From positions 1-64,000 of the forward strand of contig NZ_LABY01000171.1 of assembly GCF_001043975.1 (NCBI RefSeq): a stretch of 64,000 bases of DNA. The letters are read 5' to 3'. Within the stretch, counting starts at the first letter, position 1. Each line of letters opens with the position of its first letter. The position numbers and the translations under genes were made by a program. The notes below the pieces were generated by a model. That model had not been told where the DNA came from and searched no databases. It saw nothing but the letters and a program-made list of their open reading frames with translations. Below are positions 1 to 64,000 of this stretch, one piece after another. The stretch comes from Methylobacterium variabile (GTDB lineage Bacteria; Pseudomonadota; Alphaproteobacteria; Rhizobiales; Beijerinckiaceae).

Positions 1-76
1 GGTGCCGGCCGGCACCCGCATGATGGACGACGACCAGCTCGAGATCCCGGCCTTCCTGCGCCGCCAGGCGAACTGA
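1..76 (+). CDS. ftsZ: Cell division protein FtsZ, C-terminal end only
   Basis: Only the last 24 codons and the TGA stop are in the window, read from base 2. They encode the conserved FtsZ C-terminal peptide, including DDDQLEIPAFLRRQ followed by AN. In FtsZ this peptide binds the membrane tether FtsA and other division partners, while the missing upstream part is the tubulin-like GTPase that forms the Z-ring. The neighbour lpxC follows ftsZ in many alphaproteobacterial division-cell-wall clusters, which supports the call. The upstream part lies outside the window, so nothing can be said about its start or integrity. Confidence 0.93.
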   Translation, partial: VPAGTRMMDDDQLEIPAFLRRQAN

Positions 77-82
77 CGGCAC

Positions 83-110
83 CCGGCGGGGCCCGGCCGG
101 GCCCCGCCGG
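83..110. terminator. Palindromic hairpin just after ftsZ
   Basis: A perfect 28-base palindrome (two 14-base GC-rich arms, no spacer) starts 6 bases after the ftsZ stop. There is no T-tract, so it may protect the mRNA 3' end or act with the second hairpin at 197-223. Confidence 0.5.
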
Positions 111-196
111 AAGGAGAGGCTGACCAGGGTGCTCCTGGGTCAGCGGGAGTGCCACGATCCCGCCACGGAGGCGGGAGGTGCCGCCCAAAAGACACA

Positions 197-223
197 CCCC
201 GAGGCCACCCGGCCTCGGGGTTT
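197..223 (+). terminator. Intrinsic terminator between ftsZ and lpxC
   Basis: Ten-base arms CCCCGAGGCC and GGCCTCGGGG enclose a 4-base loop and are followed by TTT, with AAAA upstream on the same strand. This separates the ftsZ transcript from lpxC. Confidence 0.75.
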
Positions 224-310
224 ACGCGTCGTTCAAGTGTTTGTGGAAAAACGGCTTTTCGCGACCCGACCGCGGCCGCTGGGCTGTTACAGAGCGTAAG
301 AATCCGTGAT

Positions 311-339
311 TTGGCCGTGCTTGAGAGCGCGACTATAGG
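311..339 (+). promoter_or_regulatory. Candidate housekeeping promoter of lpxC
   Basis: A TTGGCC -35-like hexamer and a TATAGG -10-like hexamer are separated by exactly 17 bases, about 138 bases upstream of the lpxC start. It lies downstream of the terminator that ends the ftsZ transcript, so lpxC needs its own promoter. Call made by consensus only. Confidence 0.4.
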
Positions 340-476
340 TGTCCTACGCACAAGGGCGAAGGCCGCGCCACCCGCCGGCACTGACACCCACAGGGGCTTC
401 AAGCAACGGACGGATCGCCTCGAACGTGAGCCTGGAAACGGGCCACGCTGGTGAGTCGCGGCCGAGGGCTGAGGTA

Positions 477-1424
477 ATGAGAACAAGTCAGCAGACGACC
501 CTACGCTCGGCCGCGAGCCTTTCAGGCATCGGCGTCCATTCCGGTAACCCCGTCTCGATCACGCTCCATCCCGCGGAGGCGCATCACGGCATCGCCTTCC
601 TGCGCACCGGCCTCCCCGGCGGCCACGACCGCCTGATCCAGGCCCATCACGCCCAGGTCAGCGCCACCGAGCTCTGCACCGTCATCGGCAGCCGCGAGAC
701 CGGCGCCGTCGCCACCATCGAGCACCTGATGTCCGCCCTCTACGGGCTCGGCATCGACAACTGCCTCGTCGAGATCGACGGGCCCGAGATGCCGATCCTC
801 GACGGCAGCGCCGCGCCCTTCGTGACGGCGATCGAGGCAGCCGGCACCACCTCCTGCGGCACGCCCCGCCGCTTCATCAAGGTGCTCAAGACCGTCCGGA
901 CCGAGAAGGGCCGCGCCTTCTCCGAGCTGCGCCCGTTCGAGCGCGGCTTCCACCTCGACGTCGAGATCGATTTCGAGAGCCCGGTCATCGGCCGCAGCCG
1001 CAAGGCGCTGACCCTCACCCCCGCCGCCTACCGCCGCGAGATCGCCCGCGCCCGCACCTTCGGGATGATGCGCGACGTCGAGCGCTACTGGAAGGCGGGC
1101 TTCGCGCTGGGCGCGTCGCTCGAGAACACCGTCGCGGTCGGCGACGGCGGCGTCGTCAACCCCGAGGGCCTGCGCTACCCGGACGAGTTCGTCCGCCACA
1201 AGCTCCTCGACGCGGTCGGCGACCTGGCGCTGGCCGGCCTGCCGATCCTCGGTGCCTACCAATCCTACTGCGGCGGCCACGGCCTCAACGTCGCGGTCCT
1301 CACCGCGCTCTTCGCCGACCGGGCGAACTACGCCATCGTCGAGGGTGCGCCGTCCCGGCGCGAGCCGGTCTTCGCCGAGTTCGGCGTCGGCCTCGGCGCC
1401 GCGGTCTACGCGCCGGAACTCTGA
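477..1424 (+). CDS. lpxC: UDP-3-O-acyl-N-acetylglucosamine deacetylase LpxC
   Basis: This is the zinc-dependent deacetylase for the committed step of lipid A synthesis in the cytoplasm. The 315-residue length fits the family. Zinc ligands are visible as H83 (IEHLMSAL, with the catalytic-base equivalent E82), H241 and D245 (HKLLDAVGD). The catalytic histidine is H268 in GGHG. The ATG at 477 was chosen because an SD-like GAGG lies just upstream and the protein then begins shortly before the conserved SGIGVHSG segment; the longer frame from 339 adds only unlike residues. It follows ftsZ, as in many alphaproteobacteria. In other bacteria LpxC is controlled by proteolysis; nothing about that is visible here. 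Confidence 0.97.
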   Translation: MRTSQQTTLRSAASLSGIGVHSGNPVSITLHPAEAHHGIAFLRTGLPGGHDRLIQAHHAQVSATELCTVIGSRETGAVATIEHLMSALYGLGIDNCLVEIDGPEMPILDGSAAPFVTAIEAAGTTSCGTPRRFIKVLKTVRTEKGRAFSELRPFERGFHLDVEIDFESPVIGRSRKALTLTPAAYRREIARARTFGMMRDVERYWKAGFALGASLENTVAVGDGGVVNPEGLRYPDEFVRHKLLDAVGDLALAGLPILGAYQSYCGGHGLNVAVLTALFADRANYAIVEGAPSRREPVFAEFGVGLGAAVYAPEL

Positions 1425-1669
1425 GCTCGTCGCGGCGGGCTGTTGCGATCTGGCCACAGCTGGCCGTTTTCGCCGCCGTGCGGCGCAGGCTCTACCTCTC
1501 CGCGCCGTCTTGGCGCCCTATTCGCCCCGCAGGGTTAAGAGGTTCCTGACCGACGGCCGTCCGCCCCTGGGTACGGTGGCCGTCACGGGCTTGGCGCGCC
1601 GCGCCGGCCTGGGCTAAGGGGCTCGTGGATCAGCGGCATCACAAGCCGCCTGCTTGGGGAAGAACCCGA

Positions 1670-2572
1670 ATGTCGTTCGCCCACCCGCTTCGCGACGCGA
1701 AGGTGACCGTTCTGCGGACCGTGCTGCTCGCGGCGTGCGGCCTGGGGCTCGCCGGCTGCGACGCGATCGATTCCATCAATCCGTTCGCGAACGAGAAGTA
1801 CAAGACCGAGATCGTTCCCGACGTTCCGGCCGACAAGCTCTACAGCCAGGGCCTCGCCAAGCTCGAGGACCGCGACTACGACGCCGCGACGAAGAAGTTC
1901 GAGGACCTCGACAAGCAGTACGCCTATTCCGACTGGTCGCGGAAGGCGGTGCTGATGACGGCCTACGCCAACTACGAGGGCGCCCGCTACGAGGACGCGA
2001 TCACCGCGTCGCGGCGCTACCTCCAGCGCCACCCGGGCTCGAAGGACGCGGCCTACGCCCAGTACCTGCTGGCGATGTCGCACTACAAGCAGATCCCGGA
2101 CGTGACCCGCGACCAGGACCGCTCCGAGAAGGCCCTCGTGGCGCTCACCGAGCTGGTGCAGAAATACCCGACCTCGGAATACGCCGCCGACGCGAAGACC
2201 AAGATCCAGATCACCCGCGACCAGCTCGCCGGCAAGGAGATGGAGATCGGCCGCTACTACCTCGAGCGGCGCAACTTCCCGGCGGCGATCAACCGCTTCC
2301 GCGACGTGGTGAGCAAGTACCAGACGACCCGCCACGTCGAGGAGGCGCTGGAGCGCCTGGCCGAGGCCTACATGGCGCTCGGCATCACCGGCGAGGCGCA
2401 GACCGCCGCGGCGGTGCTCGGCCACAACTTCCCCGACTCGCCCTGGTACAAGGACGCCTACAGCCTGCTCCAGAACGGCGGCCTGCAGCCGCGCGAGGAG
2501 AGGTCGTCCTGGATCAGCAAGGCGTTCCGCGGCATCGTCGGGGTGGACACCCGCACCGCCGAGGCGCAGTAA
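1670..2572 (+). CDS. bamD: Outer membrane assembly lipoprotein BamD (ComL)
   Basis: A 300-residue outer membrane lipoprotein and subunit of the Bam complex that inserts beta-barrel proteins. The N-terminus has a hydrophobic signal with a lipobox LAGC, the cysteine being near residue 27. The rest is TPR-like, with repeated helix pairs such as YSQGLAKLEDRDYDAATKKF and a later RFRDVVSKYQ repeat. It lies between lpxC and recN, a common alphaproteobacterial order, and the gap to recN is 113 bases. The ATG at 1670 places the signal peptide directly at the N-terminus; the frame is open from 1625 but that extension looks non-native. A 245-base spacer from lpxC probably holds its promoter. Confidence 0.95.
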   Translation: MSFAHPLRDAKVTVLRTVLLAACGLGLAGCDAIDSINPFANEKYKTEIVPDVPADKLYSQGLAKLEDRDYDAATKKFEDLDKQYAYSDWSRKAVLMTAYANYEGARYEDAITASRRYLQRHPGSKDAAYAQYLLAMSHYKQIPDVTRDQDRSEKALVALTELVQKYPTSEYAADAKTKIQITRDQLAGKEMEIGRYYLERRNFPAAINRFRDVVSKYQTTRHVEEALERLAEAYMALGITGEAQTAAAVLGHNFPDSPWYKDAYSLLQNGGLQPREERSSWISKAFRGIVGVDTRTAEAQ

Positions 2573-2685
2573 GGCCCGCGCGGCTCCCCTGCCGGGACAT
2601 GCGGCCGTGGCGCGCACTCGCGCCGCGGCCCGTTCGGCTCTAGATACCCGCCCCGTTCCCTCCTGATCGTCCCGGCAAGGGTGGC

Positions 2686-4359
2686 ATGCTGGTTCAGCTC
2701 GCGATCCGCGACATCGTCCTGATCGATAAGCTCGAGCTGAACTTTCGCGAAGGCCTGAGCGTCCTGACCGGGGAGACCGGCGCCGGCAAGTCGATCCTCC
2801 TCGACGCCTTCACCCTCGCCCTCGGCGGGCGCGGCGACGGTCGCCTGGTGCGGCAGGGCGAGGCGCAGGGGCAGGTCACGGCGGTGTTCGACGTCGCCCC
2901 CGACCATCCGGCCCGGGCGCTCGCCGCCGCCGCCGAGATCGACACCGAGGGCGACCTGATCCTGCGCCGGATCCAGGTCGCGGACGGGCGCACCCGCGCC
3001 TTCGTCAACGACCAGCCGGTCGGCGTGCAGGTCCTGCGCGCCATCGGGGCGGCGCTCGTCGAGATCCACGGCCAGCACGACGACCGGGCGCTCTCCGACT
3101 CGACCACCCACCGGGCGATCCTCGACGCCTTCGGGGGCCTGAGCGCCCGCCAGGCCGCGGTGGCGGAGGCCGCCCGCCGGGTCCGCCAGGCCCGCAGCGC
3201 CCTCTCCGAGCATCGCGCCCGGGTCGAGGCCGCCCGCAAGGAGGTCGACTTCCTGCGCCACGCCGTCGAGGAACTCGCCGCCCTCGACCCGAAGCCGGGC
3301 GAGGAGACGGAGCTGGCCGAGCGCCGCACCGCGATGCAGCAGGGCGAGAAGGTCGCCCGCGAGCTCAACGAGGCCCTCGACGCCGTCGCCGGCCAGGGCT
3401 CGCCCACCGCCCACCTCTCGGCGGCCCTGCGCAAGCTCGAGCGGCGGGCCGCCCTCGCGCCGGGCTTGGTCGAGCCCAGCATCGCCGCCCTCGACAACGC
3501 GCTGGTCGCCCTCGACGAGGCCCGCACCAGCCTCGAGGACGCCCTGCAGGCGGCGGAGTTCGACCCGCGCGAACTGGAGCGGGTCGAGGAGCGCCTGTTC
3601 GGCCTGCGCGCTGCGGCACGAAAGTACAACGTCGCGGTCGACGATCTCGCGGCCCTCCGCGAGCGCTACGAGGGCGATGTCGCCGTCATCGATGCCGGCG
3701 AGGAGGCGCTCGGCCGGCTCGAGGCCGACCTCGCGAGTGCCGACGCCGCCTACCTCGAGAAGGCGCAAGGCCTGAGCAAGGGCCGGCGCAAGGCGGCCGC
3801 CGCCCTCGACAAGGCGGTGCAGGCCGAGCTGCCGCCGCTCAAGCTCGAGCGCGCCCGCTTCATCTCCGAGATCGCCACCGATCCCGAGGCCCGCGATCCC
3901 GCAGGCCTCGATCGCGTCGAGTTCTGGGCCCAGACCAATCCGGGCACCCGGCCGGGGCCGATGATGAAGGTCGCGTCCGGCGGCGAGCTGTCGCGCTTCA
4001 TGCTCGCCCTCAAGGTCGTGCTGGCCGACAAGGGCTCGGCCCCGACCCTGATCTTCGACGAGATCGACACCGGCGTCGGCGGCGCCGTGGCCGACGCGAT
4101 CGGCGCCCGCCTCGCCCGGCTCTCGGCCCGGGTCCAGGTCGTGGCCGTCACCCACGCACCCCAGGTCGCCGCGCGGGCCACGACCCACTTCCTGATCGCC
4201 AAGGAGGCGGTGAAGGGCTCGGACCGGGTCGCGACCCGGGTCAAGCCGCTCGCCGCGGTGCCGCGCCAGGAGGAGATCGCCCGGATGCTCGCCGGCGCCA
4301 CCGTGACGGAGGAGGCCCGGGCGGCCGCGGCCCGGCTGCTCCAGGCCGCCGAGGCCTGA
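2686..4359 (+). CDS. recN: DNA repair protein RecN
   Basis: An SMC-like ATPase of 557 residues that acts at double-strand breaks in recombinational repair. The Walker A motif GETGAGKS spans residues 29-36, an ABC-type signature SGGELSRF begins near 431, and the Walker B region LIFDEID has its aspartate near 458. Between them is a long Leu/Glu/Ala-rich region expected to form the coiled coil. The length matches the family. The ATG at 2686 starts directly with the conserved LxxLxIRDIVLID-like N-terminus. I found no GAAC-N7-GAAC LexA box of the alphaproteobacterial type just upstream, so SOS control is not shown here. Confidence 0.96.
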   Translation: MLVQLAIRDIVLIDKLELNFREGLSVLTGETGAGKSILLDAFTLALGGRGDGRLVRQGEAQGQVTAVFDVAPDHPARALAAAAEIDTEGDLILRRIQVADGRTRAFVNDQPVGVQVLRAIGAALVEIHGQHDDRALSDSTTHRAILDAFGGLSARQAAVAEAARRVRQARSALSEHRARVEAARKEVDFLRHAVEELAALDPKPGEETELAERRTAMQQGEKVARELNEALDAVAGQGSPTAHLSAALRKLERRAALAPGLVEPSIAALDNALVALDEARTSLEDALQAAEFDPRELERVEERLFGLRAAARKYNVAVDDLAALRERYEGDVAVIDAGEEALGRLEADLASADAAYLEKAQGLSKGRRKAAAALDKAVQAELPPLKLERARFISEIATDPEARDPAGLDRVEFWAQTNPGTRPGPMMKVASGGELSRFMLALKVVLADKGSAPTLIFDEIDTGVGGAVADAIGARLARLSARVQVVAVTHAPQVAARATTHFLIAKEAVKGSDRVATRVKPLAAVPRQEEIARMLAGATVTEEARAAAARLLQAAEA

Positions 4360-4464
4360 GGGCGGGCACCCGGTTCCGACCCGGGGCCGGTTCGGTCCTC
4401 GACAGGCGTTGCCGTTCGGTTAAGCTTTACCGGTGATTCGGCGGCCGGGCCTTACCGCCCGCGG

Positions 4465-4506
4465 TATGGTGAACAAAGAACAAATTTTAACACTTTCTTC
4501 ACCATA
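4465..4506. promoter_or_regulatory. AT-rich near-palindrome, possible operator/promoter
   Basis: Nine-base inverted arms TATGGTGAA (4465-4473) and TTCACCATA (4498-4506) enclose an A/T-rich core. It is one of the few AT-rich spots in the first 10 kb and lies 77 bases upstream of the NepR-like gene. The arrangement suggests a regulator site overlapping a promoter; no family is recognised. Confidence 0.35.
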
Positions 4507-4582
4507 TCCGGCGAGGCTGTTTCGTCTCGGCACGGGTCGGCCTTCCCTCGGACCCGCGCCATCGCACGGGGCCAGCGGTCCG

Positions 4583-4786
4583 ATGAAGCAGGTCGTGAGT
4601 CAGTCCAGAGAATCCACCCAGGAGCCGATCCTGCCGGCGCTCTGCACCGAGGCGCAGCACCGGCTCGGACGGACGCTGCGCTCATTCTACGAGCGCACGG
4701 TGGACGGCCAGCCGATTCCCCTCGATCAGGTCGATCTGCTCCTGCGCTTGCGGCATCGCGAGCGCGAGTTGCAGCGCCAGCGCTGA
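4583..4786 (+). CDS. Small NepR-like protein (second NepR-family member)
   Basis: The product is 67 residues. Residues 28-56 (LGRTLRSFYERTV, a QPIP turn, then DQVDLLLRL) align well by eye with the NepR encoded at 5547-5789, which has IGSHLRAMYDELM, QPIP and DRFVDLLAELE. NepR proteins are anti-sigma factors that hold sigma-EcfG until phosphorylated PhyR binds them. NepR paralogues are known in alphaproteobacteria, so this could be a second anti-sigma factor or a PhyR-binding decoy. Its tail is unusually basic (RHRERELQRQR). The ATG at 4583 is chosen because the upstream extension is low-complexity. No sigma-EcfG site lies upstream, unlike its neighbours. The family call rests on visual similarity. 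Confidence 0.6.
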   Translation: MKQVVSQSRESTQEPILPALCTEAQHRLGRTLRSFYERTVDGQPIPLDQVDLLLRLRHRERELQRQR

Positions 4787-4861
4787 CGCGCGGCGGACGT
4801 CACCGGGATCGGGGAAGGGGGCTCCGCCAGCCGGCGAAGCGAGGAAGCAACTTGTAACGAA

Positions 4862-4881
4862 GGACCGGCGGGCGCCGGTCC
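4862..4881. terminator. Hairpin between convergent small genes
   Basis: Nine-base arms GGACCGGCG and CGCCGGTCC with a 2-base loop lie between the ends of the NepR-like gene and the convergent small membrane-protein gene. There is no T-tract. Confidence 0.4.
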
Positions 4882-4914
4882 GACGCGCTCCACCGGGAAG
4901 AGGGGAGGGCGCGT

Positions 4915-5109
4915 TCAGCGCCGACGGCGGTCGCGCACCCGCACCGGGACGAGGGCCGGGGCCTGCGCCCGTGAGCCGGCGAGCGCGAGGGCCCCCGCGA
5001 GGCCGAGCGCCGCGACGACACCGGTGATGACCATCGGCGAGGCCGTCAGGAGACCCGCCAGCAGGGCGAGCAGCACGAGGCCGGCACGCGGGGCATTGGA
5101 ACGGATCAT
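4915..5109 (-). CDS. Small membrane protein, unknown function
   Basis: A 64-residue protein with two closely spaced hydrophobic segments (about residues 9-27 and 28-46) and a basic C-terminal tail ending RDRRRR. The ATG at 5109 is preceded by a strong GGAGG ribosome-binding site, which makes this small gene credible. A GGAAC-N17-CGTT match 30 bases upstream on the same strand suggests general-stress control. I do not recognise a family; the tail would be predicted to be cytoplasmic by the positive-inside rule. It is convergent with the NepR-like gene and divergent from the DUF1328 gene. Confidence 0.55.
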   Translation of the reverse strand: MIRSNAPRAGLVLLALLAGLLTASPMVITGVVAALGLAGALALAGSRAQAPALVPVRVRDRRRR

Positions 5110-5138
5110 CGTTAAGCCTCCATCCAGACGCCGATGAG

Positions 5139-5164
5139 AACGTGTGGTGCGAAACGGGAGTTCC
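5139..5164 (-). promoter_or_regulatory. Sigma-EcfG-type promoter, minus strand
   Basis: On the minus strand: GGAAC (complement of 5160-5164), 17 bases, CGTT (complement of 5139-5142), leading into the small membrane-protein gene that starts at 5109. It matches the published GGAAC-N16/17-CGTT consensus. Confidence 0.6.
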
Positions 5165-5232
5165 GCGCCGCAGCCACCGGCCACAACCGAGATGTGGGGT
5201 GCCCAACCCGTTCGTGCCACCTGCGACAAAGC

Positions 5233-5257
5233 GGAACCTCAACTCAGGCTTGACGTT
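5233..5257 (+). promoter_or_regulatory. Sigma-EcfG-type promoter of the DUF1328 gene
   Basis: GGAAC (5233-5237), 16 bases, CGTT (5254-5257): a perfect consensus match 55 bases before the start codon at 5312. Confidence 0.8.
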
Positions 5258-5311
5258 GTCTGCTCACGATCGGCCGAGGGCCGAGAGAGATCAGACAAGA
5301 GGGGTCGCGCC

Positions 5312-5488
5312 ATGCTGGGTTGGGCTATCACGTTCCTGGTCGTGGCTCTGGTGGCCGCGCTGTTCGGCTTCGGCGGGATCGCCGGAACGGCCGTCGAGGC
5401 CGCCAAGCTCATCTTCTTCGTCGCCGTCGTGCTGTTCGCGATCTCGGCCGTGGTCGGCCTGATGCGGGGCCGCTCGCCGACGCTCTGA
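5312..5488 (+). CDS. DUF1328 (UPF0391) small membrane protein
   Basis: This 58-residue protein has two transmembrane segments and the family pattern: [20 protein letters not shown], then GIAGTA and a second hydrophobic helix ending in GLMRGR. Members of UPF0391 are short inner-membrane proteins of unknown role, often seen among stress-induced genes. The ATG at 5312 has a purine-rich AAGAGGGG site upstream and matches the usual family start. A perfect sigma-EcfG promoter lies directly upstream, so it is likely induced through PhyR. It converges with nepR. Confidence 0.88.
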
Positions 5489-5546
5489 ACGTCCCGGCGC
5501 CACCCTGCTCGCGGGGCGGCGTCATCGCGCCGTCGGACGAATCGGT

Positions 5547-5789
5547 TCAGGATTCCGACGGCGGCTTGCCGGAGCTGCGCTCCAGTTCGGCGAGCAGGTC
5601 GACGAACCGGTCGGGAATAGGTTGCTGCATCAGTTCGTCATACATGGCACGCAGGTGTGAGCCGATCCGTCCCTGCACGTTGCGGTCGAGAGCAGGCTGC
5701 TCGGGCCCGGCGACGGGGTCATCCTCCCCCGAGGCCGCCCGCTCCCCCCGGGGCGCCTGAGGGCCCTGCATCCCCTTGCAATCGATCAT
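5547..5789 (-). CDS. nepR: Anti-sigma factor NepR
   Basis: An 80-residue NepR-family protein. The conserved core covers residues 40-70 (RIGSHLRAMYDELM, QPIP, DRFVDLLAELE) between a disordered acidic N-terminus and a short tail. NepR binds the general-stress sigma factor EcfG, and phosphorylated PhyR strips it away by partner switching. The ATG at 5789 is preceded by GAAGGGGA, a good ribosome-binding site; the frame is open further upstream but that overlaps the phyR promoter. It is divergent from phyR, and its own perfect sigma-EcfG promoter gives feedback control. The ecfG gene is not in this window. Confidence 0.93.
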   Translation of the reverse strand: MIDCKGMQGPQAPRGERAASGEDDPVAGPEQPALDRNVQGRIGSHLRAMYDELMQQPIPDRFVDLLAELERSSGKPPSES

Positions 5790-5872
5790 GCAATTCCCCT
5801 TCGCTCGTCCTGGACACGCGGACAGAGCGATGCCATGGCGCCCGGTGTGCCGGGTCGCGCGCTTGCGGCGAC

Positions 5873-5897
5873 AACGCACGCCGGCGGCGTCAGTTCC
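5873..5897 (-). promoter_or_regulatory. Sigma-EcfG-type promoter of nepR
   Basis: On the minus strand: GGAAC (complement of 5893-5897), 16 bases, CGTT (complement of 5873-5876). A perfect consensus match, with only 10 bases between its -35 element and that of the divergent phyR promoter. Confidence 0.8.
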
Positions 5898-5907
5898 GCG
5901 CCGGCTC

Positions 5908-5932
5908 GGAACGAAAGCGCCGTCAAGGCGTT
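5908..5932 (+). promoter_or_regulatory. Sigma-EcfG-type promoter of phyR
   Basis: GGAAC (5908-5912), 16 bases, CGTT (5929-5932), 45 bases before the phyR start codon. A perfect match to the consensus. Confidence 0.82.
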
Positions 5933-5977
5933 GAGGGCCAGGGCCGACGCGCGAACGACAACACCAAGGGGACCTGA

Positions 5978-6781
5978 ATGTCGACAGCACAACTCGTGGT
6001 GCAGCACCTGCCTTACCTGCGCCGCTACGCGCGCGCCCTCACGGGCAGCCAGGTGGCCGGCGATGCCTACGTGGCCGCGACGCTCGAGACGCTCGTGAAC
6101 GAGCCCGAGACCCTCGGGCGCAGCACCAACGTCAAAGCCGACCTGTTCCGCGTCTTCACCCGGATCTGGAACTCGCTCTCGGTCAACGGCCAGACCGAGC
6201 AGGCGCAGCACGACCTGCCGGCCGAGGTGCGCCTGGGCCAGATCACGCCGCTGCCGCGCCAGGCCTTCCTGCTCTCCTGCCTCGAGGGCTTCTCCGAGGA
6301 GGACGCCGCGACCATCCTGGGCGTGGACGTCTCGGAGGTCCGCGACCTCGTCGACGAGGCCGGCCGCGAGCTCGCCGCCGACATGGCGACCGAGATCCTC
6401 ATCATCGAGGATGAGCCGCTGATCGCCATGGACCTCGAAGCCCTGGTCGAGGGCCTGGGCCACAACGTCACCGGCGTCGCCCGCACCCGCACGGAGGCGG
6501 TCAAGCTCGCCTCGACCAAGCGCCCCGGCCTGATCCTGGCCGACATCCAGCTCGCCGACGGCTCCTCCGGCCTCGACGCGGTCAACGACCTGCTGAAGTC
6601 GTTCGAGGTGCCGGTGATCTTCATCACCGCCTACCCGGAGCGCTTCCTGACCGGCGAGCGGCCCGAGCCGGCCTTCCTCATCGCCAAGCCGTTCCAGCCC
6701 GCCAACGTTTCGGCGGTCATCAGCCAGGCCCTGTTCTTCCAGCAGAGCGCCCGGCGCCGCGAGGCGCGCGCGAGCGCCTGA
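5978..6781 (+). CDS. phyR: General stress response regulator PhyR
   Basis: This 267-residue protein has the reversed PhyR layout. An N-terminal ECF-sigma-like domain (about residues 1-135, with LPYLRRYARALTGSQ and a later LEGFSEEDAATILGV sigma4-like helix) precedes a C-terminal receiver (about 137-257). The receiver shows acidic IIEDEP, the phospho-acceptor D189 in LADIQLADG, a threonine/serine region VIFITAYP and the lysine in AKPF. Phosphorylated PhyR exposes its sigma-like domain, sequesters NepR and frees EcfG. AAGGGG lies just upstream of the ATG. It is divergent from nepR, with a sigma-EcfG promoter. A strong hairpin follows the stop. Confidence 0.97.
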   Translation: MSTAQLVVQHLPYLRRYARALTGSQVAGDAYVAATLETLVNEPETLGRSTNVKADLFRVFTRIWNSLSVNGQTEQAQHDLPAEVRLGQITPLPRQAFLLSCLEGFSEEDAATILGVDVSEVRDLVDEAGRELAADMATEILIIEDEPLIAMDLEALVEGLGHNVTGVARTRTEAVKLASTKRPGLILADIQLADGSSGLDAVNDLLKSFEVPVIFITAYPERFLTGERPEPAFLIAKPFQPANVSAVISQALFFQQSARRREARASA

Positions 6782-6824
6782 CCGCGCCCGCCGCCAGCCC
6801 AACGTCACGCGCGATCAACCGTCA

Positions 6825-6862
6825 GAAGTCCCGGGCCCGCCGCAGGCGGGTGCCGGGACTTC
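6825..6862 (+). terminator. Terminator hairpin after phyR
   Basis: Ten-base arms GAAGTCCCGG and CCGGGACTTC enclose a second nested GC hairpin, about 45 bases after the phyR stop. Confidence 0.65.
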
Positions 6863-7093
6863 GTCGTTCCGGGGCTTCCCGAGAAGCGGGACAGCTCGGG
6901 TGGAGGGTGAGAGCCATCGCGGCGACGACGCCGGGCTCTCGCATTCGTGACATGGGGCCGGCGAACCGCCTCGCGACCGAATCGCCGATCGAAGCTTGGC
7001 CGAAAGGGGGAAGGGCCCGGGCTGCCCTGCGATCCTTCGGGTGATCTGGATCTTTGGATAGACTTGGCCTTAACGAAAAGGCGGGGTCCAATA
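6863..7093. other. Gene-free segment downstream of phyR
   Basis: No convincing coding region. Open frames here have compositionally biased, unlike-protein translations and no ribosome-binding sites. I see no promoter consensus in it; it separates the phyR terminator from the candidate small-RNA unit at 7094-7190. Confidence 0.5.
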
Positions 7094-7190
7094 CAAAAGA
7101 ACGGGCCGGATCGGGATCCGGCCCGTTAAAAGAGTTTCCGGCCAATGCACAAGGGGAATGCGGGGAGGACCAGGTGGCCGGGTTGCCATA
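7094..7190 (-). ncRNA. Candidate minus-strand small RNA with intrinsic terminator
   Basis: A 13-base perfect stem (7100-7112 with 7115-7127) is followed on the minus strand by CTTTTG, so it terminates leftward transcription although no leftward gene is present. About 75 bases upstream on that strand, GGAAC (complement of 7214-7218), 17 bases and GGTT resemble a weakened sigma-EcfG promoter. The roughly 90-base RNA between them would carry exposed CCUCCCC and UCCCCUU stretches complementary to Shine-Dalgarno sequences. No known RNA family is recognised; this is an inference from promoter and terminator placement. Confidence 0.3.
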
Positions 7191-7368
7191 TCAACCGGAA
7201 TCACGCCGGTAAGGTTCCGTGCGGCGGCGCGAATTCCATCTTTTCCGTTGCCTGTGGCGAAATTGCTTCGCTTGATTCCTGGCGCCGGCGCCTCCCGAGG
7301 GGTTAACGAGCGGTTGATGGGATGCTCGGCATTCTCGGTATGAACTGTCCCGTCCGGGCACGGGCGCG

Positions 7369-7394
7369 GGAACTACTTGGACGGCGAGCGCGTT
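7369..7394 (+). promoter_or_regulatory. Sigma-EcfG-type promoter
   Basis: GGAAC (7369-7373), 17 bases, CGTT (7391-7394). It lies 40 bases before the ATG at 7434 and so argues against the longer frame starting with TTG at 7377. Confidence 0.72.
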
Positions 7395-7433
7395 AAGGAA
7401 GCATTCTCAAGCTTCGCCGCGAGGGCCACGCGT

Positions 7434-7940
7434 ATGCTCCGCCCGCAATTCTTCCTCGGCATTACCGTTCCGGCCGCGTTCCTCGCCCTGGTCGGGCAGC
7501 CGCTGATCGAGCACTCCGTGGGCGCGCTCGCCCGTCCGGCCGGCGTGGAGCAGGCGGCGATCAAGGGCGACCGCCTCGAGCCCGTCCGGCCGGCCGCCAA
7601 GGTGCAGGTCCCGGTCGCGGTGGAGATCACCGGGCTCGGCGCCGCCAAGGTCACCCTGCGCAACGCGGCCGGCGACGTCCTCTACCAGACCGACGCCACC
7701 CGCAACACGACCCTGGTCGCCCGCGACACTGCCATCCCCCACGTGACCGTGCGCGAGCGCGCCGGCGCGCCGGTGGCGCAGCGCGAGCCCGCCGCATCCG
7801 GCCAGACCGGGCGGCGCATGCTGGAGGGCTGCGAGGGTGCGATCAGCGGGCTCGCCGGCCACGAGGCCCGCAGGCTGCTGCCGAGCCGCTGCCTGGCCGA
7901 TGCCGGCGGCGTCATTCCCGCCCGGGTCGCGACGCTCTAG
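7434..7940 (+). CDS. Exported protein of unknown function, stress-regulated
   Basis: The product is 168 residues. An N-terminal hydrophobic stretch (about residues 5-19, FFLGITVPAAFLALVG) looks like a signal peptide or anchor. The rest is soluble, with a QVPVAVEITGLG segment, a beta-rich VTLRNAAGDVLYQ stretch and two cysteines near the C-terminus (GCEGA and SRC). The cysteines could form a periplasmic disulfide. I do not recognise a family. The start is fixed by the sigma-EcfG promoter ending 40 bases upstream and by a GAGGG site. The 68-residue gene that follows 35 bases later is probably cotranscribed. Confidence 0.7.
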   Translation: MLRPQFFLGITVPAAFLALVGQPLIEHSVGALARPAGVEQAAIKGDRLEPVRPAAKVQVPVAVEITGLGAAKVTLRNAAGDVLYQTDATRNTTLVARDTAIPHVTVRERAGAPVAQREPAASGQTGRRMLEGCEGAISGLAGHEARRLLPSRCLADAGGVIPARVATL

Positions 7941-7975
7941 CGGGCGCGGGCCATCAGACAAGGATCGAGCACGCC

Positions 7976-8182
7976 ATGCTGGACCTGCGCGAGTACGAGG
8001 CGCCCTCGCCTCAGCCGCTTCCCCCGGAGCGGGGCCACCGCGAGACGAACGTGGAGCCGGATGTCGACCGGCTGGTGAGCCTGCTGGCCGGCGTCACCGC
8101 AGTCCGGCCCGTCGACGACGTGATCTGCGCGGCTTTGGCGCGCCGCAACCTCGTGGTCACCGCCCGGCCGCTCGCCGCCTGA
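7976..8182 (+). CDS. Small hypothetical protein
   Basis: A 68-residue protein with no signal or membrane segment. It has a proline-rich N-terminus (SPQPLPPERG) and a C-terminal half likely to be helical (VDRLVSLLAGVTAV, DDVICAALARRNL). AAGGA lies upstream of the ATG. It starts 35 bases after the preceding exported-protein gene and a perfect terminator lies 19 bases after its stop, so the two form a short operon driven by the sigma-EcfG site at 7369. No family recognised. Confidence 0.6.
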   Translation: MLDLREYEAPSPQPLPPERGHRETNVEPDVDRLVSLLAGVTAVRPVDDVICAALARRNLVVTARPLAA

Positions 8183-8200
8183 CGAGGCTCAAGCTCGAAC

Positions 8201-8236
8201 GAAGCACCCCGGGCGGTTCGCCGCCCGGGGTGCTTC
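8201..8236 (+). terminator. Strong terminator with UUCG loop
   Basis: A perfect 16-base stem (8201-8216 and 8221-8236) is capped by a stable TTCG tetraloop and ends the 7434-8182 operon. Confidence 0.8.
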
Positions 8237-8260
8237 GTCGCGTTCCGACCGCCGCTACGG

Positions 8261-8314
8261 CCCACGCTCATGCGCCGGAGGAGAGACGGGCTCCCTCCGG
8301 CGCATGAGCGTGGG
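8261..8314. repeat. Long perfect inverted repeat (21-bp stem, 12-base loop)
   Basis: Arms 8261-8281 and 8294-8314 are exact reverse complements. It lies just after another strong terminator and before the end of the convergent KGG gene, so it may end leftward transcripts. The stem, containing GCTCATGCGCCGGA, is longer than an ordinary terminator needs. Confidence 0.7.
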
Positions 8315-8419
8315 TCTCAGGTGGTCCACGGTGCGGGCTGCCGCAGGCCGGGCCGGGCCCGGTCACGCGGGTGAGGTCTTCCGGCGGGCGAGGACCGCCC
8401 GAGGACGACCACGCTCCGC

Positions 8420-8614
8420 TCACTCCTCGTTGGCGCGGCCGCTGCCCGAAGCCTGGCCGCCCTTGCGGCCGGCGGACGAGGCCAGCTCGCGATCCTGCGA
8501 GAAGGACCGCTTCTCGGCCGGCACGCTGCGGCCGCCCTTGCTGGCGATCTCGCGCTGCCGCTCCAGGTCCATGGACGCGAAGCCGCGCTTCGAAGTCGAA
8601 TTTCCGGTAGCCAT
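8420..8614 (-). CDS. KGG-motif stress protein
   Basis: This 64-residue hydrophilic protein carries two KGG-type repeats (ASKGGRS near residue 25 and GRKGGQASG near residue 50) with RGFASMD and FSQDRELAS segments. That is the pattern of the stress-induced KGG family (GsiB/con-10-like), thought to be disordered and linked to desiccation or general stress. The ATG at 8614 follows a perfect AAGGAGG site. A GGAAC-N16-GGTT element 35 bases upstream is consistent with sigma-EcfG control, which fits its placement beside nepR and phyR. Confidence 0.85.
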   Translation of the reverse strand: MATGNSTSKRGFASMDLERQREIASKGGRSVPAEKRSFSQDRELASSAGRKGGQASGSGRANEE

Positions 8615-8648
8615 GATTGCCTCCTTGGCCGGTGTTCTCAGTCCGGAC

Positions 8649-8673
8649 AACCTTCAGCGGAAATGATGGTTCC
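8649..8673 (-). promoter_or_regulatory. Sigma-EcfG-type promoter of the KGG gene
   Basis: On the minus strand: GGAAC (complement of 8669-8673), 16 bases, GGTT (complement of 8649-8652). One mismatch to CGTT in the -10 element. Confidence 0.62.
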
Positions 8674-8817
8674 TGCCACGCATGCGCGACGCGCGAGCCG
8701 AAGATCCCGATTCGGGGCAGTACAGCCCGGTCGGCGCGCCGCCGGGCCGGGTCCGAAACTTGATCCATCCCGCCCCGCACTGCGAAACCCGGCCGGCCGT
8801 GCTGCCGCAAGGGGGCC

Positions 8818-8842
8818 GGAACCGGGCGGGCTGACCGGCGTT
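8818..8842 (+). promoter_or_regulatory. Sigma-EcfG-type promoter
   Basis: GGAAC (8818-8822), 16 bases, CGTT (8839-8842), a perfect match 90 bases before the start at 8933. Confidence 0.72.
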
Positions 8843-8932
8843 CGCCCCTGACCCGAGCGCCGGGAGACCCGTGCGGACGTTGAGGCCCGCGGGCCGCGTC
8901 CCGGCGATCACGACCGCGTCCGGAGCAGCCCG

Positions 8933-9136
8933 ATGACCAACAAGTCCATGGTGAGCCGCGAGGCCGCCGCGCACCCGGAAACCGCCCCGGCGCCCAACGG
9001 CGGCGCCTTGCCGCCGATGCCGGCCGAGGAGGGCAGCCCCCGCCCGACCACCCTCGAGGAGCCGCACGACTCGCCCCAGCCCAATCCGCAGTTCGGCGGC
9101 AAGCCGAAGGGCGGCCTGACGACCCGCAAGGAGTAG
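8933..9136 (+). CDS. Small disordered hypothetical protein
   Basis: A 67-residue protein rich in Pro, Glu, Ala and Gly with no predicted hydrophobic core and an ending GGKPKGGLTTRKE. The composition suggests an intrinsically disordered stress protein like its KGG neighbour, but I recognise no family. GGAG lies a few bases upstream of the ATG. A perfect sigma-EcfG promoter sits 90 bases upstream. The next gene begins about 80 bases later. Confidence 0.55.
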   Translation: MTNKSMVSREAAAHPETAPAPNGGALPPMPAEEGSPRPTTLEEPHDSPQPNPQFGGKPKGGLTTRKE

Positions 9137-9216
9137 CGGCGCCCGGCCCCCGCGTGGCGGTTTCCAGTCCCGCTCCGGCCCTCTACACAGGCAGGCGGGA
9201 TCTGGGGCGGCGGACC

Positions 9217-12200
9217 ATGAGCGGCGGGGCGGGGGCGGCGGGGCAGACGGGCACGGGCGCGTCCCGGGCGGCGGGCGAGACCCCCGCCGGCGGGCGCACG
9301 GCGCCCGGCCGCGCCGTGGGCCAGGAATCCTTGGATAAGAAATCCGTCGACAAGGCGTCCGCAGGCCAGGCGTCCGTGGCGCCGGACCCCGCCGCCCGGG
9401 CCGGCAACGACCCGGAGGCGACGGACGCCGCCGGCGGCCTCGACCGCAGCCTGTTCCGCTACATCTGGCGGCACTCGAAGCGCGACCAGATCCTGATCTG
9501 CTCCGTCGTGCTGGCCTCGCTGCCGCTCTACTTCGCCTCCCTCGACCTGCCCCGGCGCATCGTCAACGAGGCGATCCAGGGTCACGCCTTCGAAAAGGGC
9601 AACGAGACCGCCAAGTTCCTGGTGCTGCGGCTGCAGATGCCGGACTGGTTCGGTCACGATCTCTCGCTGTTCAACGGCTTCGACGTCGACCGCTTCGAGC
9701 TCCTGTTCGGGCTGTCGTCGATGTTCCTGCTGCTGGTGCTGATCAACGGCGCCTTCAAGTACTGGATCAACGTGGCCAAGGGGGCGCTCGGCGAGCGCAT
9801 GCTGCGCCGCCTGCGCTTCCAGCTGTTCTCGCTGATCCTGCGCTTCTCGCCGAACGCCGTGCGCCAGACCAAGCCGTCCGAGGTCGCCACCATCATCCGC
9901 GACGAGGTCGAGCCGATCGGCGGGTTCATCGGCGACGCCTTCATCCTGCCGGCCTTCCTGGGCACCCAGGCCGCCACCGCCATGGCGTTCATCCTGCTCC
10001 AGAACGTCTGGCTCGGGCTCCTGGCCGCCGGGGTGGTCGGCGTGCAGTTCGTGGTGATCCCGCGGCTGCGCCGCGAGCTCCTGCGCCTCGGGCGCCAGCG
10101 CCAGCTCGCCTCGCGCCGCCTCGCCGGCCGGGTCGGCGAGGTGGTGGACGGCATCGAGGCGGTGCATGCCAACGGCGCCGAGGCCTGGGAGCGGGCCGAG
10201 ATCGGCCACCGCCTGTCCGGGCTCTTCGACCTGCGCCTGCGCATCTACCGGCGCAAGTTCATGGTCAAGTTCCTGAACAACCTGCTGGCCCAGATGACGC
10301 CGTTCCTGTTCTACTGCATCGGCGGCTACTTCGCCCTCAAGGGCCAGCTCAGCATCGGCCAGCTCGTGGCGGTGATCGCCGCCTACCGCGACCTGCCGCC
10401 GCCGCTCAAGGAGCTGATCGACTGGGACCAGCAGCGCCTCGACGTGCAGGTGAAGTACGAGCAGGTGCTGCAGCAATTCCTGCCCGAGCGGCTGATCGGC
10501 GCCGACGGGACCGGCCTCGACGAACCCCTGTGCGGCCGCCTCGCCGCGGAGGGCCTCGGCGTCCAGGAGCCGCACGGGCCGGTCCTCGCCGGCGTCTCGC
10601 TGACGCTGCCCTTGCCGGCCCTCGTCGGCATCGTCAGCGACGGGGGACCGGCGGCCTCGACCTTCGCGCGGGTCCTGGCCCGGCGGGTCGTGCCGTCGTC
10701 GGGCCGGATCACCATCGAGGGGCGCGACCTCTCGGACTGGTCCGGAGCGGCGCTCACCCGGCGCATCGCCTTCGCGGGGGTTGATCCGGTGCTCTTTCCG
10801 GGCTCGCTGCGCGACAACATCGTGTACGGCCTCAACCGCCGCCCGCCGCCAATGGCCGAGGCCGGCCCGGATGGCAGAGACCTCGCCAAGGACCTCGCCG
10901 AGGCGCGGCGCACCGGCAATCCCGTCGAGCCGTTCCCGGCGGACTGGATCGACTACGAGCAGGCCGGCGTTGCGGACGCCGCCGCCCTCGACGCCCTGAT
11001 CCTCGACTGGCTCGCCCGGATCGGCATGGGCGAGGAGGTCTACCGCTTCGGGCTGCTCGGCCAGGTCGACCCCGACCGGCATCCGGAGCTCGCCGCCCGG
11101 CTGATCGAGGCCCGGGTCGCCTTCCGCGAGCGCCTGGCGGCGGAGGGACGGGCCCACCTCGTCGAGCCGTTCGACCCGGCCCGCTACAACCGCCAAGCCA
11201 CGGTGGCCGAGAACCTGCTATTCGGGGTGCCGACGACCCCGTTCCTGACCGGCCGGGCGCTCGCCGAACACCCGGTGGTGCGCCTCGTGCTCGACCGGGC
11301 CGGCCTCACCGACGACCTCGTCACCATGGGCGAGCGGATCGCCGCCACCATGCTGGAGATCTTCCGCGGCCTGCCGAGCGGGCACCCCTTGTTCGAGCAG
11401 TTCTCCTTCCTCGCCGCCGACGAGCTGCCGGAATACGAGGCGATCCTCGCCCGCCGCACCGCCACCGAGGCCTCGGCCGCCCGCCACGGCGGCTCGGCGT
11501 TCAACCGGATCCGGCGGCGCTGGATCGGGCTCGGCCGCTACGGCTCGGCGGACGCGACCCGGCTGATCGCCCTGCCGCTCGCCTATATCGAGCCCCGCCA
11601 CCGCCTCGGCCTCATCGACGACGCCTTCCGCGACCGGGTCGTCGAGGCGCGGGGAGAGCTGCGCACCGCCCTCGAGGAGGTCGGGGGCGTCGACTTCTAC
11701 GATCCCGACCGGGTCTGCGCTGCCGCTCCGTTGCGCGACAACCTGCTGTTCGGCCGCATCAACCAGTCGGTCGCCGACGCCGTCGAGACCGTGACGGCGA
11801 CGGGCACCGCCCTCGTCCAGGAGATGCGGCTCGCCCCCGCCATCACCCGGGTCGGGCTCGACCACCAGGTCGGCCCGGAGGGGCGCTTCCTGTCGAGCGG
11901 CCAACGGGCGGTGGTGAGCCTCGTCCGGGCCCTGATCCGCCGGCCGGACCTGCTCGTCCTCGACGGCGCCCTCTCGCCGATGGGCGAGAACCGCGCCCGC
12001 ACGGTGCTGGGCCTGCTGCTGGAGCGGTTCGGCCGGGAGAACAGCCTCGTGGTGGTGCTGTCGAACGACCGCCTGGCCGACCGCTTCGACCACGTGCTGC
12101 GCGCCGCCGGCACGCAGATCCACGCGCCGGACGCGCCAGCCCCCGGCGCCGGTGGCGATGTGTCCGGCACCGGGAGCAACGCTTCCGGCGGACAGGGGCC

Positions 12201-12303
12201 GGCGGGGGCTGGCGCTGCGGCGCCGGCTGCGGCAGTCTCCGGGCGCGCCGGGACCGAGACGGGGCCGGGGCCGGCGCGCGTCGACCAGGATGTGAAGGCA
12301 TGA
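9217..12303 (+). CDS. Giant ABC exporter-like protein with degenerate ATPase
   Basis: The 1,028-residue product has a disordered Ala/Gly N-terminus (about 1-75), an exporter-type membrane domain (about 80-400) and an ABC ATPase region. Key residues are missing. The Walker A position near 471 reads GIVSDGGPAAS without the GKS lysine, the Walker B end is LLVLDGALS instead of a D-E pair, and the H-loop position is LSNDR. Only the signature LSSGQ (from 892) is kept. The Walker A to signature distance is about 420 residues, far more than usual, and it contains three NIxxG-type motifs (DNIVYG, ENLLFG, DNLLFG). It overlaps the next gene by 4 bases. The start could also be GTG 9154. It may be a regulated channel or a scaffold. 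Confidence 0.8.
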   Translation: MSGGAGAAGQTGTGASRAAGETPAGGRTAPGRAVGQESLDKKSVDKASAGQASVAPDPAARAGNDPEATDAAGGLDRSLFRYIWRHSKRDQILICSVVLASLPLYFASLDLPRRIVNEAIQGHAFEKGNETAKFLVLRLQMPDWFGHDLSLFNGFDVDRFELLFGLSSMFLLLVLINGAFKYWINVAKGALGERMLRRLRFQLFSLILRFSPNAVRQTKPSEVATIIRDEVEPIGGFIGDAFILPAFLGTQAATAMAFILLQNVWLGLLAAGVVGVQFVVIPRLRRELLRLGRQRQLASRRLAGRVGEVVDGIEAVHANGAEAWERAEIGHRLSGLFDLRLRIYRRKFMVKFLNNLLAQMTPFLFYCIGGYFALKGQLSIGQLVAVIAAYRDLPPPLKELIDWDQQRLDVQVKYEQVLQQFLPERLIGADGTGLDEPLCGRLAAEGLGVQEPHGPVLAGVSLTLPLPALVGIVSDGGPAASTFARVLARRVVPSSGRITIEGRDLSDWSGAALTRRIAFAGVDPVLFPGSLRDNIVYGLNRRPPPMAEAGPDGRDLAKDLAEARRTGNPVEPFPADWIDYEQAGVADAAALDALILDWLARIGMGEEVYRFGLLGQVDPDRHPELAARLIEARVAFRERLAAEGRAHLVEPFDPARYNRQATVAENLLFGVPTTPFLTGRALAEHPVVRLVLDRAGLTDDLVTMGERIAATMLEIFRGLPSGHPLFEQFSFLAADELPEYEAILARRTATEASAARHGGSAFNRIRRRWIGLGRYGSADATRLIALPLAYIEPRHRLGLIDDAFRDRVVEARGELRTALEEVGGVDFYDPDRVCAAAPLRDNLLFGRINQSVADAVETVTATGTALVQEMRLAPAITRVGLDHQVGPEGRFLSSGQRAVVSLVRALIRRPDLLVLDGALSPMGENRARTVLGLLLERFGRENSLVVVLSNDRLADRFDHVLRAAGTQIHAPDAPAPGAGGDVSGTGSNASGGQGPAGAGAAAPAAAVSGRAGTETGPGPARVDQDVKA

Positions 12304-12746
12304 CGCTTGAGACCGAGGTGCAGTCGCTGCGCCAAGTGCCGATGTTCCGCGAGGTGGACCCGGCCCGCCTGAAGCTGCTCGCCTTCACCAGCGAGCGGGT
12401 GCACTTCGCCAGCGGGCAGCGCTTCTTCGACCGGGGCGACGCCGCCGACGCGGCCTACCTGATCCTTGAGGGGGAGGCGGCCGTGACCCTGGAGGGGCCG
12501 CAGGGGCCGATCCGCCTGGCGCTGCTCGGCGCCAACGCGCTCGTCGGCGAGATGGGCATCCTGGCCGACCAGCCCCGCTCCGCCACGGTGACGGCGGAGG
12601 TGCCGACGACGGCCCTGCGCATCGACCGGCGGGTCTTCCTCGAGCTGCTGAGCCAGTTCCCGCAGATCGCCATCGCGGTGATGCGCGAGCTCGCCCACCG
12701 CCTCGAGATGACCAACCAGCAGCTCGCCCAGATGCGGACCGGCTGA
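12300..12746 (+). CDS. Cyclic nucleotide-binding domain protein
   Basis: A 148-residue single-domain protein of the CNB (CAP effector) fold with no DNA-binding helix-turn-helix. The phosphate-binding cassette is recognisable as VGEMGILADQPRSATVTAE, including the arginine that contacts the cyclic phosphate. The ATG overlaps the stop of the preceding ABC-like gene (ATGA), so the two are translationally coupled and likely act together. The CNB protein is probably a cyclic-nucleotide-sensing partner of the degenerate transporter. The ligand (cAMP or cGMP) cannot be told from sequence. Confidence 0.88.
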   Translation: MTLETEVQSLRQVPMFREVDPARLKLLAFTSERVHFASGQRFFDRGDAADAAYLILEGEAAVTLEGPQGPIRLALLGANALVGEMGILADQPRSATVTAEVPTTALRIDRRVFLELLSQFPQIAIAVMRELAHRLEMTNQQLAQMRTG

Positions 12747-12808
12747 CCGACGCGAATTGTGTGCAGGCGCGCCCGCCAAGAGACGCGCCCGACGATTGGG
12801 GAAACGCC

Positions 12809-13570
12809 ATGGATCTCGGAGCCGGCCTGAAAGGCCGCCACATCCTCGTCACCGGCGCCTCAAGCGGCCTCGGCGACCATTTCGCCCGCCTCTGCGCCGG
12901 GTGCGGCGCCGCCGTCACGGTGGCGGCGCGGCGCAAGGACCGGCTCGATGACCTGGTGCGCGACCTCAAGGCCGCCGGCGCCGCCGAAGCCCGGTCCGTC
13001 TCCCTCGACGTCGCCGACCCGGATTCGATCGCGGCGGCCTTCGGGGCGCTGCACGCCCTGCCGGACACAGTGGTCAACAATGCCGGCATCGCCGAGGGCG
13101 GGGCGGCGATCGACCTCGACCTCGCGGCCTTCGACCGGGTGATCGACACCAACCTGCGCGGGGTCTGGGCGGTGTCCACCACCGCGGCCCGGGCCTGGCG
13201 GGACGCGGGCCGCAGCGGCGTCATCGTCAACGTCGCGTCGATCCTCGGCCTGCGGGTCGCCGGCGGGGTCGGGCCCTACACGGTGTCGAAGGCCGGCGTG
13301 GTGCAGATGACCCAGGCGCTCGGCCTCGAATGGGCCCGCTACGGCATCCGCGTCAACGCGCTGGCGCCCGGCTACATCGGCACCGACATCAACCGGGAGT
13401 TCTTCGAGACGCCGCCCGGCCAGGCGATGCTCAAGCGCATCCCGATGCGCCGGCTCGGCCGCCCGCAAGACCTCGACGGCGCCTTCCTGCTGCTCGCCGG
13501 CGACGCCTCCGGCTGGATGACAGGGGCCACGATCCCGGTCGACGGCGGCCACCTCGTGTCGGGCCTGTAG
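12809..13570 (+). CDS. SDR-family NAD(P)-dependent oxidoreductase
   Basis: This 253-residue classical short-chain dehydrogenase has the cofactor motif TGASSGLG near residue 16, NNAG near 91, a catalytic serine in NVASILG and the YTVSK motif with Y157 and K161. The closing GGHLV region is typical. The presence of AARRK after the second strand suggests NADP(H) preference, which is inference. The ATG at 12809 follows a GGGGAAA site. The substrate is unknown; neighbours give no pathway. Confidence 0.92.
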   Translation: MDLGAGLKGRHILVTGASSGLGDHFARLCAGCGAAVTVAARRKDRLDDLVRDLKAAGAAEARSVSLDVADPDSIAAAFGALHALPDTVVNNAGIAEGGAAIDLDLAAFDRVIDTNLRGVWAVSTTAARAWRDAGRSGVIVNVASILGLRVAGGVGPYTVSKAGVVQMTQALGLEWARYGIRVNALAPGYIGTDINREFFETPPGQAMLKRIPMRRLGRPQDLDGAFLLLAGDASGWMTGATIPVDGGHLVSGL

Positions 13571-13576
13571 GGGCTC

Positions 13577-14881
13577 TCAGTTCGTCAGCCGGACCTGCGC
13601 GAAGGTGTTGACGAGCTTCGCCATCGCCTCGCCGATCGAGCCGGTCTTCGAGGCGTCCATGTAGAGGTCGCTGCTGCTGGCGCAGGCGGTCAGCCGGGCG
13701 GGGATGTCGTCGAGGCGCGTGCCCTTGCCGCCGATCTGGCTCGGCTGCCCGAGGGTGGCGTTGTAGCCCCAGTCCCAGGGCATCGCCAGGTAGGGCGTGT
13801 AGATCACCCCGACGGAGACCGGCAGCCTGGCCGGCCCGCCCGGGGTCTTGAGGGCCGCACACTGGGCCGGATCGAAGGGTGCGACGGCGGCGCGCTTGGG
13901 CACGTCCCAGGTCCAGGACCGGCCCGGATCGGCCACGCCGTCGGTCGCCAGGATCACGAGCTTCTTCGGCGTCGTGACGCCGTCCCCGCTCGTGCCGACC
14001 GCCTTGGTGAATTGCGGCATGATGGTGGTGAACAGCGTCGCGCCGTCGCTCTCGCCCGAGGCGCTCGGCGCCTTCGGCAGGTTGCTGGCCACCTGCGACA
14101 GGTCGCTCGTCAGGTCAAGCACCTTGGTGAGCGTCGTGCTGAACGCGTAGATCGAGATCCGCATCCGCTTGCTGACCGCATCCTGCTGGCGCAGCCAGCT
14201 GACGAAGTCGAGGATGCCCTGGTTCATCTCGTCCAGCCGCAGGGTGATGCCCTTCGACTTGGCCCATTGATAACTGTCGAGCTTGGTGTCCTTGACCTTC
14301 ACGCCGTCGTGGCAGGCGAAGGCGCAGTTCAGGTTGGCCTGGAGCGCGCTGATGTCGGCCGGCGTCGCCCCCAGGGCCATCGAGCCCGACACGTCGATCA
14401 GCAGGTAGACGTCAATCAGCGGCGACAGGTCGACACTGGCCCTGGCGCTGCCGGAGAACCCCATCGTCCCGACGCCGGCGATGCCCATCACGGTCGTCCT
14501 GGTCGAGGCCGCGTAGGTGCCAGAGACCGTGACGCTGCGGCCGGAGAGGGTGACGTCGAAGCGCGGCTGCGGCGCGTTGGCGGCGATCGCGGCCGGCGAG
14601 AACGTGGTGAAGACCTGCTGGGCGGCGTTCGCGCCGGCCTGGCGGATTGCCGCGTCCGGCTGCCCCTGGGAATCCGCCGCCCTCACCGCCTGGGCGCCGG
14701 CCAGCACGGCGGCATCGAGGGCGGCATTGAGGCGCGCCTCGTCCTTGCGCACCCGGGCGTAGTCGATCCCGGCGCCCGTCAGGACCACGAGCACGAGGGC
14801 CGTCAGGCCCGTGACGACCGCGATCCCGCCCCGGCGGTCGCGCCCGAAGGCCAGGATCTTTCCTGCCAGAATCTTGCCCAT
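13577..14881 (-). CDS. TadG-like pilus protein with von Willebrand factor A domain
   Basis: A 434-residue protein with an N-terminal TadE/TadG-type segment (RDRRGGIAVVTGLTALVLVV) that anchors it in the membrane, followed by TadG-like sequence (LNAALDAAVLAGAQ). It ends in a vWA domain with the MIDAS motif DVSGSM and a later ATDG. In tight-adherence systems TadG-like proteins are pseudopilin-related and surface exposed. The metal-dependent vWA domain may bind ligands. No other tad genes lie in the window. The ATG at 14881 starts close to the membrane segment; a longer frame to 15019 adds an Arg/Pro-rich stretch. The downstream gene is convergent. Confidence 0.82.
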   Translation of the reverse strand: MGKILAGKILAFGRDRRGGIAVVTGLTALVLVVLTGAGIDYARVRKDEARLNAALDAAVLAGAQAVRAADSQGQPDAAIRQAGANAAQQVFTTFSPAAIAANAPQPRFDVTLSGRSVTVSGTYAASTRTTVMGIAGVGTMGFSGSARASVDLSPLIDVYLLIDVSGSMALGATPADISALQANLNCAFACHDGVKVKDTKLDSYQWAKSKGITLRLDEMNQGILDFVSWLRQQDAVSKRMRISIYAFSTTLTKVLDLTSDLSQVASNLPKAPSASGESDGATLFTTIMPQFTKAVGTSGDGVTTPKKLVILATDGVADPGRSWTWDVPKRAAVAPFDPAQCAALKTPGGPARLPVSVGVIYTPYLAMPWDWGYNATLGQPSQIGGKGTRLDDIPARLTACASSSDLYMDASKTGSIGEAMAKLVNTFAQVRLTN

Positions 14882-15109
14882 CAGGCCGCCGGCCCACGGA
14901 CCGGCGAGGCGGCCGCGGGCGCGCCGCAGGCGCGTCGGAGCGACCAGGTACCGGGCGCCGCGCACGCGTGCGGCGCGATCGGGCGTTGCTCTGACGGGGG
15001 AAGGCCGGGGATCTGACATGGCGACGTCACCAGGAGGACGCCGTCGTCATCTCACGGCAAGTGTTGCCCAGGTGTAAATTGAATGACGGAGAGTCCCGGG
15101 GGTCCTGGT

Positions 15110-15553
15110 CTAAGATGTCGGATAAGTGATGAATTCCAGGAGCGAACCGTCCGGATCGCGGAAGTAGACGCTGATGCCGGACCCTACGGCGCCGTGGCGC
15201 GGCACCGGGCCCAGCTCCACCGGCACCCCGTGCCGCTCCAGGTGCGCCACCGCCTCCTCGATCGGGCCGGGCCAGCGGAAGCAGAGGTCGCTGTTGCCGG
15301 GCATCACCGGCAGCCGGGCCCGGGGCTCGCCGATCTGGCCCGGCCCGTGGCAGTTCAGCTGCACGCCGCCGAAGCGGTAGGCGTAGCCCTTCCCGACCGG
15401 GACCGGCTCGGCCCCGACGACGTCCCGGTAGAAGGCAGTGGAGCGTTCCCAGTCCGAGACGTGGATGACGCAGTGGTCGAGGTGGATCGCCGGGCGCACG
15501 GCGACCTCCGATGCCTCGGCGGCGAGTTCGGGGAGGGTCTCGGTCTCCGGCAT
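15110..15553 (-). CDS. VOC (glyoxalase/dioxygenase-like) family protein
   Basis: The 147-residue product has one VOC fold: LDHCVIHVSDWERSTAFYRD, a central GGVQLNCHG segment, and a C-terminal YFRDPDGSLLEFITY. These show the two beta-alpha-beta-beta-beta modules and metal-ligand positions (H near 27, H near 71 and a late E). Closest types by eye are virulence-linked or fosfomycin-resistance-like VOC proteins, but the substrate is unknown. A GAGGGAG site precedes the ATG at 15553. It lies between two TadG-like genes on the same strand and may be an inserted, unrelated gene. Confidence 0.88.
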   Translation of the reverse strand: MPETETLPELAAEASEVAVRPAIHLDHCVIHVSDWERSTAFYRDVVGAEPVPVGKGYAYRFGGVQLNCHGPGQIGEPRARLPVMPGNSDLCFRWPGPIEEAVAHLERHGVPVELGPVPRHGAVGSGISVYFRDPDGSLLEFITYPTS

Positions 15554-15662
15554 CGTCTGGCTCCCTCGGCGTCGGTTCGAAGAATATCCGGCAAGGCGCG
15601 GGACGGCCCGGCCCGAGGGCCGAGTCTGCCGCGTGCCGCGGGCCCTGGAAAGCGCCGCCCCG

Positions 15663-16904
15663 CTACTGCGACAGCCGGACCGGCTGGTCCCGCGGCGGCC
15701 CGACGCCGGCCGGCACCGGCACGCTCGAGCCGGCATAGTTGGAGTTGATGGTGAGGTTGGCGCTCCCCTCCGTCCGGATCGTCCGGGCCACCACGACCGT
15801 CCAGGGCGACTGATCGGCGACCTTGTTGTTGTTGCCCTTCACGGTGAGATCGGCGTTCGGCAGGTAGATCGTGCCGAGAAGCTTGCGGGCGTTGCTGGTC
15901 GAGAGCTCGATATCGCCGACGTAGCTGCGGTCGGTGATCAGGACGAAGCCTGCGTAAGGACCGCTCTTGCGGCCCTCCAGCTGCAGGACGGAGCTGCCGG
16001 TGACCTGCGCCGTCAACACTCCCTTGAAGATGATTACGACGTCGCTGCCGGTGATCGTCGTGTTGCCGCCGATGCTGAAGCTGGGTCCGACGAAGTAGTG
16101 ATCGCCCGGGGCCAGCACGAGGTTCGCATTGCCGAGGATCGAGATGGCGCCGCAATGCACGCCGGGATTGAGGTAGAAGGTGCCGCTTCCGAGGCTGAGG
16201 GCGAGCGAGTCGCACAGGAGCGGCACGCTGATCTTCATCGCCGCGAAGGGGTCCTGCACCGCCGGGGCGTCCGTTACGGGATCGGGGCGGATCGGGCCGG
16301 TGGCGCTGCCGGCGGCGCGCACCTCGCCGGCCGACAGGCTGGCGCCCCTGCCCGCCGTCAGGTTGGCGTTGCTCTGGACCAGGCAGTCGCTCGCGGTGAT
16401 CGAGGAACTGCCCTGCAGCTCGATGCTGGCCTGGCTGCCGGCCTGGGCTCCGAGCACGCAGAGCGGCTTGCGCGCCGTGCGGATCGCCGTCGCGGTGACC
16501 TGGAGGTTCCAGCCGCCCGGCGGCAGCAGGCTGCCGAAGAACGAGGCGCGGCTCGCCTTCTGCTGCACGGTGACGGCGCGCGTCGCAGGATCGATCGAGG
16601 CGGTCGAGGCGATCGTCCAGCGCAGGCGCAGGGGCTCGGCCATGGCGTCGGCGTAGAGGCGGGTACGCTCCACCGTGGCGGCGGACTGGTCGACGCCGAA
16701 CTCGCCGGCCCCCTGGATCGCCGCCGCGTCGACGTAGCGCTGGAGCTTCGTCCGCGCGAGCATCACCTCGGCAACCTCGGCGACGCCGACCGATCCCATC
16801 CCCAGGATCGGCAGCAGCAGGCTGAGCAGCACGATCACCGTGCCACGCTGGCACTGCCAGAACCGTCGGCCGAGGAGTCGGGCAGGGTCCGGGATGGGGC
16901 TCAT
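15663..16904 (-). CDS. TadG/TadE-like surface protein with repetitive beta domain
   Basis: The 413-residue protein begins with a membrane segment of TadG type (RGTVIVLLSLLLPILG) and pseudopilin-like LQRYVDAAAIQGAGEFG. A long region rich in Gly, Ser, Thr and Asn follows, with repeats such as GNANLVLAPGDHYF, GGNTTITG and ADLTVKGNNNKV. That pattern suggests a beta-helix. Such proteins are secreted or surface attached, so a role in adhesion is plausible. A GTG start at 16925 is also possible. It resembles the neighbouring vWA protein in layout, suggesting a pair. Confidence 0.72.
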   Translation of the reverse strand: MSPIPDPARLLGRRFWQCQRGTVIVLLSLLLPILGMGSVGVAEVAEVMLARTKLQRYVDAAAIQGAGEFGVDQSAATVERTRLYADAMAEPLRLRWTIASTASIDPATRAVTVQQKASRASFFGSLLPPGGWNLQVTATAIRTARKPLCVLGAQAGSQASIELQGSSSITASDCLVQSNANLTAGRGASLSAGEVRAAGSATGPIRPDPVTDAPAVQDPFAAMKISVPLLCDSLALSLGSGTFYLNPGVHCGAISILGNANLVLAPGDHYFVGPSFSIGGNTTITGSDVVIIFKGVLTAQVTGSSVLQLEGRKSGPYAGFVLITDRSYVGDIELSTSNARKLLGTIYLPNADLTVKGNNNKVADQSPWTVVVARTIRTEGSANLTINSNYAGSSVPVPAGVGPPRDQPVRLSQ

Positions 16905-17084
16905 CGTTGGGGCGAACGTCGACACAGGTCGCGGCCGGACCTGCTGCCGTCAGGAGTTTCTTTCCCGGTGCCCGCATAGCCAGCTCAGCACGTCTTTCTG
17001 CGGGGCAACTTCCGAACAAATACCTAACGCAGCCAGGCGGTTGAATTCACGCGGCGCGAACCTCGCCCGCAGGTTGCGGTGCCC

Positions 17085-17125
17085 GACGCCGCCGCCGGCC
17101 GGAGGCGGCGCCGGGCGGCGGCGTC
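17085..17125 (-). terminator. Hairpin at the 3' end of the FAH-family gene
   Basis: Twelve-base arms (17085-17096 and 17114-17125) are exact reverse complements and overlap the stop codon region of the leftward gene ending at 17124. Confidence 0.5.
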
Positions 17126-18116
17126 AGCTGCTCACGTCGTGCTCGATCGCCCCGAAGATCGAGTGCCCGCCGGCATCCTTCATCTCGACCCGCAGGCGGT
17201 CGCCTGCCGTCAGGTAGGGCGTGCGCGCCCAGCCGGCCGTCAGAGCCTCGGCGGCGCGGGCTTCGGCGAGGCAGGCATAGCCGGCCCCGCCCTCCTCCGC
17301 GGGGCGGCCCGGGCCGCCGTCGATGCCGCGGTTCGAGACCGGGCCCGCGGTGATCAGGGTGCCGGCCCCGAGGCCGCGGTGCCGCGCCGCCTCCGCCACC
17401 AGGGCGACGAGGCTGCGCCCGAGATCGGCGCCGGCATCGGGGCAGCCGAGCGCCTTGCCGTTGCGGCTCACCAGGAGCGGGCGGTGCAGGCTGCCGTCCC
17501 GCCAGGCGGCCCCGAGCTCGTCGGGGGTTACCGCCACCGGCCCGAGGCTCGCCGCGAGGGCGGGTGCATCCGCGCCGTCGAGGTCGAGCCCGTCCGGACG
17601 CAGCCGGTCGTGGCGGATCACCTCCGCCAGCAGCGTCACCAGCCGGATGGCGCCCTCGGCGGCGTCGGCACCTCGGGGCACGTCCCCGGTGATCGCCGCG
17701 AGGCCGGCCGAGAGGTCGAGGGAGGCCGCCGGATCGTCGGCGCTGAGCGTGTCGCGGGGGCCCAGGAACGCGTCGGAGGCGGCGTGGCGCAGGCCCCCCG
17801 CCTCGCCGGCCGGCGCCTCGGCCCCCGCGGCCTGGCGCAGCAGCGCCGGGTAGCCGGGCCAGGCCGCGGCGTGCCGGCGGGCATAGGCCCGGGGCAGGGG
17901 AGCCGCGCAGGCATGCTCGTGGAAGCGGAACGAGGGTACCGAGCCGTGCTCGAGCTGCTCGGCCAGGGCCTCCAGGGCGGGGGCGCAGCGCTCCCACTCG
18001 TCGAGGGCCTGCTGCAGCGTCGGCACCACGATGAACGCGTCGGTGGCGCGGGTGAGATCGCGCGAGACCACGACGAGGCGGCCGTCGCGGCCGTGCTTGA
18101 GGCTGGCGAGCTTCAT
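17124..18116 (-). CDS. Fumarylacetoacetate hydrolase (FAH) family protein
   Basis: This 330-residue protein resembles the FAH superfamily. It has an N-terminal segment KLASLKHGRDGRLVVVSRD, the RHHAAAW-containing region, and a C-terminal catalytic core with GTLITAGPVSNRGIDG and LTAGDRLRVEM. FAH-family enzymes cleave carbon-carbon bonds in aromatic catabolism, including the last step of tyrosine breakdown. Whether this is true fumarylacetoacetase is not certain, because the usual partner genes hmgA and maiA are absent. A strong GGAGGA site precedes the ATG at 18116. Confidence 0.85.
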   Translation of the reverse strand: MKLASLKHGRDGRLVVVSRDLTRATDAFIVVPTLQQALDEWERCAPALEALAEQLEHGSVPSFRFHEHACAAPLPRAYARRHAAAWPGYPALLRQAAGAEAPAGEAGGLRHAASDAFLGPRDTLSADDPAASLDLSAGLAAITGDVPRGADAAEGAIRLVTLLAEVIRHDRLRPDGLDLDGADAPALAASLGPVAVTPDELGAAWRDGSLHRPLLVSRNGKALGCPDAGADLGRSLVALVAEAARHRGLGAGTLITAGPVSNRGIDGGPGRPAEEGGAGYACLAEARAAEALTAGWARTPYLTAGDRLRVEMKDAGGHSIFGAIEHDVSS

Positions 18117-18239
18117 TCGGCGTTCCTCCTGGCCCGCCGTCGCGGGCGGTTCGGCCCGATTGGTCCGGGCGCGTTGGCCCATCATGGACCGCCCCGGCCG
18201 CGGAGGCTACGGCCGAGGCGCGGGAAGGCTGCCCCAGCG

Positions 18240-19301
18240 TCAGATCGTGCCGTGGACGAGGCCGTGGATGAAGCCGAGCTTGCCGATCACCGGCGGCGCC
18301 AGCACGAAGGGGTAGAGGTCGCCCTGGCCCATCGCCCGGTTGACGCTGTTGAGGGCGAACACGAAGGGCAGCCAGGCGCCGATGATCTGCTCGATGCTCT
18401 GCGCCTGGTAGGGGTCGAAGTCGATCCGCGCGGCGAGCTCGCCGCCCGCGTCGAGGAGCGGGTGGATTTGCATGCCGAAGGCGCTCGCCATCTCCAGCGT
18501 GTCGACGATGTGCAGGTAGTGGGCCCAGGTCTCGGCGAAGTCCTCCCACGGATGGGTGGTGGCGTAGGCCGAGACGAAGTTCTCCTGCCAGTTCGCCGGC
18601 GTGCCCTGCTCGTAGTGCCGCTGGAGCGCCGCGTTGTAGTCCTGCGAATCGTCGCCGAAGACGGCCCGGCAGGCGTCGAGCCGTCCGGCGTCGCGCACCA
18701 GCAGGTCCCAGTAATGGTGCCCGACCTCGTGGCGGAAATGCCCGAGCAGGGTGCGGTAGGGCTCGCCCATCTGCCGCCGGCGCTTCTCGCGCTCGGCGTC
18801 GTCGGCCTCGACGAGCGCGATGGTGATGACGCCGTTGTCGTGCCCGGTCATCACCTTCGGGCCCTGGTTCTCCGGCGGGTCGGCCAGGAAGTGGAAGATC
18901 AGCCCGTGCTCCGGGTCCTCGGCCCTGGTCTTCAGCGGCAGGTTCCAGCGCAGCAGGCTGTAGAACAGCCGGTGCTTGGCGAACTCCATCTCGCGCCACT
19001 TGGCGAGGTATTCCGGATTCGACACGTCCGGAATCGTGCCGTTGTGGCGGCAGGCGAGGCAGAACGCGTCGCCCGAGCCCGGCGGCACCAGCCAGTTGCA
19101 GGCGTCGTGCACCGCGTTGGCGCAGAACCGGCTCGGCCGGTCGCGGACGGCGAGCGGCGTCCAGTCCTCACCCCCGGCGGGCTCGAGCGCCGAGAGCGTG
19201 CCGGTCTCCGGCAGGTAGGCGAGGCGGTGCCCGCAGCGCTGGCAGGTGCGGTTCTCGAAGTACAGGATGTTGCCGCAGGACTGGCACTGGAACAGCTTCA
19301 T
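18240..19301 (-). CDS. Zinc-binding metallopeptidase with N-terminal zinc ribbon
   Basis: The 353-residue product starts with two CxxC pairs (CQSC, CQRC) that form a zinc ribbon, followed by a cysteine-bearing CANAVHDACNWL and CLACRHNG. The centre has the zincin motif HEVGHH (H191, E192, H195), with a downstream ETWAHYLHI that likely supplies the third ligand. This is the layout of a bacterial putative zinc-binding metallopeptidase family without a known substrate. There is no signal peptide, so it is cytoplasmic. The ATG at 19301 follows GGAGAT. It precedes the foreign nuclease pair but has the high GC of core genes. Confidence 0.85.
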   Translation of the reverse strand: MKLFQCQSCGNILYFENRTCQRCGHRLAYLPETGTLSALEPAGGEDWTPLAVRDRPSRFCANAVHDACNWLVPPGSGDAFCLACRHNGTIPDVSNPEYLAKWREMEFAKHRLFYSLLRWNLPLKTRAEDPEHGLIFHFLADPPENQGPKVMTGHDNGVITIALVEADDAEREKRRRQMGEPYRTLLGHFRHEVGHHYWDLLVRDAGRLDACRAVFGDDSQDYNAALQRHYEQGTPANWQENFVSAYATTHPWEDFAETWAHYLHIVDTLEMASAFGMQIHPLLDAGGELAARIDFDPYQAQSIEQIIGAWLPFVFALNSVNRAMGQGDLYPFVLAPPVIGKLGFIHGLVHGTI

Positions 19302-19463
19302 CGGGATCTCCACCGGGCGCAGGCGGCCGCACGGTGCAACGAACGTGCTAGGGGTGCGGGGGTTGCGATGGCGGCTGACCCGGCATGGCCCAACAGCCCT
19401 TGAGGTCGCGCCGCACTCCGCGGCGCGGCAGGCGGCATGGACGCGGATCGCCCTTCCTCGCCG

Positions 19464-20147
19464 CTACGCGGCGTGCCGCAGGGTGCCGGCCATCGTCTCC
19501 AGGTCCCTGATCAGCCCGGCCACGTCTTCCCGCGAGACCACGGTACGCAATCCGCCATGCACGATCTCGTTCCTGAGGCGTGCCAGGGACCGCAGCCGAC
19601 GGGCATCGTCGTCGTCGATGTAGCCTTCCTGAACCAGGATCTGCACGGCTTGGATCGGTGAGAGGGGCTTGGCCGGGTCGATGCCGCGCTGGTCCATGAC
19701 CAGGCGGGCGATGGCCTCCAGCGCCGCCCACCCCATCACGAACGCGGCCCGCTCATGGCCCGTCTCGTCCAGAGCACGGACCTCGGTAATGCCCGACGCG
19801 ATCGCCTCGAATGTCAGCGGGGGAGGCGACGTCTCGATCTGACCGGGCGTGTTCGCGTAGAACATGCGAAACGACCAGCCAGGCTGTTCGGAAACGCGCT
19901 TCGCGATGTCGGCCAGATGACCCCTCAGGGCTAGATCTTTTCGGTTGGTGATCTCGATCATGATTCCGCCGTCGGGGGTGATCACCATGGCGTCAGGCTC
20001 GTAACCATCCGCGAAGCCGGGAATCGCCTCCTTCGGCGGCGCCACGTAGAACGTCCAGCCGCGCCGTTCCGCATCCTGCCTCAGGTTGTCCAGCAAACGC
20101 CGCGTCTGAAGCGTCAACTCTTCTTCAGACAAGGACTCGAATGTCAT
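19464..20147 (-). CDS. Restriction-nuclease-like protein with HEPN-type C-terminus
   Basis: The 227-residue protein reads as two parts. The N-terminal half resembles a PD-(D/E)xK nuclease of the archaeal-Holliday-resolvase-like type, with PDAMVITPDGGIMIEI (D52, E65). The usual lysine after E65 is T67, and K70 is the nearest lysine. The C-terminal half is helical and ends with RNEIVHG (R192, N193, H197), which fits the HEPN RNase motif R-x4-6-H. Its start overlaps the stop of the upstream RusA-like gene by 4 bases (ATGA), so they are coupled. The GC content is much lower than in the surrounding genes. A defence or genome-integrity role is inferred, not shown. Confidence 0.65.
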   Translation of the reverse strand: MTFESLSEEELTLQTRRLLDNLRQDAERRGWTFYVAPPKEAIPGFADGYEPDAMVITPDGGIMIEITNRKDLALRGHLADIAKRVSEQPGWSFRMFYANTPGQIETSPPPLTFEAIASGITEVRALDETGHERAAFVMGWAALEAIARLVMDQRGIDPAKPLSPIQAVQILVQEGYIDDDDARRLRSLARLRNEIVHGGLRTVVSREDVAGLIRDLETMAGTLRHAA

Positions 20148-20587
20148 GGCACTCGCCTCCAACTGGTGTCGCTGCTGACCCTCACGTACACCATCGGAGG
20201 GTCCATGGCGGCAGCGTGCTGCAGCATGTCCGTGAGAGAATTGAACTCGACGTAGACACCCGGTTCGAATTTCTGAACAACCACTCTTTCGATGACTTGA
20301 TCGTCTCGATAGACGATGCTCCTCATCCCGTCGAGAATCGGCTTCACGATGTTGTCGACGTCGCCCTGCATGGGCGCCGGCGGGAAATAAAAGATCGTCA
20401 CCGATAAAGGTCGCTCATCCAGGAAAGTGAATTCCCGGCTCGCGGCAATGCGGTTCCTGGCGGCCTCGCCGACCATCGACTTCCAGGTCTCCCTCGCACT
20501 CTTCGAGGCCTGGAGCGAGCGAGGTGTCGCCTGGATCGTGAATTCGAGCGGGAACGGTACGGCGAGGTCGTCGTCCCAGTCGTGCAT
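20144..20587 (-). CDS. RusA-like endodeoxyribonuclease
   Basis: The 147-residue protein shows the RusA signature: an early LEFTIQATPRSLQ strand, then QGDVDNIVKPILDGM and YRDDQVIE. Aspartates D76 and D78, lysine K82 and aspartates D95/D96 match the metal-binding acidic residues of RusA Holliday-junction resolvases. RusA proteins are typically phage-derived, which agrees with the low GC (120 bases at 20221-20340 are 60 G+C by hand count). It overlaps the downstream REase/HEPN gene by 4 bases. The ATG at 20587 has only a weak ribosome-binding site; a TTG at 20617 would add ten residues. Confidence 0.78.
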   Translation of the reverse strand: MHDWDDDLAVPFPLEFTIQATPRSLQASKSARETWKSMVGEAARNRIAASREFTFLDERPLSVTIFYFPPAPMQGDVDNIVKPILDGMRSIVYRDDQVIERVVVQKFEPGVYVEFNSLTDMLQHAAAMDPPMVYVRVSSDTSWRRVP

Positions 20588-20796
20588 TCGAAAGCAGGCT
20601 CGCGCTTGGGTTATCAAGGCGCGACCACGCCCTGCTCAAACTATCACCGCCTGCGCGGCGGGTCACCGTGAAACCGAGTGCCAAGCGGCCACCCACCCAT
20701 GCCCCCGAGGCACTCACGGCCCACAGCGAAATCTCCTATGACCGGAGCGCAAGACCCGAACCGGGCCGCCAGATGCCCGCGCGAGAGGAGACGCCG

Positions 20797-22347
20797 ATGG
20801 CGATGAACGGGGCCGAGAGCCTGGTGCGCACCCTGGTGGCGGGGGGCGTGGAGGTGTGCTTCACCAATCCGGGCACCTCGGAGATGCACTTCGTCGCCGC
20901 CCTCGACCGGGTCGAGGGGATGCGGGCGGTGCTGTGCCTGTTCGAGGGCGGCGCCACGGGTGCGGCCGACGGCTACGCCCGCATGGCCGACAAGCCGGCC
21001 TCGACCCTGCTCCACCTCGGCCCGGGCCTCGGCAACGGCATCGCCAACCTGCACAACGCGCGCCGCGCCCGCTCTCCGCTCGTCAACATCGTGGGCGAGC
21101 ATGCCACCTATCACCGCGCCTTCGACGCGCCGCTGACCTCCGACATCGAGGGTCTGGCCGGCCCGGTCTCGGCCTGGGTCCGCACCGGCATGAGCGCCAA
21201 GGCGGTGGCGGCGGACGGGGCCGACGCGATCGTCGCCGCCCGCACGGCGCCGGGCGGCGTCGCCACCCTGATCCTGCCCGCCGACACCGCCTGGGAGGAG
21301 GGTTCCGGCATCGCGCCCCTGCCGGCGATCCCCGAGCGGCCGCGGGCGAGCGACGAGGCGATCGCGCACGCGGTCGCGGCGCTCCGCAGCGGCGAGCCGG
21401 TGCTGCTCCACCTCGGCGACCGGGCGGTGCGCGACGAGGGCCGGCGCCTCGCCGCCCGCATCGCGCAGAAGACCGGCGCCAAGCTGCTGGCCATGACCTC
21501 GAACGCCCGCATCGACCGCGGCGCCGGCACGGTGCCGATCGAGCGCCTGCCCTATCCGGTCGACCCGGCCCGCGAGGTGCTGGCGCCCTACAAGCACGTG
21601 ATCCTGGTCGGCGCGACGCTGCCGGTGGCGTTCTTCGCCTATCCGGGCAAGCCGAGCGCGCTGGCGCCCGCCACCTGCGACGTCTTCGCCCTCGCGACCC
21701 CCGAGCAGGACCAGATCGACGCGCTGGAGCGCCTCGCCGAGGCGGTCGGCGCCCCCGCCGAGGCGCCGCTGCCCGCAGGGCCCCGGCCCGTCCTGCCCGG
21801 CGACGGGCCCCTCGACCAGGACGCGATCGGGCGGGTGCTCGGCGCGCTGATCCCCGAGGGCGCGATCATCTGCGACGAATCGGTCACGACCGGGCGCAAC
21901 TTCTTTCCCGCCACCCACGCGGCAGCGCCCCACACCTGGCTCCAGCTCAACGGCGGCTCGATCGGGCTCGGCATCCCGATGGCGACCGGCGCCGCGGTGG
22001 CCTGCCCGGACCGCAAGGTGATCTCGCTCCAGGCCGACGGCAGCGCCCTCTACACCGCCCAGGCGCTGTGGACCCAGGCCCGCGAGCGCCTCGACGTGGT
22101 CACGTTGATCTGGTCGAACCGTTCCTACGCGATCCTGCGCCACGAGCTGACCAATGTCGGCGCGAATCCCGGCCGCAAGGCGATCGACATGCTGACCCTC
22201 GACGATCCGCCGATCGACTGGGTGAGCCTGTCGCGGGGCTACGGCGTCGAGGCGCGCCGGGTCGAGACCCTGGCGCAGCTCGTCGACACCCTGACGGGGG
22301 CGCTGTCGCGCCGCGGCCCGTTCCTGATCGAGGTGGCGCTCGGGTAG
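20797..22347 (+). CDS. Thiamine diphosphate-dependent enzyme, acetolactate synthase-like
   Basis: The 516-residue protein has the three domains of the TPP enzyme family. The N-terminal PYR domain has the activating glutamate region (VCLFEGGATGAADGYARM), the middle is a Rossmann domain, and the C-terminal PP domain has the metal-binding QADGSALYTAQALWT and IWSN. Acetolactate synthase large subunits, benzoylformate decarboxylases and related enzymes share this plan. The protein is shorter than true IlvB and no small subunit gene is near, so a decarboxylase or other 2-oxo acid role is likely. The ATG at 20797 follows GAGGAG; an in-frame ATG at 20773 is possible. Confidence 0.85.
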   Translation: MAMNGAESLVRTLVAGGVEVCFTNPGTSEMHFVAALDRVEGMRAVLCLFEGGATGAADGYARMADKPASTLLHLGPGLGNGIANLHNARRARSPLVNIVGEHATYHRAFDAPLTSDIEGLAGPVSAWVRTGMSAKAVAADGADAIVAARTAPGGVATLILPADTAWEEGSGIAPLPAIPERPRASDEAIAHAVAALRSGEPVLLHLGDRAVRDEGRRLAARIAQKTGAKLLAMTSNARIDRGAGTVPIERLPYPVDPAREVLAPYKHVILVGATLPVAFFAYPGKPSALAPATCDVFALATPEQDQIDALERLAEAVGAPAEAPLPAGPRPVLPGDGPLDQDAIGRVLGALIPEGAIICDESVTTGRNFFPATHAAAPHTWLQLNGGSIGLGIPMATGAAVACPDRKVISLQADGSALYTAQALWTQARERLDVVTLIWSNRSYAILRHELTNVGANPGRKAIDMLTLDDPPIDWVSLSRGYGVEARRVETLAQLVDTLTGALSRRGPFLIEVALG

Positions 22348-22461
22348 GATCCGGCGTCCCGACCCGGAGAGCGCTGAATCGTGGCGTAGCCGGCTCAACT
22401 TAACCTTCCGGAAGATCCGCAGGTCCTATCCCGGACGGGCTGCGGGGCCGGATCGGACGGG

Positions 22462-24882
22462 ATGAGCGGGAACGCGACGCGCGACGGCACCGAGGGGCTG
22501 CTGCACCGTTGGCACGCCGCCCGTGCCGCCGCCTGCGGGCTGCCGACCTACGAGGACGTGGTCCTCGGCAATCTCGGCCGCATGGCGAGCCACGCCGCCC
22601 TGGTGGGCGGGTGGCCCGGCAGCCCCCGCCTGCTCTGGGTCGGCGAGGCGTTCGAGGCTTGGCTCGGCCGCGAGGGGGCGGGCCTCGTTCTCGATGACCT
22701 GCCGGGCGGCCTCGCCCCCGCCCTGCGCGAGATCATCGGCGACGCGCTCGCCGGCGGCGCGCCGGTCCGCGCCCCCTGCGCCCGGGTGGCGGGCGGCGTC
22801 GCTCACACCACCGGGATGCTCGGCATGCCGCTGGCGGCGCAGGGAGGCGGGCGCCTGGTGCTGCTGTGCCTTGCCGGCGAGACCGCGCGGACGAACCTCC
22901 TCAAGACCCTGTTCCGCTCGACCCGGCAGGGCATGGCGGCCGTCGCGGCGGTGCGGGACGGGACCGGTGCGACGCAGGACTTCCGGATCCTCGCCCTCAA
23001 CGAGGCCGCCGCCGCGATGATGCACACCACCGTCGATCGCGCGCAGTGGCAGCGACTGACCGCGCTCCTACCGCCCGCGGCGGTCGCGCCCATGCTGGAG
23101 CGGCTGACGGCGGCCCTCGACGGGGGACGGCGCAGCTACGAGGTGTCCCACGTGCTCCTCGACGGGAGCCCGCTGCACCTGCGCGTCGAGATCGCCGCCA
23201 TCGGCGACCTGCTCGGCGTGACCCTCACGGATATCGGCGACCTCAAGGCGCGGGAGGCCTCGGCCCGCCTGCTGTTCGAGCACAACCCGGTGCCGATGTG
23301 GCTCTCGGGCGCGGACGGCGCGGTGCTGGCGGTCAACGATGCCGCCACCGGCCATTACGGCTTCTCCCGCGAGGACTTCCTGGGTCTCTCGGCCGGCGAC
23401 CTCGTCGCTCCGGCGCCGGAGGCGAGCGGCCCCGCCCAGCGCCACCGCCGCCGCGACGGCAGCGTCATCGACGTCGAGGTGTTCTCCGGCCCGATCCCGT
23501 TCGAGGGAGGGAGCGCCACCCTGACCGCCTGCGTCGACGTGACCGAGCAGCGCCGGGCCGAGCAGCGCATCGCCCACATGGCCCACCACGACGCCCTCAC
23601 CGGGCTGCCGAACCGCGTCCTGTTCCACCGCCGGCTGGCCGAGGCGGCGGCGGACGCGCGGGCGACGGGGGCTCCGCTCGGCCTGCTCTGCCTCGACCTC
23701 GATCACTTCAAGATCGTCAACGACACCCTCGGCCACCCGGCCGGCGACGCGCTGCTGCGCCAGGTCGCCGAGCGCCTGCGCGCCTGCCTCGGCGCCGACG
23801 GGCTGGTGGCGCGGCTCGGCGGCGACGAGTTCGCGATCCTCAGCCCGGCCGGGCTGCCGGCGCTGCCCGGGCTCGCCGACCGGATCATCGCCGCGATCGG
23901 CCGGCCGTTCACCCTGTCCGGCCAGGACGTCACGGTCGGGGTCAGCATCGGCATCGCACTGGCGCCCGAGCACGGCGACGACCCCGACGTCCTCCTGCGC
24001 AAGGCCGACACGGCGCTCTACGCCGCCAAGGCCGACGGGCGGCGCACCCGGCGCCTGTTCGAGGCGGCCATGGATGCGGCCCTGCAGGGCCGCCGCGCCC
24101 TCGAACGCGACCTGCGGGCGGCGGTCGCCGCTGAGGCGCTGGAGGTCCACTTCCAGCCCCTCGTAGCCGCCGGCAGCCTCGCGGTGACGGGCTGCGAGGC
24201 GCTGCTGCGCTGGCGCCACCCCGAACGGGGCTTCGTCTCGCCGGCGGAGTTCATCCCGGTCGCCGAGGAGACCGGGCTGATCGCGACCCTGGGCGAGTGG
24301 GTGCTGCGGCAGGCCTGCCGCGAGGCCGCTGGCTGGCCCGGCGGCGTGCGGGTCGCCGTCAACCTCTCGCCGGTGCAGTTCCGCACCCCCGACCTCGTCG
24401 GCACCGTGGCCCGCGCGCTGGCCGAATCGGGCCTCGACCCGGCCCGGCTCGAGCTCGAGATCACCGAGCAGGTGATGCTCGAGGAGAGTGCCGCCAACGT
24501 CGCGGTGCTGCACCGGCTGCGCGACGTCGGCGTGCGCATCGCCATCGACGACTTCGGGACCGGCTACGCCTCGCTGAGCTACCTGCGGGCCTTCCCGTTC
24601 GACAAGATCAAGATCGACCGCTCGTTCACCATGGCGCTCGGCCGCGAGGCGACGGCGGTGGCGATCGTGCAGGCGGTGATCGGGCTCGGCGCCAGCCTCG
24701 GCATCACCACGGTGGCGGAGGGGGTCGAGACCGAGGCGCAGCTCGCCGCCCTGCGGCGCAGCGGCTGCGGCGAGATGCAGGGCTTCCTGTTCAGCCGGCC
24801 GGTTCCGGCGGCGGAGGTGCGCCGGCTGGTCGCGGCCCGGAAGGCACCCTGGATGACGAGGCCCCGGATGGCGGCGGCCTGA
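22462..24882 (+). CDS. PAS-GGDEF-EAL cyclic di-GMP enzyme
   Basis: The 806-residue protein has two poorly conserved N-terminal sensor parts (about 1-250), a PAS domain (about 265-365, FEHNPVPMWLSGADGAVLAV), a GGDEF domain with the intact motif RLGGDEFAIL near residue 452, and an EAL domain with GCEALLRW near 579 and later IDDFGTGYASLSYL. Both catalytic signatures look intact, so it could make and break cyclic di-GMP, with the PAS domain setting the balance. No transmembrane segment is visible. It sits alone between the TPP enzyme and the L,D-transpeptidase. Confidence 0.92.
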   Translation: MSGNATRDGTEGLLHRWHAARAAACGLPTYEDVVLGNLGRMASHAALVGGWPGSPRLLWVGEAFEAWLGREGAGLVLDDLPGGLAPALREIIGDALAGGAPVRAPCARVAGGVAHTTGMLGMPLAAQGGGRLVLLCLAGETARTNLLKTLFRSTRQGMAAVAAVRDGTGATQDFRILALNEAAAAMMHTTVDRAQWQRLTALLPPAAVAPMLERLTAALDGGRRSYEVSHVLLDGSPLHLRVEIAAIGDLLGVTLTDIGDLKAREASARLLFEHNPVPMWLSGADGAVLAVNDAATGHYGFSREDFLGLSAGDLVAPAPEASGPAQRHRRRDGSVIDVEVFSGPIPFEGGSATLTACVDVTEQRRAEQRIAHMAHHDALTGLPNRVLFHRRLAEAAADARATGAPLGLLCLDLDHFKIVNDTLGHPAGDALLRQVAERLRACLGADGLVARLGGDEFAILSPAGLPALPGLADRIIAAIGRPFTLSGQDVTVGVSIGIALAPEHGDDPDVLLRKADTALYAAKADGRRTRRLFEAAMDAALQGRRALERDLRAAVAAEALEVHFQPLVAAGSLAVTGCEALLRWRHPERGFVSPAEFIPVAEETGLIATLGEWVLRQACREAAGWPGGVRVAVNLSPVQFRTPDLVGTVARALAESGLDPARLELEITEQVMLEESAANVAVLHRLRDVGVRIAIDDFGTGYASLSYLRAFPFDKIKIDRSFTMALGREATAVAIVQAVIGLGASLGITTVAEGVETEAQLAALRRSGCGEMQGFLFSRPVPAAEVRRLVAARKAPWMTRPRMAAA

Positions 24883-24973
24883 CTTTCCCGGCGCTTGAGT
24901 CCGGGAGGACACAACCTGTGCGGCTGTGAGAGGCTAGGCATGGATCGTCAGTCCTGCCGAAAGGTCATGCCCG

Positions 24974-25618
24974 ATGGTCCCGCGCCGCCTCGTCCTCGCC
25001 CTCCTCGCCGGGCTGCCGCTCGCGGCCTGCAACGCCCGCGGGCCCGCATCCGTGGCGGCGGTGGATCCGGACGCGGCTTGGTACATCGGCAGCATGCCCG
25101 ACCAGCCCTTCGACGTGCCGCTGGTCGACCGCAGCCGGATGGACCCGAAATACCGGCGCCAGACCGTCGCCTATATGGGCCTGGAGAAGCCCGGCACCGT
25201 CGTGGTCGACATCGACGAGCGCCACCTCTACCTCGTGCAGGAGGGCGGCCAGGCGATCCGCTACGGCGTCGGGGTCGGCAAGCTCGGCTTCTCCTGGAAG
25301 GGCACCGCCACGGTCGGCCGCAAGGGCGTCTGGCCCGACTGGGGCCCGACCGCCAGGATGGTCAGCCTCAACCCCGACCTGCCGCGCACCCGCAAGGGCG
25401 GCCTCGACAACCCGCTCGGCGCCCGGGCGCTGTACCTCTACCAGGGCGGCCGCGACATCCTGTTCCGCATCCACGGGACCAACGAGCCCTGGAGCATCGG
25501 TGAGCAGATGTCCTCGGGCTGCGTGCGCATGCTGAACGAGGACGTGGTCGACCTCTACGGTCGGGTGCCGGTGGGCACGACCGTGCTGGTCAAGCGGCAC
25601 GGGAAGTACCGGGTGTAG
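24974..25618 (+). CDS. L,D-transpeptidase (YkuD family) lipoprotein
   Basis: The 214-residue exported protein has a signal peptide with lipobox LAAC (cysteine near residue 19). The YkuD domain covers about residues 80-212 with the catalytic segment HGTNEPWSIGEQMSSGCVRM; C183 is the nucleophile. These enzymes cross-link peptidoglycan or attach envelope proteins, and they resist most beta-lactams. GVGVGKLGFSWKGTATVG is the typical strand region. A strong hairpin follows the stop at 25625. The ATG at 24974 was chosen to fit the signal peptide. Confidence 0.93.
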   Translation: MVPRRLVLALLAGLPLAACNARGPASVAAVDPDAAWYIGSMPDQPFDVPLVDRSRMDPKYRRQTVAYMGLEKPGTVVVDIDERHLYLVQEGGQAIRYGVGVGKLGFSWKGTATVGRKGVWPDWGPTARMVSLNPDLPRTRKGGLDNPLGARALYLYQGGRDILFRIHGTNEPWSIGEQMSSGCVRMLNEDVVDLYGRVPVGTTVLVKRHGKYRV

Positions 25619-25624
25619 GGCTCG

Positions 25625-25652
25625 CGCGTCCGGACGAAACCGTCCGGACGCG
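25625..25652 (+). terminator. Hairpin after the L,D-transpeptidase gene
   Basis: Twelve-base perfect arms (25625-25636 and 25641-25652) with an AAAC loop, 7 bases after the stop. No T-tract follows. Confidence 0.6.
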
Positions 25653-26433
25653 GCGCTCCGGGCGTCGTCGCCGGACAAAGCCGCGGCTCGGCCGGATGCT
25701 TCCGGCCGGCCTCCGCTCGCGCGGGCGTTCGACGTCATCCATGTGGACGGTCCCCTGACCGCCGTGGGCCAGCGGCCGGGGCCGTCAGGGAGCGGGCCGA
25801 CGGGCCCCGGCGTTCCCGGCTCCTCACCGTCCGGGGCGGAGCGCGCGGCGGCGACCTGCGCGGTGCCCGGTCAGGCGCTGCCGCGGCGGCGCATCAAGAT
25901 GGAGGACGCGAGCACCGGAGCCGTCGTCGAGCGGGCACGGACAGGGCGCGGCCTCCATCTGGTGCTGGCGACGATGGAGCCGGCCGGATCGCGGAGCGGA
26001 CACCTGCTGCGGTTGCGCTTCACCGACAAGTTCGAGAGGCTGTTCGGGGTCACGCCGTCCGCGCTCAGGACGACCAGGGTGCCGTCGCCGGGACGCCGCG
26101 CCCCGCCATTGCGATCCTGCCCGGATGCCCGCCGGAGATCGGCCGGCCGCGATGCGCCTTCGCCATCTCGCCGATCGCGGGACACGACGCCTGGGGCTGC
26201 TCGCGGCATGGATCGGCAAGGTGAGGCATCGTTGCCGCACCCGACAAATCTCGCCGTCCCTGCGGAACCTAACTGGTTGTGCCGTCTGTCATGACGAATA
26301 GAATTTTCTTCCTAACGCAAGTGCCGTTGGGTTCATCATCCGTTAGGCGATGGTCTTCAGAACTCATGTCAGACCATGTCGGCCCGGTATCTGCCGGCCG
26401 CAATTTCCCTGTCGCCTCCGTGAGTGTGCCCCC
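25653..26433. other. 780-base gap without a confident gene
   Basis: Open frames exist on both strands but their translations are Arg/Pro/Ser-rich and lack ribosome-binding sites. A short frame ending at 26296 (WIGKVRHRCRTRQ and AVCHDE) is faintly DUF1127-like and too weak to call. Bases 26280-26330 are AT-richer and probably hold the promoter of the chemoreceptor gene. Confidence 0.5.
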
Positions 26434-28125
26434 ATGTCGCTCCGTCTCAGTCATCTGCCGCTCGCCGGGAAGATCGCCGCGGCCCTGGCTCTCCTGCTCC
26501 TCGTCAGCCTGGCCGCCTCGGCCGTGTCCTGGCGCAACCTCCAGACGATCGAGGATACCGGGCGCTGGGACATGCACACCCGGGAGGTGCTGCAGGCCGT
26601 CGACCGCACCCTCCTGGCGATGATCAACCGGGAGGCGGGCCTGCGCGGCTACCTGCTGTCGGGGCAGGACTCCTTCCTCGAGCCCTACCGCGCCGGCGAG
26701 GCCGGGTTCGCCGAGGCGCTGGGGCGGGCCCGGACGCTGACGGCGGACAATCCGGAGCAGCAGGCGCGGCTCGCGGAGCTGGGTCGCCTCGAGCGGCAAT
26801 GGACCGGCGAGGTCGCCGCCCGGGCGATCCGCCTGATGGGCGCGCCCGCCACCCAGGCCGAGGCGCGGCAGATCGAGGTGTCCGGATCGGGCAAGGCGGC
26901 GATGGACGCCCTGCGGGCCAAGGTCGCCGAGGTCGCGGCGGTCGAGAAGGCCCTGCTCGCGCAGCGCAGCGGTGCCTCCGCCGAGGCGGCGAGCCAGTCG
27001 CGGATCGTGACCCTTGTGGGCCTCGGCGTGATGGTCGTCGCGGCGGCAGGATCGCTCCTGCTCCTGCATCTCGGCCTCGCCCGGCCGATCCGCGGCATGA
27101 CGGCGACGATGGACCGGCTCGCGCGCCAGGATCTGGCGGCGGAGGTGCCGGGCATCGGGCGGCGCGACGAGATCGGCGCGATGGCGAGCGCCGTCCAGGT
27201 GTTCAAGGAGAGCATGGTGCGCGCCCGCGCCCTGGAAGAGGAGACCGCGCTCGCCCGCGCTTCGGCCGAGGAGCAGCGCCGCGCCGGCATGCGCCAGATG
27301 GCCGACGCCTTCGAGCAGGCCGTCGGCGGCATCGTTCGCACGGTCTCCGCCTCGGCCACCGAGCTGCAGGCCACCGCCCAGACCATGACCACCACCGCGT
27401 CCCAGACCGCCGTCCAGTCGACCGCCGTGGCCGCCGCCGCCGAGGAGGCGTCCTCGAACGTCGGCACCGTCGCCGCCGCGGCGGAAGAGCTGGGCGCGTC
27501 GGTGGTTGAGATCGGCCGCCAGGCCGACGGCTCGGCGCGCCTGGCGCAGAGCGCCGTGGCCGAGGCCGGGCAGACCGCGCATCAGGTCCGGGCGCTCACC
27601 GAGGCCACCGCCCGCATCGGCGACGTGGTCGGGCTGATCTCCTCGATCGCGGCCCAGACCAACCTGCTCGCCCTCAACGCCACCATCGAGGCGGCGCGCG
27701 CCGGCGCGGCGGGACGGGGCTTCGCGGTGGTCGCGGCCGAGGTCAAGGAGCTGGCCGGCCAGACCGCGAAGGCGACCGAGGAGATCACGAGCCAGATCGC
27801 GGCGATCCAGGCCTCGACCGGCCAGGCGGCGGGTGCGATCGGCCAGATCACGGCGCGGATCGAGGAGATCTCGGGCGTGGCGACGAGCATCGCGGCGGCG
27901 GTGGAGCAGCAGGGTGCGGCGACCCAGGAGATCGTGCGCAACGTCAGCCAGGCGGCGGCCGGCACCGGCGAGGTGACGGGCAACATCGCCGGGGTGGCGG
28001 GGGCGGCGGAGGAGACGGGTGCGGCGGCGAGCCAGGTTCTGGCCTCGGCGTCCGAGCTGTCGCGCCAGTCCGAGCACCTCTCGGCCGAGGTCGCCCGCTT
28101 CCTCGACACCGTGCGGGCGGCCTGA
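26434..28125 (+). CDS. Methyl-accepting chemotaxis protein with CHASE3-type sensor
   Basis: The 563-residue receptor has a transmembrane helix near residues 11-31, a periplasmic helical sensor with [15 protein letters not shown] and FLEPYRAGE (CHASE3-like), a second transmembrane helix near 190-210, a HAMP domain and a cytoplasmic signalling domain. The hairpin tip is clear from [20 protein letters not shown] (near 405) onward, with [11 protein letters not shown]. It would feed the CheA/CheW chemotaxis system, absent from this window. The ligand is unknown. The ATG at 26434 gives the membrane helix at the right distance; the ribosome-binding site is weak. Confidence 0.94.
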
Positions 28126-28150
28126 GGCCCGTCCCTCTCACCCCTCAGCA

Positions 28151-28173
28151 GGGCCGCGCGGAACGCGCGGCCC
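28151..28173. terminator. Bidirectional hairpin between convergent genes
   Basis: Nine-base arms GGGCCGCGC and GCGCGGCCC with a GGAAC loop separate the chemoreceptor gene from the convergent MarR gene. Confidence 0.5.
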
Positions 28174-28184
28174 GGGCAGCCCCG

Positions 28185-28661
28185 TCAGCGGGCCGCCGCG
28201 TCCCGGCCCGTGTCCGGCTCCGCCCCGGGGGCCAGCCGTAACTCCGTCGAGGCGAGCTGGCGCAGGAGATCCTGCAGCAGGCCGGCCCGCTCGGGCCCGA
28301 AGGCCGCGTCGAAGTGCCCCTGGGCACTGCGCCACAAGGGTGTCGCCTCCGCGAGCTTGGCGGCGCCCCCCGCCGTCAGGGCGATGCGACGAGCCCTACG
28401 GTCGCGCGGGTCAGGCACCACGCTGACGTGGCCGTCGCGGGTCAGGGGCTTGAGGGTGTGGGCGAGGCCCGAGAGGTCCATCACCATCGCCTCGGCCAGC
28501 TCGCCCATGGTCGGCGTGCCGAGGCTGCGGATCGTGGCGAGCAGGCCGTACTGGGTCGCCCGCAGGCCGCTCGGCGCCAGGGCCTCGTCGTAGAGCTGCC
28601 CGACGCGGCGCGTCGCCCGGCGCAGGGCCGCATTGCTGCAACGGGTCGGATTGGTCGTCAC
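28185..28661 (-). CDS. MarR-family transcriptional regulator
   Basis: The 158-residue protein has the winged-helix MarR pattern: LSGLAHTLKPLTRDGHVSVV forms the recognition-helix region, followed by DPRDRRARRIALTAGG, the wing and DxRxxR signature. MarR proteins act as dimers and usually repress a nearby or divergent gene. Here the divergent neighbour is the hybrid histidine kinase at 28940, a possible target. The start codon is GTG at 28661, chosen for the GGAGG site upstream. The ligand is unknown. Confidence 0.92.
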   Translation of the reverse strand: MTTNPTRCSNAALRRATRRVGQLYDEALAPSGLRATQYGLLATIRSLGTPTMGELAEAMVMDLSGLAHTLKPLTRDGHVSVVPDPRDRRARRIALTAGGAAKLAEATPLWRSAQGHFDAAFGPERAGLLQDLLRQLASTELRLAPGAEPDTGRDAAAR

Positions 28662-28939
28662 CCACGCCTCCGCATCCCTGCGCGGTCGCGGCCGCGGGGA
28701 TGCGGACGGATATGCGGCTTCGTCGCCCGCGCCGCAATGCGCCCCGCCCTCCCGGTCCCGCCGATCGTCGCGGGTGCGAGGATGGAGACGGGCCGCCGGC
28801 GTCCTCTATATGGGGAGAGAGGCAGAGACCTGCCGGCCCTCGCAGGCCGGCGGGGACGATGGTCGAACGACATCCCGTGCGGCGCCCGTCGGGCGGTGCC
28901 GACCGGAGGGCCGTGCGGGGGCGGACGGATGGGAGAGGA

Positions 28940-31417
28940 ATGACGGACCCCGGACACGGCCGCGTGCCGGATCTGGTCGCGGAGAACGAGCGCCTGCGCG
29001 CCGCCCTGGCGGCGGCGGAGCGTGCGCGGGCCGCGGCCGAGGCCGATGCCGCGGCGGCGCGGGCCGCCCTCGCGTCCCGGGGCGGCGCGGGGGCGCGCGG
29101 CCTCCTCGACGATCCGCGCCTGCGCACCGCGCTGAGCATCGAGACCGTCGGGGCGATCGTCTTCGACATGGCGGGCCAGGTGCTGGAGGCCAACGACGCC
29201 TTCCTGGCGATGAGCGGCTACAGCCGCGAGGACCTGGCCGGAGGCCTGCTCTCGGGCCGCACCCTGGTGCCGCCGGAATGGCAGGCCACCTCCCAGGGCG
29301 TCATCGCCGAGCTCCAGGCCCACGGCCGCTCTGACCCGACCGAGCGGGAATACCTGCGCCGGGACGGCTCGCGCTTCTGGGGCCTGTGCGCGGCCAAGCG
29401 CCTCGACGACGGCACCGGCTTCGAGTTCATCATCGACATCACCGCCCGCCGGCACGCCGAGGAGGCCCTGCGGCAGAGCGAGGCACGCTACCGGACGCTG
29501 TTCGAGGCGATCGACGCCGGATTCTGCGTCATCGCCCTGCGGTTCTCCGCCGAAGGCCGGGCCGAGGATTACTGCTTCCTCGAGGTCAATCCCGCCTTCG
29601 CGCGCCATACCGGCCTTGCCGACGCGGCCGGCCGCTGGATGCGCGACCTCGCCCCCGACCACGAGGAGCACTGGTTCGACCTCTACGGCCGGGTGGCGCT
29701 GACCGGCGAGCCGGTGCGCTTCGTCCAGACGGCCCGCGCGCTCGGAGAGCGCTGGTACGAGGTGCACGCCTTCCGGGTCGACCCGCCGGAGGCCCGGCAC
29801 GTCGCGCTGCTGTTCAACGACATCACCGCCCAGCGCCGGCTCGAGGACGCCCTGCGCGGCCTCAACGAGACCCTCGAGCGCCAGGTCGCGGCCCGCACCG
29901 CCGAGCGCGACCGGATCTGGCAGGTGAGCCGCGACATGCTCGGCGTCGCCGATGCCGACGGCGTCTGGCGCAGCGTCAACCCGGCCTGGACCGCGACCCT
30001 GGGCTGGCAGCCCGAGGAGGTGGTCGGGCGCACCTCCGCCTGGCTCGAGCACCCGGACGACCAGGACCGGACCCGGGACGAGGTCCGGCGCCTCGCCGGC
30101 GGCGAGCCGACCCTGTCGTTCGAGAACCGGTTCCGCACCCGGGACGGGAGCTACCGCACCCTGTCGTGGCGGGCGGTGCCGTTCGAGGGCAACCTCTACT
30201 GCGTGGCGCGCGACGTGACCGAGCAGCGCGACCGGGCCCACCGCCTTCTCCAGGCCGAGGAGGCGCTGCGCCAGTCGCAGAAGATGGAGGCGGTGGGCCA
30301 GCTGACCGGGGGCGTCGCCCACGACTTCAACAACCTGCTGACGATCATCCGCTCGTCGGTCGACTTCCTGCGCCGGCCCGAGCTGCCGGAGGCGCGCAAG
30401 GCGCGCTACCTCGACGCGGTCTCCGACACCGTCGACCGCGCCGCCAAGCTGACCGGCCAGCTCCTCGCCTTCGCCCGCCGCCAGGCCCTGGCGCCTGAGG
30501 TGTTCGACGTCGTCGCCCGCCTGCAGGGCGTGGCAGACATGCTCGACACGGTCACGGGCGCGCGCATCCGCGTGGTCACCCAGGCGCTGGACCGGCCGTG
30601 CTTCGTGCGGACGGACCTGAGCCAGTTCGAGACGGCGCTCATCAACATGGCGGTCAACGCCCGCGACGCCATGGAGGGGCAGGGCACGCTGACCCTGGCG
30701 GTCGCCTGCGGCGTGAGCAAGCCCGAGATCCGCGGCCACGCCGCCGCGGCCGGCCCCTTCGCGGCGATCTCGCTCACCGACACCGGCACCGGCATGACAC
30801 CGGCGGTGATGGACAAGATCTTCGAGCCGTTCTTCACCACCAAGGAGGTCGGCAAGGGCACGGGCCTGGGCCTCTCCCAGGTCTTCGGCTTCGCCAAGCA
30901 ATCGGGCGGCGACGTCGACGTGACGAGCCGCGTCGGCGCCGGCTCCACCTTCGTCCTCTACCTGCCGGAGGTGGCGGCCCCGGCCGACCCCGGACGGCCC
31001 GCCCCTGCCGACGAGGGCATGGCGCCGGCCCGGGCCGGCCAGCGGGTGCTGCTCGTCGAGGACAATGTCGGGGTCGGCCGCTTCGCCGCCCAGATCCTCA
31101 ACGACCTCGGCTACGTCACCACCTGGGTCACCAACGCCGAGGCGGCCCTCGACACGCTGGCCGACGATCCCGGCTACGACGCGGTGTTCTCCGACGTGGT
31201 GATGCCGGGCATGGGCGGCATCGAGCTCGCCAAGGCCCTGCGCCAGCGTCATCCCAGCCTCCCGGTGCTGCTCACCTCCGGCTACAGCCACGTCCTCGTC
31301 CAGGAGGGCTCCCACGGCTTCCCCCTGTTGCACAAGCCCTACTCGGCCGAGCAGCTCTCGCGCATGCTGGCGACCGCGATCGGCCAGCGCCGGGCGCACC
31401 GCGCCCCGGCCGGCTGA
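28940..31417 (+). CDS. Hybrid sensor histidine kinase (PAS-PAS-PAS-HK-receiver)
   Basis: The 825-residue soluble protein starts with an Ala-rich coiled coil (about 5-50), then three PAS-type domains (about 55-185, 190-310 and 325-440), linked by [13 protein letters not shown] and [11 protein letters not shown] segments. The kinase core has the phospho-accepting H461 in [11 protein letters not shown] and an ATP-binding lid DTGTGM followed by [20 protein letters not shown]. The C-terminal receiver has D752 in [11 protein letters not shown]. No membrane segment is seen. The H-box type is that of the HWE-unlike, NtrB-like hybrid kinases. A long upstream frame makes the start uncertain; the ATG at 28940 is preceded by GGGAGAGG. 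Confidence 0.9.
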
Positions 31418-31501
31418 CGCCTCACGGCCGCCGCCCGGCAAAGCTCCGGCGGTACGCCGCCGGGATGGTGCCGCGGCGCAGGCGGATGTGGTGCCGCAGG
31501 C

Positions 31502-31603
31502 CGGCCGGACCGAGCCGCCCTGCACCTCGCCGGGCTCGGCCTGCCCGTGAAGGTGATGATCGGTGGCATCACCGGCTGGGCGGACGAGGGCTACGCGTTC
31601 GCG
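31502..31603 (+). pseudogene. Remnant of a rhodanese-domain gene
   Basis: In frame, this gap encodes RPDRAALHLAGLGL, then PVKVMIGGITGWADEGYAFA. That is the C-terminal hallmark of rhodanese domains (the R-AA-L-G-VK-M-GG-GW-EG pattern). No start codon or upstream half of the domain exists in frame: the reading frame continues from the kinase stop at 31417 with unlike sequence. The rest of the gene seems deleted. The frame stays open to 31708, with low-similarity sequence after residue FADD. Confidence 0.5.
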
Positions 31604-31791
31604 GACGATCACGCGGTCGGGGCGGCCGCCGCTGCCTCATGCAAAGCTGCAGCGCTGCATCAGGCAGTGCCGGCCGACCGCACATCTGAATCGGGCTGCC
31701 AAGAATGAGTCGAACATAGACGAACCGGACCGGCGAGTGCGCGTTGTCTGGTCCAGGATCCCACTCGATCCCCGACCGACAGGAGAACAGC

Positions 31792-32085
31792 ATGCGTTCG
31801 ATTCTCGCCGGCCTCGCCGCCGGTCTTCTCGTCGTGGGCGCCGCCTCCGCCCAGACCGCCGCTCCCTCCACCGCCCCCGGCACCGGCACCGGCATGGGCA
31901 CGGGTCCGGCCACGACCGGCACCGTCGCGCCGATGCCGAACAACACCGGCGGTGGCGGTGGCGGCGTCGTGGCCCCCGGCTCGACCGGCGCCTCGACCAT
32001 CACGGGCAACTCGGCCGCCGGCGGCAACGCGGGCCAGCCGGAGCGCGCGGTGCCGCAGGGCAGCAGCGGCAGCGGCAACCGCTGA
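31792..32085 (+). CDS. Small secreted Gly/Thr-rich protein
   Basis: The 97-residue protein has a clean signal peptide (MRSILAGLAAGLLVVGAASA, cleavage expected after ASA) and a low-complexity mature part of Gly, Thr, Pro, Ala and Asn, including TGTGMGTG and a run of glycines. It has no cysteines and no recognisable fold. An excellent AGGAGAA site precedes the ATG at 31792. It may be a periplasmic or cell-surface disordered protein. I do not recognise a family; the signal peptide and ribosome-binding site make it a credible gene. Confidence 0.7.
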   Translation: MRSILAGLAAGLLVVGAASAQTAAPSTAPGTGTGMGTGPATTGTVAPMPNNTGGGGGGVVAPGSTGASTITGNSAAGGNAGQPERAVPQGSSGSGNR

Positions 32086-32227
32086 GGGGCGCGGGCGGGC
32101 GCCATACCCCGTTTCTATCGCGCCCGCCCGTCGATCGTATTGGAACTGTCCCTCCCGGCGCGGTAACACCTCGCCCAAGAGCAGGCCGGCCGCCGTCAGC
32201 GGCGCCCGCCCACGGGAGGTCAACGAC

Positions 32228-33664
32228 ATGAACGCCCACCAGCACTTCATCGGCGGCACCTGGACCGGCAGCGAGGCGACCCTGCCGGTCATCAACCCGT
32301 CGCACGGCCAGGAGATGGCCCGCATCGCCCGCGGCGGCGCGGCCGAGATCGACGCCGCCGTCAAGGCCGGGCAGGCCGCCATGGACGGGGAGTGGGGCCG
32401 GCTCGACGCGGTGTCCCGCGGCCGCCTGATGCTGAAGCTCGCCGACCTCATCCGCCGCGACGCCGAGATCCTGGCCCGGATGGAGAGCGAGGACGTCGGC
32501 AAGCCGATGACGCTCGCCCGCAACGACGCCCAGGTCTGCGCCCGCTACTTCGAGTATTACGGCGGCGCCGCCGACAAGGTGCACGGCGACACGATCCCGT
32601 TCCAGAACGGCTTCACGGTCATGACCGTCTACGAGCCGCACGGCGTCGTCGGCGTCATCGTGCCGTGGAACTATCCCCTCCAGATGACCGGCCGCTCGGT
32701 TGCCCCGGCGCTCGCCATGGGCAACGCCGTGGTGCTGAAACCGGCCGAGGACACCTCGCTGTCCGCCCTCCACCTCGCCAAGCTCGCGGCGGAAGCCGGC
32801 TTCCCGGCCGGCAGCCTCAACGTGGTCACCGGCCTCGGCGAGGAGGCGGGCGCGGCGCTCGCCGCCCACAAGGGCATCCACCACATCAGCTTCACCGGCT
32901 CGCGCGAGGTCGGCACGCTGATCCAGGCGGCGGCGGCCAAGAACACGATTCCGGTCACGCTCGAGCTCGGCGGCAAGTCGCCCCAGGTCGTCTTCGCCGA
33001 TGCGGACCTGTCGGATGCCGGCAGCGTCATCGTCAAGGCGATCACCCAGAATGCCGGCCAGACCTGCTCGGCGGGCTCGCGGGTGGTGATCGAGGACAAG
33101 ATCTACGACAGCTTCACCGCCGACCTCGCCAGGCGCTTCAAGGACCTGCGCGTCGGCTCCGGCGAGCAGGACCTCGACCTCGGTCCCGTCGTCAACGCCA
33201 AGCAGTGCGAGCGGGTGCAGGGCTACATCGACCTCGCCCGCCGCGACGGTCTGACCATCCTGGCCGAGGGCGAACTCGGCACCAACGTGCCGGGCGACGG
33301 CTACTACGTCCGCCCGACCCTGATCGGCGACGTGCCGCCGGACCACCGCCTGGCCCAGGAAGAGATTTTTGGGCCCGTCCTGGTGGCGATTCGGGTGCGC
33401 GACGAGGCCGAGGCCTTGGCGGTCGCGAACGGCACCGAGTACGGGCTCGCCGCCGGCATCTGGACCTCGGACCTCGGCCGGGCGCTGCGGCTGTCGCGCG
33501 GCATCAAGTCGGGCCAGGTCTTCGTCAACAATTACGGCGCCGGTGGTGGCGTCGAGCTGCCCTTCGGCGGCGTGAAGGGCTCGGGCCACGGCCGCGAGAA
33601 GGGCTTCGAGGCGCTCTACGGCTTCGGCGCCATGAAGATGATCGCGATCAAGCACGGGGCCTGA
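32228..33664 (+). CDS. NAD(P)-dependent aldehyde dehydrogenase
   Basis: The 478-residue protein matches the aldehyde dehydrogenase superfamily in length and motifs. PWNYPLQM is the cofactor-site segment, E246 in LELGGKSPQ is the general base, C280 in QNAGQTCSAGSR is the nucleophile, and EEIFGPV lies near the C-terminus. The N-terminal FIGGTWTGSEATLPVINPS is betaine-aldehyde-dehydrogenase-like, but the substrate is not determined. A GGGAGG site precedes the ATG at 32228. The CaiB-family gene follows after 2 bases, so the two are an operon, which hints at an aldehyde-to-acid-to-CoA route. Confidence 0.93.
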   Translation: MNAHQHFIGGTWTGSEATLPVINPSHGQEMARIARGGAAEIDAAVKAGQAAMDGEWGRLDAVSRGRLMLKLADLIRRDAEILARMESEDVGKPMTLARNDAQVCARYFEYYGGAADKVHGDTIPFQNGFTVMTVYEPHGVVGVIVPWNYPLQMTGRSVAPALAMGNAVVLKPAEDTSLSALHLAKLAAEAGFPAGSLNVVTGLGEEAGAALAAHKGIHHISFTGSREVGTLIQAAAAKNTIPVTLELGGKSPQVVFADADLSDAGSVIVKAITQNAGQTCSAGSRVVIEDKIYDSFTADLARRFKDLRVGSGEQDLDLGPVVNAKQCERVQGYIDLARRDGLTILAEGELGTNVPGDGYYVRPTLIGDVPPDHRLAQEEIFGPVLVAIRVRDEAEALAVANGTEYGLAAGIWTSDLGRALRLSRGIKSGQVFVNNYGAGGGVELPFGGVKGSGHGREKGFEALYGFGAMKMIAIKHGA

Positions 33665-33666
33665 CG

Positions 33667-34806
33667 ATGGCGGCGGGGAGTGGGGTCCGGCCGCTGGCCG
33701 GCCTGACCGTGGTGGCGCTCGAGCAGGCGGTGGCGGCCCCCTACTGCTCCTCGCGCCTGGCCGACGCGGGCGCCCGCGTCATCAAGATCGAGCGGCCGGA
33801 GGGCGATTTCGCCCGCGGCTACGACGCGGCGGTGAACGGCCTGGCGAGCTACTTCGTCTGGCTCAACCGCGGCAAGGAGAGCCTGGTCGCCGACATCAAG
33901 GATCCGGGCGACGCGGCCCTCCTCCACGCCGTCCTCGCCAAGGCCGACGTGTTCATCCAGAACCTCGCACCGGGTGCGGCCGCACGCGCCGGGTTCGGCT
34001 CGGAGGAACTGCGGGCGCGCTATCCGCGGCTCATCACCGTGGACGTCACCGGCTACGGCACCGGCCACTCCTACTCCGACATGAAGGCCTACGACCTCCT
34101 GGTCCAGGCCGAGAGCGGGCTCGCCGAGATCACCGGCCACCCGGCGGGTCCGGGCCGGGTCGGGGTGTCGGTCTGCGACATCGCCTGCGGCATGGCGGCC
34201 CATGCCGCGGTGCTCGAGGCCCTGATCGCGCGCGGCATCACCGGCGAGGGCACCAAGCTCGAGGTCAGCCTGTTCGACGGCATGGCCGACTGGATGAACG
34301 TGCCGCTGCTCTACTTCGAGGGCACCGGCCGGGCGCCGCAGCGGGTCGGCCTCGCCCACCCGTCGATCTGCCCCTACGGCGCCTTTCCGACCCGGGACGG
34401 GGCCATGGTGCTGCTCTCGATCCAGAACGAGCGCGAATGGGCGAAGTTCTGCGCCGCGTTCCTGCGCCAGCCCGACCTGCCCTCGCGCGCCGGCTTCGAG
34501 AGCAACAACGCCCGGGTGGCGAACCGCCCCGAGGTCGACGCCGTGGTGGCGCGGGTCTTCTCTGAGCTGAGCCGCGACGAGGCGGCGGACCGGCTCAGAA
34601 CCGCTGGCACTGCCTATGGCTTCGTCAACGGCCTAGCCGACCTCGTCCATCACCCGGCCCTGCGGCGGGTCACGGTCGAGACCCATGCCGGCCCGGCCTC
34701 GATCGTCGCGCCGCCGGCCCTGAGGAACGGCCAAGCCCCGGTCCTCGGCCGCGTGCCGGGCATCGGCGAGCACAGCGAGGCAATCCGGCGGGAATTCGCG
34801 GCATAA
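33667..34806 (+). CDS. CaiB/BaiF-family CoA transferase
   Basis: The 379-residue protein has the family III CoA transferase signature: GLTVVALEQAVAAPYCSSRL at the N-terminus, ADAGARVIKIERPEGD, LNRGKESLVADIK, and the catalytic aspartate region YDLLVQAESGL (the first Asp at 143). These dimeric enzymes move CoA between carboxylic acids. The substrate cannot be named. It starts 2 bases after the aldehyde dehydrogenase stop, so the two are cotranscribed. It is followed by an inverted-repeat element and fumarase. Confidence 0.92.
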   Translation: MAAGSGVRPLAGLTVVALEQAVAAPYCSSRLADAGARVIKIERPEGDFARGYDAAVNGLASYFVWLNRGKESLVADIKDPGDAALLHAVLAKADVFIQNLAPGAAARAGFGSEELRARYPRLITVDVTGYGTGHSYSDMKAYDLLVQAESGLAEITGHPAGPGRVGVSVCDIACGMAAHAAVLEALIARGITGEGTKLEVSLFDGMADWMNVPLLYFEGTGRAPQRVGLAHPSICPYGAFPTRDGAMVLLSIQNEREWAKFCAAFLRQPDLPSRAGFESNNARVANRPEVDAVVARVFSELSRDEAADRLRTAGTAYGFVNGLADLVHHPALRRVTVETHAGPASIVAPPALRNGQAPVLGRVPGIGEHSEAIRREFAA

Positions 34807-34840
34807 GGGTCGAGATCCCGACCGTTTCCACCTCTCAAGG

Positions 34841-34975
34841 GTCATCCCGGAGCCGCGCAGCGGAGCCCGGGATCCAGAACCTCAGGTCGTTCAGGAAAGG
34901 CGGAGAGCTTTCCGCTTGATCCTGTACCATCCGCGTTTCTGGGTCCCGGGCTCCGCTGCGCGGCCCCAGGATGAC
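34841..34975. repeat. Intergenic inverted-repeat element
   Basis: Two 39-base arms (34841-34879 and 34937-34975) are nearly perfect inverted copies, with GTCATCC at the outer ends and CCGGGA near the inner ends. The core of 57 bases holds a smaller hairpin. A shorter relative occurs at 50342-50377. This looks like a REP-like extragenic palindrome; no transposase is present. Confidence 0.75.
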
Positions 34976-35035
34976 GCAGTGCTTGTCGAAGCGGTATAGA
35001 CTCTCCGAACTTCATAACGAACCGGGAGGACCACC

Positions 35036-36547
35036 ATGGCCACCATCCGCGAAGACGACCTGGTCTCCTCCATCGCCGACGCCCTGCAGTTCATCTCGTA
35101 CTATCATCCGGCGGACTACATCCAGAACCTCGCCGACGCCTGGCGGCGCGAGGAGAGCCCGGCGGCCCGGGACGCGATGGCGCAGATCCTGGTCAATTCC
35201 CGCATGGCGGCCTTCGGCCGGCGGCCGATCTGCCAGGATACCGGCACCGCGCAGATCTTCATGAAGGTCGGGCTCGGCGCCCGCATCGTCTCGAACCGCT
35301 CGCTCCAGGAGATCGTCGACGAGGGCGTGCGCCGGGCCTGGCGCGAGGAGCGCAACCCGTTACGCGCCTCGGTGGTCTCCGAACCGCTCTTCGGCCGCCG
35401 CAACACCGGCGACAACGCGCCCGCCATGCTGCACGTCGAGATGGTGGCCGGCGAGACGGTCGAGGTCCACGTCGCGGCGAAGGGCGGCGGCTCGGAGAAC
35501 AAGGCGAAGTTCGCCGCCCTCAACCCGAGCGACTCGGTGGCGGACTGGGTGGTGCGCACCGTCGAGACGCTCGGCGCCGGCTGGTGCCCGCCGGGCATGC
35601 TCGGCATCGGCGTCGGCGGCTCGCCCGAGAAGGCGATGACGCTGGCCAAGCTCTCGCTCCTCGACCCGATCGACCTGCCGCAGATCCGCGCCCGCGGTCC
35701 GTCCTCGAAGGAGGAGGAACTGCGGCTTGAGATCTTCGAGCGGGTCAACGCGCTCGGCATCGGCGCGCAGGGTCTCGGCGGGCTCACCACCGTGTTGGAT
35801 GTGAAGCTCAAGACCTTTCCGGTCCACGCCGCCTCGCTCCCCGTCGGCCTGATCCCGCAATGCGCCGCCGACCGGCACGCCCACTTCACCCTCGACGGCA
35901 GCGGCCCGGCCGTGTTCACCCCGCCCTCCCTCGACCTCTGGCCGCAGGACATCAGCGTCGCCACGGCGGCCGGGCGCCGGGTCGATCTCGACCGGCTGAC
36001 CCGCGAGGAGGTGGCGACCTGGCGCGCCGGCGAGACGCTGCTCCTGTCCGGCCGCCTGCTCACCGGGCGCGACGCGGCGCACCTGCGCCTGACCCGGATG
36101 CTGGAGGCCGGCGAGCCCCTGCCGGTCGACCTGCGCGACCGGGCGATCTACTACGTCGGCCCGGTCGATGCCGTGGGCGACGAGGCGGTGGGCCCGGCCG
36201 GCCCCACCACCGCGACCCGGATGGACAAGTTCCTCGAGCCGATCCTGTCGCGGACCGGCCTTCTCGTCATGGTCGGCAAGGCCGAGCGGGGACCCGCCGC
36301 CGTCGAGACCATCGCCCGCCACGGCGCGGCCTACCTGATCGCGGTGGGCGGGGCGGCCTACCTCGTCTCGAAGGCGATCAAGTCGGCACGGGTGCTGGCC
36401 TTCGAAGATCTCGGCATGGAGGCGATCCACGAATTCATCGTCGAGGACATGCCGGTGACGGTGGCGGTCGACGCTGCCGGCACGTCGGTCCACCGCGATG
36501 GGCCGGCGCGCTGGCGGCGGCCGGTGCGGGAGATGGCGCCGGCGTGA
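35036..36547 (+). CDS. Class I (iron-sulfur) fumarate hydratase
   Basis: This 503-residue enzyme interconverts fumarate and malate in the TCA cycle. Three cysteines are in place for the oxygen-sensitive 4Fe-4S cluster: C66 (ICQDTGT), C184 (GWCPPGM) and C276 (PQCAADRH). The C-terminal part has GPTTATRMDKFLEPIL, as in FumA/FumB. A GGGAGG site precedes the ATG. It is preceded by an inverted-repeat element, so it has its own transcription unit. Close homologues act on tartrate or mesaconate, so a related activity cannot be excluded. Confidence 0.95.
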   Translation: MATIREDDLVSSIADALQFISYYHPADYIQNLADAWRREESPAARDAMAQILVNSRMAAFGRRPICQDTGTAQIFMKVGLGARIVSNRSLQEIVDEGVRRAWREERNPLRASVVSEPLFGRRNTGDNAPAMLHVEMVAGETVEVHVAAKGGGSENKAKFAALNPSDSVADWVVRTVETLGAGWCPPGMLGIGVGGSPEKAMTLAKLSLLDPIDLPQIRARGPSSKEEELRLEIFERVNALGIGAQGLGGLTTVLDVKLKTFPVHAASLPVGLIPQCAADRHAHFTLDGSGPAVFTPPSLDLWPQDISVATAAGRRVDLDRLTREEVATWRAGETLLLSGRLLTGRDAAHLRLTRMLEAGEPLPVDLRDRAIYYVGPVDAVGDEAVGPAGPTTATRMDKFLEPILSRTGLLVMVGKAERGPAAVETIARHGAAYLIAVGGAAYLVSKAIKSARVLAFEDLGMEAIHEFIVEDMPVTVAVDAAGTSVHRDGPARWRRPVREMAPA

Positions 36548-36638
36548 GGGGGCTGCCTGCCATCAGCTGACCGCGGATCTCTCCCCGCCCACAGAAGGGG
36601 GAAGGGTTTATGCTCGCCACCCTCGCGTCCTTCCTGTC

Positions 36639-36656
36639 CCGTCACCGTTCAGTCAC
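36639..36656 (+). promoter_or_regulatory. Pho-box-like site before the phosphonate genes
   Basis: CCGTCAC (36639-36645), four bases, CAGTCAC (36650-36656): two direct heptamers with 11-base period, as in PhoB-binding sites (CTGTCAT repeats). It lies 38 bases before the GTG start of the DUF1045 gene. Confidence 0.55.
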
Positions 36657-36693
36657 GCGGCCGTGCTGAATCACGCGGAACAAGGAGAACCGC

Positions 36694-37371
36694 GTGACCG
36701 GCACCCCCCGCTACGCCCTCTACTTCACGCCGAAGCCTGACTCGGACCTCGCCCGGTTCGGCAACGCCGTTCTTGGTTACGACAACCACACCGGCGCCGA
36801 GGTGCCCCGCCCCGACGGGATGGCCGACCTCGCGGGCGTGACCGACTCCCCCCGGCTCTACGGCTTCCACGCCACCCTGAAGGCGCCGATGCGGCTTGCC
36901 CTCGGCGTGACCGAAGCTGACCTTCTGGACGCCGCCGCCGCCCTGGCGGCGGATCACCCGCCGGTCCCGGCGGGGCGCTTGCACGTCGCGACCTTGGGCG
37001 CCTTCACGGCCCTGATCCCGCAGGCCCCGCCCCCGGAGCTCGGCCTCTTCGCGGCGGAATGCGTCGCCGCCTTCGAGCCCTTCCGTGCCCCCCTGACCGA
37101 GGCCGAGACGGCGCGCCGCCGCCCCGAGCGCCTGACGCCGCGCGGCCGCGCCCTGCTGGCGCGCTGGGGCTACCCGCACGTCTTTGAAGATTTCCGCTTC
37201 CACATGACCCTCACCGACGCCCTGCCGGAGGAGGCCCGCGCGCCCTGGCGCGAGCGCCTCGCCGTGGCCTACGGCACGGGCGAACCCCTCACCCTCGACG
37301 CCCTGTCGGTGCTGCGCCAGGACGGCACGGCGCCGTTCCGGGTGGTTCAGCGCATCCCGTTCGGAGGTTGA
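36694..37371 (+). CDS. DUF1045 phosphonate-metabolism protein
   Basis: The 225-residue protein is of the DUF1045 family, which occurs in phosphonate (C-P lyase) clusters. It carries two 2H-phosphoesterase-like motifs, FHATLK near residue 58 and FHMTL near 169. Its usual role beside PhnM/PhnN is unclear, probably in ribosyl-phosphate intermediate handling. The start is GTG at 36694, behind AAGGAG. It is followed after 4 bases by the hexapeptide transferase gene. The Pho-box-like site upstream suggests phosphate-starvation control. Confidence 0.9.
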
Positions 37372-37375
37372 TCGC

Positions 37376-37993
37376 ATGGCCGGACAGCTCGGGCTCGAGC
37401 CCGCCATCGACCCGACCGCCACGGTCAGGGAATGCCGCCTCGGTCGCTACACCGAGGTCGGTCCGCGCACGCAGCTCACCGAGACCGTGCTCGACGACTA
37501 CTCCTACATCGGCAACGACGGCGAGGTGATCTACACCACGATCGGCAAGTTCTGCTCGATCGCCGCGATGGTACGGATCAACCCGGGCAACCATCCGATG
37601 GAGCGGGCCTCGCAGAGCCACTTCACCTATCGGGCCGCCTCGTACTGGCCGGAGGAGGCGAACGAGCCGGCCTTCTTCGACCGGCGCCGGGCGAGCCCCG
37701 TTACCATCGGCCACGACGTCTGGATCGGTCACGGTGTCGTGGTGCTGCCGGGGCGCACCATCGGCACCGGCGCCGTGGTCGGGGCGGGCGCCATCGTGAC
37801 CCGGGACGTCGCGCCCTACAGCATCGTGGTCGGTAACCCGGCCCGCCCGGTGCGTCCCCGCTTCGACGCGGCGACCGCCGATCGCCTCGAGCGACTCGCC
37901 TGGTGGGACTGGGACCACGCCCGCCTGCGCGCCGCGCTTCCCGACTTCAGACAGCTTCCAATCGTGGACTTCCTTGACAAGTATGCCGGCTAA
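37376..37993 (+). CDS. Hexapeptide acetyltransferase of the phosphonate family
   Basis: The 205-residue protein is a left-handed beta-helix acyltransferase. Hexapeptide repeats include IGRYTEVG-like steps ([13 protein letters not shown]), [27 protein letters not shown] and [17 protein letters not shown], ending in [13 protein letters not shown]. It resembles the Vat/chloramphenicol-acetyltransferase-like proteins that accompany phn genes and whose substrate is unknown. GGAGG precedes the ATG by 8 bases. It is cotranscribed with the DUF1045 gene. Confidence 0.9.
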
Positions 37994-38004
37994 GCAATGA
38001 CGGA

Positions 38005-38022
38005 CTGTCATCCTACCGTCGC
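38005..38022 (+). promoter_or_regulatory. Pho-box-like site before phnC
   Basis: CTGTCAT (38005-38011), four bases, CCGTCGC (38016-38022). The first heptamer is a perfect PhoB half site and the second matches in four of seven positions. It lies 47 bases before the phnC ATG. Confidence 0.5.
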
Positions 38023-38068
38023 TTAACCGGCGTTTACGTTCGCCCGAACAGCGAAATCGGGCGAGCGG

Positions 38069-38890
38069 ATGCTGGTTGTCGAGAACCTCACGCGCCAATA
38101 CGGGGCGCGCCGTGCCGTGGACGGCGTCAGCCTCTCCATCGAGCGCGGCAGCTTCGTCGGCGTGATCGGGCGCTCGGGCGCCGGCAAGTCGACCCTGCTG
38201 CGGATGCTCAACCGCCTCGCCGATCCCACCGGCGGGCGCATCCTGTACGACGGCACCGACGTGACGGCCCTGCGCGGCCGGGCCCTGCGGGCCTGGCGCG
38301 CCCGCTGCGCGATGATCTTCCAGCAGTTCAACCTCGTCGGCCGGCTCGACGTGATGACGAACGTGCTGATGGGCCGGCTCAACCCGATGCCGGCCCACCG
38401 CTCGCTCCTCAAATTGTGGAGCGAGGAAGACAAGGCGCTGGCCCTCGCGGCGTTGGAAAACTTCGACATGGGGGCGTTCGCCGCCAACCGGGCTGACCAG
38501 CTCTCCGGCGGCCAGCAGCAGCGGGTGGCCATCGCCCGCGCCCTGGTTCAGGAGCCGGAGATCATCCTGGCCGACGAGCCGGTGGCCTCCCTCGACCCGC
38601 GCAACACCCGCCTGGTGATGGACGCGCTCGCCGACGCCAACAAGCGGTACGGCATCACCGTGCTGTGCAACCTGCACTCCCTCGACCTCGCCCGCGCCTA
38701 TTGCGACCGGCTGATCGGCCTCTCGGCCGGCCGGGTGGTGTTCGACGGCCGCGGCTTCGACCTCACCGAGGACGTCGCCCGCACCCTCTACGGGCTCGAG
38801 GCCGGCGAGGTGATGGACCGGGCCGAGCCTGAACCCGAGCCCGCCGTGGCGCCGCGGCCGGTCCGCCACGCCGAGGCGCTGAGCGCCTAG
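38069..38890 (+). CDS. phnC: Phosphonate ABC transporter, ATP-binding protein
   Basis: This 273-residue ATPase energises phosphonate import at the inner membrane. It has Walker [10 protein letters not shown] from residue 34, Q-loop MIFQQFN, signature [15 protein letters not shown] and Walker [12 protein letters not shown]. The N-terminal EVALTRQYGA-like segment fits PhnC. phnD follows after 29 bases, and the two phnE genes complete the importer. A PhoB-type site upstream suggests induction when phosphate is scarce. Confidence 0.96.
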
Positions 38891-38919
38891 ACTGTCACGT
38901 TCCAGGAAGGATCCGATCG

Positions 38920-39846
38920 ATGCTGAACCGCCGCACCCTCGTGGGCGCCGTCACCCTCGCGCTAGCCGCCGGCCCCGCTTTCGCCCAGGACTGGAAGGCC
39001 AAGTACCCGGAGCTGACCCTCGGGGTGATCCCGGCCGAGAACGCCTCCGGCACCGTCGACCGCTACACCCCGCTCACCGCCTACCTCTCGAAGGAGATCG
39101 GCGTGCCGGTGAAGCTGCGGGTCGCCAACGACTACGCCGCGGTGATCGAGGGCCAGCGCGCCGGCAACATCCAGCTCGCCTTCTACGGTCCGGCCTCCTT
39201 CGCCCGCGCGGTGATGACCGGCGTGAAGACCGAGCCGCTGGTCAACCAGAAGCACGACAACGGCGTGTCGGGCTACTACTCGGTGATCTACGTCCGGGCC
39301 GACAGCCCGTACCAGAAGGTCGAGGATCTGAAGGGCAAGAGCCTCGCCCTCGTCGACCCGAACTCGACCTCCGGCAACCAGGCGCCGCGCTTCTTCATGC
39401 AGAAGGCCGGCCACGACGTCGACAAGCTGTTCGGCAAGACCTTCTACGCCGGCAGCCACGAGAACGCCGTGCTGGCGCTGGTGCAGGGCACCGCCGACGC
39501 CGCCGCCAACTTGTACAACTCCGAGAACGACACCGCCGTCACCCGCATGGTGACCAAGGGCATGCTGAAGAAGCCCGACGGCTCGCCCATGGCGCAGTCG
39601 GACTTCCGCGTCGTCTTCAAGTCCGAGTTCCTGCCCGAGGGCCCGTTCACTGTGCTCTCGAGCCTGCCCGACGACCTGAAGCAGAAGATCCGCCAGGCCT
39701 TCATCGACCTGCCGACCAAGGACAAGGCCACCTTCGACAAACTGTCGGACGGCAAGGACCTCGGCCTCAACCCGGTGACGCTGAAGGACTACCAGCCGAT
39801 CATCGAGATGCTCCGCTACAACGACGAGCAGCGCAAGCGGTCGTAA
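38920..39846 (+). CDS. phnD: Phosphonate ABC transporter, substrate-binding protein
   Basis: The 308-residue periplasmic binding protein has a signal peptide (MLNRRTLVGAVTLALAAGPA, cleavage near AFA). The mature part shows LTLGVIPAENASGT, the TSGNQAPRFF segment and DVDKLFGKTFYAGSH typical of PhnD-like proteins. It captures phosphonates for the PhnE permease. AGGAAGG lies upstream of the ATG. It is followed by a 26-base-pair hairpin before phnE, which may raise its own mRNA level relative to the permease genes. Confidence 0.95.
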   Translation: MLNRRTLVGAVTLALAAGPAFAQDWKAKYPELTLGVIPAENASGTVDRYTPLTAYLSKEIGVPVKLRVANDYAAVIEGQRAGNIQLAFYGPASFARAVMTGVKTEPLVNQKHDNGVSGYYSVIYVRADSPYQKVEDLKGKSLALVDPNSTSGNQAPRFFMQKAGHDVDKLFGKTFYAGSHENAVLALVQGTADAAANLYNSENDTAVTRMVTKGMLKKPDGSPMAQSDFRVVFKSEFLPEGPFTVLSSLPDDLKQKIRQAFIDLPTKDKATFDKLSDGKDLGLNPVTLKDYQPIIEMLRYNDEQRKRS

Positions 39847-39888
39847 CGCTCGTCGAGTCCCGGAGCGTCGTTCCCCCGGGAGCAGGAA

Positions 39889-39942
39889 GAGCGCAGGCTT
39901 TCCCCTCTCCCCGCCAGCGGGGAGAGGGGAAAGCCTGCGCTC
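39889..39942. repeat. 26-bp perfect stem hairpin between phnD and phnE
   Basis: Arms 39889-39914 and 39917-39942 are exact reverse complements separated by CA. It begins 42 bases after the phnD stop. Since phnE follows in the same direction, it may stop or stabilise part of the transcript, making phnD more abundant than phnE. Confidence 0.7.
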
Positions 39943-40009
39943 AACTTCTCTGCCGGGTGGTTCTGCCCTCACGTGCACTTTCCTTCCGGCACCGGAGACC
40001 CGAACCCCC

Positions 40010-40894
40010 GTGACCGCCCACATCGACGGACTGCCCCCCGACCGCGAGAGGACGCTGCTCGCCGCCTACGCGGGCGCCGTCGCGTCGAGCCGCCGCCGCA
40101 CTCTCGCGGTCTTCGTCGTCGTCGTGGCGCTGTATCTTCTCGCCGGCTGGATGGCCGAGGTGCGGCCGCTCACCTTCCTCGACAACATCCAGAACTTCTC
40201 GGCCTACGTCGCCCAGATCCTGCCGCCGCTGACCCTCGCCAATCTCCCGGCGGACCTGGCGGCCTGGTACTGGGGCCTGCCGAAATGGCTTGGGCTCCTC
40301 GCCGAGACCCTGCTGATGGCCTATCTCGGCACGCTGTTCGGCGGCATCGCGGCCTTCGGCCTGTGCTTCCTCGCCTCCGCCAACCTGGTGCGCTCGGCGA
40401 CGCTGCGCTTCTGCGCCCGGCGCTTCCTGGAGGTGTGCCGCACGGTGCCGGAGGTGGTCTTCGCCCTCATCTTCGTGATCGCCTTCGGGCTCGGGCCGAT
40501 GGTCGGCGTCCTGGCGCTGGCCATCCACACCGCCGGGGCGCTCGGCAAGCTCTTCTCCGAGGTGGTCGAGAACATCGACATGAAGCCGGTCGAGGGCCTG
40601 ACCGGCACCGGCGCGAGCTTCGTCGAGACCGTGCGCTTCGCGGTGGTGCCGCAGGTGCTCTCGAACTTCGCCTCCTACGCGCTGCTGCGCTTCGAGATCA
40701 ACGTGCGGGGGGCCGGCGTCATGGGCTTCGTCGGGGCCGGCGGCATCGGCCAGGAATTCCTGGTCGCGATCCGCAACTTCTACTACTCGGACGTGAGCGC
40801 GATCCTGCTCCTCATCATCCTCACCGTGGTGACGATCGACCTCGCCACCGAGCGCCTGCGCCACCACCTCCTCGGCCGGGAGGCCCACGCGTGA
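40010..40894 (+). CDS. phnE: Phosphonate ABC transporter permease, first copy
   Basis: The 294-residue inner-membrane permease has about six hydrophobic segments and the coupling-helix region GAGGIGQEFLVAIRNFYYS, with the EAA-like VRFAVVPQVLSNFASYALLR. The gene starts with GTG at 40010. It overlaps the second permease gene by 4 bases. Two different PhnE subunits would form a heterodimeric channel with PhnC and PhnD, as in many rhizobial systems. Confidence 0.94.
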   Translation: MTAHIDGLPPDRERTLLAAYAGAVASSRRRTLAVFVVVVALYLLAGWMAEVRPLTFLDNIQNFSAYVAQILPPLTLANLPADLAAWYWGLPKWLGLLAETLLMAYLGTLFGGIAAFGLCFLASANLVRSATLRFCARRFLEVCRTVPEVVFALIFVIAFGLGPMVGVLALAIHTAGALGKLFSEVVENIDMKPVEGLTGTGASFVETVRFAVVPQVLSNFASYALLRFEINVRGAGVMGFVGAGGIGQEFLVAIRNFYYSDVSAILLLIILTVVTIDLATERLRHHLLGREAHA

Positions 40895-41772
40895 GCCGCC
40901 CGCCCTCCGCCCTGCGCCAGAGCTCCTTGCGCCAGACGGCCCTCGCCGACCTCGAGGGCTTGCGCCGGCGCCATCGGGACGTGTTCCGGCCCTCGTGGCG
41001 CCGCCGCGCGGTGGTGATCGGCACCCTCGCCCTCGTCGTCGGCCTCGCCGTCCTCGGCATGGTCCGGCTCGACTTCTCGCTCCTGCGCATCCTCCACGGC
41101 CTGCATCGCCTCGGCGAGTTCGCCGGCATGATGCTGCCGCCCTCGACCGGCGGGCGCTTCGCGATCTTCATGACGGCGCTCGGGGAGACGCTCGCCATCG
41201 CGTTCCTGGGCACGCTCACGGCAGCCTGCATCGCCTTCCCCGTCGCGTTCCTCGCCGCCCGCAACGTGGTGCCGAACCCGTTCGTGCGCTTCGGGGTGCG
41301 CCGCGGCTTCGACGTGATCCGCTCCGTCGACGTGCTGATCTGGGCGCTGATCTGGATCAACGTCGTCGGCCTCGGCCCCTTCGCCGGCGCGCTCGCCATC
41401 GCCTGCTCGGATGTCGGGGCACTCGGCAAGCTGTTCTCCGAGGCGATCGAGACCGCCGACCGCAAGGCGCAGGAGGGCGTCACGGCGTCGGGCGGCAGCC
41501 GGCTGCACCGGGTCCGCTTCGGCCTGGTGCCGGCGGTGCTGCCGGTGCTGGCGAGCCAGGTGCTGTACTTCTTCGAGTCGAACACCCGCTCGGCCACCAT
41601 CATCGGCATCGTCGGGGCGGGCGGCATCGGCCAGTACCTGACCGAGCTGATCCGGGTGCTGGAGATGCAGCAGGTCGCCTTCCTGGTGCTGATGATCCTG
41701 GTCACCGTGGCGCTGATCGACCTCGTCTCGGGCCGCCTGCGCCGGGCGATCATCGGCGGCGCGGCCCACTGA
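40891..41772 (+). CDS. phnE: Phosphonate ABC transporter permease, second copy
   Basis: The 293-residue permease is a paralogue of the preceding one, with VRFGLVPAVLPVLASQVLYFF, SATIIGIVGAGGIGQYLTEL and about six hydrophobic segments. It starts with GTG at 40891 inside the stop region of the first phnE (GTGA overlap), so the genes are translationally coupled. The N-terminus is basic and cytoplasmic (LRRRHRDVFRPSWRRR). It closes the phnCDEE operon. Confidence 0.94.
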   Translation: MSRPPSALRQSSLRQTALADLEGLRRRHRDVFRPSWRRRAVVIGTLALVVGLAVLGMVRLDFSLLRILHGLHRLGEFAGMMLPPSTGGRFAIFMTALGETLAIAFLGTLTAACIAFPVAFLAARNVVPNPFVRFGVRRGFDVIRSVDVLIWALIWINVVGLGPFAGALAIACSDVGALGKLFSEAIETADRKAQEGVTASGGSRLHRVRFGLVPAVLPVLASQVLYFFESNTRSATIIGIVGAGGIGQYLTELIRVLEMQQVAFLVLMILVTVALIDLVSGRLRRAIIGGAAH

Positions 41773-41858
41773 GACCCCGCGGGTTAGGGGCCTGATTCCA
41801 CCGCGTTTTCGCGCCTGCGAACGGATTTTCGCAGGGCGCGAAATCCCGTCTGCGACGA

Positions 41859-41888
41859 TTGTCTTCCCCCGCGGCGGGCGCCTATAAG
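41859..41888 (+). promoter_or_regulatory. Candidate promoter of yebC
   Basis: TTGTCT (41859-41864), 18 bases, TATAAG (41883-41888), about 87 bases before the yebC start. Good match to a housekeeping promoter for this GC content. Confidence 0.45.
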
Positions 41889-41974
41889 CCGGCTGTCTCA
41901 CACGCCCCTTGCGGCGTCGAGAGCCCCGCCGGGCGCTCTCCGCGCGCAGGGTCGATCTTCCGCCGGGGAGCGCC

Positions 41975-42721
41975 ATGGCCGGGCATTCACAGTTCAAGAA
42001 CATCATGCACCGCAAGGGCCGCGTCGACGCGGTCCGCTCGAAGGTGTTTTCCAAGCTCGCCCGCGAGATCACGGTCGCGGCCAAGCTCGGCACGCCGGAC
42101 CCGTCGATGAATCCGCGCCTGCGCGCCGCCATCCTGGCGGCCCGGGCCGAGAACATGCCCAAGGACAACATCGAGCGCGCCATCAAGAAGGCGGCCGGCG
42201 GCGACGCGGAGAACTACGAGGAGATCCGCTACGAGGGCTACGGCCCCGGCGGCGCCGCCTTGATCGTCGAGGCGCAGACCGACAACCGCAACCGCACGGC
42301 CTCCGACGTGCGCTCGGCCTTCACCAAGTCCGGCGGCAGCCTCGCCGAGACCGGCGCGGTATCGTTCATGTTCGACCGCGTCGGCCTCGTCGCCTTCGAC
42401 GCGAAGGTCGCCGACGCCGACACGATGCTCGAAGCCGCCATCGAGGCCGGCGCCGACGACGTGAAGTCCGACGAGGGCGGCCACGAGATCACCTGCGACC
42501 AGGGCGCCCTCGGGGACGTCTCCAAGACCCTCGAGGCCCGCTTCGGCGAGCCCCGCCGCACCGCGCTGATCTGGCGGGCCCAGAACACCGTCGACGTCGA
42601 CGACGAGACCGCCGAGAAGCTGATCCGCCTCGTCGAGACCATCGAGGACCAGGACGACGTGCAGAACGTGTTCGTGAACTTCGCGGTGTCGGACGCCATG
42701 ATGGCGAAGATGCAGGGATGA
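41975..42721 (+). CDS. YebC/PmpR-family protein (TACO1)
   Basis: The 248-residue protein matches the family: [20 protein letters not shown] at the N-terminus, [28 protein letters not shown] and a late VFVNFAV-like acidic segment. YebC proteins were long called transcriptional regulators and are now also tied to translation of proline-rich stretches. The typical partner ruvC is not seen here. The ATG at 41975 gives the exact family start. A 17-bp hairpin follows. Confidence 0.95.
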
Positions 42722-42749
42722 GGGGAGGGCGGCTGCTCCCGTTTCGAGT

Positions 42750-42808
42750 GCCGCCCCTTTCCCGGACGACCGGGGCGCCAGCGTAAGGAGATCCGGGAAA
42801 GGGGCGGC
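42750..42808. repeat. Inverted repeat between yebC and the sensor kinase gene
   Basis: A 17-base stem (42750-42766 with 42792-42808) encloses a 25-base loop; CTTTCCCGGA is in the left arm. The same sequence, CCCTTTCCCGGACGAC followed by AGGAGATCCGG, recurs at 57970-58010, so this is a repeat-family member that also separates convergent genes. Confidence 0.7.
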
Positions 42809-42822
42809 GTGCCTAAGGGTAT

Positions 42823-44163
42823 TTATCCCGGCAACCGCAGCCGGGCCCGCAAGCCCCCCATCTCCGACCGGTCGAGCTCCAGTCCGCCGCCGTAGAGTTC
42901 GGCGAGCTCCGTCGTGATCGCCAGGCCGAAGCCGTGGCCCGGCACCGTCTCGTCGAGGCGCCGGCCGCGCTGCGCCACCGCCGCCAGGGCCTCGGGCCCG
43001 AGGCCGGGTCCGTCATCCTCGATCGCGATCACCACGTCGCTCCCGATCGCGTCCGCCGCGACCCGCACCGCGCCGGTGCACCACGTGCAGGCGTTGTCGA
43101 TCAGGTTGCCCAGCATCTCGTCGAGGTCCTGCGGGTCGCAGGCGACGGCCAGGCCAGGGGGGATCGCGCAGGTCACCCGCACGCCCTTCTCGGCGTGAAG
43201 CCGCTCCAGGGCGCCAGCGAGGTCGGCGACCGGCCCGGCGAGGGTGGTGCGCATCCGGGTCGCCCCGGCGAGCGCGGCGCTGCGGGCCCGGCGCAGGTGG
43301 TGGCGCAGGCCGCGGTCGAGGCTGGCGACGAGGTGCGACAGGCGTCCGTCCGGGTCGCGGCCGGGCTCCGACAGGGCGAGGCTGAGGGTCGCGAGCGGCG
43401 TCTTGAGGCCGTGGGCGAGGTTCGCCACGTGGGTGCGGGCCTGGGCGAGCTGGGCGGCGTTCTGGTCGAGGAGCGCGTTGATCTCGGCGGCGAGCGGCCG
43501 GACCTCGGCGGGCTGGGGCTCGGGCACCCGCTCGCGCCGGCCCGCCCGCACGGCTTCGAGCTCCTGGCGCAGCCTGTCCAGGGGGCGCAGGCCGAGTCGC
43601 ACCTGCACCAGTCCTGCGCCGGCAAGGACGAGGCCCAGCACCACGAGGCTCGCGGCGAGCGCCAGGCCCGCCTCCCGCAGGGGTCCGTTGAGAGCGGCGC
43701 GCGGCGCGCTCGCCGCCACCACGGTGCCGTCCGGCAAGGTCAGGACCCGCAGGATCAAGGGCTCGCCGCGCGGGCCGGTGCCGTCCGCCGGGCGGGGGCG
43801 GTCGTCGTCCCCGCCCGGCAGCGCCGGCACGGCGAGGAGGCGCTCCCCGAGCGACGCGGAGCGCAGGACCGCGTTGCCGCGCCGAACCTGCCAAAACCAG
43901 CCCGAGCCGGGCCGGTCGAAGGGCGGCGCGTCGAGGTCGCGGGCGAGCCGCAGGCGCGGACCGCTCTCCAGCCCCGAGACCAGGGAGACGATCTGCGCGT
44001 CGAGCCGCCCGTCGATCTGCCCGCGTACGAACCGGGCGAGGATCAGCCCGATGGCCAGGCCCGCCACGACCAGGGCGGCCACGATCAGCGCCAGCACCCC
44101 GACAAGCAGGCGCCGCCTTAAGGAGCCGATCTGGCCCAGGCCCGTCTGGTTCGGGCCCGTCAC
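42823..44163 (-). CDS. Two-component sensor histidine kinase, PhoQ-like
   Basis: The 446-residue kinase has two transmembrane helices (about residues 17-40 and 170-190) around a periplasmic domain of roughly 125 residues. A HAMP-like linker follows, then the H-box NLAHGLKTPLATL with H251, and an ATPase domain ending in EDDGPGLG and GHGFGLAIT. The gene starts with GTG at 44163 within the regulator stop (GTGA overlap). The pair resembles the PhoPQ/FeuPQ class; the signal is unknown. Confidence 0.93.
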   Translation of the reverse strand: MTGPNQTGLGQIGSLRRRLLVGVLALIVAALVVAGLAIGLILARFVRGQIDGRLDAQIVSLVSGLESGPRLRLARDLDAPPFDRPGSGWFWQVRRGNAVLRSASLGERLLAVPALPGGDDDRPRPADGTGPRGEPLILRVLTLPDGTVVAASAPRAALNGPLREAGLALAASLVVLGLVLAGAGLVQVRLGLRPLDRLRQELEAVRAGRRERVPEPQPAEVRPLAAEINALLDQNAAQLAQARTHVANLAHGLKTPLATLSLALSEPGRDPDGRLSHLVASLDRGLRHHLRRARSAALAGATRMRTTLAGPVADLAGALERLHAEKGVRVTCAIPPGLAVACDPQDLDEMLGNLIDNACTWCTGAVRVAADAIGSDVVIAIEDDGPGLGPEALAAVAQRGRRLDETVPGHGFGLAITTELAELYGGGLELDRSEMGGLRARLRLPG

Positions 44164-44828
44164 GGCGCCTCGCCGGCGGTGAGCCTGTAGCCGTGGCCGC
44201 GCACGGTCTCGATCCGGGCAGGCGCGATCTTGCGGCGCAGCCGCGTGATGATGACCTCGACCGAGTTCGAATCGACCTCGGCATCGCCCTCGTAGACCCG
44301 CTCCATCAGCTCGCCCCGCGGCACCACCCCGTCCCGGCGCAGGATCAGGCAGGACAGCACCCGCCACTCGAGCCCGGTGAGGCGCAGGGGCAGCCCGTCG
44401 CGCGAGAAGGCGCCGAGGCCGGGATCGAAGCTGACCGGCCCGCAGGTCAGCGTGGTCGCCCCGTGGGCGGCGGCGCGGCGCACCAGGGCGCGCAGGCGGA
44501 TCACCAGCTCCTCGACCCGGAACGGCTTGACCAGGTAGTCGTCGGCCCCGGCCTTGAAGCCCGCTACCTTGTCGCTCCAGGCGTCCCGGGCGGTGAGGAC
44601 CAGCACCGGCAGGGTCCGGCCCGCGGCGCGCCAGCCCTGCAGCACCGCGATCCCGTCGCGCTTCGGCAGGCCGAGATCGAGCACCGCGGCGTCGTAGGTC
44701 TCGGTGTCGCCGAGATGGGCGCCGTCCTCGCCGTTGCGGGCATGGTCGACGGCGCAGTTCTCGGCGCGCAGGACCCGCAGGATCTCGGCCGCGAGGGCCG
44801 CGTCGTCCTCGACGAGCAGGAGCTTCAT
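44160..44828 (-). CDS. OmpR-family response regulator, PhoP/FeuP-like
   Basis: The 222-residue regulator has a receiver (D51 in LDLGLPKRDG, lysine in VKPF) and a winged-helix DNA-binding domain with SNSVEVIITRLRRKI and VRGHGYRL. It overlaps the downstream kinase gene and is divergent from the OB-fold protein gene at 44976, a likely target. Direct hexamer repeats lie between them. The ATG is weakly preceded by a ribosome-binding site. Confidence 0.94.
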   Translation of the reverse strand: MKLLLVEDDAALAAEILRVLRAENCAVDHARNGEDGAHLGDTETYDAAVLDLGLPKRDGIAVLQGWRAAGRTLPVLVLTARDAWSDKVAGFKAGADDYLVKPFRVEELVIRLRALVRRAAAHGATTLTCGPVSFDPGLGAFSRDGLPLRLTGLEWRVLSCLILRRDGVVPRGELMERVYEGDAEVDSNSVEVIITRLRRKIAPARIETVRGHGYRLTAGEAP

Positions 44829-44882
44829 GGTGGGACGAACCGGGTATCTGGAACGGATTCCGCCGTAGTCCCGGCGGTTTAA

Positions 44883-44907
44883 CTGAACCTGAACGGCGGG
44901 GTTCAGG
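44883..44907. promoter_or_regulatory. Candidate response-regulator operator
   Basis: Tandem hexamers CTGAACCTGAAC are followed by an inverted copy GTTCAG after 6 bases. Direct repeats of this kind are typical of OmpR-family sites. The gap lies between the divergent regulator gene and the 44976 gene. Confidence 0.4.
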
Positions 44908-44975
44908 CCCGGTTCCCGGGGCCTGACGTAGAAGGAGAACCGACCCGAGAGGGCCCCACCAGAGGAGCGACACAG

Positions 44976-45638
44976 ATGACCGATCACACCACCATCGAGG
45001 GCCAGGCGAACGACGTGAAGGCCGCTGAGACCCCCGCCGCCCCGCGCCGGCCCCGCCGCGGCCTTCTCGTCGGCGCCGTGGCGGCGCCGCTGGCGCTCGG
45101 CGCCGTCGGGCTCTCCCTGGCCCAGCCGGCCGAGACGCCCCTGACCCCCGTCGCGCCGGTCGCGGTCGGCGCGCTCCAGCCCTCCGGCGCCATCGCCGCC
45201 AAGGGCGAGGTCGCCGAGATCTTCGGCAACAAGTTCATCCTCGCGGACGGCACCGGCCGCGCGCTGATCGAGACCGGCAAGGCCGGGGAGGGCGGCACCC
45301 TGGTCGCCAAGGGCGAGACCGTGACGGTGCAGGGCCGGTTCGAGAACGGCTTCCTGCATGCCGGCACGCTCACCCGCGCCGACGGCCGCGTGGTGCCCCT
45401 CCGGCCGATGGGTCCGCCGCCCGGCGGCCTTGACTGGGCCAAGGACAAGGTCGGCCTCGGCCCGACCGTCGACGTTCCGGCCCTCACTGCCGCGGTGACG
45501 GCCGCCGGCTACTCGGACGTCCACGTCGCCGGCCGCGGCCCGCGCCACCTCGACGTCGCGGCGAAGGGCCAGGACGGCCGGGAGCGGATGCTGCATGTCG
45601 GCTTCGACGGCAAGATCCGCGAGAAGCGCATGTTCTGA
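44976..45638 (+). CDS. Membrane-anchored OB-fold (BOF) and PepSY-like protein
   Basis: The 220-residue protein has a basic N-terminus (PRRPRRG) followed by a hydrophobic helix (about residues 28-45) that anchors it to the inner membrane. A first domain of about residues 68-140 reads as an OB-fold (GEVAEIFGNKFILADGTGRA, GETVTVQGRF) like the YdeI/YgiW family, and a second has PepSY-like DVHVAGRGPRHLDVAAKGQDG. Such proteins often accompany PhoPQ-type systems. AGAGGAG precedes the ATG. A role in envelope stress sensing is inferred. Confidence 0.7.
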   Translation: MTDHTTIEGQANDVKAAETPAAPRRPRRGLLVGAVAAPLALGAVGLSLAQPAETPLTPVAPVAVGALQPSGAIAAKGEVAEIFGNKFILADGTGRALIETGKAGEGGTLVAKGETVTVQGRFENGFLHAGTLTRADGRVVPLRPMGPPPGGLDWAKDKVGLGPTVDVPALTAAVTAAGYSDVHVAGRGPRHLDVAAKGQDGRERMLHVGFDGKIREKRMF

Positions 45639-46264
45639 GGTTCCGGGACGATTCGGGCGCGACGCTCCCCGGCGCCCTCCGACCGATCCGGGGTCCCGCG
45701 ACGGCGGGCGCGTGGTTCCAGTATGGCTTCCGCACCACCCGCAACGTCCTTGCCCGCGGGCCGGCGGTGATCGATCGCCGGTCACGGCCGGTCGCGCGGG
45801 GCGAGCACGGATAAGCCGGCGAAAACCCTCTTCGCGAGTTCCGCCGGCGGTCAGCTCGGCCGCGATCCGGGCGGCATCCGCGACCGCAGCACCGGCGCGA
45901 TGGCGTCCCGCCCGTCATCCGCCCGCGCCGTTCGCGCGGGCTGGGGGAGGTTGACCGGTGGAAAAAGGTCCTGCAGCCCGCGCGACACGCCGGTGAGGAC
46001 GGGAGCGAAAGGCCCGACGAGCGGGGAGGGAGGGCCGTCGGCCTTGACGAATCGGGAGCTGGACATGTCGCGGTGCAAACCTCGGGGTTTTGCTCAACGC
46101 GCTGCACCATGATTTGGTTCACTGCCGCCATGCGGGGGAGCGTCGGCCCGAGATTTCGAGAGAGCAGGCAAACTCGGCCGTCCCCGCAACATAGGCTGTC
46201 TCGGCGCGATGCTGTCATCCCGTATAGAGGGCCGCAGGTTTCCGAGCGGGAGCGATCCGTCACG
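45639..46264. other. Gap without a supported gene
   Basis: About 625 bases. Open frames give Arg-rich translations with no ribosome-binding sites. An AT-richer segment near 46085-46110 may hold a promoter for the gene at 46265. I see no repeat or RNA structure with confidence. Confidence 0.45.
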
Positions 46265-47422
46265 ATGCCCATCCGGCCCTTCGGGTCCGCCACCGCCTGG
46301 CGCGCCGCCGCTCTGCTCGGGCTGATCAGCAGCACCTTCTCGACCCTCGTGAGCCAGTTCACCGCCGCCCGCATCGGCCGCGATGCGATGGTGGACTGGA
46401 TGGTGGTGGCGGCGATCCCTTTGCGGGACGCCGCGCTCCAGGCCGAGCCCTCGTGGGCCGTCGTCGTGGCCGGCATCCTCTTCCACCAATGGGCGGATTT
46501 CTCCTGGGCGCTGGTGTTCTTCGGGCTCCTCGGGCGCTGGACGGCGGGCCTCTCGCCCGCCACGCTGCTGGTCCTGTGCGTGCCCTGGGCGCTGCTGACC
46601 TCGTGCCTCGAGTGGTTCGTTCTGGTGCCGCTGCTGCCGTTCCGCCAGCCGCTCTTCACCCTCGAGCAGCCCTACTGGATCGGCTTCCTCGTCCACCTGA
46701 CCTCGGCGTCGATCTACCCGCTCTTCCCAGCCTTGCGCGACCGGGTCGAGGGGCGTCGTCCCTCGCCGCACCGGCGCTTCTGCGCTCTCTGGGCCGGCCT
46801 CGCCGCGGCGGGCGCCTCCGGGCTCGGGGTGCTGGCGCTCCTCGGCTGGCTTGGCTGGGAGGTGCCGCATCTCGGCGACGAGGTCGCCTACGACCAGAGC
46901 TACCTGCGGCGGATGACCGAGCACCATGAGCAGGGCGCGCAGCTCGCGGCCCTGGCGGCGGAGAGGGCCGAGGACCCGCGCCTTCGCGCCCTCGCCGGGC
47001 TGATGGCGGCGGCCCAGGCCGGCGAGATCGCCGTGATGATGCAGTGGTGGGACAGCTGGTTCGCCCCGGCCTCGCCCCTCTGCACGCCGCAGGAGCGGGA
47101 GGCGATGCCCGGCATGGCGCACCCGGAGCAGGTCGCGGCCCTGCGGCGCAGCGAGGGGCGGGACTTCGACGCCCTGTTCGTCGCCCTGATCAGCCGCCAC
47201 CACGCCGGGGCGGTGCAGATGGCCGACGAGGCCCTGGCGCGGGCCGGCGACCCGCGGATACGCCTCCTCTCCCACGCCATCCGCCACCAGCAGCGCGGCG
47301 AGATCGACCTGATGCACGGGCGCCGGGACCTCGCGGCGGTCGCGTCGGCGACGCGCAACCTCCTCCTGCCCTTCGGCCGCGTCGACGCGGACCGCGCCCT
47401 CACCGACGCGGCGGGGCCGTGA
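46265..47422 (+). CDS. Membrane protein fused to a DUF305 domain
   Basis: The 385-residue protein combines a membrane half (about residues 10-170, four or five helices, with WAVVVAGILFHQWADF) and a C-terminal DUF305 domain (about residues 220-360). The DUF305 part shows the ferritin-like pattern: YLRRMTEHHEQGAQLAALA, GEIAVMMQWW, MPGM, FDALFVALISRHHAGAVQM and a final QQRGEIDLM. His and Met side chains in DUF305 suggest metal (copper) binding. DUF305 proteins usually occur alone; the fused membrane half is less common. The ATG at 46265 fits the first helix. Confidence 0.78.
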   Translation: MPIRPFGSATAWRAAALLGLISSTFSTLVSQFTAARIGRDAMVDWMVVAAIPLRDAALQAEPSWAVVVAGILFHQWADFSWALVFFGLLGRWTAGLSPATLLVLCVPWALLTSCLEWFVLVPLLPFRQPLFTLEQPYWIGFLVHLTSASIYPLFPALRDRVEGRRPSPHRRFCALWAGLAAAGASGLGVLALLGWLGWEVPHLGDEVAYDQSYLRRMTEHHEQGAQLAALAAERAEDPRLRALAGLMAAAQAGEIAVMMQWWDSWFAPASPLCTPQEREAMPGMAHPEQVAALRRSEGRDFDALFVALISRHHAGAVQMADEALARAGDPRIRLLSHAIRHQQRGEIDLMHGRRDLAAVASATRNLLLPFGRVDADRALTDAAGP

Positions 47423-47433
47423 GGCGGCCCCAG

Positions 47434-47474
47434 GCACCATTCGCCGAACCGGCGACCGGTTCGGCGAATGGTGC
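47434..47474 (+). terminator. Terminator hairpin after the DUF305-fusion gene
   Basis: Perfect 17-base arms (47434-47450 and 47458-47474) with a 7-base loop; ACAAACAA follows rather than T residues. It also precedes the end of a convergent gene. Confidence 0.65.
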
Positions 47475-47516
47475 GACAAACAACAATCCAGGCAGAGTCG
47501 CGCCGTGCAACGCTGC

Positions 47517-48314
47517 TCAGCTGCTCGCCGTCGGGGCGATCAGCGTCTCGGTCGCGCCGGCCGGGTCCATGCCGATGCGGCCCCAGCCCGGCAGCTTCAG
47601 GGCCGGCCGGCGCAGGTCGAGCCCCGCCACCGCGCCGAGCACGTTGACCTCGATCCCCTCGACCCAGCCCAGGGTGAGGCCGAGATAGCCCCGGGCCGAG
47701 AGCTGCACGCCGGTGCGGCTCGGGGTCCAGGCGATCGGGCGGTCGGAGAAGTCCTTGCCGAGGGCCGTGGGCGGCAGGGCCACGGCGAGCTCCGGCACCG
47801 CCCGCAGCACGTGGGCCACGAAGGTGTTGGAGTTCGGCCCCGGCCAGGCGCTGTAGGTGCCGGCGGCCTGGTGCGGATAGGTCGCGACCGCGTCGCGGAT
47901 GCGCGGCACGGCGCGGGCCGCCGCCTCGCCGTCGAGGGCGAGCACCACCTGGGGCGGGTTGCCGAACCAGCGCGCATCGGCCGCGTAGGCGTCCTTGCGC
48001 ACCGGAAGGCCCCAGCCGACCACGTCGTAGCGGGTGTAGCGCGGGGCGCCCGCCTCCTTGACGACGATCCAGGTGTGGTGGGCGAAGATGCCCCGCCAGC
48101 GCCCGACCCGGGCGGCGTAGATCCGCACCTTCGCCTCCGGCGCCGCGGCAGGGGCAGGCAGGAGCCGGGCGCTCGACCAGTCGGCGGTGGCCCAGTCGGG
48201 GGCGAGGTCGTCGCGGCTCCACCACCACAGGGCGTGGGCCGCGAGCGGCAGCAGGAACAGGAGAACGAGCGCGAGCACGATCGTGCGCGCGAGCCAGGCC
48301 AGGGCGAGCAGCAT
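47517..48314 (-). CDS. DUF3750 family membrane-anchored protein
   Basis: The 265-residue protein has a hydrophobic N-terminal helix (WLARTIVLALVLLFLLPLAA), then conserved segments including GIFAHHTWIVVKEAGA, TRYDVVGWGLPV, YSAWPGPNSNTFVAHVLRAV and GYLGLTLGWVEGIEVNVLGA. These match DUF3750, a proteobacterial family of unknown role with cysteine-peptidase-like features: HTW and N-S-N-T-F residues could form an active site. The start is uncertain; ATG at 48314 is the only codon with a usable position before the helix. Confidence 0.82.
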   Translation of the reverse strand: MLLALAWLARTIVLALVLLFLLPLAAHALWWWSRDDLAPDWATADWSSARLLPAPAAAPEAKVRIYAARVGRWRGIFAHHTWIVVKEAGAPRYTRYDVVGWGLPVRKDAYAADARWFGNPPQVVLALDGEAAARAVPRIRDAVATYPHQAAGTYSAWPGPNSNTFVAHVLRAVPELAVALPPTALGKDFSDRPIAWTPSRTGVQLSARGYLGLTLGWVEGIEVNVLGAVAGLDLRRPALKLPGWGRIGMDPAGATETLIAPTASS

Positions 48315-48443
48315 GACCGTGAAGATGGGCGCCGGAGCGTGGCCGCGCAAGCGCGGGCCCGATCCGACGCCCTGGGCGAACCGGAGCCGGGCGAGACCGT
48401 TGTCGGCAAAGATGATTGCCGCGGATCGGTACGGGAGGGCGCG

Positions 48444-48971
48444 ATGGCTGAGGTGAAACGGGTGGTGGATGCCCTGGTGCGCAGCCGGCGCGGCGGGCTC
48501 GCGGCCTCCGCGGCCCTCGGCGGGCTGGCGCTGCTCGCCGGGCTGTCGGTGCGGGCGCTGCAGCGCGAGGCGCCGGCACCGGCCGCGACGCCGACACCGA
48601 CGCCGTTCGACGCCGGCGCGATCAGCGACGACGAGGCGACCCTGTGCCTGCGCATCATGGTGGCGGCGACGGCGGCGGACGGGGTGATCGACGCCCAGGA
48701 GCGCCAGCGCCTCGACGCGGCGGTCGCCGAATCCGGCCTTGACGTCGCCGGCCGGCAGTGGCTCGCCCGCGAGCTCGAGGATCCCGCCTCGATCGACGAG
48801 ATCGCCGACCGGGTGCAGGACCCCGCCACGGCGGCCCGGGTCTACGCCGCCGCCCGCCTCGCGGTGGACCCGGACACGATGCAGGAGCGCACCTTCCTGC
48901 GCATGCTGGCCGAGGCCCTCGACCTCGACGACGACGCGGTCGCCCGGGTCGAGTCCGGCCTCACGGCCTGA
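48444..48971 (+). CDS. DUF533 (YebE-like) TerB-fold protein
   Basis: The 175-residue protein has a membrane-near hydrophobic helix (about residues 19-33, GLAASAALGGLALLAGL), a low-complexity Pro/Thr linker, and a C-terminal helical TerB-like domain with ATAADGVIDAQERQRLD and YAAARLAVDPDTMQERTFLRM. DUF533 proteins are inner-membrane proteins of unknown role. GGGAGG precedes the ATG. The DUF1206 gene follows after 14 bases. A near-consensus sigma-EcfG site (CGAAC, 16 bases, CGTT) lies 43 bases upstream. Confidence 0.85.
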   Translation: MAEVKRVVDALVRSRRGGLAASAALGGLALLAGLSVRALQREAPAPAATPTPTPFDAGAISDDEATLCLRIMVAATAADGVIDAQERQRLDAAVAESGLDVAGRQWLARELEDPASIDEIADRVQDPATAARVYAAARLAVDPDTMQERTFLRMLAEALDLDDDAVARVESGLTA

Positions 48972-48985
48972 GCGGAGCACCGCCC

Positions 48986-49828
48986 ATGCGCCCCGACGGC
49001 CGGCAAGCCCTCGAACTGCTCGCCCGCCTCGGCTATGGCGCCCGCGGCATCACCTACTGCCTCGTCGGCGGCCTCGCGGTGCTGGCGGCGATCGGCGTCG
49101 GCGGTCAGACCGGGGGCAGCCGCAGCGCCCTTCTGATCCTGCTCGAACGACCCTTCGGCTGGATCCTGCTCGGCCTCGTGGCCCTGGGCCTCGCCGCCTT
49201 CGCGCTCTGGCGCGTGGTCGAGGCGGTGACCGACGCCGACGGCTACGGCCGCTCGGCCAAGGGGCTGGCGACCCGGGCCGGCCACCTCGTCAGCGGTGTG
49301 ATCTACGGCGGCCTCGGCCTGTCGATGATGCGGGCGGCGCTCGGGCGCGGCACCGCCGGTTCCTCCGACGACCAGGGCGCCCGCGACTGGACCGCCTGGC
49401 TGCTGCAGCAGCCCTTCGGCCAGTGGCTTGTCGGCGCGGTCGGGCTGGTGGTGATCGGCGCCGGCCTCGCCTTCGCCCTGAAGGCCTGGAAGGGCGACGT
49501 GACCCGGCGCCTCTCCGTGCCCCACGACGCCCGCGACTGGGCAAAGCGCGTCGGCCGTTTCGGCTACGCCGCCCGGGCGCTGACCTTCGGGCTGATCGGC
49601 GGCTTCCTGATCTCCGCCGCCATCGCGAGCCGCTCGAGCGACGTGAAGGGGCTCGGCGGCGCCCTGCAAGCCCTCCGCGGCGAGCCTTACGGCTGGGTGC
49701 TGCTCGGCCTCACCGCCGCGGGCCTCGCCGCCTTCGGGGTGTTCGGCCTCGTCCAGGCCCGCTACCGCCGCATCGACCCGCCGGACCTCGACGCGGCGCG
49801 CCGGGCGGTGAAGGATATCGCCCGATAG
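48986..49828 (+). CDS. DUF1206 membrane protein
   Basis: The 280-residue integral membrane protein has six helices in three related pairs, each beginning with a GYxARG-type motif: LARLGYGARGITYCLVGGLA, ATRAGHLVSGVIYGGLGL and GRFGYAARALTFGLIGG. The threefold pattern is the DUF1206 hallmark; function is unknown. It starts 14 bases after the DUF533 gene, so the two are cotranscribed, with a DUF3237 gene after 21 bases. Confidence 0.93.
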   Translation: MRPDGRQALELLARLGYGARGITYCLVGGLAVLAAIGVGGQTGGSRSALLILLERPFGWILLGLVALGLAAFALWRVVEAVTDADGYGRSAKGLATRAGHLVSGVIYGGLGLSMMRAALGRGTAGSSDDQGARDWTAWLLQQPFGQWLVGAVGLVVIGAGLAFALKAWKGDVTRRLSVPHDARDWAKRVGRFGYAARALTFGLIGGFLISAAIASRSSDVKGLGGALQALRGEPYGWVLLGLTAAGLAAFGVFGLVQARYRRIDPPDLDAARRAVKDIAR

Positions 49829-49849
49829 ACGATTTCCGGAGGAGACCCC

Positions 49850-50320
49850 ATGGACGCGCCGCTGCCGCTCAACACCGAGTTCCTGTTCCGCATCAGCCTC
49901 ACGGTCGGCGCGCCGCAAGCGATCGGCCCCTCCCGCGGCACCGAGCTGCGGGTCGTGCCCGTCACCGGCGGCACCGTCTCGGGCCCGCGCCTCACCGGCG
50001 AGGTCCTGCCCGGCCCGGCCGGCGACTGGCTGCGGGTCGAGCCCGACGGCACGACGCATCTCGACGTGCGCCTGACCTTCCGGACGGCCAGCGGCGGTCT
50101 CGTCTACTGCCACTATAGCGGCCTGCGCGCCGGTCCGCCGGAAGTGCTGGCCCGCCTCGGCCGCGGCGAGGCGGTGGCGCCGGAGGACTACTACTTCCGC
50201 ACGGCCCTCCGCTTCGAGACCGGGGCGACGGACCTCGCCTGGCTCACCCGGCTCATCGCCGTGGGGGTCGGGCAGCGGCTGCCGGAGGGGCCGGTTTATG
50301 ATGTGTATGGGGTGATGTGA
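49850..50320 (+). CDS. DUF3237 family protein
   Basis: The 156-residue soluble protein is of the DUF3237 (UPF0311) family, a beta-barrel fold. Signature segments are VTGGTVSGPRLTGEVLPGP near residue 38, DVRLTFRTASGGLVYCHYSG and DYYFRTALRFETG. The function is unknown. GGAGGAGACC precedes the ATG at 49850. It is the third gene of a likely operon with DUF533 and DUF1206. Confidence 0.9.
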   Translation: MDAPLPLNTEFLFRISLTVGAPQAIGPSRGTELRVVPVTGGTVSGPRLTGEVLPGPAGDWLRVEPDGTTHLDVRLTFRTASGGLVYCHYSGLRAGPPEVLARLGRGEAVAPEDYYFRTALRFETGATDLAWLTRLIAVGVGQRLPEGPVYDVYGVM

Positions 50321-50341
50321 GGCGGCTTCGACACGCGCCGC

Positions 50342-50377
50342 GTCACCCCGGGCTCCGCGGCGCGGCCCCGGGATGAC
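50342..50377. repeat. Short palindromic repeat related to the 34841 element
   Basis: Arms GTCACCCCGGG and CCCGGGATGAC (one mismatch) flank a core with GCTCCGCGGCGCGG. The sequence GTCATCCCGGGG with GCGGAGCCCGG also occurs in the arms at 34841-34975. Confidence 0.55.
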
Positions 50378-50423
50378 GCTGGCGGGAGAGGCATCCGTCG
50401 GCGAAACCGACGGATCGTCGAGG

Positions 50424-51602
50424 TCAACGCCGGTTCCCCTCCAGGAACGCGCCGATCCGCTCCAGCGCGCGGGAGATGTTCTCCGCCGAGTTGGCGTAGG
50501 ACAGGCGCAGGTAGCCCTCGCCGTGGATGCCGAAATCCGGGCCGCCGATCGTCGCGACGCCGGCCTCCTCCAGGAGCGCCGAGGCCAGGGCCTTGGCCTT
50601 CCAGCCGGTGCCGGCGATGTTCGGGAAGGCGTAGAAGGCGCCCTTCGGGGTGATGCAGGAGACGCCCGGCAGCCGGTTCAGCCCCTCGACCACCAGCAGG
50701 CGGCGGCGGTCGAACTCCGCCATCATGGCGGCGACGCAGTCCTGCGGCCCGTCGAGGGCCGCGATGCCGGCCCATTGCGTCGCGGCGTTGACGCAGGAGA
50801 ACGAGTTCACCGCGAGCTTGCGGGCGGCGTCGTAGAGCGGCGCCGGCCAGACCGACCAGCCAAGGCGCCAGCCGGTCATCGCGTAGGTCTTCGAGGCGCC
50901 GTCGAGGTAGATCAGCCGGTCGCGGATCTCCGGATAGGCAAGCAGCGTGTGGTGGCGCTCGCCGTCGTAGGTCATCGTGCCGTAGATCTCGTCCGACAGG
51001 ATGGCGACGTCGGGATGCGCCGCAAGGCCGGCGACCAGCGCGTCGATCTCGGCCTTCGGGGTCACGCCGCCGGTCGGGTTGGCGGGGGAATTCAGGATCA
51101 GCAGGCGGGTGCGCGGGGTGATCAGCCCCAGCGTCTCCTGCGCCGAGAAGGCGAAGCCGTTCTCCTCGCGGATCGGCACCGGCACCGGCGTGGCGCCGGT
51201 GAACTCGATCATCGAGCGGTAGATCGGGAAGCCCGGATCCGGGTAGAGGATCTCGGCCCCCGGCTCGCCGAACATCAGGATCGCCATGAACATGGTGACC
51301 TTGCCGCCCGGCACGATCATCACGCTGTCGGGCGAGACCTGGACGCCCAGCCGCCGGTCGAGGTCGCGGGCCACCGCCTCGCGCAAGGGCAGGATGCCGA
51401 CCGCCGGGGTGTAGCCGTGGTGACCGTCGTGCAGGGCCTTCACCGCCGCCTCGACGACGTGGGGCGGGGTCGGCATGTCGGGCTGGCCGATGCCGAGGTT
51501 GATCACGTCGCGGCCGGCCTGGGCGAGGGCGGTGGCGCGGGCGAGCACCGCGAAGGCGTTCTCCTCCCCGATGCGCGAGAAGGCGGGGACGACGGCGGGC
51601 AT
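50424..51602 (-). CDS. Class I aminotransferase (aspartate/aromatic type)
   Basis: The 392-residue PLP enzyme has the fold-type I aminotransferase pattern: INLGIGQPDMPTPPHV, the NSPANPTGG site, DEIYGTMTYDG and the PLP lysine K238 in GASKTYAMTGWRLGW, then YANSAENI. These enzymes move amino groups between 2-oxo acids and amino acids, here probably for aspartate, alanine or aromatic substrates; the substrate is uncertain. The ATG at 51602 starts MPAVVPAFSRIGEENAFAVL. Confidence 0.93.
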   Translation of the reverse strand: MPAVVPAFSRIGEENAFAVLARATALAQAGRDVINLGIGQPDMPTPPHVVEAAVKALHDGHHGYTPAVGILPLREAVARDLDRRLGVQVSPDSVMIVPGGKVTMFMAILMFGEPGAEILYPDPGFPIYRSMIEFTGATPVPVPIREENGFAFSAQETLGLITPRTRLLILNSPANPTGGVTPKAEIDALVAGLAAHPDVAILSDEIYGTMTYDGERHHTLLAYPEIRDRLIYLDGASKTYAMTGWRLGWSVWPAPLYDAARKLAVNSFSCVNAATQWAGIAALDGPQDCVAAMMAEFDRRRLLVVEGLNRLPGVSCITPKGAFYAFPNIAGTGWKAKALASALLEEAGVATIGGPDFGIHGEGYLRLSYANSAENISRALERIGAFLEGNRR

Positions 51603-51706
51603 GGCGGTCTCTCGTTTCCTCTGGATCACTCGCGGCGGGGCGCTGTCGCCCCGCCGTCGTGCGCCCGCGGCCTTCGTGGTGCCGTCGGGGCGGGCTTCTC
51701 CGCCGC

Positions 51707-51919
51707 TCAGCGCGGCGTGTTGCGCTCGGCGAGCCGGCTGACGCCGAACGAGATCGCGCCGCCGAGGACGATCAGGATGATGCCGGTCTTGATCGACGAC
51801 CAGAGCAGCGAGCGCTCGATGCCCGGATCGGTCAGCATCAGGAGCAGACAGACGAGTACCGGGATCGCCACCACGATGGCGATCGGCACGAGCGGGTTGG
51901 ACGGCGTCTCTTGGCTCAT
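51707..51919 (-). CDS. Small two-helix membrane protein
   Basis: The 70-residue protein has two hydrophobic segments (about residues 9-30 and 43-60), IAIVVAIPVLVCLLLML and GIILIVLGGAISFGV. The short soluble ends are NPL- and AERNTPR-like. I recognise no family. GGGGAG lies upstream of the ATG. It is 104 bases upstream of the aminotransferase gene on the same strand and could be cotranscribed. Confidence 0.65.
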   Translation of the reverse strand: MSQETPSNPLVPIAIVVAIPVLVCLLLMLTDPGIERSLLWSSIKTGIILIVLGGAISFGVSRLAERNTPR

Positions 51920-52143
51920 CGGCGGCTCCCCGGCGTTGTCGAGCGGTATGGTTCGAGCCGGCCTCATAGCACCGCTGGCCGGCGTTGCGACAGCGCCCGC
52001 GCGACAAACTTTGGGCCCGGGCGCTTGCCCCCGCCGGGGCTCCGGCCATGCGCCGCACGGTGTTGCCTTCCTGCACCGGCCGGGTCCATAGCTTCCTGCG
52101 AACGGTTCTCGACAAGAACGGACTCGGGAAGGACGACCCCGCC

Positions 52144-53955
52144 ATGGCCCAGACGCCGCGCCCCCGCATCGACGCCAGCCGCCTGCGTTCGCGCCTCTGG
52201 TTCGACAACCCGGACAACCCGGGCATGACCGCGCTCTACCTCGAGCGCTACCTCAATTTCGGCCTCACCGTGCAGGAGCTGCGCGGCGGCAAGCCGCTGA
52301 TCGGCATCGCCCAGACCGGCTCGGACCTGTCGCCGTGCAACCGCCACCACCTCGAGCTGGCCAAGCGCGTGCGCGAGGGCATCACGGCGGCGGGCGGCGT
52401 GGCGTTCGAGTTCCCGTGCCACCCGATCCAAGAGACCGGCAAGAGGCCGACCGCCTCCCTCGACCGCAACCTCGCCTACCTGTCGCTCGTCGAGGTGCTG
52501 TACGGCTATCCCCTCGACGGCGTCGTGCTGCTCACCGGCTGCGACAATACCATGCCGGCCTGCCTGATGGCCGCCGCGACCGTGAACATCCCGACGATCT
52601 CGCTCAATGTCGGCCCGATGCTGAACGGCTGGAGCCGCGGCGAGCGCACGGGCTCGGGCACCGTGGTGTGGAAGGCCCGCGAGCGCCATGCCGCCGGCGA
52701 CATCGACTACCAGCAGTTCCTCGACATCGTGGCCTCATCGGCGCCCTCGACCGGCCACTGCAACACCATGGGCACCGCCTCGACCATGAACGCGCTCGCC
52801 GAGGCGCTGGGCATGGCGCTGCCGGGCTCGGCGGCGATCCCGGCGCCCTACCGCGAGCGCGGCCAGGCCGCCTACGCCACCGGCCAGCGCATCGTCGAGA
52901 TGGTGTGGGAGGACCTGAAGCCCTCCGACATCCTCACCCGCGAGGCGTTCGAGAACGCGATCGTCGCCAACACGGCGATCGGCGGCTCGACCAACGCGCC
53001 GATCCACATCAACGCCATCGCCAAGCTGATCGGCGTGCCGCTCTCCTGCGACGACTGGGAGCGCGTCGGCTACGACGTCCCGCTCCTCGTCAACATGCAG
53101 CCCGCCGGCCAGTATCTCGGCGAGGAGTACTTCCGCGCCGGCGGCCTGCCGGCGGTGATGGCCGAGCTGCTCGAGGCCGGCAAGCTCCACGCCGACGTGA
53201 TCACCTGCAACGGCCGCACGGTGGCGGAGAACTGCGCCGGCGCCAAGACCTGGGACCGGGACGTCATCAAGCCCTACGGCGAGCCCCTGCGCGAGCGCGC
53301 CGGCTTCCTCAACCTCAAGGGCTCGCTGTTCGACTCGGCGATCATGAAGACCAGCGTGATCAGCCGCGAGTTCTACGACCGCTACCTCGCCAACCCCGAG
53401 GACCCCTACGCCTTCGAGGGCCGGGTCGTGGTGTTCGACGGGCCGGAGGACTACCACCACCGCATCGACGATCCGGCCCTCGAGATCGACGCGCACACGA
53501 TCCTGATCATGCGCGGCGCCGGGCCGATCGGCTATCCGGGTGCCGCCGAGGTGGTGAACATGCAGCCCCCGGGCGAGCTGATCCGCAAGGGCGTGCTGTC
53601 GCTGCCCTGCATCGGCGACGGGCGCCAGTCCGGCACCTCGGGCACGCCCTCGATCCTCAACGCCTCGCCGGAGGCGGCGGCCGGCGGCGGCCTCGCCCTG
53701 CTCCAGAACGGCGACCGGGTCCGCATCGACCTCAACAAGCGCACCGCCGACATCCTGCTCCCCGAGGAGGAGATCCGGCGCCGGCGCGAGGACCTGAACG
53801 CCCGGGGCGGCTACCCCTACCCGGCGAGCCAGACCCCCTGGCAGGCGATCCAGCGGGCGATGGTCGACCAGCTCTCCGAGGGCATGATCCTGAAGGGCTC
53901 CGAGGCCTTCCAGCGCATCGCGCAAGTCCACGGCGTGCCGCGGGACAACCACTGA
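52144..53955 (+). CDS. IlvD/Edd-family dehydratase, likely for a sugar acid
   Basis: The 603-residue enzyme belongs to the IlvD/Edd family of iron-sulfur dehydratases. Cluster cysteines are C65 (SPCNRH), C133 (TGCDNTMPA) and C206 (GHCNTMG). The motif [10 protein letters not shown] contributes to the active site. Length and gene neighbours, an SDR and a DenD-like oxidoreductase, favour a sugar-acid dehydratase (arabonate, xylonate or similar) over IlvD. A GGGAAGG site precedes the ATG. Confidence 0.9.
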
Positions 53956-53991
53956 CGACGTCGGGTCGCCTCGCGAGGTGACCCCCTGTGT

Positions 53992-54016
53992 CCGGGCTCC
54001 GCGCGGAGCCCGGTTT
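53992..54016 (+). terminator. Palindromic terminator after the dehydratase gene
   Basis: A perfect 22-base palindrome (53992-54013) followed by TTT, 37 bases after the stop. Confidence 0.6.
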
Positions 54017-54073
54017 ACAGCCGCGCTCGTGGCGTGTGAGGAAGGATCCGGACACCCGGGAGGGGAAGCCCCG

Positions 54074-54925
54074 ATGACCGATCTCGCCGCGCGCCGCGCC
54101 GCCTTCCGGCGGCTCCACGAGTCCGGCTGCTTCGTGATGCCGAACCCCTGGGACATCGGCACCGCCCGCTACCTCGCGGCGATGGGATTTCCCGCGCTCG
54201 CCACCACCAGCTCCGGCTTCGCCTTCACCCGCGCCCTGCCGGACACCGACTGGGCGGTGCCGCTCGATGCGATGCTGGCCCACATCGCCGAGATCGCCGC
54301 CGCCACCGACCTGCCGGTCAACGCCGACTTCGAGTCCGGCTACGCGCACGATCCCGAGGGCGTCGCCCGCAACGTCGCGGCCTGCGTGGCGACCGGCGTC
54401 GCCGGCCTGTCGATCGAGGACGCCACCGGCGATCCCGCCCGGCCGCTCTACGACATCGCGGAAGGAGCGGAGCGCATCCGCGCCGCCCGGGCGGCGATCG
54501 ACGCGGCCGGCGGCGGCGTGGTGCTGACCGGCCGGGCCGAGTGCTACCTCACCGGCCATCCCGAGCCCCTGCCCGAGGCGATCCGCCGGCTCCAGGCCTA
54601 TGCCGAGGCCGGGGCCGACGTGGTCTACGCGCCCGGCCCGAAGCGGCGCGAGGAGATCCGCACCCTGGTGGACGCCCTCGCCCCGGTGCCGATCAACATC
54701 CTGATGAGCACCAATCCGGGCCTCAAGGTCGCCGACCTCGAGGGCCTCGGCGTGCGCCGGATCAGCGTCGGCTCGTCGCTGGCCCGGGCCGCCTGGACCG
54801 GCTTCATCCGGGCGGCGCGGCGCATCCACGACGAGGGCAGCTTCGGCGGCTTCGACGGTTCGGTGAGCTTCTCGGAGCTCAACGGCTTCTTCCGCCAGGA
54901 CCTCAAGGATCGGGGAGGCGCATGA
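54074..54925 (+). CDS. Isocitrate lyase/PEP mutase family enzyme
   Basis: The 283-residue protein is a TIM-barrel member of the ICL/PEP-mutase superfamily. Visible segments are MPNPWDIGTARYLAAMGFPA, TTSSGFAF, LPVNADFESGYAHDP with the metal-site aspartate, LSIEDATGD and VLTGRAECYL. The superfamily breaks or makes C-C and C-P bonds beside a carboxyl group. The enzyme could be a 2-methylisocitrate- or oxaloacetate-type lyase; lack of the KKCGH motif argues against true isocitrate lyase. It overlaps the GNAT gene by 4 bases. Confidence 0.88.
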   Translation: MTDLAARRAAFRRLHESGCFVMPNPWDIGTARYLAAMGFPALATTSSGFAFTRALPDTDWAVPLDAMLAHIAEIAAATDLPVNADFESGYAHDPEGVARNVAACVATGVAGLSIEDATGDPARPLYDIAEGAERIRAARAAIDAAGGGVVLTGRAECYLTGHPEPLPEAIRRLQAYAEAGADVVYAPGPKRREEIRTLVDALAPVPINILMSTNPGLKVADLEGLGVRRISVGSSLARAAWTGFIRAARRIHDEGSFGGFDGSVSFSELNGFFRQDLKDRGGA

Positions 54926-56085
54926 GCCCCGACCGCGATGCCGTGACCGGCCTGCCGATCGGCCATCCCGTCGCCCAGGCCGGTCCGGCGCCCGCGCCGG
55001 AGCGGATCGCCTTGCACGGGCGCCACGTCGTGATCGTCCCCCTCGACGCGGCGGCCCACGGGCCCGACCTCGCCGGGGGCGCGGTCGGGCCCGGCAAGGA
55101 GGCCCTGTGGCAGTACATGGCGGCGGGGCCGTTCGACGATCGCGCGGCCTTCCAGGCCTACCTCGAGGGCTGCGCCGCCTCGTCCGATCCGCTGTTCTAC
55201 GCCATCCTCGACTCAGCGACCGGGAAGGCCATGGGCCACGCCTCGCTGATGCGGATCGACCGGGCGAACCGGGTGATCGAGGTCGGCAACATCCTCTACA
55301 CCCCAGCCCTCCAGCGCACCCCCGGCGCCACCGAAGCGATGCGGCTCCTCGCCGGCTACGTCTTCGACCTCGGCTATCGCCGCTACGAGTGGAAGTGCAA
55401 CGCCCTCAACGCGCCCTCGCGCCGGGCCGCCCTGCGGCTCGGCTTCTCCTACGAGGGGCTGTTTCGCCAGGCGGTGATCGTGAAGGGGCGCAACCGCGAC
55501 ACGGCCTGGTTCGCGATGCTCGACGGCGAGTGGCCGCAGATCCGCCAGGGCTTCGACCGCTGGCTCGACCCGGCGAACCTGCCCGAGGGCGGCCAGCGCC
55601 TGGGCCTCGGCGCGCTCAACCAGGCGACCATACCGGGCACGGCCCTTCGCCGGGCGACGAGCGCCGACGCGGAGGCCTTCGCGGCCCTGCAGGTCGCCGC
55701 CTACGCGCCGAACCGCCCGCTGCTCGGCGTCGAGCCGGTGCCGCTCCTCACCCCCGCATCCGATGTGCTGGCGCGCTACGAGGTCTGGCTCGCGGAGGCC
55801 GACGGGGCTCCCGCCGGTGCCCTGGTGCTCGACCCCGCACCGGATCACCTCATGATCTGGAGCGTCGCGGTCGATCCGGCCCGGCAGGGCAGCGGCCTCG
55901 GCAACGCCCTGCTGGCGGCGGCGGAGCGCCGGGCGAGGGATCTCGACCTGTCAGAGCTCCGGCTCTACACCGGGGACAAGCTCGTGCGGAACATCGACTG
56001 GTACGCGCGGCGGGGCTACGCCACCGAGCGGATCGAGGATCTGCCGGACCGGCGCCTGGTGCACATGCACAAGGTCCTCGCCTGA
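54922..56085 (+). CDS. Tandem GNAT-family acetyltransferase
   Basis: The 387-residue protein has two GNAT domains. The first (about residues 28-210) is of the RimJ/RimL-like type, with EVGNILYTPALQRTPGATEA and YEWKCNALNAPSRRAALRLG. The second (about 240-385) has the acetyl-CoA pyrophosphate motif PARQGSGLGNALL, with WSVAVD before it. The ATG lies inside the preceding stop (ATGA), so translation is coupled. The fused double form is uncommon; substrates are unknown. Confidence 0.88.
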   Translation: MSPDRDAVTGLPIGHPVAQAGPAPAPERIALHGRHVVIVPLDAAAHGPDLAGGAVGPGKEALWQYMAAGPFDDRAAFQAYLEGCAASSDPLFYAILDSATGKAMGHASLMRIDRANRVIEVGNILYTPALQRTPGATEAMRLLAGYVFDLGYRRYEWKCNALNAPSRRAALRLGFSYEGLFRQAVIVKGRNRDTAWFAMLDGEWPQIRQGFDRWLDPANLPEGGQRLGLGALNQATIPGTALRRATSADAEAFAALQVAAYAPNRPLLGVEPVPLLTPASDVLARYEVWLAEADGAPAGALVLDPAPDHLMIWSVAVDPARQGSGLGNALLAAAERRARDLDLSELRLYTGDKLVRNIDWYARRGYATERIEDLPDRRLVHMHKVLA

Positions 56086-56153
56086 CGGCGACGCGGACCT
56101 CATCACCTGACAAGTCCCGCCGGTGAGCGGGGCATGAAACCCGGGAGGACAGT

Positions 56154-56900
56154 ATGGCAGGACGGCTGACGGGCAAGCGCGCGGTCGTGACGGCGGCGGG
56201 CCAGGGGATCGGCCGCGCCATCGCGGCGGCGTTCCTCGCCGAGGGCGCCGAGGTGCTGGCGACCGACCTCGACGCGGGCAAGCTCGAAGGGCTCAAGGGC
56301 GCTCAAGCAGCGTCCCTCGACGTGCGCTCCGACGCGGCGGTGGCGGCGTTCGCGAGGGGCGCCGGGCCGGTCGACGTCCTCGTCAACGCCGCGGGCTTCG
56401 TCCACCACGGCACCATCCTCGACTGCACCGACGCCGAGTGGGACCTCGCCTTCGACCTCAACGTGCGCTCGATGCACCGCACGATCCGGGCCTTCCTGCC
56501 CGGCATGCTGGAGCGCGGCAACGGCTCGATCGTCAACATCGCCTCGGCGGTGGGGGCGGATGCCACGGCGCCCAACCGCTACGTCTACGGCGCCTCGAAG
56601 GCGGCGGTGGTCGGCCTGACCAAGGCGGTGGCGCGGGACTTCATCCGCAGCGGCGTGCGGGCGAACGCGATCTGCCCCGGCACGATCCAGTCGCCCTCCC
56701 TCGACGAGCGCATCGCCGCGCTCGCGGAGATGAACAAGACCTCGGTCGAGGCTGCCCGCCAGGCCTTCATCGACCGCCAGCCGATGGGCCGGCTCGGCAC
56801 CCCGGAGGAGATGGCGTCGCTGGCCGTCTACCTCGCCTCGGACGAGTCCCGCTTCACCACCGGCCAGACCCACGTCGCCGACGGCGGCTTCACGCTCTGA
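56154..56900 (+). CDS. SDR-family dehydrogenase
   Basis: The 248-residue classical SDR has the cofactor motif TAAGQGIG near residue 14, NAAGF near 80, a catalytic serine in NIASAVG, and the YGASK motif with Y145 and K149. A GGGAGG site precedes the ATG. The TDLDAG segment after the second strand suggests NAD(H). It resembles DHRS6-like or sugar-acid dehydrogenases such as 2-keto-3-deoxy-L-fuconate dehydrogenase, which fits the sugar-acid cluster. Confidence 0.9.
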   Translation: MAGRLTGKRAVVTAAGQGIGRAIAAAFLAEGAEVLATDLDAGKLEGLKGAQAASLDVRSDAAVAAFARGAGPVDVLVNAAGFVHHGTILDCTDAEWDLAFDLNVRSMHRTIRAFLPGMLERGNGSIVNIASAVGADATAPNRYVYGASKAAVVGLTKAVARDFIRSGVRANAICPGTIQSPSLDERIAALAEMNKTSVEAARQAFIDRQPMGRLGTPEEMASLAVYLASDESRFTTGQTHVADGGFTL

Positions 56901-56922
56901 CGACGGCGCAGGAGGTACTCCG

Positions 56923-57906
56923 ATGCACATCCTCATCCTCGGCGCCGCCGGCATGGTCGGGCGCAAGCTCCTCGACCGCCTGGTCAAGGACGGCTCGCTG
57001 GGCGGCGAGACCATCTCGCGCCTGACCCTGCACGACGTGGTGCCGCCCGAGGCGCCGGCCGGGACGAAGCTCCCGGTCTCGCTCTCGGCCTCCGACTTCG
57101 CCGATCCCGGCGAGGCCGAGCGCCTGGTCTCGGGCCGCCCGGACGTGATCTTCCACCTCGCCGCCATCGTGTCGGGCGAGGCCGAGGCCGATTTCGACAA
57201 GGGCTACCGCATCAACCTCGACGGCACCCGCCGCCTCTACGACGCGGTGCGGGCGATCGGCGAGGGCTACAAGCCCCGCTTCGTCTTCACCTCGTCGGTC
57301 GCGGTGTTCGGCGCCCCGATGCCCGAGCCGATCCCCGACGAGTACCTGTCGGCGCCGCTGACCAGCTACGGCACCCAGAAGGCGATCGGCGAGCTCCTGC
57401 TCTCCGACTACTCGCGCCGCGGCATCTTCGACGGCGTCGGCATCCGCCTGCCGACGATCTGCGTGCGGCCGGGCAAGCCCAACAAGGCGGCTTCCGGCTT
57501 CTTCTCCGGCATCATCCGCGAGCCGCTGGCCGGCCAGGAGGCGGTGCTGCCGGTCTCCGACCAGGTCCGCCACTGGCACGCCTCGCCGCGCTCGGCGGTC
57601 GGCTTCCTCCTCCACGCCGCGACGATCGACACCAAGCGCCTCGGCGACCGGCGCAACCTCACCATGCCGGGCGTCGGCGCCACGGTGGCCGAGCAGATCG
57701 AGGCCCTGCGCCGCGCCGCCGGCGATTCCGCCGTCGCCCGCATCCGCCGTGAGCCCGATCCGACGATCGAGCGCATCGTCGCCGGCTGGCCCCGCACCTT
57801 CGACACGCGGCGGGCGCTGGAACTCGGCTTCAAGGCCGAGCCCGACTTCGACGCCATCGTGCGGGCGCATATCGAGGACGAGCTGGGCGGCAAGGTGCCG
57901 GCCTAG
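56923..57906 (+). CDS. denD: NAD-dependent dehydratase/epimerase, DenD-like
   Basis: The 327-residue extended SDR has the N-terminal Rossmann motif GAAGMVG from residue 8, a serine of the SSVAVFG segment and the catalytic Y149-K153 pair (YGTQK). It also has RLPTICVRPGKPNKAASGFF, which is like D-erythronate dehydrogenase (DenD). DenD oxidises D-erythronate to 2-oxo-tetronate, which the kinase OtnK then phosphorylates. A partial otnK-like gene lies at the window edge. The GGAGG site lies 6 bases before the ATG. A related epimerase cannot be excluded. Confidence 0.8.
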   Translation: MHILILGAAGMVGRKLLDRLVKDGSLGGETISRLTLHDVVPPEAPAGTKLPVSLSASDFADPGEAERLVSGRPDVIFHLAAIVSGEAEADFDKGYRINLDGTRRLYDAVRAIGEGYKPRFVFTSSVAVFGAPMPEPIPDEYLSAPLTSYGTQKAIGELLLSDYSRRGIFDGVGIRLPTICVRPGKPNKAASGFFSGIIREPLAGQEAVLPVSDQVRHWHASPRSAVGFLLHAATIDTKRLGDRRNLTMPGVGATVAEQIEALRRAAGDSAVARIRREPDPTIERIVAGWPRTFDTRRALELGFKAEPDFDAIVRAHIEDELGGKVPA

Positions 57907-57965
57907 GGCTCGAAACCGGGTTCGGCGGATTGCGTGCAGCGGCCCGCCGAGCCCTTTGCTCCTCG

Positions 57966-58155
57966 CCGCCCCCTTTCCCGGACGACTGCAGCGAAGCGGA
58001 AGGAGATCCGGGGTCCAGCGCAAGGACTCGCCGCGAAGCGGCTCCAGCTCTGCAACGTTGCAGAAGTTCGGTCGCTCCGCGAAGTTCTAATTGCTGGATC
58101 CCGGATCTCCTTTCGCTGACGCTTCAGTCGTCCGGGAAAGGGGGCGGTTTTTTTT
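57966..58155. repeat. Inverted-repeat element ending in a T8 terminator
   Basis: Arms 57966-58019 and 58093-58147 are about 90% inverted copies (same repeat family as 42750-42808). The right arm is directly followed by TTTTTTTT at 58148-58155, which gives the rightward denD transcript a strong terminator. Confidence 0.75.
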
Positions 58156-58168
58156 GAGTCCGGCGGCA

Positions 58169-58204
58169 TAAAAAGAAACGGGCGGCACTCGCGTGCCGCC
58201 CGTT
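58169..58204 (-). terminator. Terminator of gltA
   Basis: A 12-base stem (58177-58188 and 58193-58204) with a TCGC loop; on the minus strand it is followed by TTCTTTTT. It begins 23 bases after the gltA stop. Confidence 0.85.
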
Positions 58205-58226
58205 CTCATTTTCCGATGTCTAGATT

Positions 58227-59519
<1,293 letters not shown>

Positions 59520-59711
59520 GGGGTTGTGGACCCTTTCCATCAACGAGACTGAGCGTCGGCGCGTGACGACCGCGGCCCCCGGGGCAGGGCGGCGACTTTG
59601 CTGCGGGTGCTCACTCGCCGTCCGGGTTAGCGGATCGACGCACCGGCATCAACCGCGGCCCCCCGCCCGGGTGACAGAATTCAGTTTGTGTTCATGGGTC
59701 ATCGGATCGCC

Positions 59712-59734
59712 CCCCGCGAAGCGGATTCGCGGGG
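59712..59734. terminator. Hairpin after gltX
   Basis: Nine-base arms CCCCGCGAA and TTCGCGGGG with a GCGGA loop, 20 bases downstream of the gltX stop on the minus strand. No T-tract. Confidence 0.5.
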
Positions 59735-59753
59735 TGCGCGGTGGAGTTGTGCG

Positions 59754-61175
59754 TCAGGCCGCAACCTGCTCGCGCAGGCGCCCGAGGCTCTCCTCGCGGC
59801 CCAGCACCGCCATCACGTCGAAGAGCGGCGGCGAGGTCGCCCGGCCGGTGAGCGCGGCCCGCAGGGGCTGGGCCACCTGCCCGAGCTTGACGCCGGCGCT
59901 CTCGGCGAAGCGCCGCACCGCACCCTCGGTCGCGGCGGCGGTCCACTCGTCCAGGGATTCGAGGTGGGGCAGGGCGCCGGCGAGCCGCTCGCGGCCGCCA
60001 TTGCCGAGGAGACCGGTGGCCTTCTCGTCGAGGGCGAGGGGGCGCGGAGCGTAGAGGTAGTAGGCGCTGTCGACGAGCTCGATCAGGGTCTTGGCCCGCT
60101 CCTTGAGCCCCGGCATCGCGGCGATGAACTTGTCCCGCAGGGCCGGATCGAGGGGAGCGGACAGGCCCCAGCGCGCGCCTTGCGTCGGCAGGATCGCCTC
60201 GATCGCCGCGACGAGGGCCTCGTCGGAGGACGAGCGGATGTAGTGCCCGTTGAGGTTCTCGAGCTTGGCGAAGTCGAACCGGGCCGGCGAGCGGCCGACC
60301 TGGGCGAGGTCGAAGGCAGCGATCATCTCCTCGGTGGAGAAAATCTCCTGGTCGCCGTGGCTCCAGCCGAGGCGCACCAGGTAGTTGCGCAGGGCCGCGG
60401 GCAGGTAGCCGAGGTCTCGGTAGGCATCGACGCCGAGCGCCCCGTGGCGCTTCGAGAGCTTGGCGCCGTCCGGCCCGTGGATCAGCGGGATGTGCGACAT
60501 GTTCGGCACGGTCCAGCCGAGCGCCTGGTAGATCTGGGTCTGGCGCGCCGCGTTGGTCAGGTGGTCGTCACCGCGGATGACGTGGGTCACGCCCATGTCG
60601 TGGTCGTCCACCACCACCGCCAGCATGTAGGTCGGCGTGCCGTCCGAGCGCAGCAGCACGAGGTCGTCGAGGTCCTTGTTCTGCCACACCACCCGGCCCT
60701 GCACCGCGTCCTCGACCACGGTCTCGCCGTCGGTCGGCGCGCGCAGGCGGATCACCGGCTTGACGCCGGCGGGGGCCTCGGACGGATCGCGGTCGCGCCA
60801 GCGGCCGTCGTAGCGGATCGGCCGGCCCTCGCGCCGGGCGCTCTCGCGCATCTCCGCCAGCTCCTCGGGGCTGGCGTAGCAGTAATAGGCCCGGCCGGCG
60901 GCGAGCAGCCCCTCCGCCACCTCCCGGTGCCGGGGCGCGCGGGCGAACTGGTAGACCACGTCGCCGTCCCAATCGAGGCCGAGCCAGTTCAGCCCGTCGA
61001 GGATCGCGTCGATGGCTCCCTGCGTCGAGCGCTCGCGGTCGGTGTCCTCGATGCGCAGCAGCATCCGGCCGCCGTGCCGGCGCGCGTACAGCCAGTTGAA
61101 CAAGGCCGTGCGACCCCCGCCGATGTGGAGGAAGCCCGTGGGCGACGGGGCAAAGCGGGTGACGACGGAGGACAT
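59754..61175 (-). CDS. gltX: Glutamate-tRNA ligase
   Basis: This 473-residue class I synthetase charges tRNA-Glu. The HIGH-type motif is [16 protein letters not shown] (H17) and the KMSKS equivalent is KLSKRHG near residue 243. Catalytic-domain segments [10 protein letters not shown] and [13 protein letters not shown] are typical of the bacterial GluRS family. The ATG at 61175 starts directly with [19 protein letters not shown]. Adjacent comEC is divergent and gltA follows downstream, a conserved order. Some alphaproteobacteria have two GltX; a second copy is not seen here. Confidence 0.97.
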
Positions 61176-61376
61176 GCGCGACGAGAACCGGGTGAGAGCG
61201 GGAAAAACGGTGTGGCCGGGGCCGTCAGGGCAGGGTCGTCCGAGTCGACCCGCCGGCGTGCGGTCCTGTAGCATGCGCGGGACGAGCCGTTAAGAAACCG
61301 TCACCCGGACCGCGCCGTCGCGGCGGAGCCCCGGGGAGCGGCGGTTGCGCGCAGGCTCGTCGCATCAGGGCGCAGC

Positions 61377-63677
61377 ATGGCGGGGCCGGGCGCAGGAACG
61401 GGGGTCGTGGCGCGCGCCGCCGGCGCGCTGTCGGTGCCCGGGCTGCGGCTGCCCCGCCTCGGCGCCTGGTTCTCCGCCGGGCTCGCCGCGGAGGCGGCGC
61501 AGCGCCGCCTGTTTCCCTGGCTGGCGGTGGCCTTCGGAGCCGGGGCGCTCTTGTTCCTCACCGTCGCGGACGGGCCGCCGGTCCTGGCGGCGCCCCTCAG
61601 TGCCGGCCTCGTGCTCGCGGCAATGGCCGCCTGGCTCCGGGCCCGGGCGGTGGCGCCGGCGCTCCTCCTCGGGGCGGCCTTCGTGTTCCTGGGCTTCGGC
61701 GCCGCCGCCTACCGGGCCGCCAGCGTCGCCGCGCCGGCGCTCACCCGCACGGTGATCGCGCCGCTCCACGGCTTCGTCGAGGCGCTGGAGGAGCGCGAGG
61801 AGGGCGCGCGCCTGGTGGTGCGGGTCATCCGCCTCGGCGAGATGCCGGCCGCCGAGCGCCCGGCCCGGGTGCGGGTCTCCTACCGGCGCGCCGACGGCTT
61901 GCGGCCGGGCGACTACATCGAGGCCAAGGCCCGCCTGCTGCCGCCGCCGGAGCCGGCGCGGCCCGGCGGCTACGACTTCTCCCGCGACGCGTATTTCCGC
62001 GGCATCGGCGCCGTCGGCTCGCTCCTCGGTTCCGCCGCCGTCAAGGCCCCGCCCGAGCCGGCGCCGCTGTCGTTGAGGCTCGCCGCCGGGCTCGACGAGG
62101 CCCGCAACGCGCTGACCCGCCGCATCGCCGAGGCCAATGGCGGCCAGGGTGGCGTCGCTCAAGCCGGCATCACGCAATCCGGCGCGGTGGCGGCGGCCCT
62201 CGTCACCGGCAAGCGCGGGCTGATCGACCAGGACACCAACGAGACCCTGCGGGCGGCGGGCATCTACCACGTCGTGTCGATCTCCGGTCTCCACATGGTG
62301 CTGGCCGCCGGCGTGGTGTTCTGGCTCGTCCGGGCGCTCCTCGCCATCGTGCCGGGGCTGGCGCTGGCCTGGCCGATCAAGAAGATGGCGGCGCTCCTCG
62401 CGATGCTCGCGGTCACCGGCTACTGCGCCTTCTCCGGCTGGGACCTCGCCGCCGAGCGCTCGCTGGTGATGACCCTGGTGATGCTGGGCGCGATCCTGGT
62501 CGACCGGCCGGCGCTCAGCCTGCGCAACTTGGCGATCGCGGCGCTGATCTCGCTCGCCCGCGAGCCCGAGGGGCTGCTCGGGCCGAGCTTCCAGATGTCG
62601 TTCGGGGCGGTGGCGGGGCTCGTCGCCTGCGCCCGGCTGATCGAGGGGCGCCTGTGGAACCCGGAGGGCGGCGGCCCCGTCACCCGCGCGCTCGCCTGGG
62701 GCCTCGCCACGGTCGTCGGCACACTCGCCACCACGCTGGTCGCGCAGGTCGCCACCGCGCCCTTCGCCACCTACCACTTCCAGACCGTGCAGCCCTTCGG
62801 CCTCGTCGGCAACGCGCTGACCCTGCCGCTCGTCTCGCTCGTGGTGATGCCGGCGGCGGTGCTCGGCATCCTCGCCCATCCGTTCGCCCTCGACCGGCCG
62901 GTCTGGTGGGCGATGGGCCTCGCCGTGCGCGGCATGCTCGACATCTCGGCCTGGATCCAGGGCTTCGACCGCGCCACCGTCGTGGTGCCGGCCTTCGGCC
63001 CGGGCGCCCTCGGGCTGATGACGGTGGCGCTGCTGCTGCTCGTGCTGCCGGCCTCCGGCCTGCGCTGGCTCGGCCTCGCCCCCGGCCTCCTCGGCCTCGC
63101 CCTCGCGGCGACGCCGGAGCGCCGCGACCTCTACGTCGACCGCGAGGGCGGAGGTGCGGCCCTGCGCGGCGCCGACGGGCGCCTCGTCGTGCTGGGCAAG
63201 CCCCCCGCCTTCGTGCTCGAGCAATGGCTGAAGGCCGACGGCGACGGCCGCTCCCGCGACGATCCCGGCCTCACCGCGGGCGCCCGCTGCGACAAGCTCG
63301 GCTGCGTTGCCCACGGGCCCGGCGGCGTGAGCGTGGCGCTGGTGCGCGACAAGCGCGCGTTTTCCGAGGATTGCGCCCGCGCCACCGTGGTGGTCACCCG
63401 GCTCGAAGCGCCGCCGGGTTGCGCGGCGACTTACGTGCTCGACCGAAAATTCCTGGCGGCGCACGGGTCGACGACCCTGCGATTCGCGGCGGACGGCGTC
63501 GTGGTCGAAACGGCCAAGCGGCCGGGGGAGACGCGGCCGTGGCGGCCGGCGCCGGTGAAGGCGCCTGCTCCGCCGGCACCCCTCGCTCCGGTGCCGGGTG
63601 CGGCGCCTGGGCCGACACCGGCTTCGCCGGCCGTATCGCCGGAGGGGGAGGAGGCGGAGATTCAGCCTGAGCCGTGA
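61377..63677 (+). CDS. comEC: ComEC/Rec2 family competence protein
   Basis: The 766-residue membrane protein has an N-terminal DUF4131 part (about residues 40-190) and a ComEC core of many helices, starting with YHVVSISGLHMVLAAGV near 295. The segment FQMSFGAVAGLVACARLIEG and the later DNA-channel helices fit ComEC. The C-terminus (from about 575) is a short soluble, non-metallo-lactamase stretch with a Pro-rich end. It would form the inner-membrane DNA-uptake channel. The conserved neighbours gltX and gltA are on the other strand. Other competence genes are outside the window. Confidence 0.93.
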   Translation: MAGPGAGTGVVARAAGALSVPGLRLPRLGAWFSAGLAAEAAQRRLFPWLAVAFGAGALLFLTVADGPPVLAAPLSAGLVLAAMAAWLRARAVAPALLLGAAFVFLGFGAAAYRAASVAAPALTRTVIAPLHGFVEALEEREEGARLVVRVIRLGEMPAAERPARVRVSYRRADGLRPGDYIEAKARLLPPPEPARPGGYDFSRDAYFRGIGAVGSLLGSAAVKAPPEPAPLSLRLAAGLDEARNALTRRIAEANGGQGGVAQAGITQSGAVAAALVTGKRGLIDQDTNETLRAAGIYHVVSISGLHMVLAAGVVFWLVRALLAIVPGLALAWPIKKMAALLAMLAVTGYCAFSGWDLAAERSLVMTLVMLGAILVDRPALSLRNLAIAALISLAREPEGLLGPSFQMSFGAVAGLVACARLIEGRLWNPEGGGPVTRALAWGLATVVGTLATTLVAQVATAPFATYHFQTVQPFGLVGNALTLPLVSLVVMPAAVLGILAHPFALDRPVWWAMGLAVRGMLDISAWIQGFDRATVVVPAFGPGALGLMTVALLLLVLPASGLRWLGLAPGLLGLALAATPERRDLYVDREGGGAALRGADGRLVVLGKPPAFVLEQWLKADGDGRSRDDPGLTAGARCDKLGCVAHGPGGVSVALVRDKRAFSEDCARATVVVTRLEAPPGCAATYVLDRKFLAAHGSTTLRFAADGVVVETAKRPGETRPWRPAPVKAPAPPAPLAPVPGAAPGPTPASPAVSPEGEEAEIQPEP

Positions 63678-63684
63678 TCCTCGT

Positions 63685-63724
63685 CTCCCACCCCTTATCC
63701 GGGCCCGGAAAGGGTGCGTGGGAG
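63685..63724. terminator. Imperfect hairpin between convergent comEC and otnK-like genes
   Basis: CTCCCAC (63685-63691) pairs with GTGGGAG (63718-63724) and CCCTT (63692-63696) with AAGGG (63710-63714), leaving a three-base bulge. It lies between the two stop codons. Confidence 0.4.
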
Positions 63725-63760
63725 TTTCAGTGGCTGTACCTGTCGGCCAAGCCGGCCGCC

Positions 63761-64000
63761 CTACGGCATCAGCCGCAGCGCGTCGGCGAAGAAGTCCGGC
63801 CCGCCGAAATTGCCCGACTTGAGCGCCAGCCACATGTCCCGGTCGGTGGTGCGCAGGACCGGCACGCCGGCGGCGATCTCCGGGCCGACCCGGAAGGCCG
63901 GGAGGCCGAGGCGGTCGACCACGGCTCCCGAGGTCTCGCCCCCCGCCACCACCAGGCGGCGCACCCCGCGGGCCACCAGTCCCTCGGCGATCCGCGCCAT
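63761..64000 (-). CDS. otnK: Four-carbon acid sugar kinase (OtnK-like), C-terminal part
   Basis: The last 79 codons on the minus strand are in view. They match the C-terminal domain of the four-carbon acid sugar kinase family: GGETSGAVVDRLGLPAF, then LKSGNFGGPDFFADAL at the end. OtnK-type enzymes phosphorylate 2-oxo-tetronate from erythronate or threonate degradation. A DenD-like enzyme lies 6 kb to the left. The N-terminal domain and start lie outside the window. Confidence 0.85.
   Translation of the reverse strand: MARIAEGLVARGVRRLVVAGGETSGAVVDRLGLPAFRVGPEIAAGVPVLRTTDRDMWLALKSGNFGGPDFFADALRLMP

Follow-up and report, generated by a model that had tools for sequence, protein, structure and literature searches.

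What keeps a gene for a Holliday junction resolvase-type nuclease joined to a gene whose product carries both a restriction endonuclease (REase)-like fold and a HEPN domain? The question is raised by a two-gene locus of Methylobacterium variabile, located within the first 64,000 nucleotides of contig NZ_LABY01000171.1 (that whole stretch is here called the window). A first-pass annotation of the window had described the locus as a mobile, low-GC pair of nuclease genes and had viewed it as a phage-defence module of a kind not known as a described system.

Position, composition and domains of the pair

Both genes lie on the reverse strand. The upstream gene (20144..20587, 147 aa) encodes a RusA-family endonuclease, the downstream gene (19464..20147, 227 aa) an AHJR-like REase-HEPN fusion, and the ATG of the fusion gene overlaps the stop codon of the RusA gene by 4 bases, all of which had been placed correctly in the first-pass annotation. 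The flanking genes are a zinc metallopeptidase-like gene (18240-19313, reverse strand; a relative of it at locus L037 matches PF15887) and an acetolactate-synthase-like gene, named by eye (20797-22347, forward strand). The 7.43-Mb genome holds one RusA match and one fusion match. The pair has a GC content of 62.5% (59.0% in RusA, 64.6% in the fusion gene), compared with 72.1% over the whole window. No other part of the window of this length is as low, the minimum among 1124-base stretches free of the pair being 63.3%, and the count of 60 G or C in 120 bases given for 20221-20340 is exact. The composition had been called foreign; the low GC stands, but it is a general trait of the pair, which lies below its flanks in 73/76 loci by a mean of 7.7 points. 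The window has a second low-GC stretch at 58001-59000, with 63% over 1 kb.

RusA is a dimer that cuts four-way junctions, and its acidic residues and a lysine have catalytic roles. The first protein of the pair belongs to this endonuclease family by profile, by fold and by these residues, and junction cutting is the predicted activity. It matches PF05866 with 39.3 bits (cut-off 22.8, E 1.2e-9), its AlphaFold model (mean pLDDT 91.7, pTM 0.86) retrieved E. coli RusA as all seven top Foldseek matches, and in an alignment to 1q8r its D76, D78, K82 and D96 fall on D70, D72, K76 and D91 of E. coli RusA. The window protein resembles E. coli RusA and the phage RusA-like Holliday junction resolvases in its fold and in these equivalents; it differs from them in an identity of 12-15% over the fold, and in that its subfamily is cellular and linked to a HEPN gene.

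The fusion protein is matched over residues 15-128 by PF18743 (AHJR-like; 65.8 bits, cut-off 26.1, E 3.3e-18) and over residues 142-198 by PF01934 (HepT-like; 26.3 bits, cut-off 23.5, E 6.5e-6), and its AlphaFold model has a mean pLDDT of 92.2 with a pTM of 0.65, a value that makes the mutual placement of the two domains less sure. The AHJR-like PD-(D/E)xK domain (19764..20105, reverse strand) keeps P51-D52 and E65 and has T67 at the position of the catalytic lysine, such that the D-(D/E)xK set is incomplete. The HEPN domain (19488..19829, reverse strand; about residues 107-220) carries the motifs E144-x3-R148 and R192-N-x3-H197. Foldseek matched the model to HEPN proteins (probability 1.00, best E 1.9e-3) and to Hjc resolvases (probability 0.84-0.87, E ~0.2), and VIA-align placed residues 107-227 on HEPN proteins, including HEPN-MNT toxins and Csm6, with Z up to 12.7, and residues ~12-100 on VRR_NUC (Z 6.8) and AF1548 (Z 6.5), although Z values of the latter size may mean a common arrangement only. 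Among solved chains, those closest in a sequence-profile comparison were ST1444 (E 9e-4) and HepT toxins (E 0.03-0.04), while the NCBIfam HepT_toxin model scored 21.7 bits, under its cut-off of 60. The HEPN domain of the window protein is HepT-like on the basis of the PF01934 match and the R-x4-H motif, with RNase activity as the prediction. Profile and structure searches thus agree with the first-pass assignment of a RusA-type nuclease and of a PD-(D/E)xK-like and a HEPN-type domain.

Conservation of the catalytic centres

Among 74 aligned RusA proteins D76, D78, N79, K82, D86 and D96 are each present in all 74, and in a wider, overlapping set of 104 distinct sequences D78 is found in 104 and D96 in 102. 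The fusion proteins are less uniform. In a census of 77, D52 is present in every protein, E65 in 66 and K67 in 31; in the HEPN domain E144, R192 and H197 are each kept in 77/77 and R148 in 59/77. A wider, overlapping set of 98 distinct fusion sequences gave K67 in 38, R192 in 97 and H197 in 98. The residues singled out in the first-pass annotation (D76 of RusA, E65 and H197 of the fusion) are therefore real family features, and the missing REase lysine, also pointed out there, is confirmed; its loss in 46/77 fusion proteins, including the window copy, is the commoner state and no oddity of this copy. The lysine is distributed by clade, being present in 28/37 pairs of one clade and 2/37 of the other, with at least 8 state changes on the tree, and an intact D-ExK set is found in 26/37 members of one clade.

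Two divergent pairs from congeners G735 and G743 (L162:1025-2112 and L163:1363-2450) display the reverse of the usual decay: the RusA-type motif is intact, the PD...ExK set has all its residues, R-x4-H is gone, and the frame is open to normal length. HEPN catalysis is therefore not universal in the family. In another divergent pair, L247, the RusA-type, ExK and R-x4-H motifs are all complete. The RusA centre is thus the constant one, and either centre of the fusion protein can be lost, mostly that of the REase; the predicted catalytic centres that remain in the window copy are those of RusA and HEPN only. As estimated from dN/dS in twelve hand-picked close pairs (fusion 0.07-0.41, RusA 0.07-0.35; one comparison saturated and one without RusA), both genes are under purifying selection, and the pairwise distances of RusA and fusion proteins correlate (r 0.76, 74 loci).

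Pairing and distribution

The RusA gene and the fusion gene form a nearly inseparable operon. Patterns drawn from the window fusion protein alone retrieved no relative in the genome collection, and the relatives were found by a RusA alignment. Among the best 80 of 213 RusA loci a fusion gene lies directly 3' of RusA on the same strand in 77 (in one of them cut by the contig end), a count to be read with the origin of the query in mind, since the aligned RusA genes came from such pairs. Two of the three exceptions are RusA genes that end at a contig end, and in the third, L099, a transposase gene (named by eye) follows on the other strand. Where the fusion gene is complete (76 pairs), the two genes overlap in 71, with a spacing of -4 in 42 pairs and of -1 in 29. 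In the reverse direction, RusA was found upstream in 34/35 places with a near-full-length fusion gene, a count that is not independent of the former as the two genome collections overlap: the strong fusion matches occupy 31 distinct places (33 loci, the window included), all with RusA sequence immediately upstream, and of four weaker matches that cover most of the fusion, L162, L163 and L247 have RusA and L137 has none. Other weak fusion matches were fragments or the HEPN part alone. Chance adjacency of the two genes is ruled out by these counts.

The L137 gene (L137:1498-2235) is a divergent AHJR-HEPN-like gene with no RusA within 1.5 kb, in which ExK is gone and R-x4-H is present; it is flanked by an aldehyde-dehydrogenase-like and a methyltransferase-like gene (by eye). 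In 3/35 places, in genomes G218, G684 and G685 (L003:1134-2181, L151:604-1782 and L157:1004-2127), an open fusion gene stands beside a RusA gene broken by frame changes or a stop, for which sequencing error is a possible cause.

The distribution is patchy. Within the genus a fusion match was found in 26/111 genomes and a full-length one in 19/111; in an order-wide sample the fusion was matched in 11/297 genomes and RusA in 9/297, and eight fusion matches with E <= 2e-11 were all paired; class-wide 13/385 genomes had a fusion match, six of them strong; and phylum-wide the fusion profile matched 24/398 genomes, over most of its length in 5, all of the window's class. A PF18743 search matched 4/299 genomes, three over the cut-off, in addition to the named control Caulobacter vibrioides, and it was this search that brought up locus L247. 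The first-pass annotation had let its reading stand or fall with conservation of the pair beyond close strains, and the pair does extend beyond them, to five orders and, with L247 (L247:911-2124), to a genome of the same phylum and another class. A restriction of the pair to the Alphaproteobacteria is ruled out by this divergent locus.

Plasmids are among the carriers. Six plasmids carry the fusion gene, the same six lead the RusA matches with the two genes adjacent by coordinates, and an adjacent pair was confirmed in five of the five plasmid stretches read; two further plasmid records had a weak RusA match only. Neither protein had a match at E 1e-5 in 50,697 phage records, and in 13 viral contigs with RusA-type matches no fusion gene occurred in the flanking DNA compared, two results that set the pair's RusA apart from the phage RusA-like resolvases and rule out the pair as phage cargo. 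Since these 13 viral-contig RusA genes stand without a fusion gene, the pairing is not a general habit of RusA. In some jumbo phages RusA replaces RuvC (PMC7824862).

Signs of horizontal movement, as had been proposed, are seen in the low GC (73/76 loci), the patchiness and a tree of 74 joined pairs that mixes five orders, with 14 order-label changes against a least possible 4 and a shuffled mean of 27.5, although paralogues can give the same picture, so that the mixing does not prove transfer. Two divergent copies, one per main clade, occur in Dankookia rubra (L041/L083) and likewise in Methylobacterium sp. J-026 (L038/L113).

The window's own site could be compared in 18/29 relatives' loci, those with the acetolactate-synthase-like gene within 1.5 kb (it is absent from that distance in the other 11). 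Eight have a gap of 145-455 bases without a match to the pair, one (G697) has an intact pair, three have remnants and six have other content. The remnants consist of a RusA gene split over two frames next to a truncated fusion gene (L222:5286-6025), a fusion C-terminus only (L220:468-596) and a RusA N-terminus only (L221:7559-7783). The other content, named by eye, includes a substrate-binding-like protein, a PLP enzyme with an AraC-like regulator, a peptidase-like ORF and others. In a close relative, G690, the site holds 3.6 kb of 56% GC (L214:268-3847), within which an 847-aa ORF consists of cysteine-bearing repeat units. The notion that the site is a defence hotspot is unsupported, the relatives holding a short gap, remnants, or unrelated and partly metabolic genes.

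Genomic neighbourhood

Neighbours within two places of the pair at 76 loci, called by an in-house script and taken at 80-1500 aa, amounted to 272 genes. When these were compared with PADLOC at E <= 1e-10, one half (148 genes) gave 73 families (25 of the 73 listed) and the other half (124 genes) gave 3, taken for look-alikes, while a control of 150 genes, out of 175 called in 20 stretches taken from 10 genomes, gave 17 families, with mad3 (2.8e-58) and a reverse transcriptase (2e-43) as best matches. Single checks of ten neighbour proteins returned GajA (E 6.9e-221, L067), HamB (4.5e-74, L053), a dCTPase (5.1e-157, L069), a type II methylase (3.7e-81, L055) and weaker helicase matches at L074 (E 1e-10 to 1e-13), and nothing for two of the ten. 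A minority of loci thus adjoin Gabija, Hachiman or restriction-modification (R-M) genes. On plasmid pT136b the pair lies beside AbiEii, restriction endonuclease and UvrD-like genes, and on one Ti plasmid beside ligD and imuA / DNA polymerase Y / error-prone polymerase genes. In a Ti plasmid (L023:8628-10562) and a Rhizobium contig (L067:9100-11028) the pair is followed by an opposite-strand ATP-binding-protein gene of similar size; the protein at L067 appears GHKL-like by eye, and the GajA gene comes next in that contig.

Judged by eye and from Pfam matches, the neighbours mostly have metabolic or housekeeping roles. Across 77 loci there is no fixed third gene, the commonest neighbour family within four genes occurring in 6/77, and no hsd or methylase gene recurs beside the pair. 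Because most neighbours are ordinary and the control also gave 17 families, the defence linkage is weak, and the setting offers support for a defence role that is weak and not decisive. The first-pass annotation had suggested a search in defence islands; a minority of loci lie near known defence genes and most by housekeeping genes. Of its phage-defence reading, the conserved two-gene unit and the signs of mobility hold, but the defence role is not established and is to be called plausible.

Relation to known systems

In Table 1 of Anantharaman et al. 2013 (PMC3710099) the HEPN-M (DUF86/HepT) family is listed as ‘Occasionally fused to MNT, a previously undetected archaeal Holliday junction resolvase-like REase’, and the second gene of the window pair, with the same two domains in one polypeptide, very probably belongs to these HEPN-M-REase fusions. 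That paper gives the fusion half a line, and the word RusA is absent from its main text (the additional files fall outside this statement). It also describes HEPN domains with R-x4-6H as metal-independent RNases, and treats as an established theme the HEPN RNase that backs up a DNA nuclease as a second-line effector. With PrrC/RloC and the R-M-linked HEPN systems discussed there, the pair shares the logic of a DNA-sensing part that guards a HEPN RNase; it differs in having no ABC ATPase domain and no recurring hsd or methylase gene, and in having a resolvase-type nuclease as its DNA partner.

HepT-MntA (HEPN-MNT) shares with the pair the HEPN Pfam family, the R-x4-H motif and the two-gene organization. 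MntA modifies a HepT tyrosine at H+2. In the window pair neither an adjacent MNT nucleotidyltransferase nor the H-x-Y target is found: the partner is RusA, an REase domain is added, and the H-x-Y tyrosine occurs in 0/77 fusion proteins; among 13 fusion sequences aligned at first, one (L031) has Y at H+2.

In PADLOC-DB 2.0.0 no listed system fits, the best match of the fusion being CARF_HEPN (E 0.041) and RusA having none up to E 1. No paper linking a HEPN-REase fusion to RusA was among the literature matches listed, which comprised few subscription papers and no supplements; in PMC12737573 and PMC8777954, as far as the matched text goes, ‘RusA’ is an author's name, and DefensePredictor (PMC13092281) reports HEPN domains in 4/31 validated systems and does not use the word in its main text. 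The database records read label the genes only as ‘RusA family’ and as ‘hypothetical’ or ‘HepT-like’. The first-pass view that the combination is not a described system agrees with these searches, and the pair may be a variant of the HEPN-guarded conflict module, in which the fusion has been known since 2013 and the link to RusA is apparently undescribed.

What might the pair do?

The explanation that we favour, at a probability of a little under two in five, is that of a conflict module of two proteins that moves horizontally and has RusA at its centre, in which branched DNA would license the nuclease of the fusion protein, usually HEPN. RusA and the fusion protein would come together, presumably as a complex, on branched or aberrant DNA, for example the replication and recombination intermediates of phages or plasmids. 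The AHJR-like domain may be mainly a part for junction binding and assembly that is still a nuclease in some members. RusA would cut the branched DNA, and that state would release the fusion's own nuclease, in most members probably the HEPN RNase, leading to a stop of translation and thus to growth arrest or abortive infection, with a benefit against phages or plasmids. Counted in favour of such a module are the pairing (77/80 and 34/35), the overlaps (71/76), the purifying selection, the patchiness (19/111), the invariant RusA and HEPN residues as against a lysine in 31/77, the GC below that of the flanks, the mixing of orders and some defence neighbours; counted against it are the loss of HEPN in L162/L163, the unpaired L137 gene, the broken RusA in 3/35, the ordinary neighbours and the lack of a match in the phage records. 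A more specific version, rather doubtful, would make the module an immune system with a Holliday junction resolvase as its sensor and trigger, where RusA and the often dead resolvase-like domain recognise the branched DNA of invaders and switch on the HEPN RNase.

The constancy of RusA even where HEPN is lost adds to the case for a rival reading, that of an accessory module of DNA repair or recombination, in which RusA would resolve junctions, the AHJR-like domain would help in binding, HEPN would dimerise or bind RNA, and the benefit would lie in genome maintenance; both DNA-facing domains have junction-resolvase-like folds, the chromosomal settings are mostly housekeeping, and the Ti-plasmid pair lies beside ligD and the imuA and polymerase genes. 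The HEPN R and H, which a scaffold would not need, are nevertheless kept in 77/77, and the reading is weakened by the patchy, low-GC (73/76 loci) and often remnant state of the pair and by the lack of a LexA box. With GTTC-N7-GTTC or GAAC-N7-GAAC as the LexA consensus, 0/77 regions upstream of RusA had an exact site and 8/77 a site with one mismatch, against shuffle means of 10-11. SOS control by LexA is ruled out, there being no excess of sites upstream of RusA. On balance, a repair module is rather doubtful.

The invariance of the RusA catalytic residues (74/74) argues in turn against a toxin-antitoxin-like unit, in which the HEPN protein would be an RNase toxin and RusA a protein antidote or co-regulator, kept by addiction and not by defence, as an antidote would need none of these residues. 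Two short overlapping genes with the partner first, a HEPN domain close to the HepT toxins, a patchy distribution with remnants and some plasmid copies are what such a unit would lead one to expect; it is further weakened by the open fusion genes beside broken RusA in three places (sequencing error being possible), by the persistence in two congeners of pairs without the HEPN motif, and by a partner that is no nucleotidyltransferase and a tyrosine at H+2 absent from 77/77, all of which leave it unlikely. The loci with broken RusA are a natural test of RusA as antidote. Least probable is direct DNA interference, in which the REase and RusA would cut invading DNA in a restriction-like manner without a methylase and HEPN would be a fail-safe: members with an intact D-ExK set (26/37 in one clade, and also L162, L163 and L247) and some loci beside methylase or restriction genes are in keeping with it, but the REase lysine is lost in 46/77 fusion proteins, the window copy included, with the operon still under purifying selection, and no gene family lies beside the pair in more than 6/77 loci.

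Implications

HEPN RNases with DNA-facing guards recur in bacterial immunity, and in the RusA-centred module favoured here the guard would be a junction resolvase whose own active site persists, whereas the REase or HEPN centre next to it may die. The operon is small and occurs in tractable alphaproteobacteria such as Caulobacter vibrioides DSM 9893, Methylobacterium and Rhizobium, where it lends itself to sharp predictions at the level of single residues. If RusA does act as such a guard, cells may be able to read the branching of DNA as a sign of infection, and in the version with RusA as sensor and trigger the danger signal would be the topology of the DNA rather than its sequence or modification.
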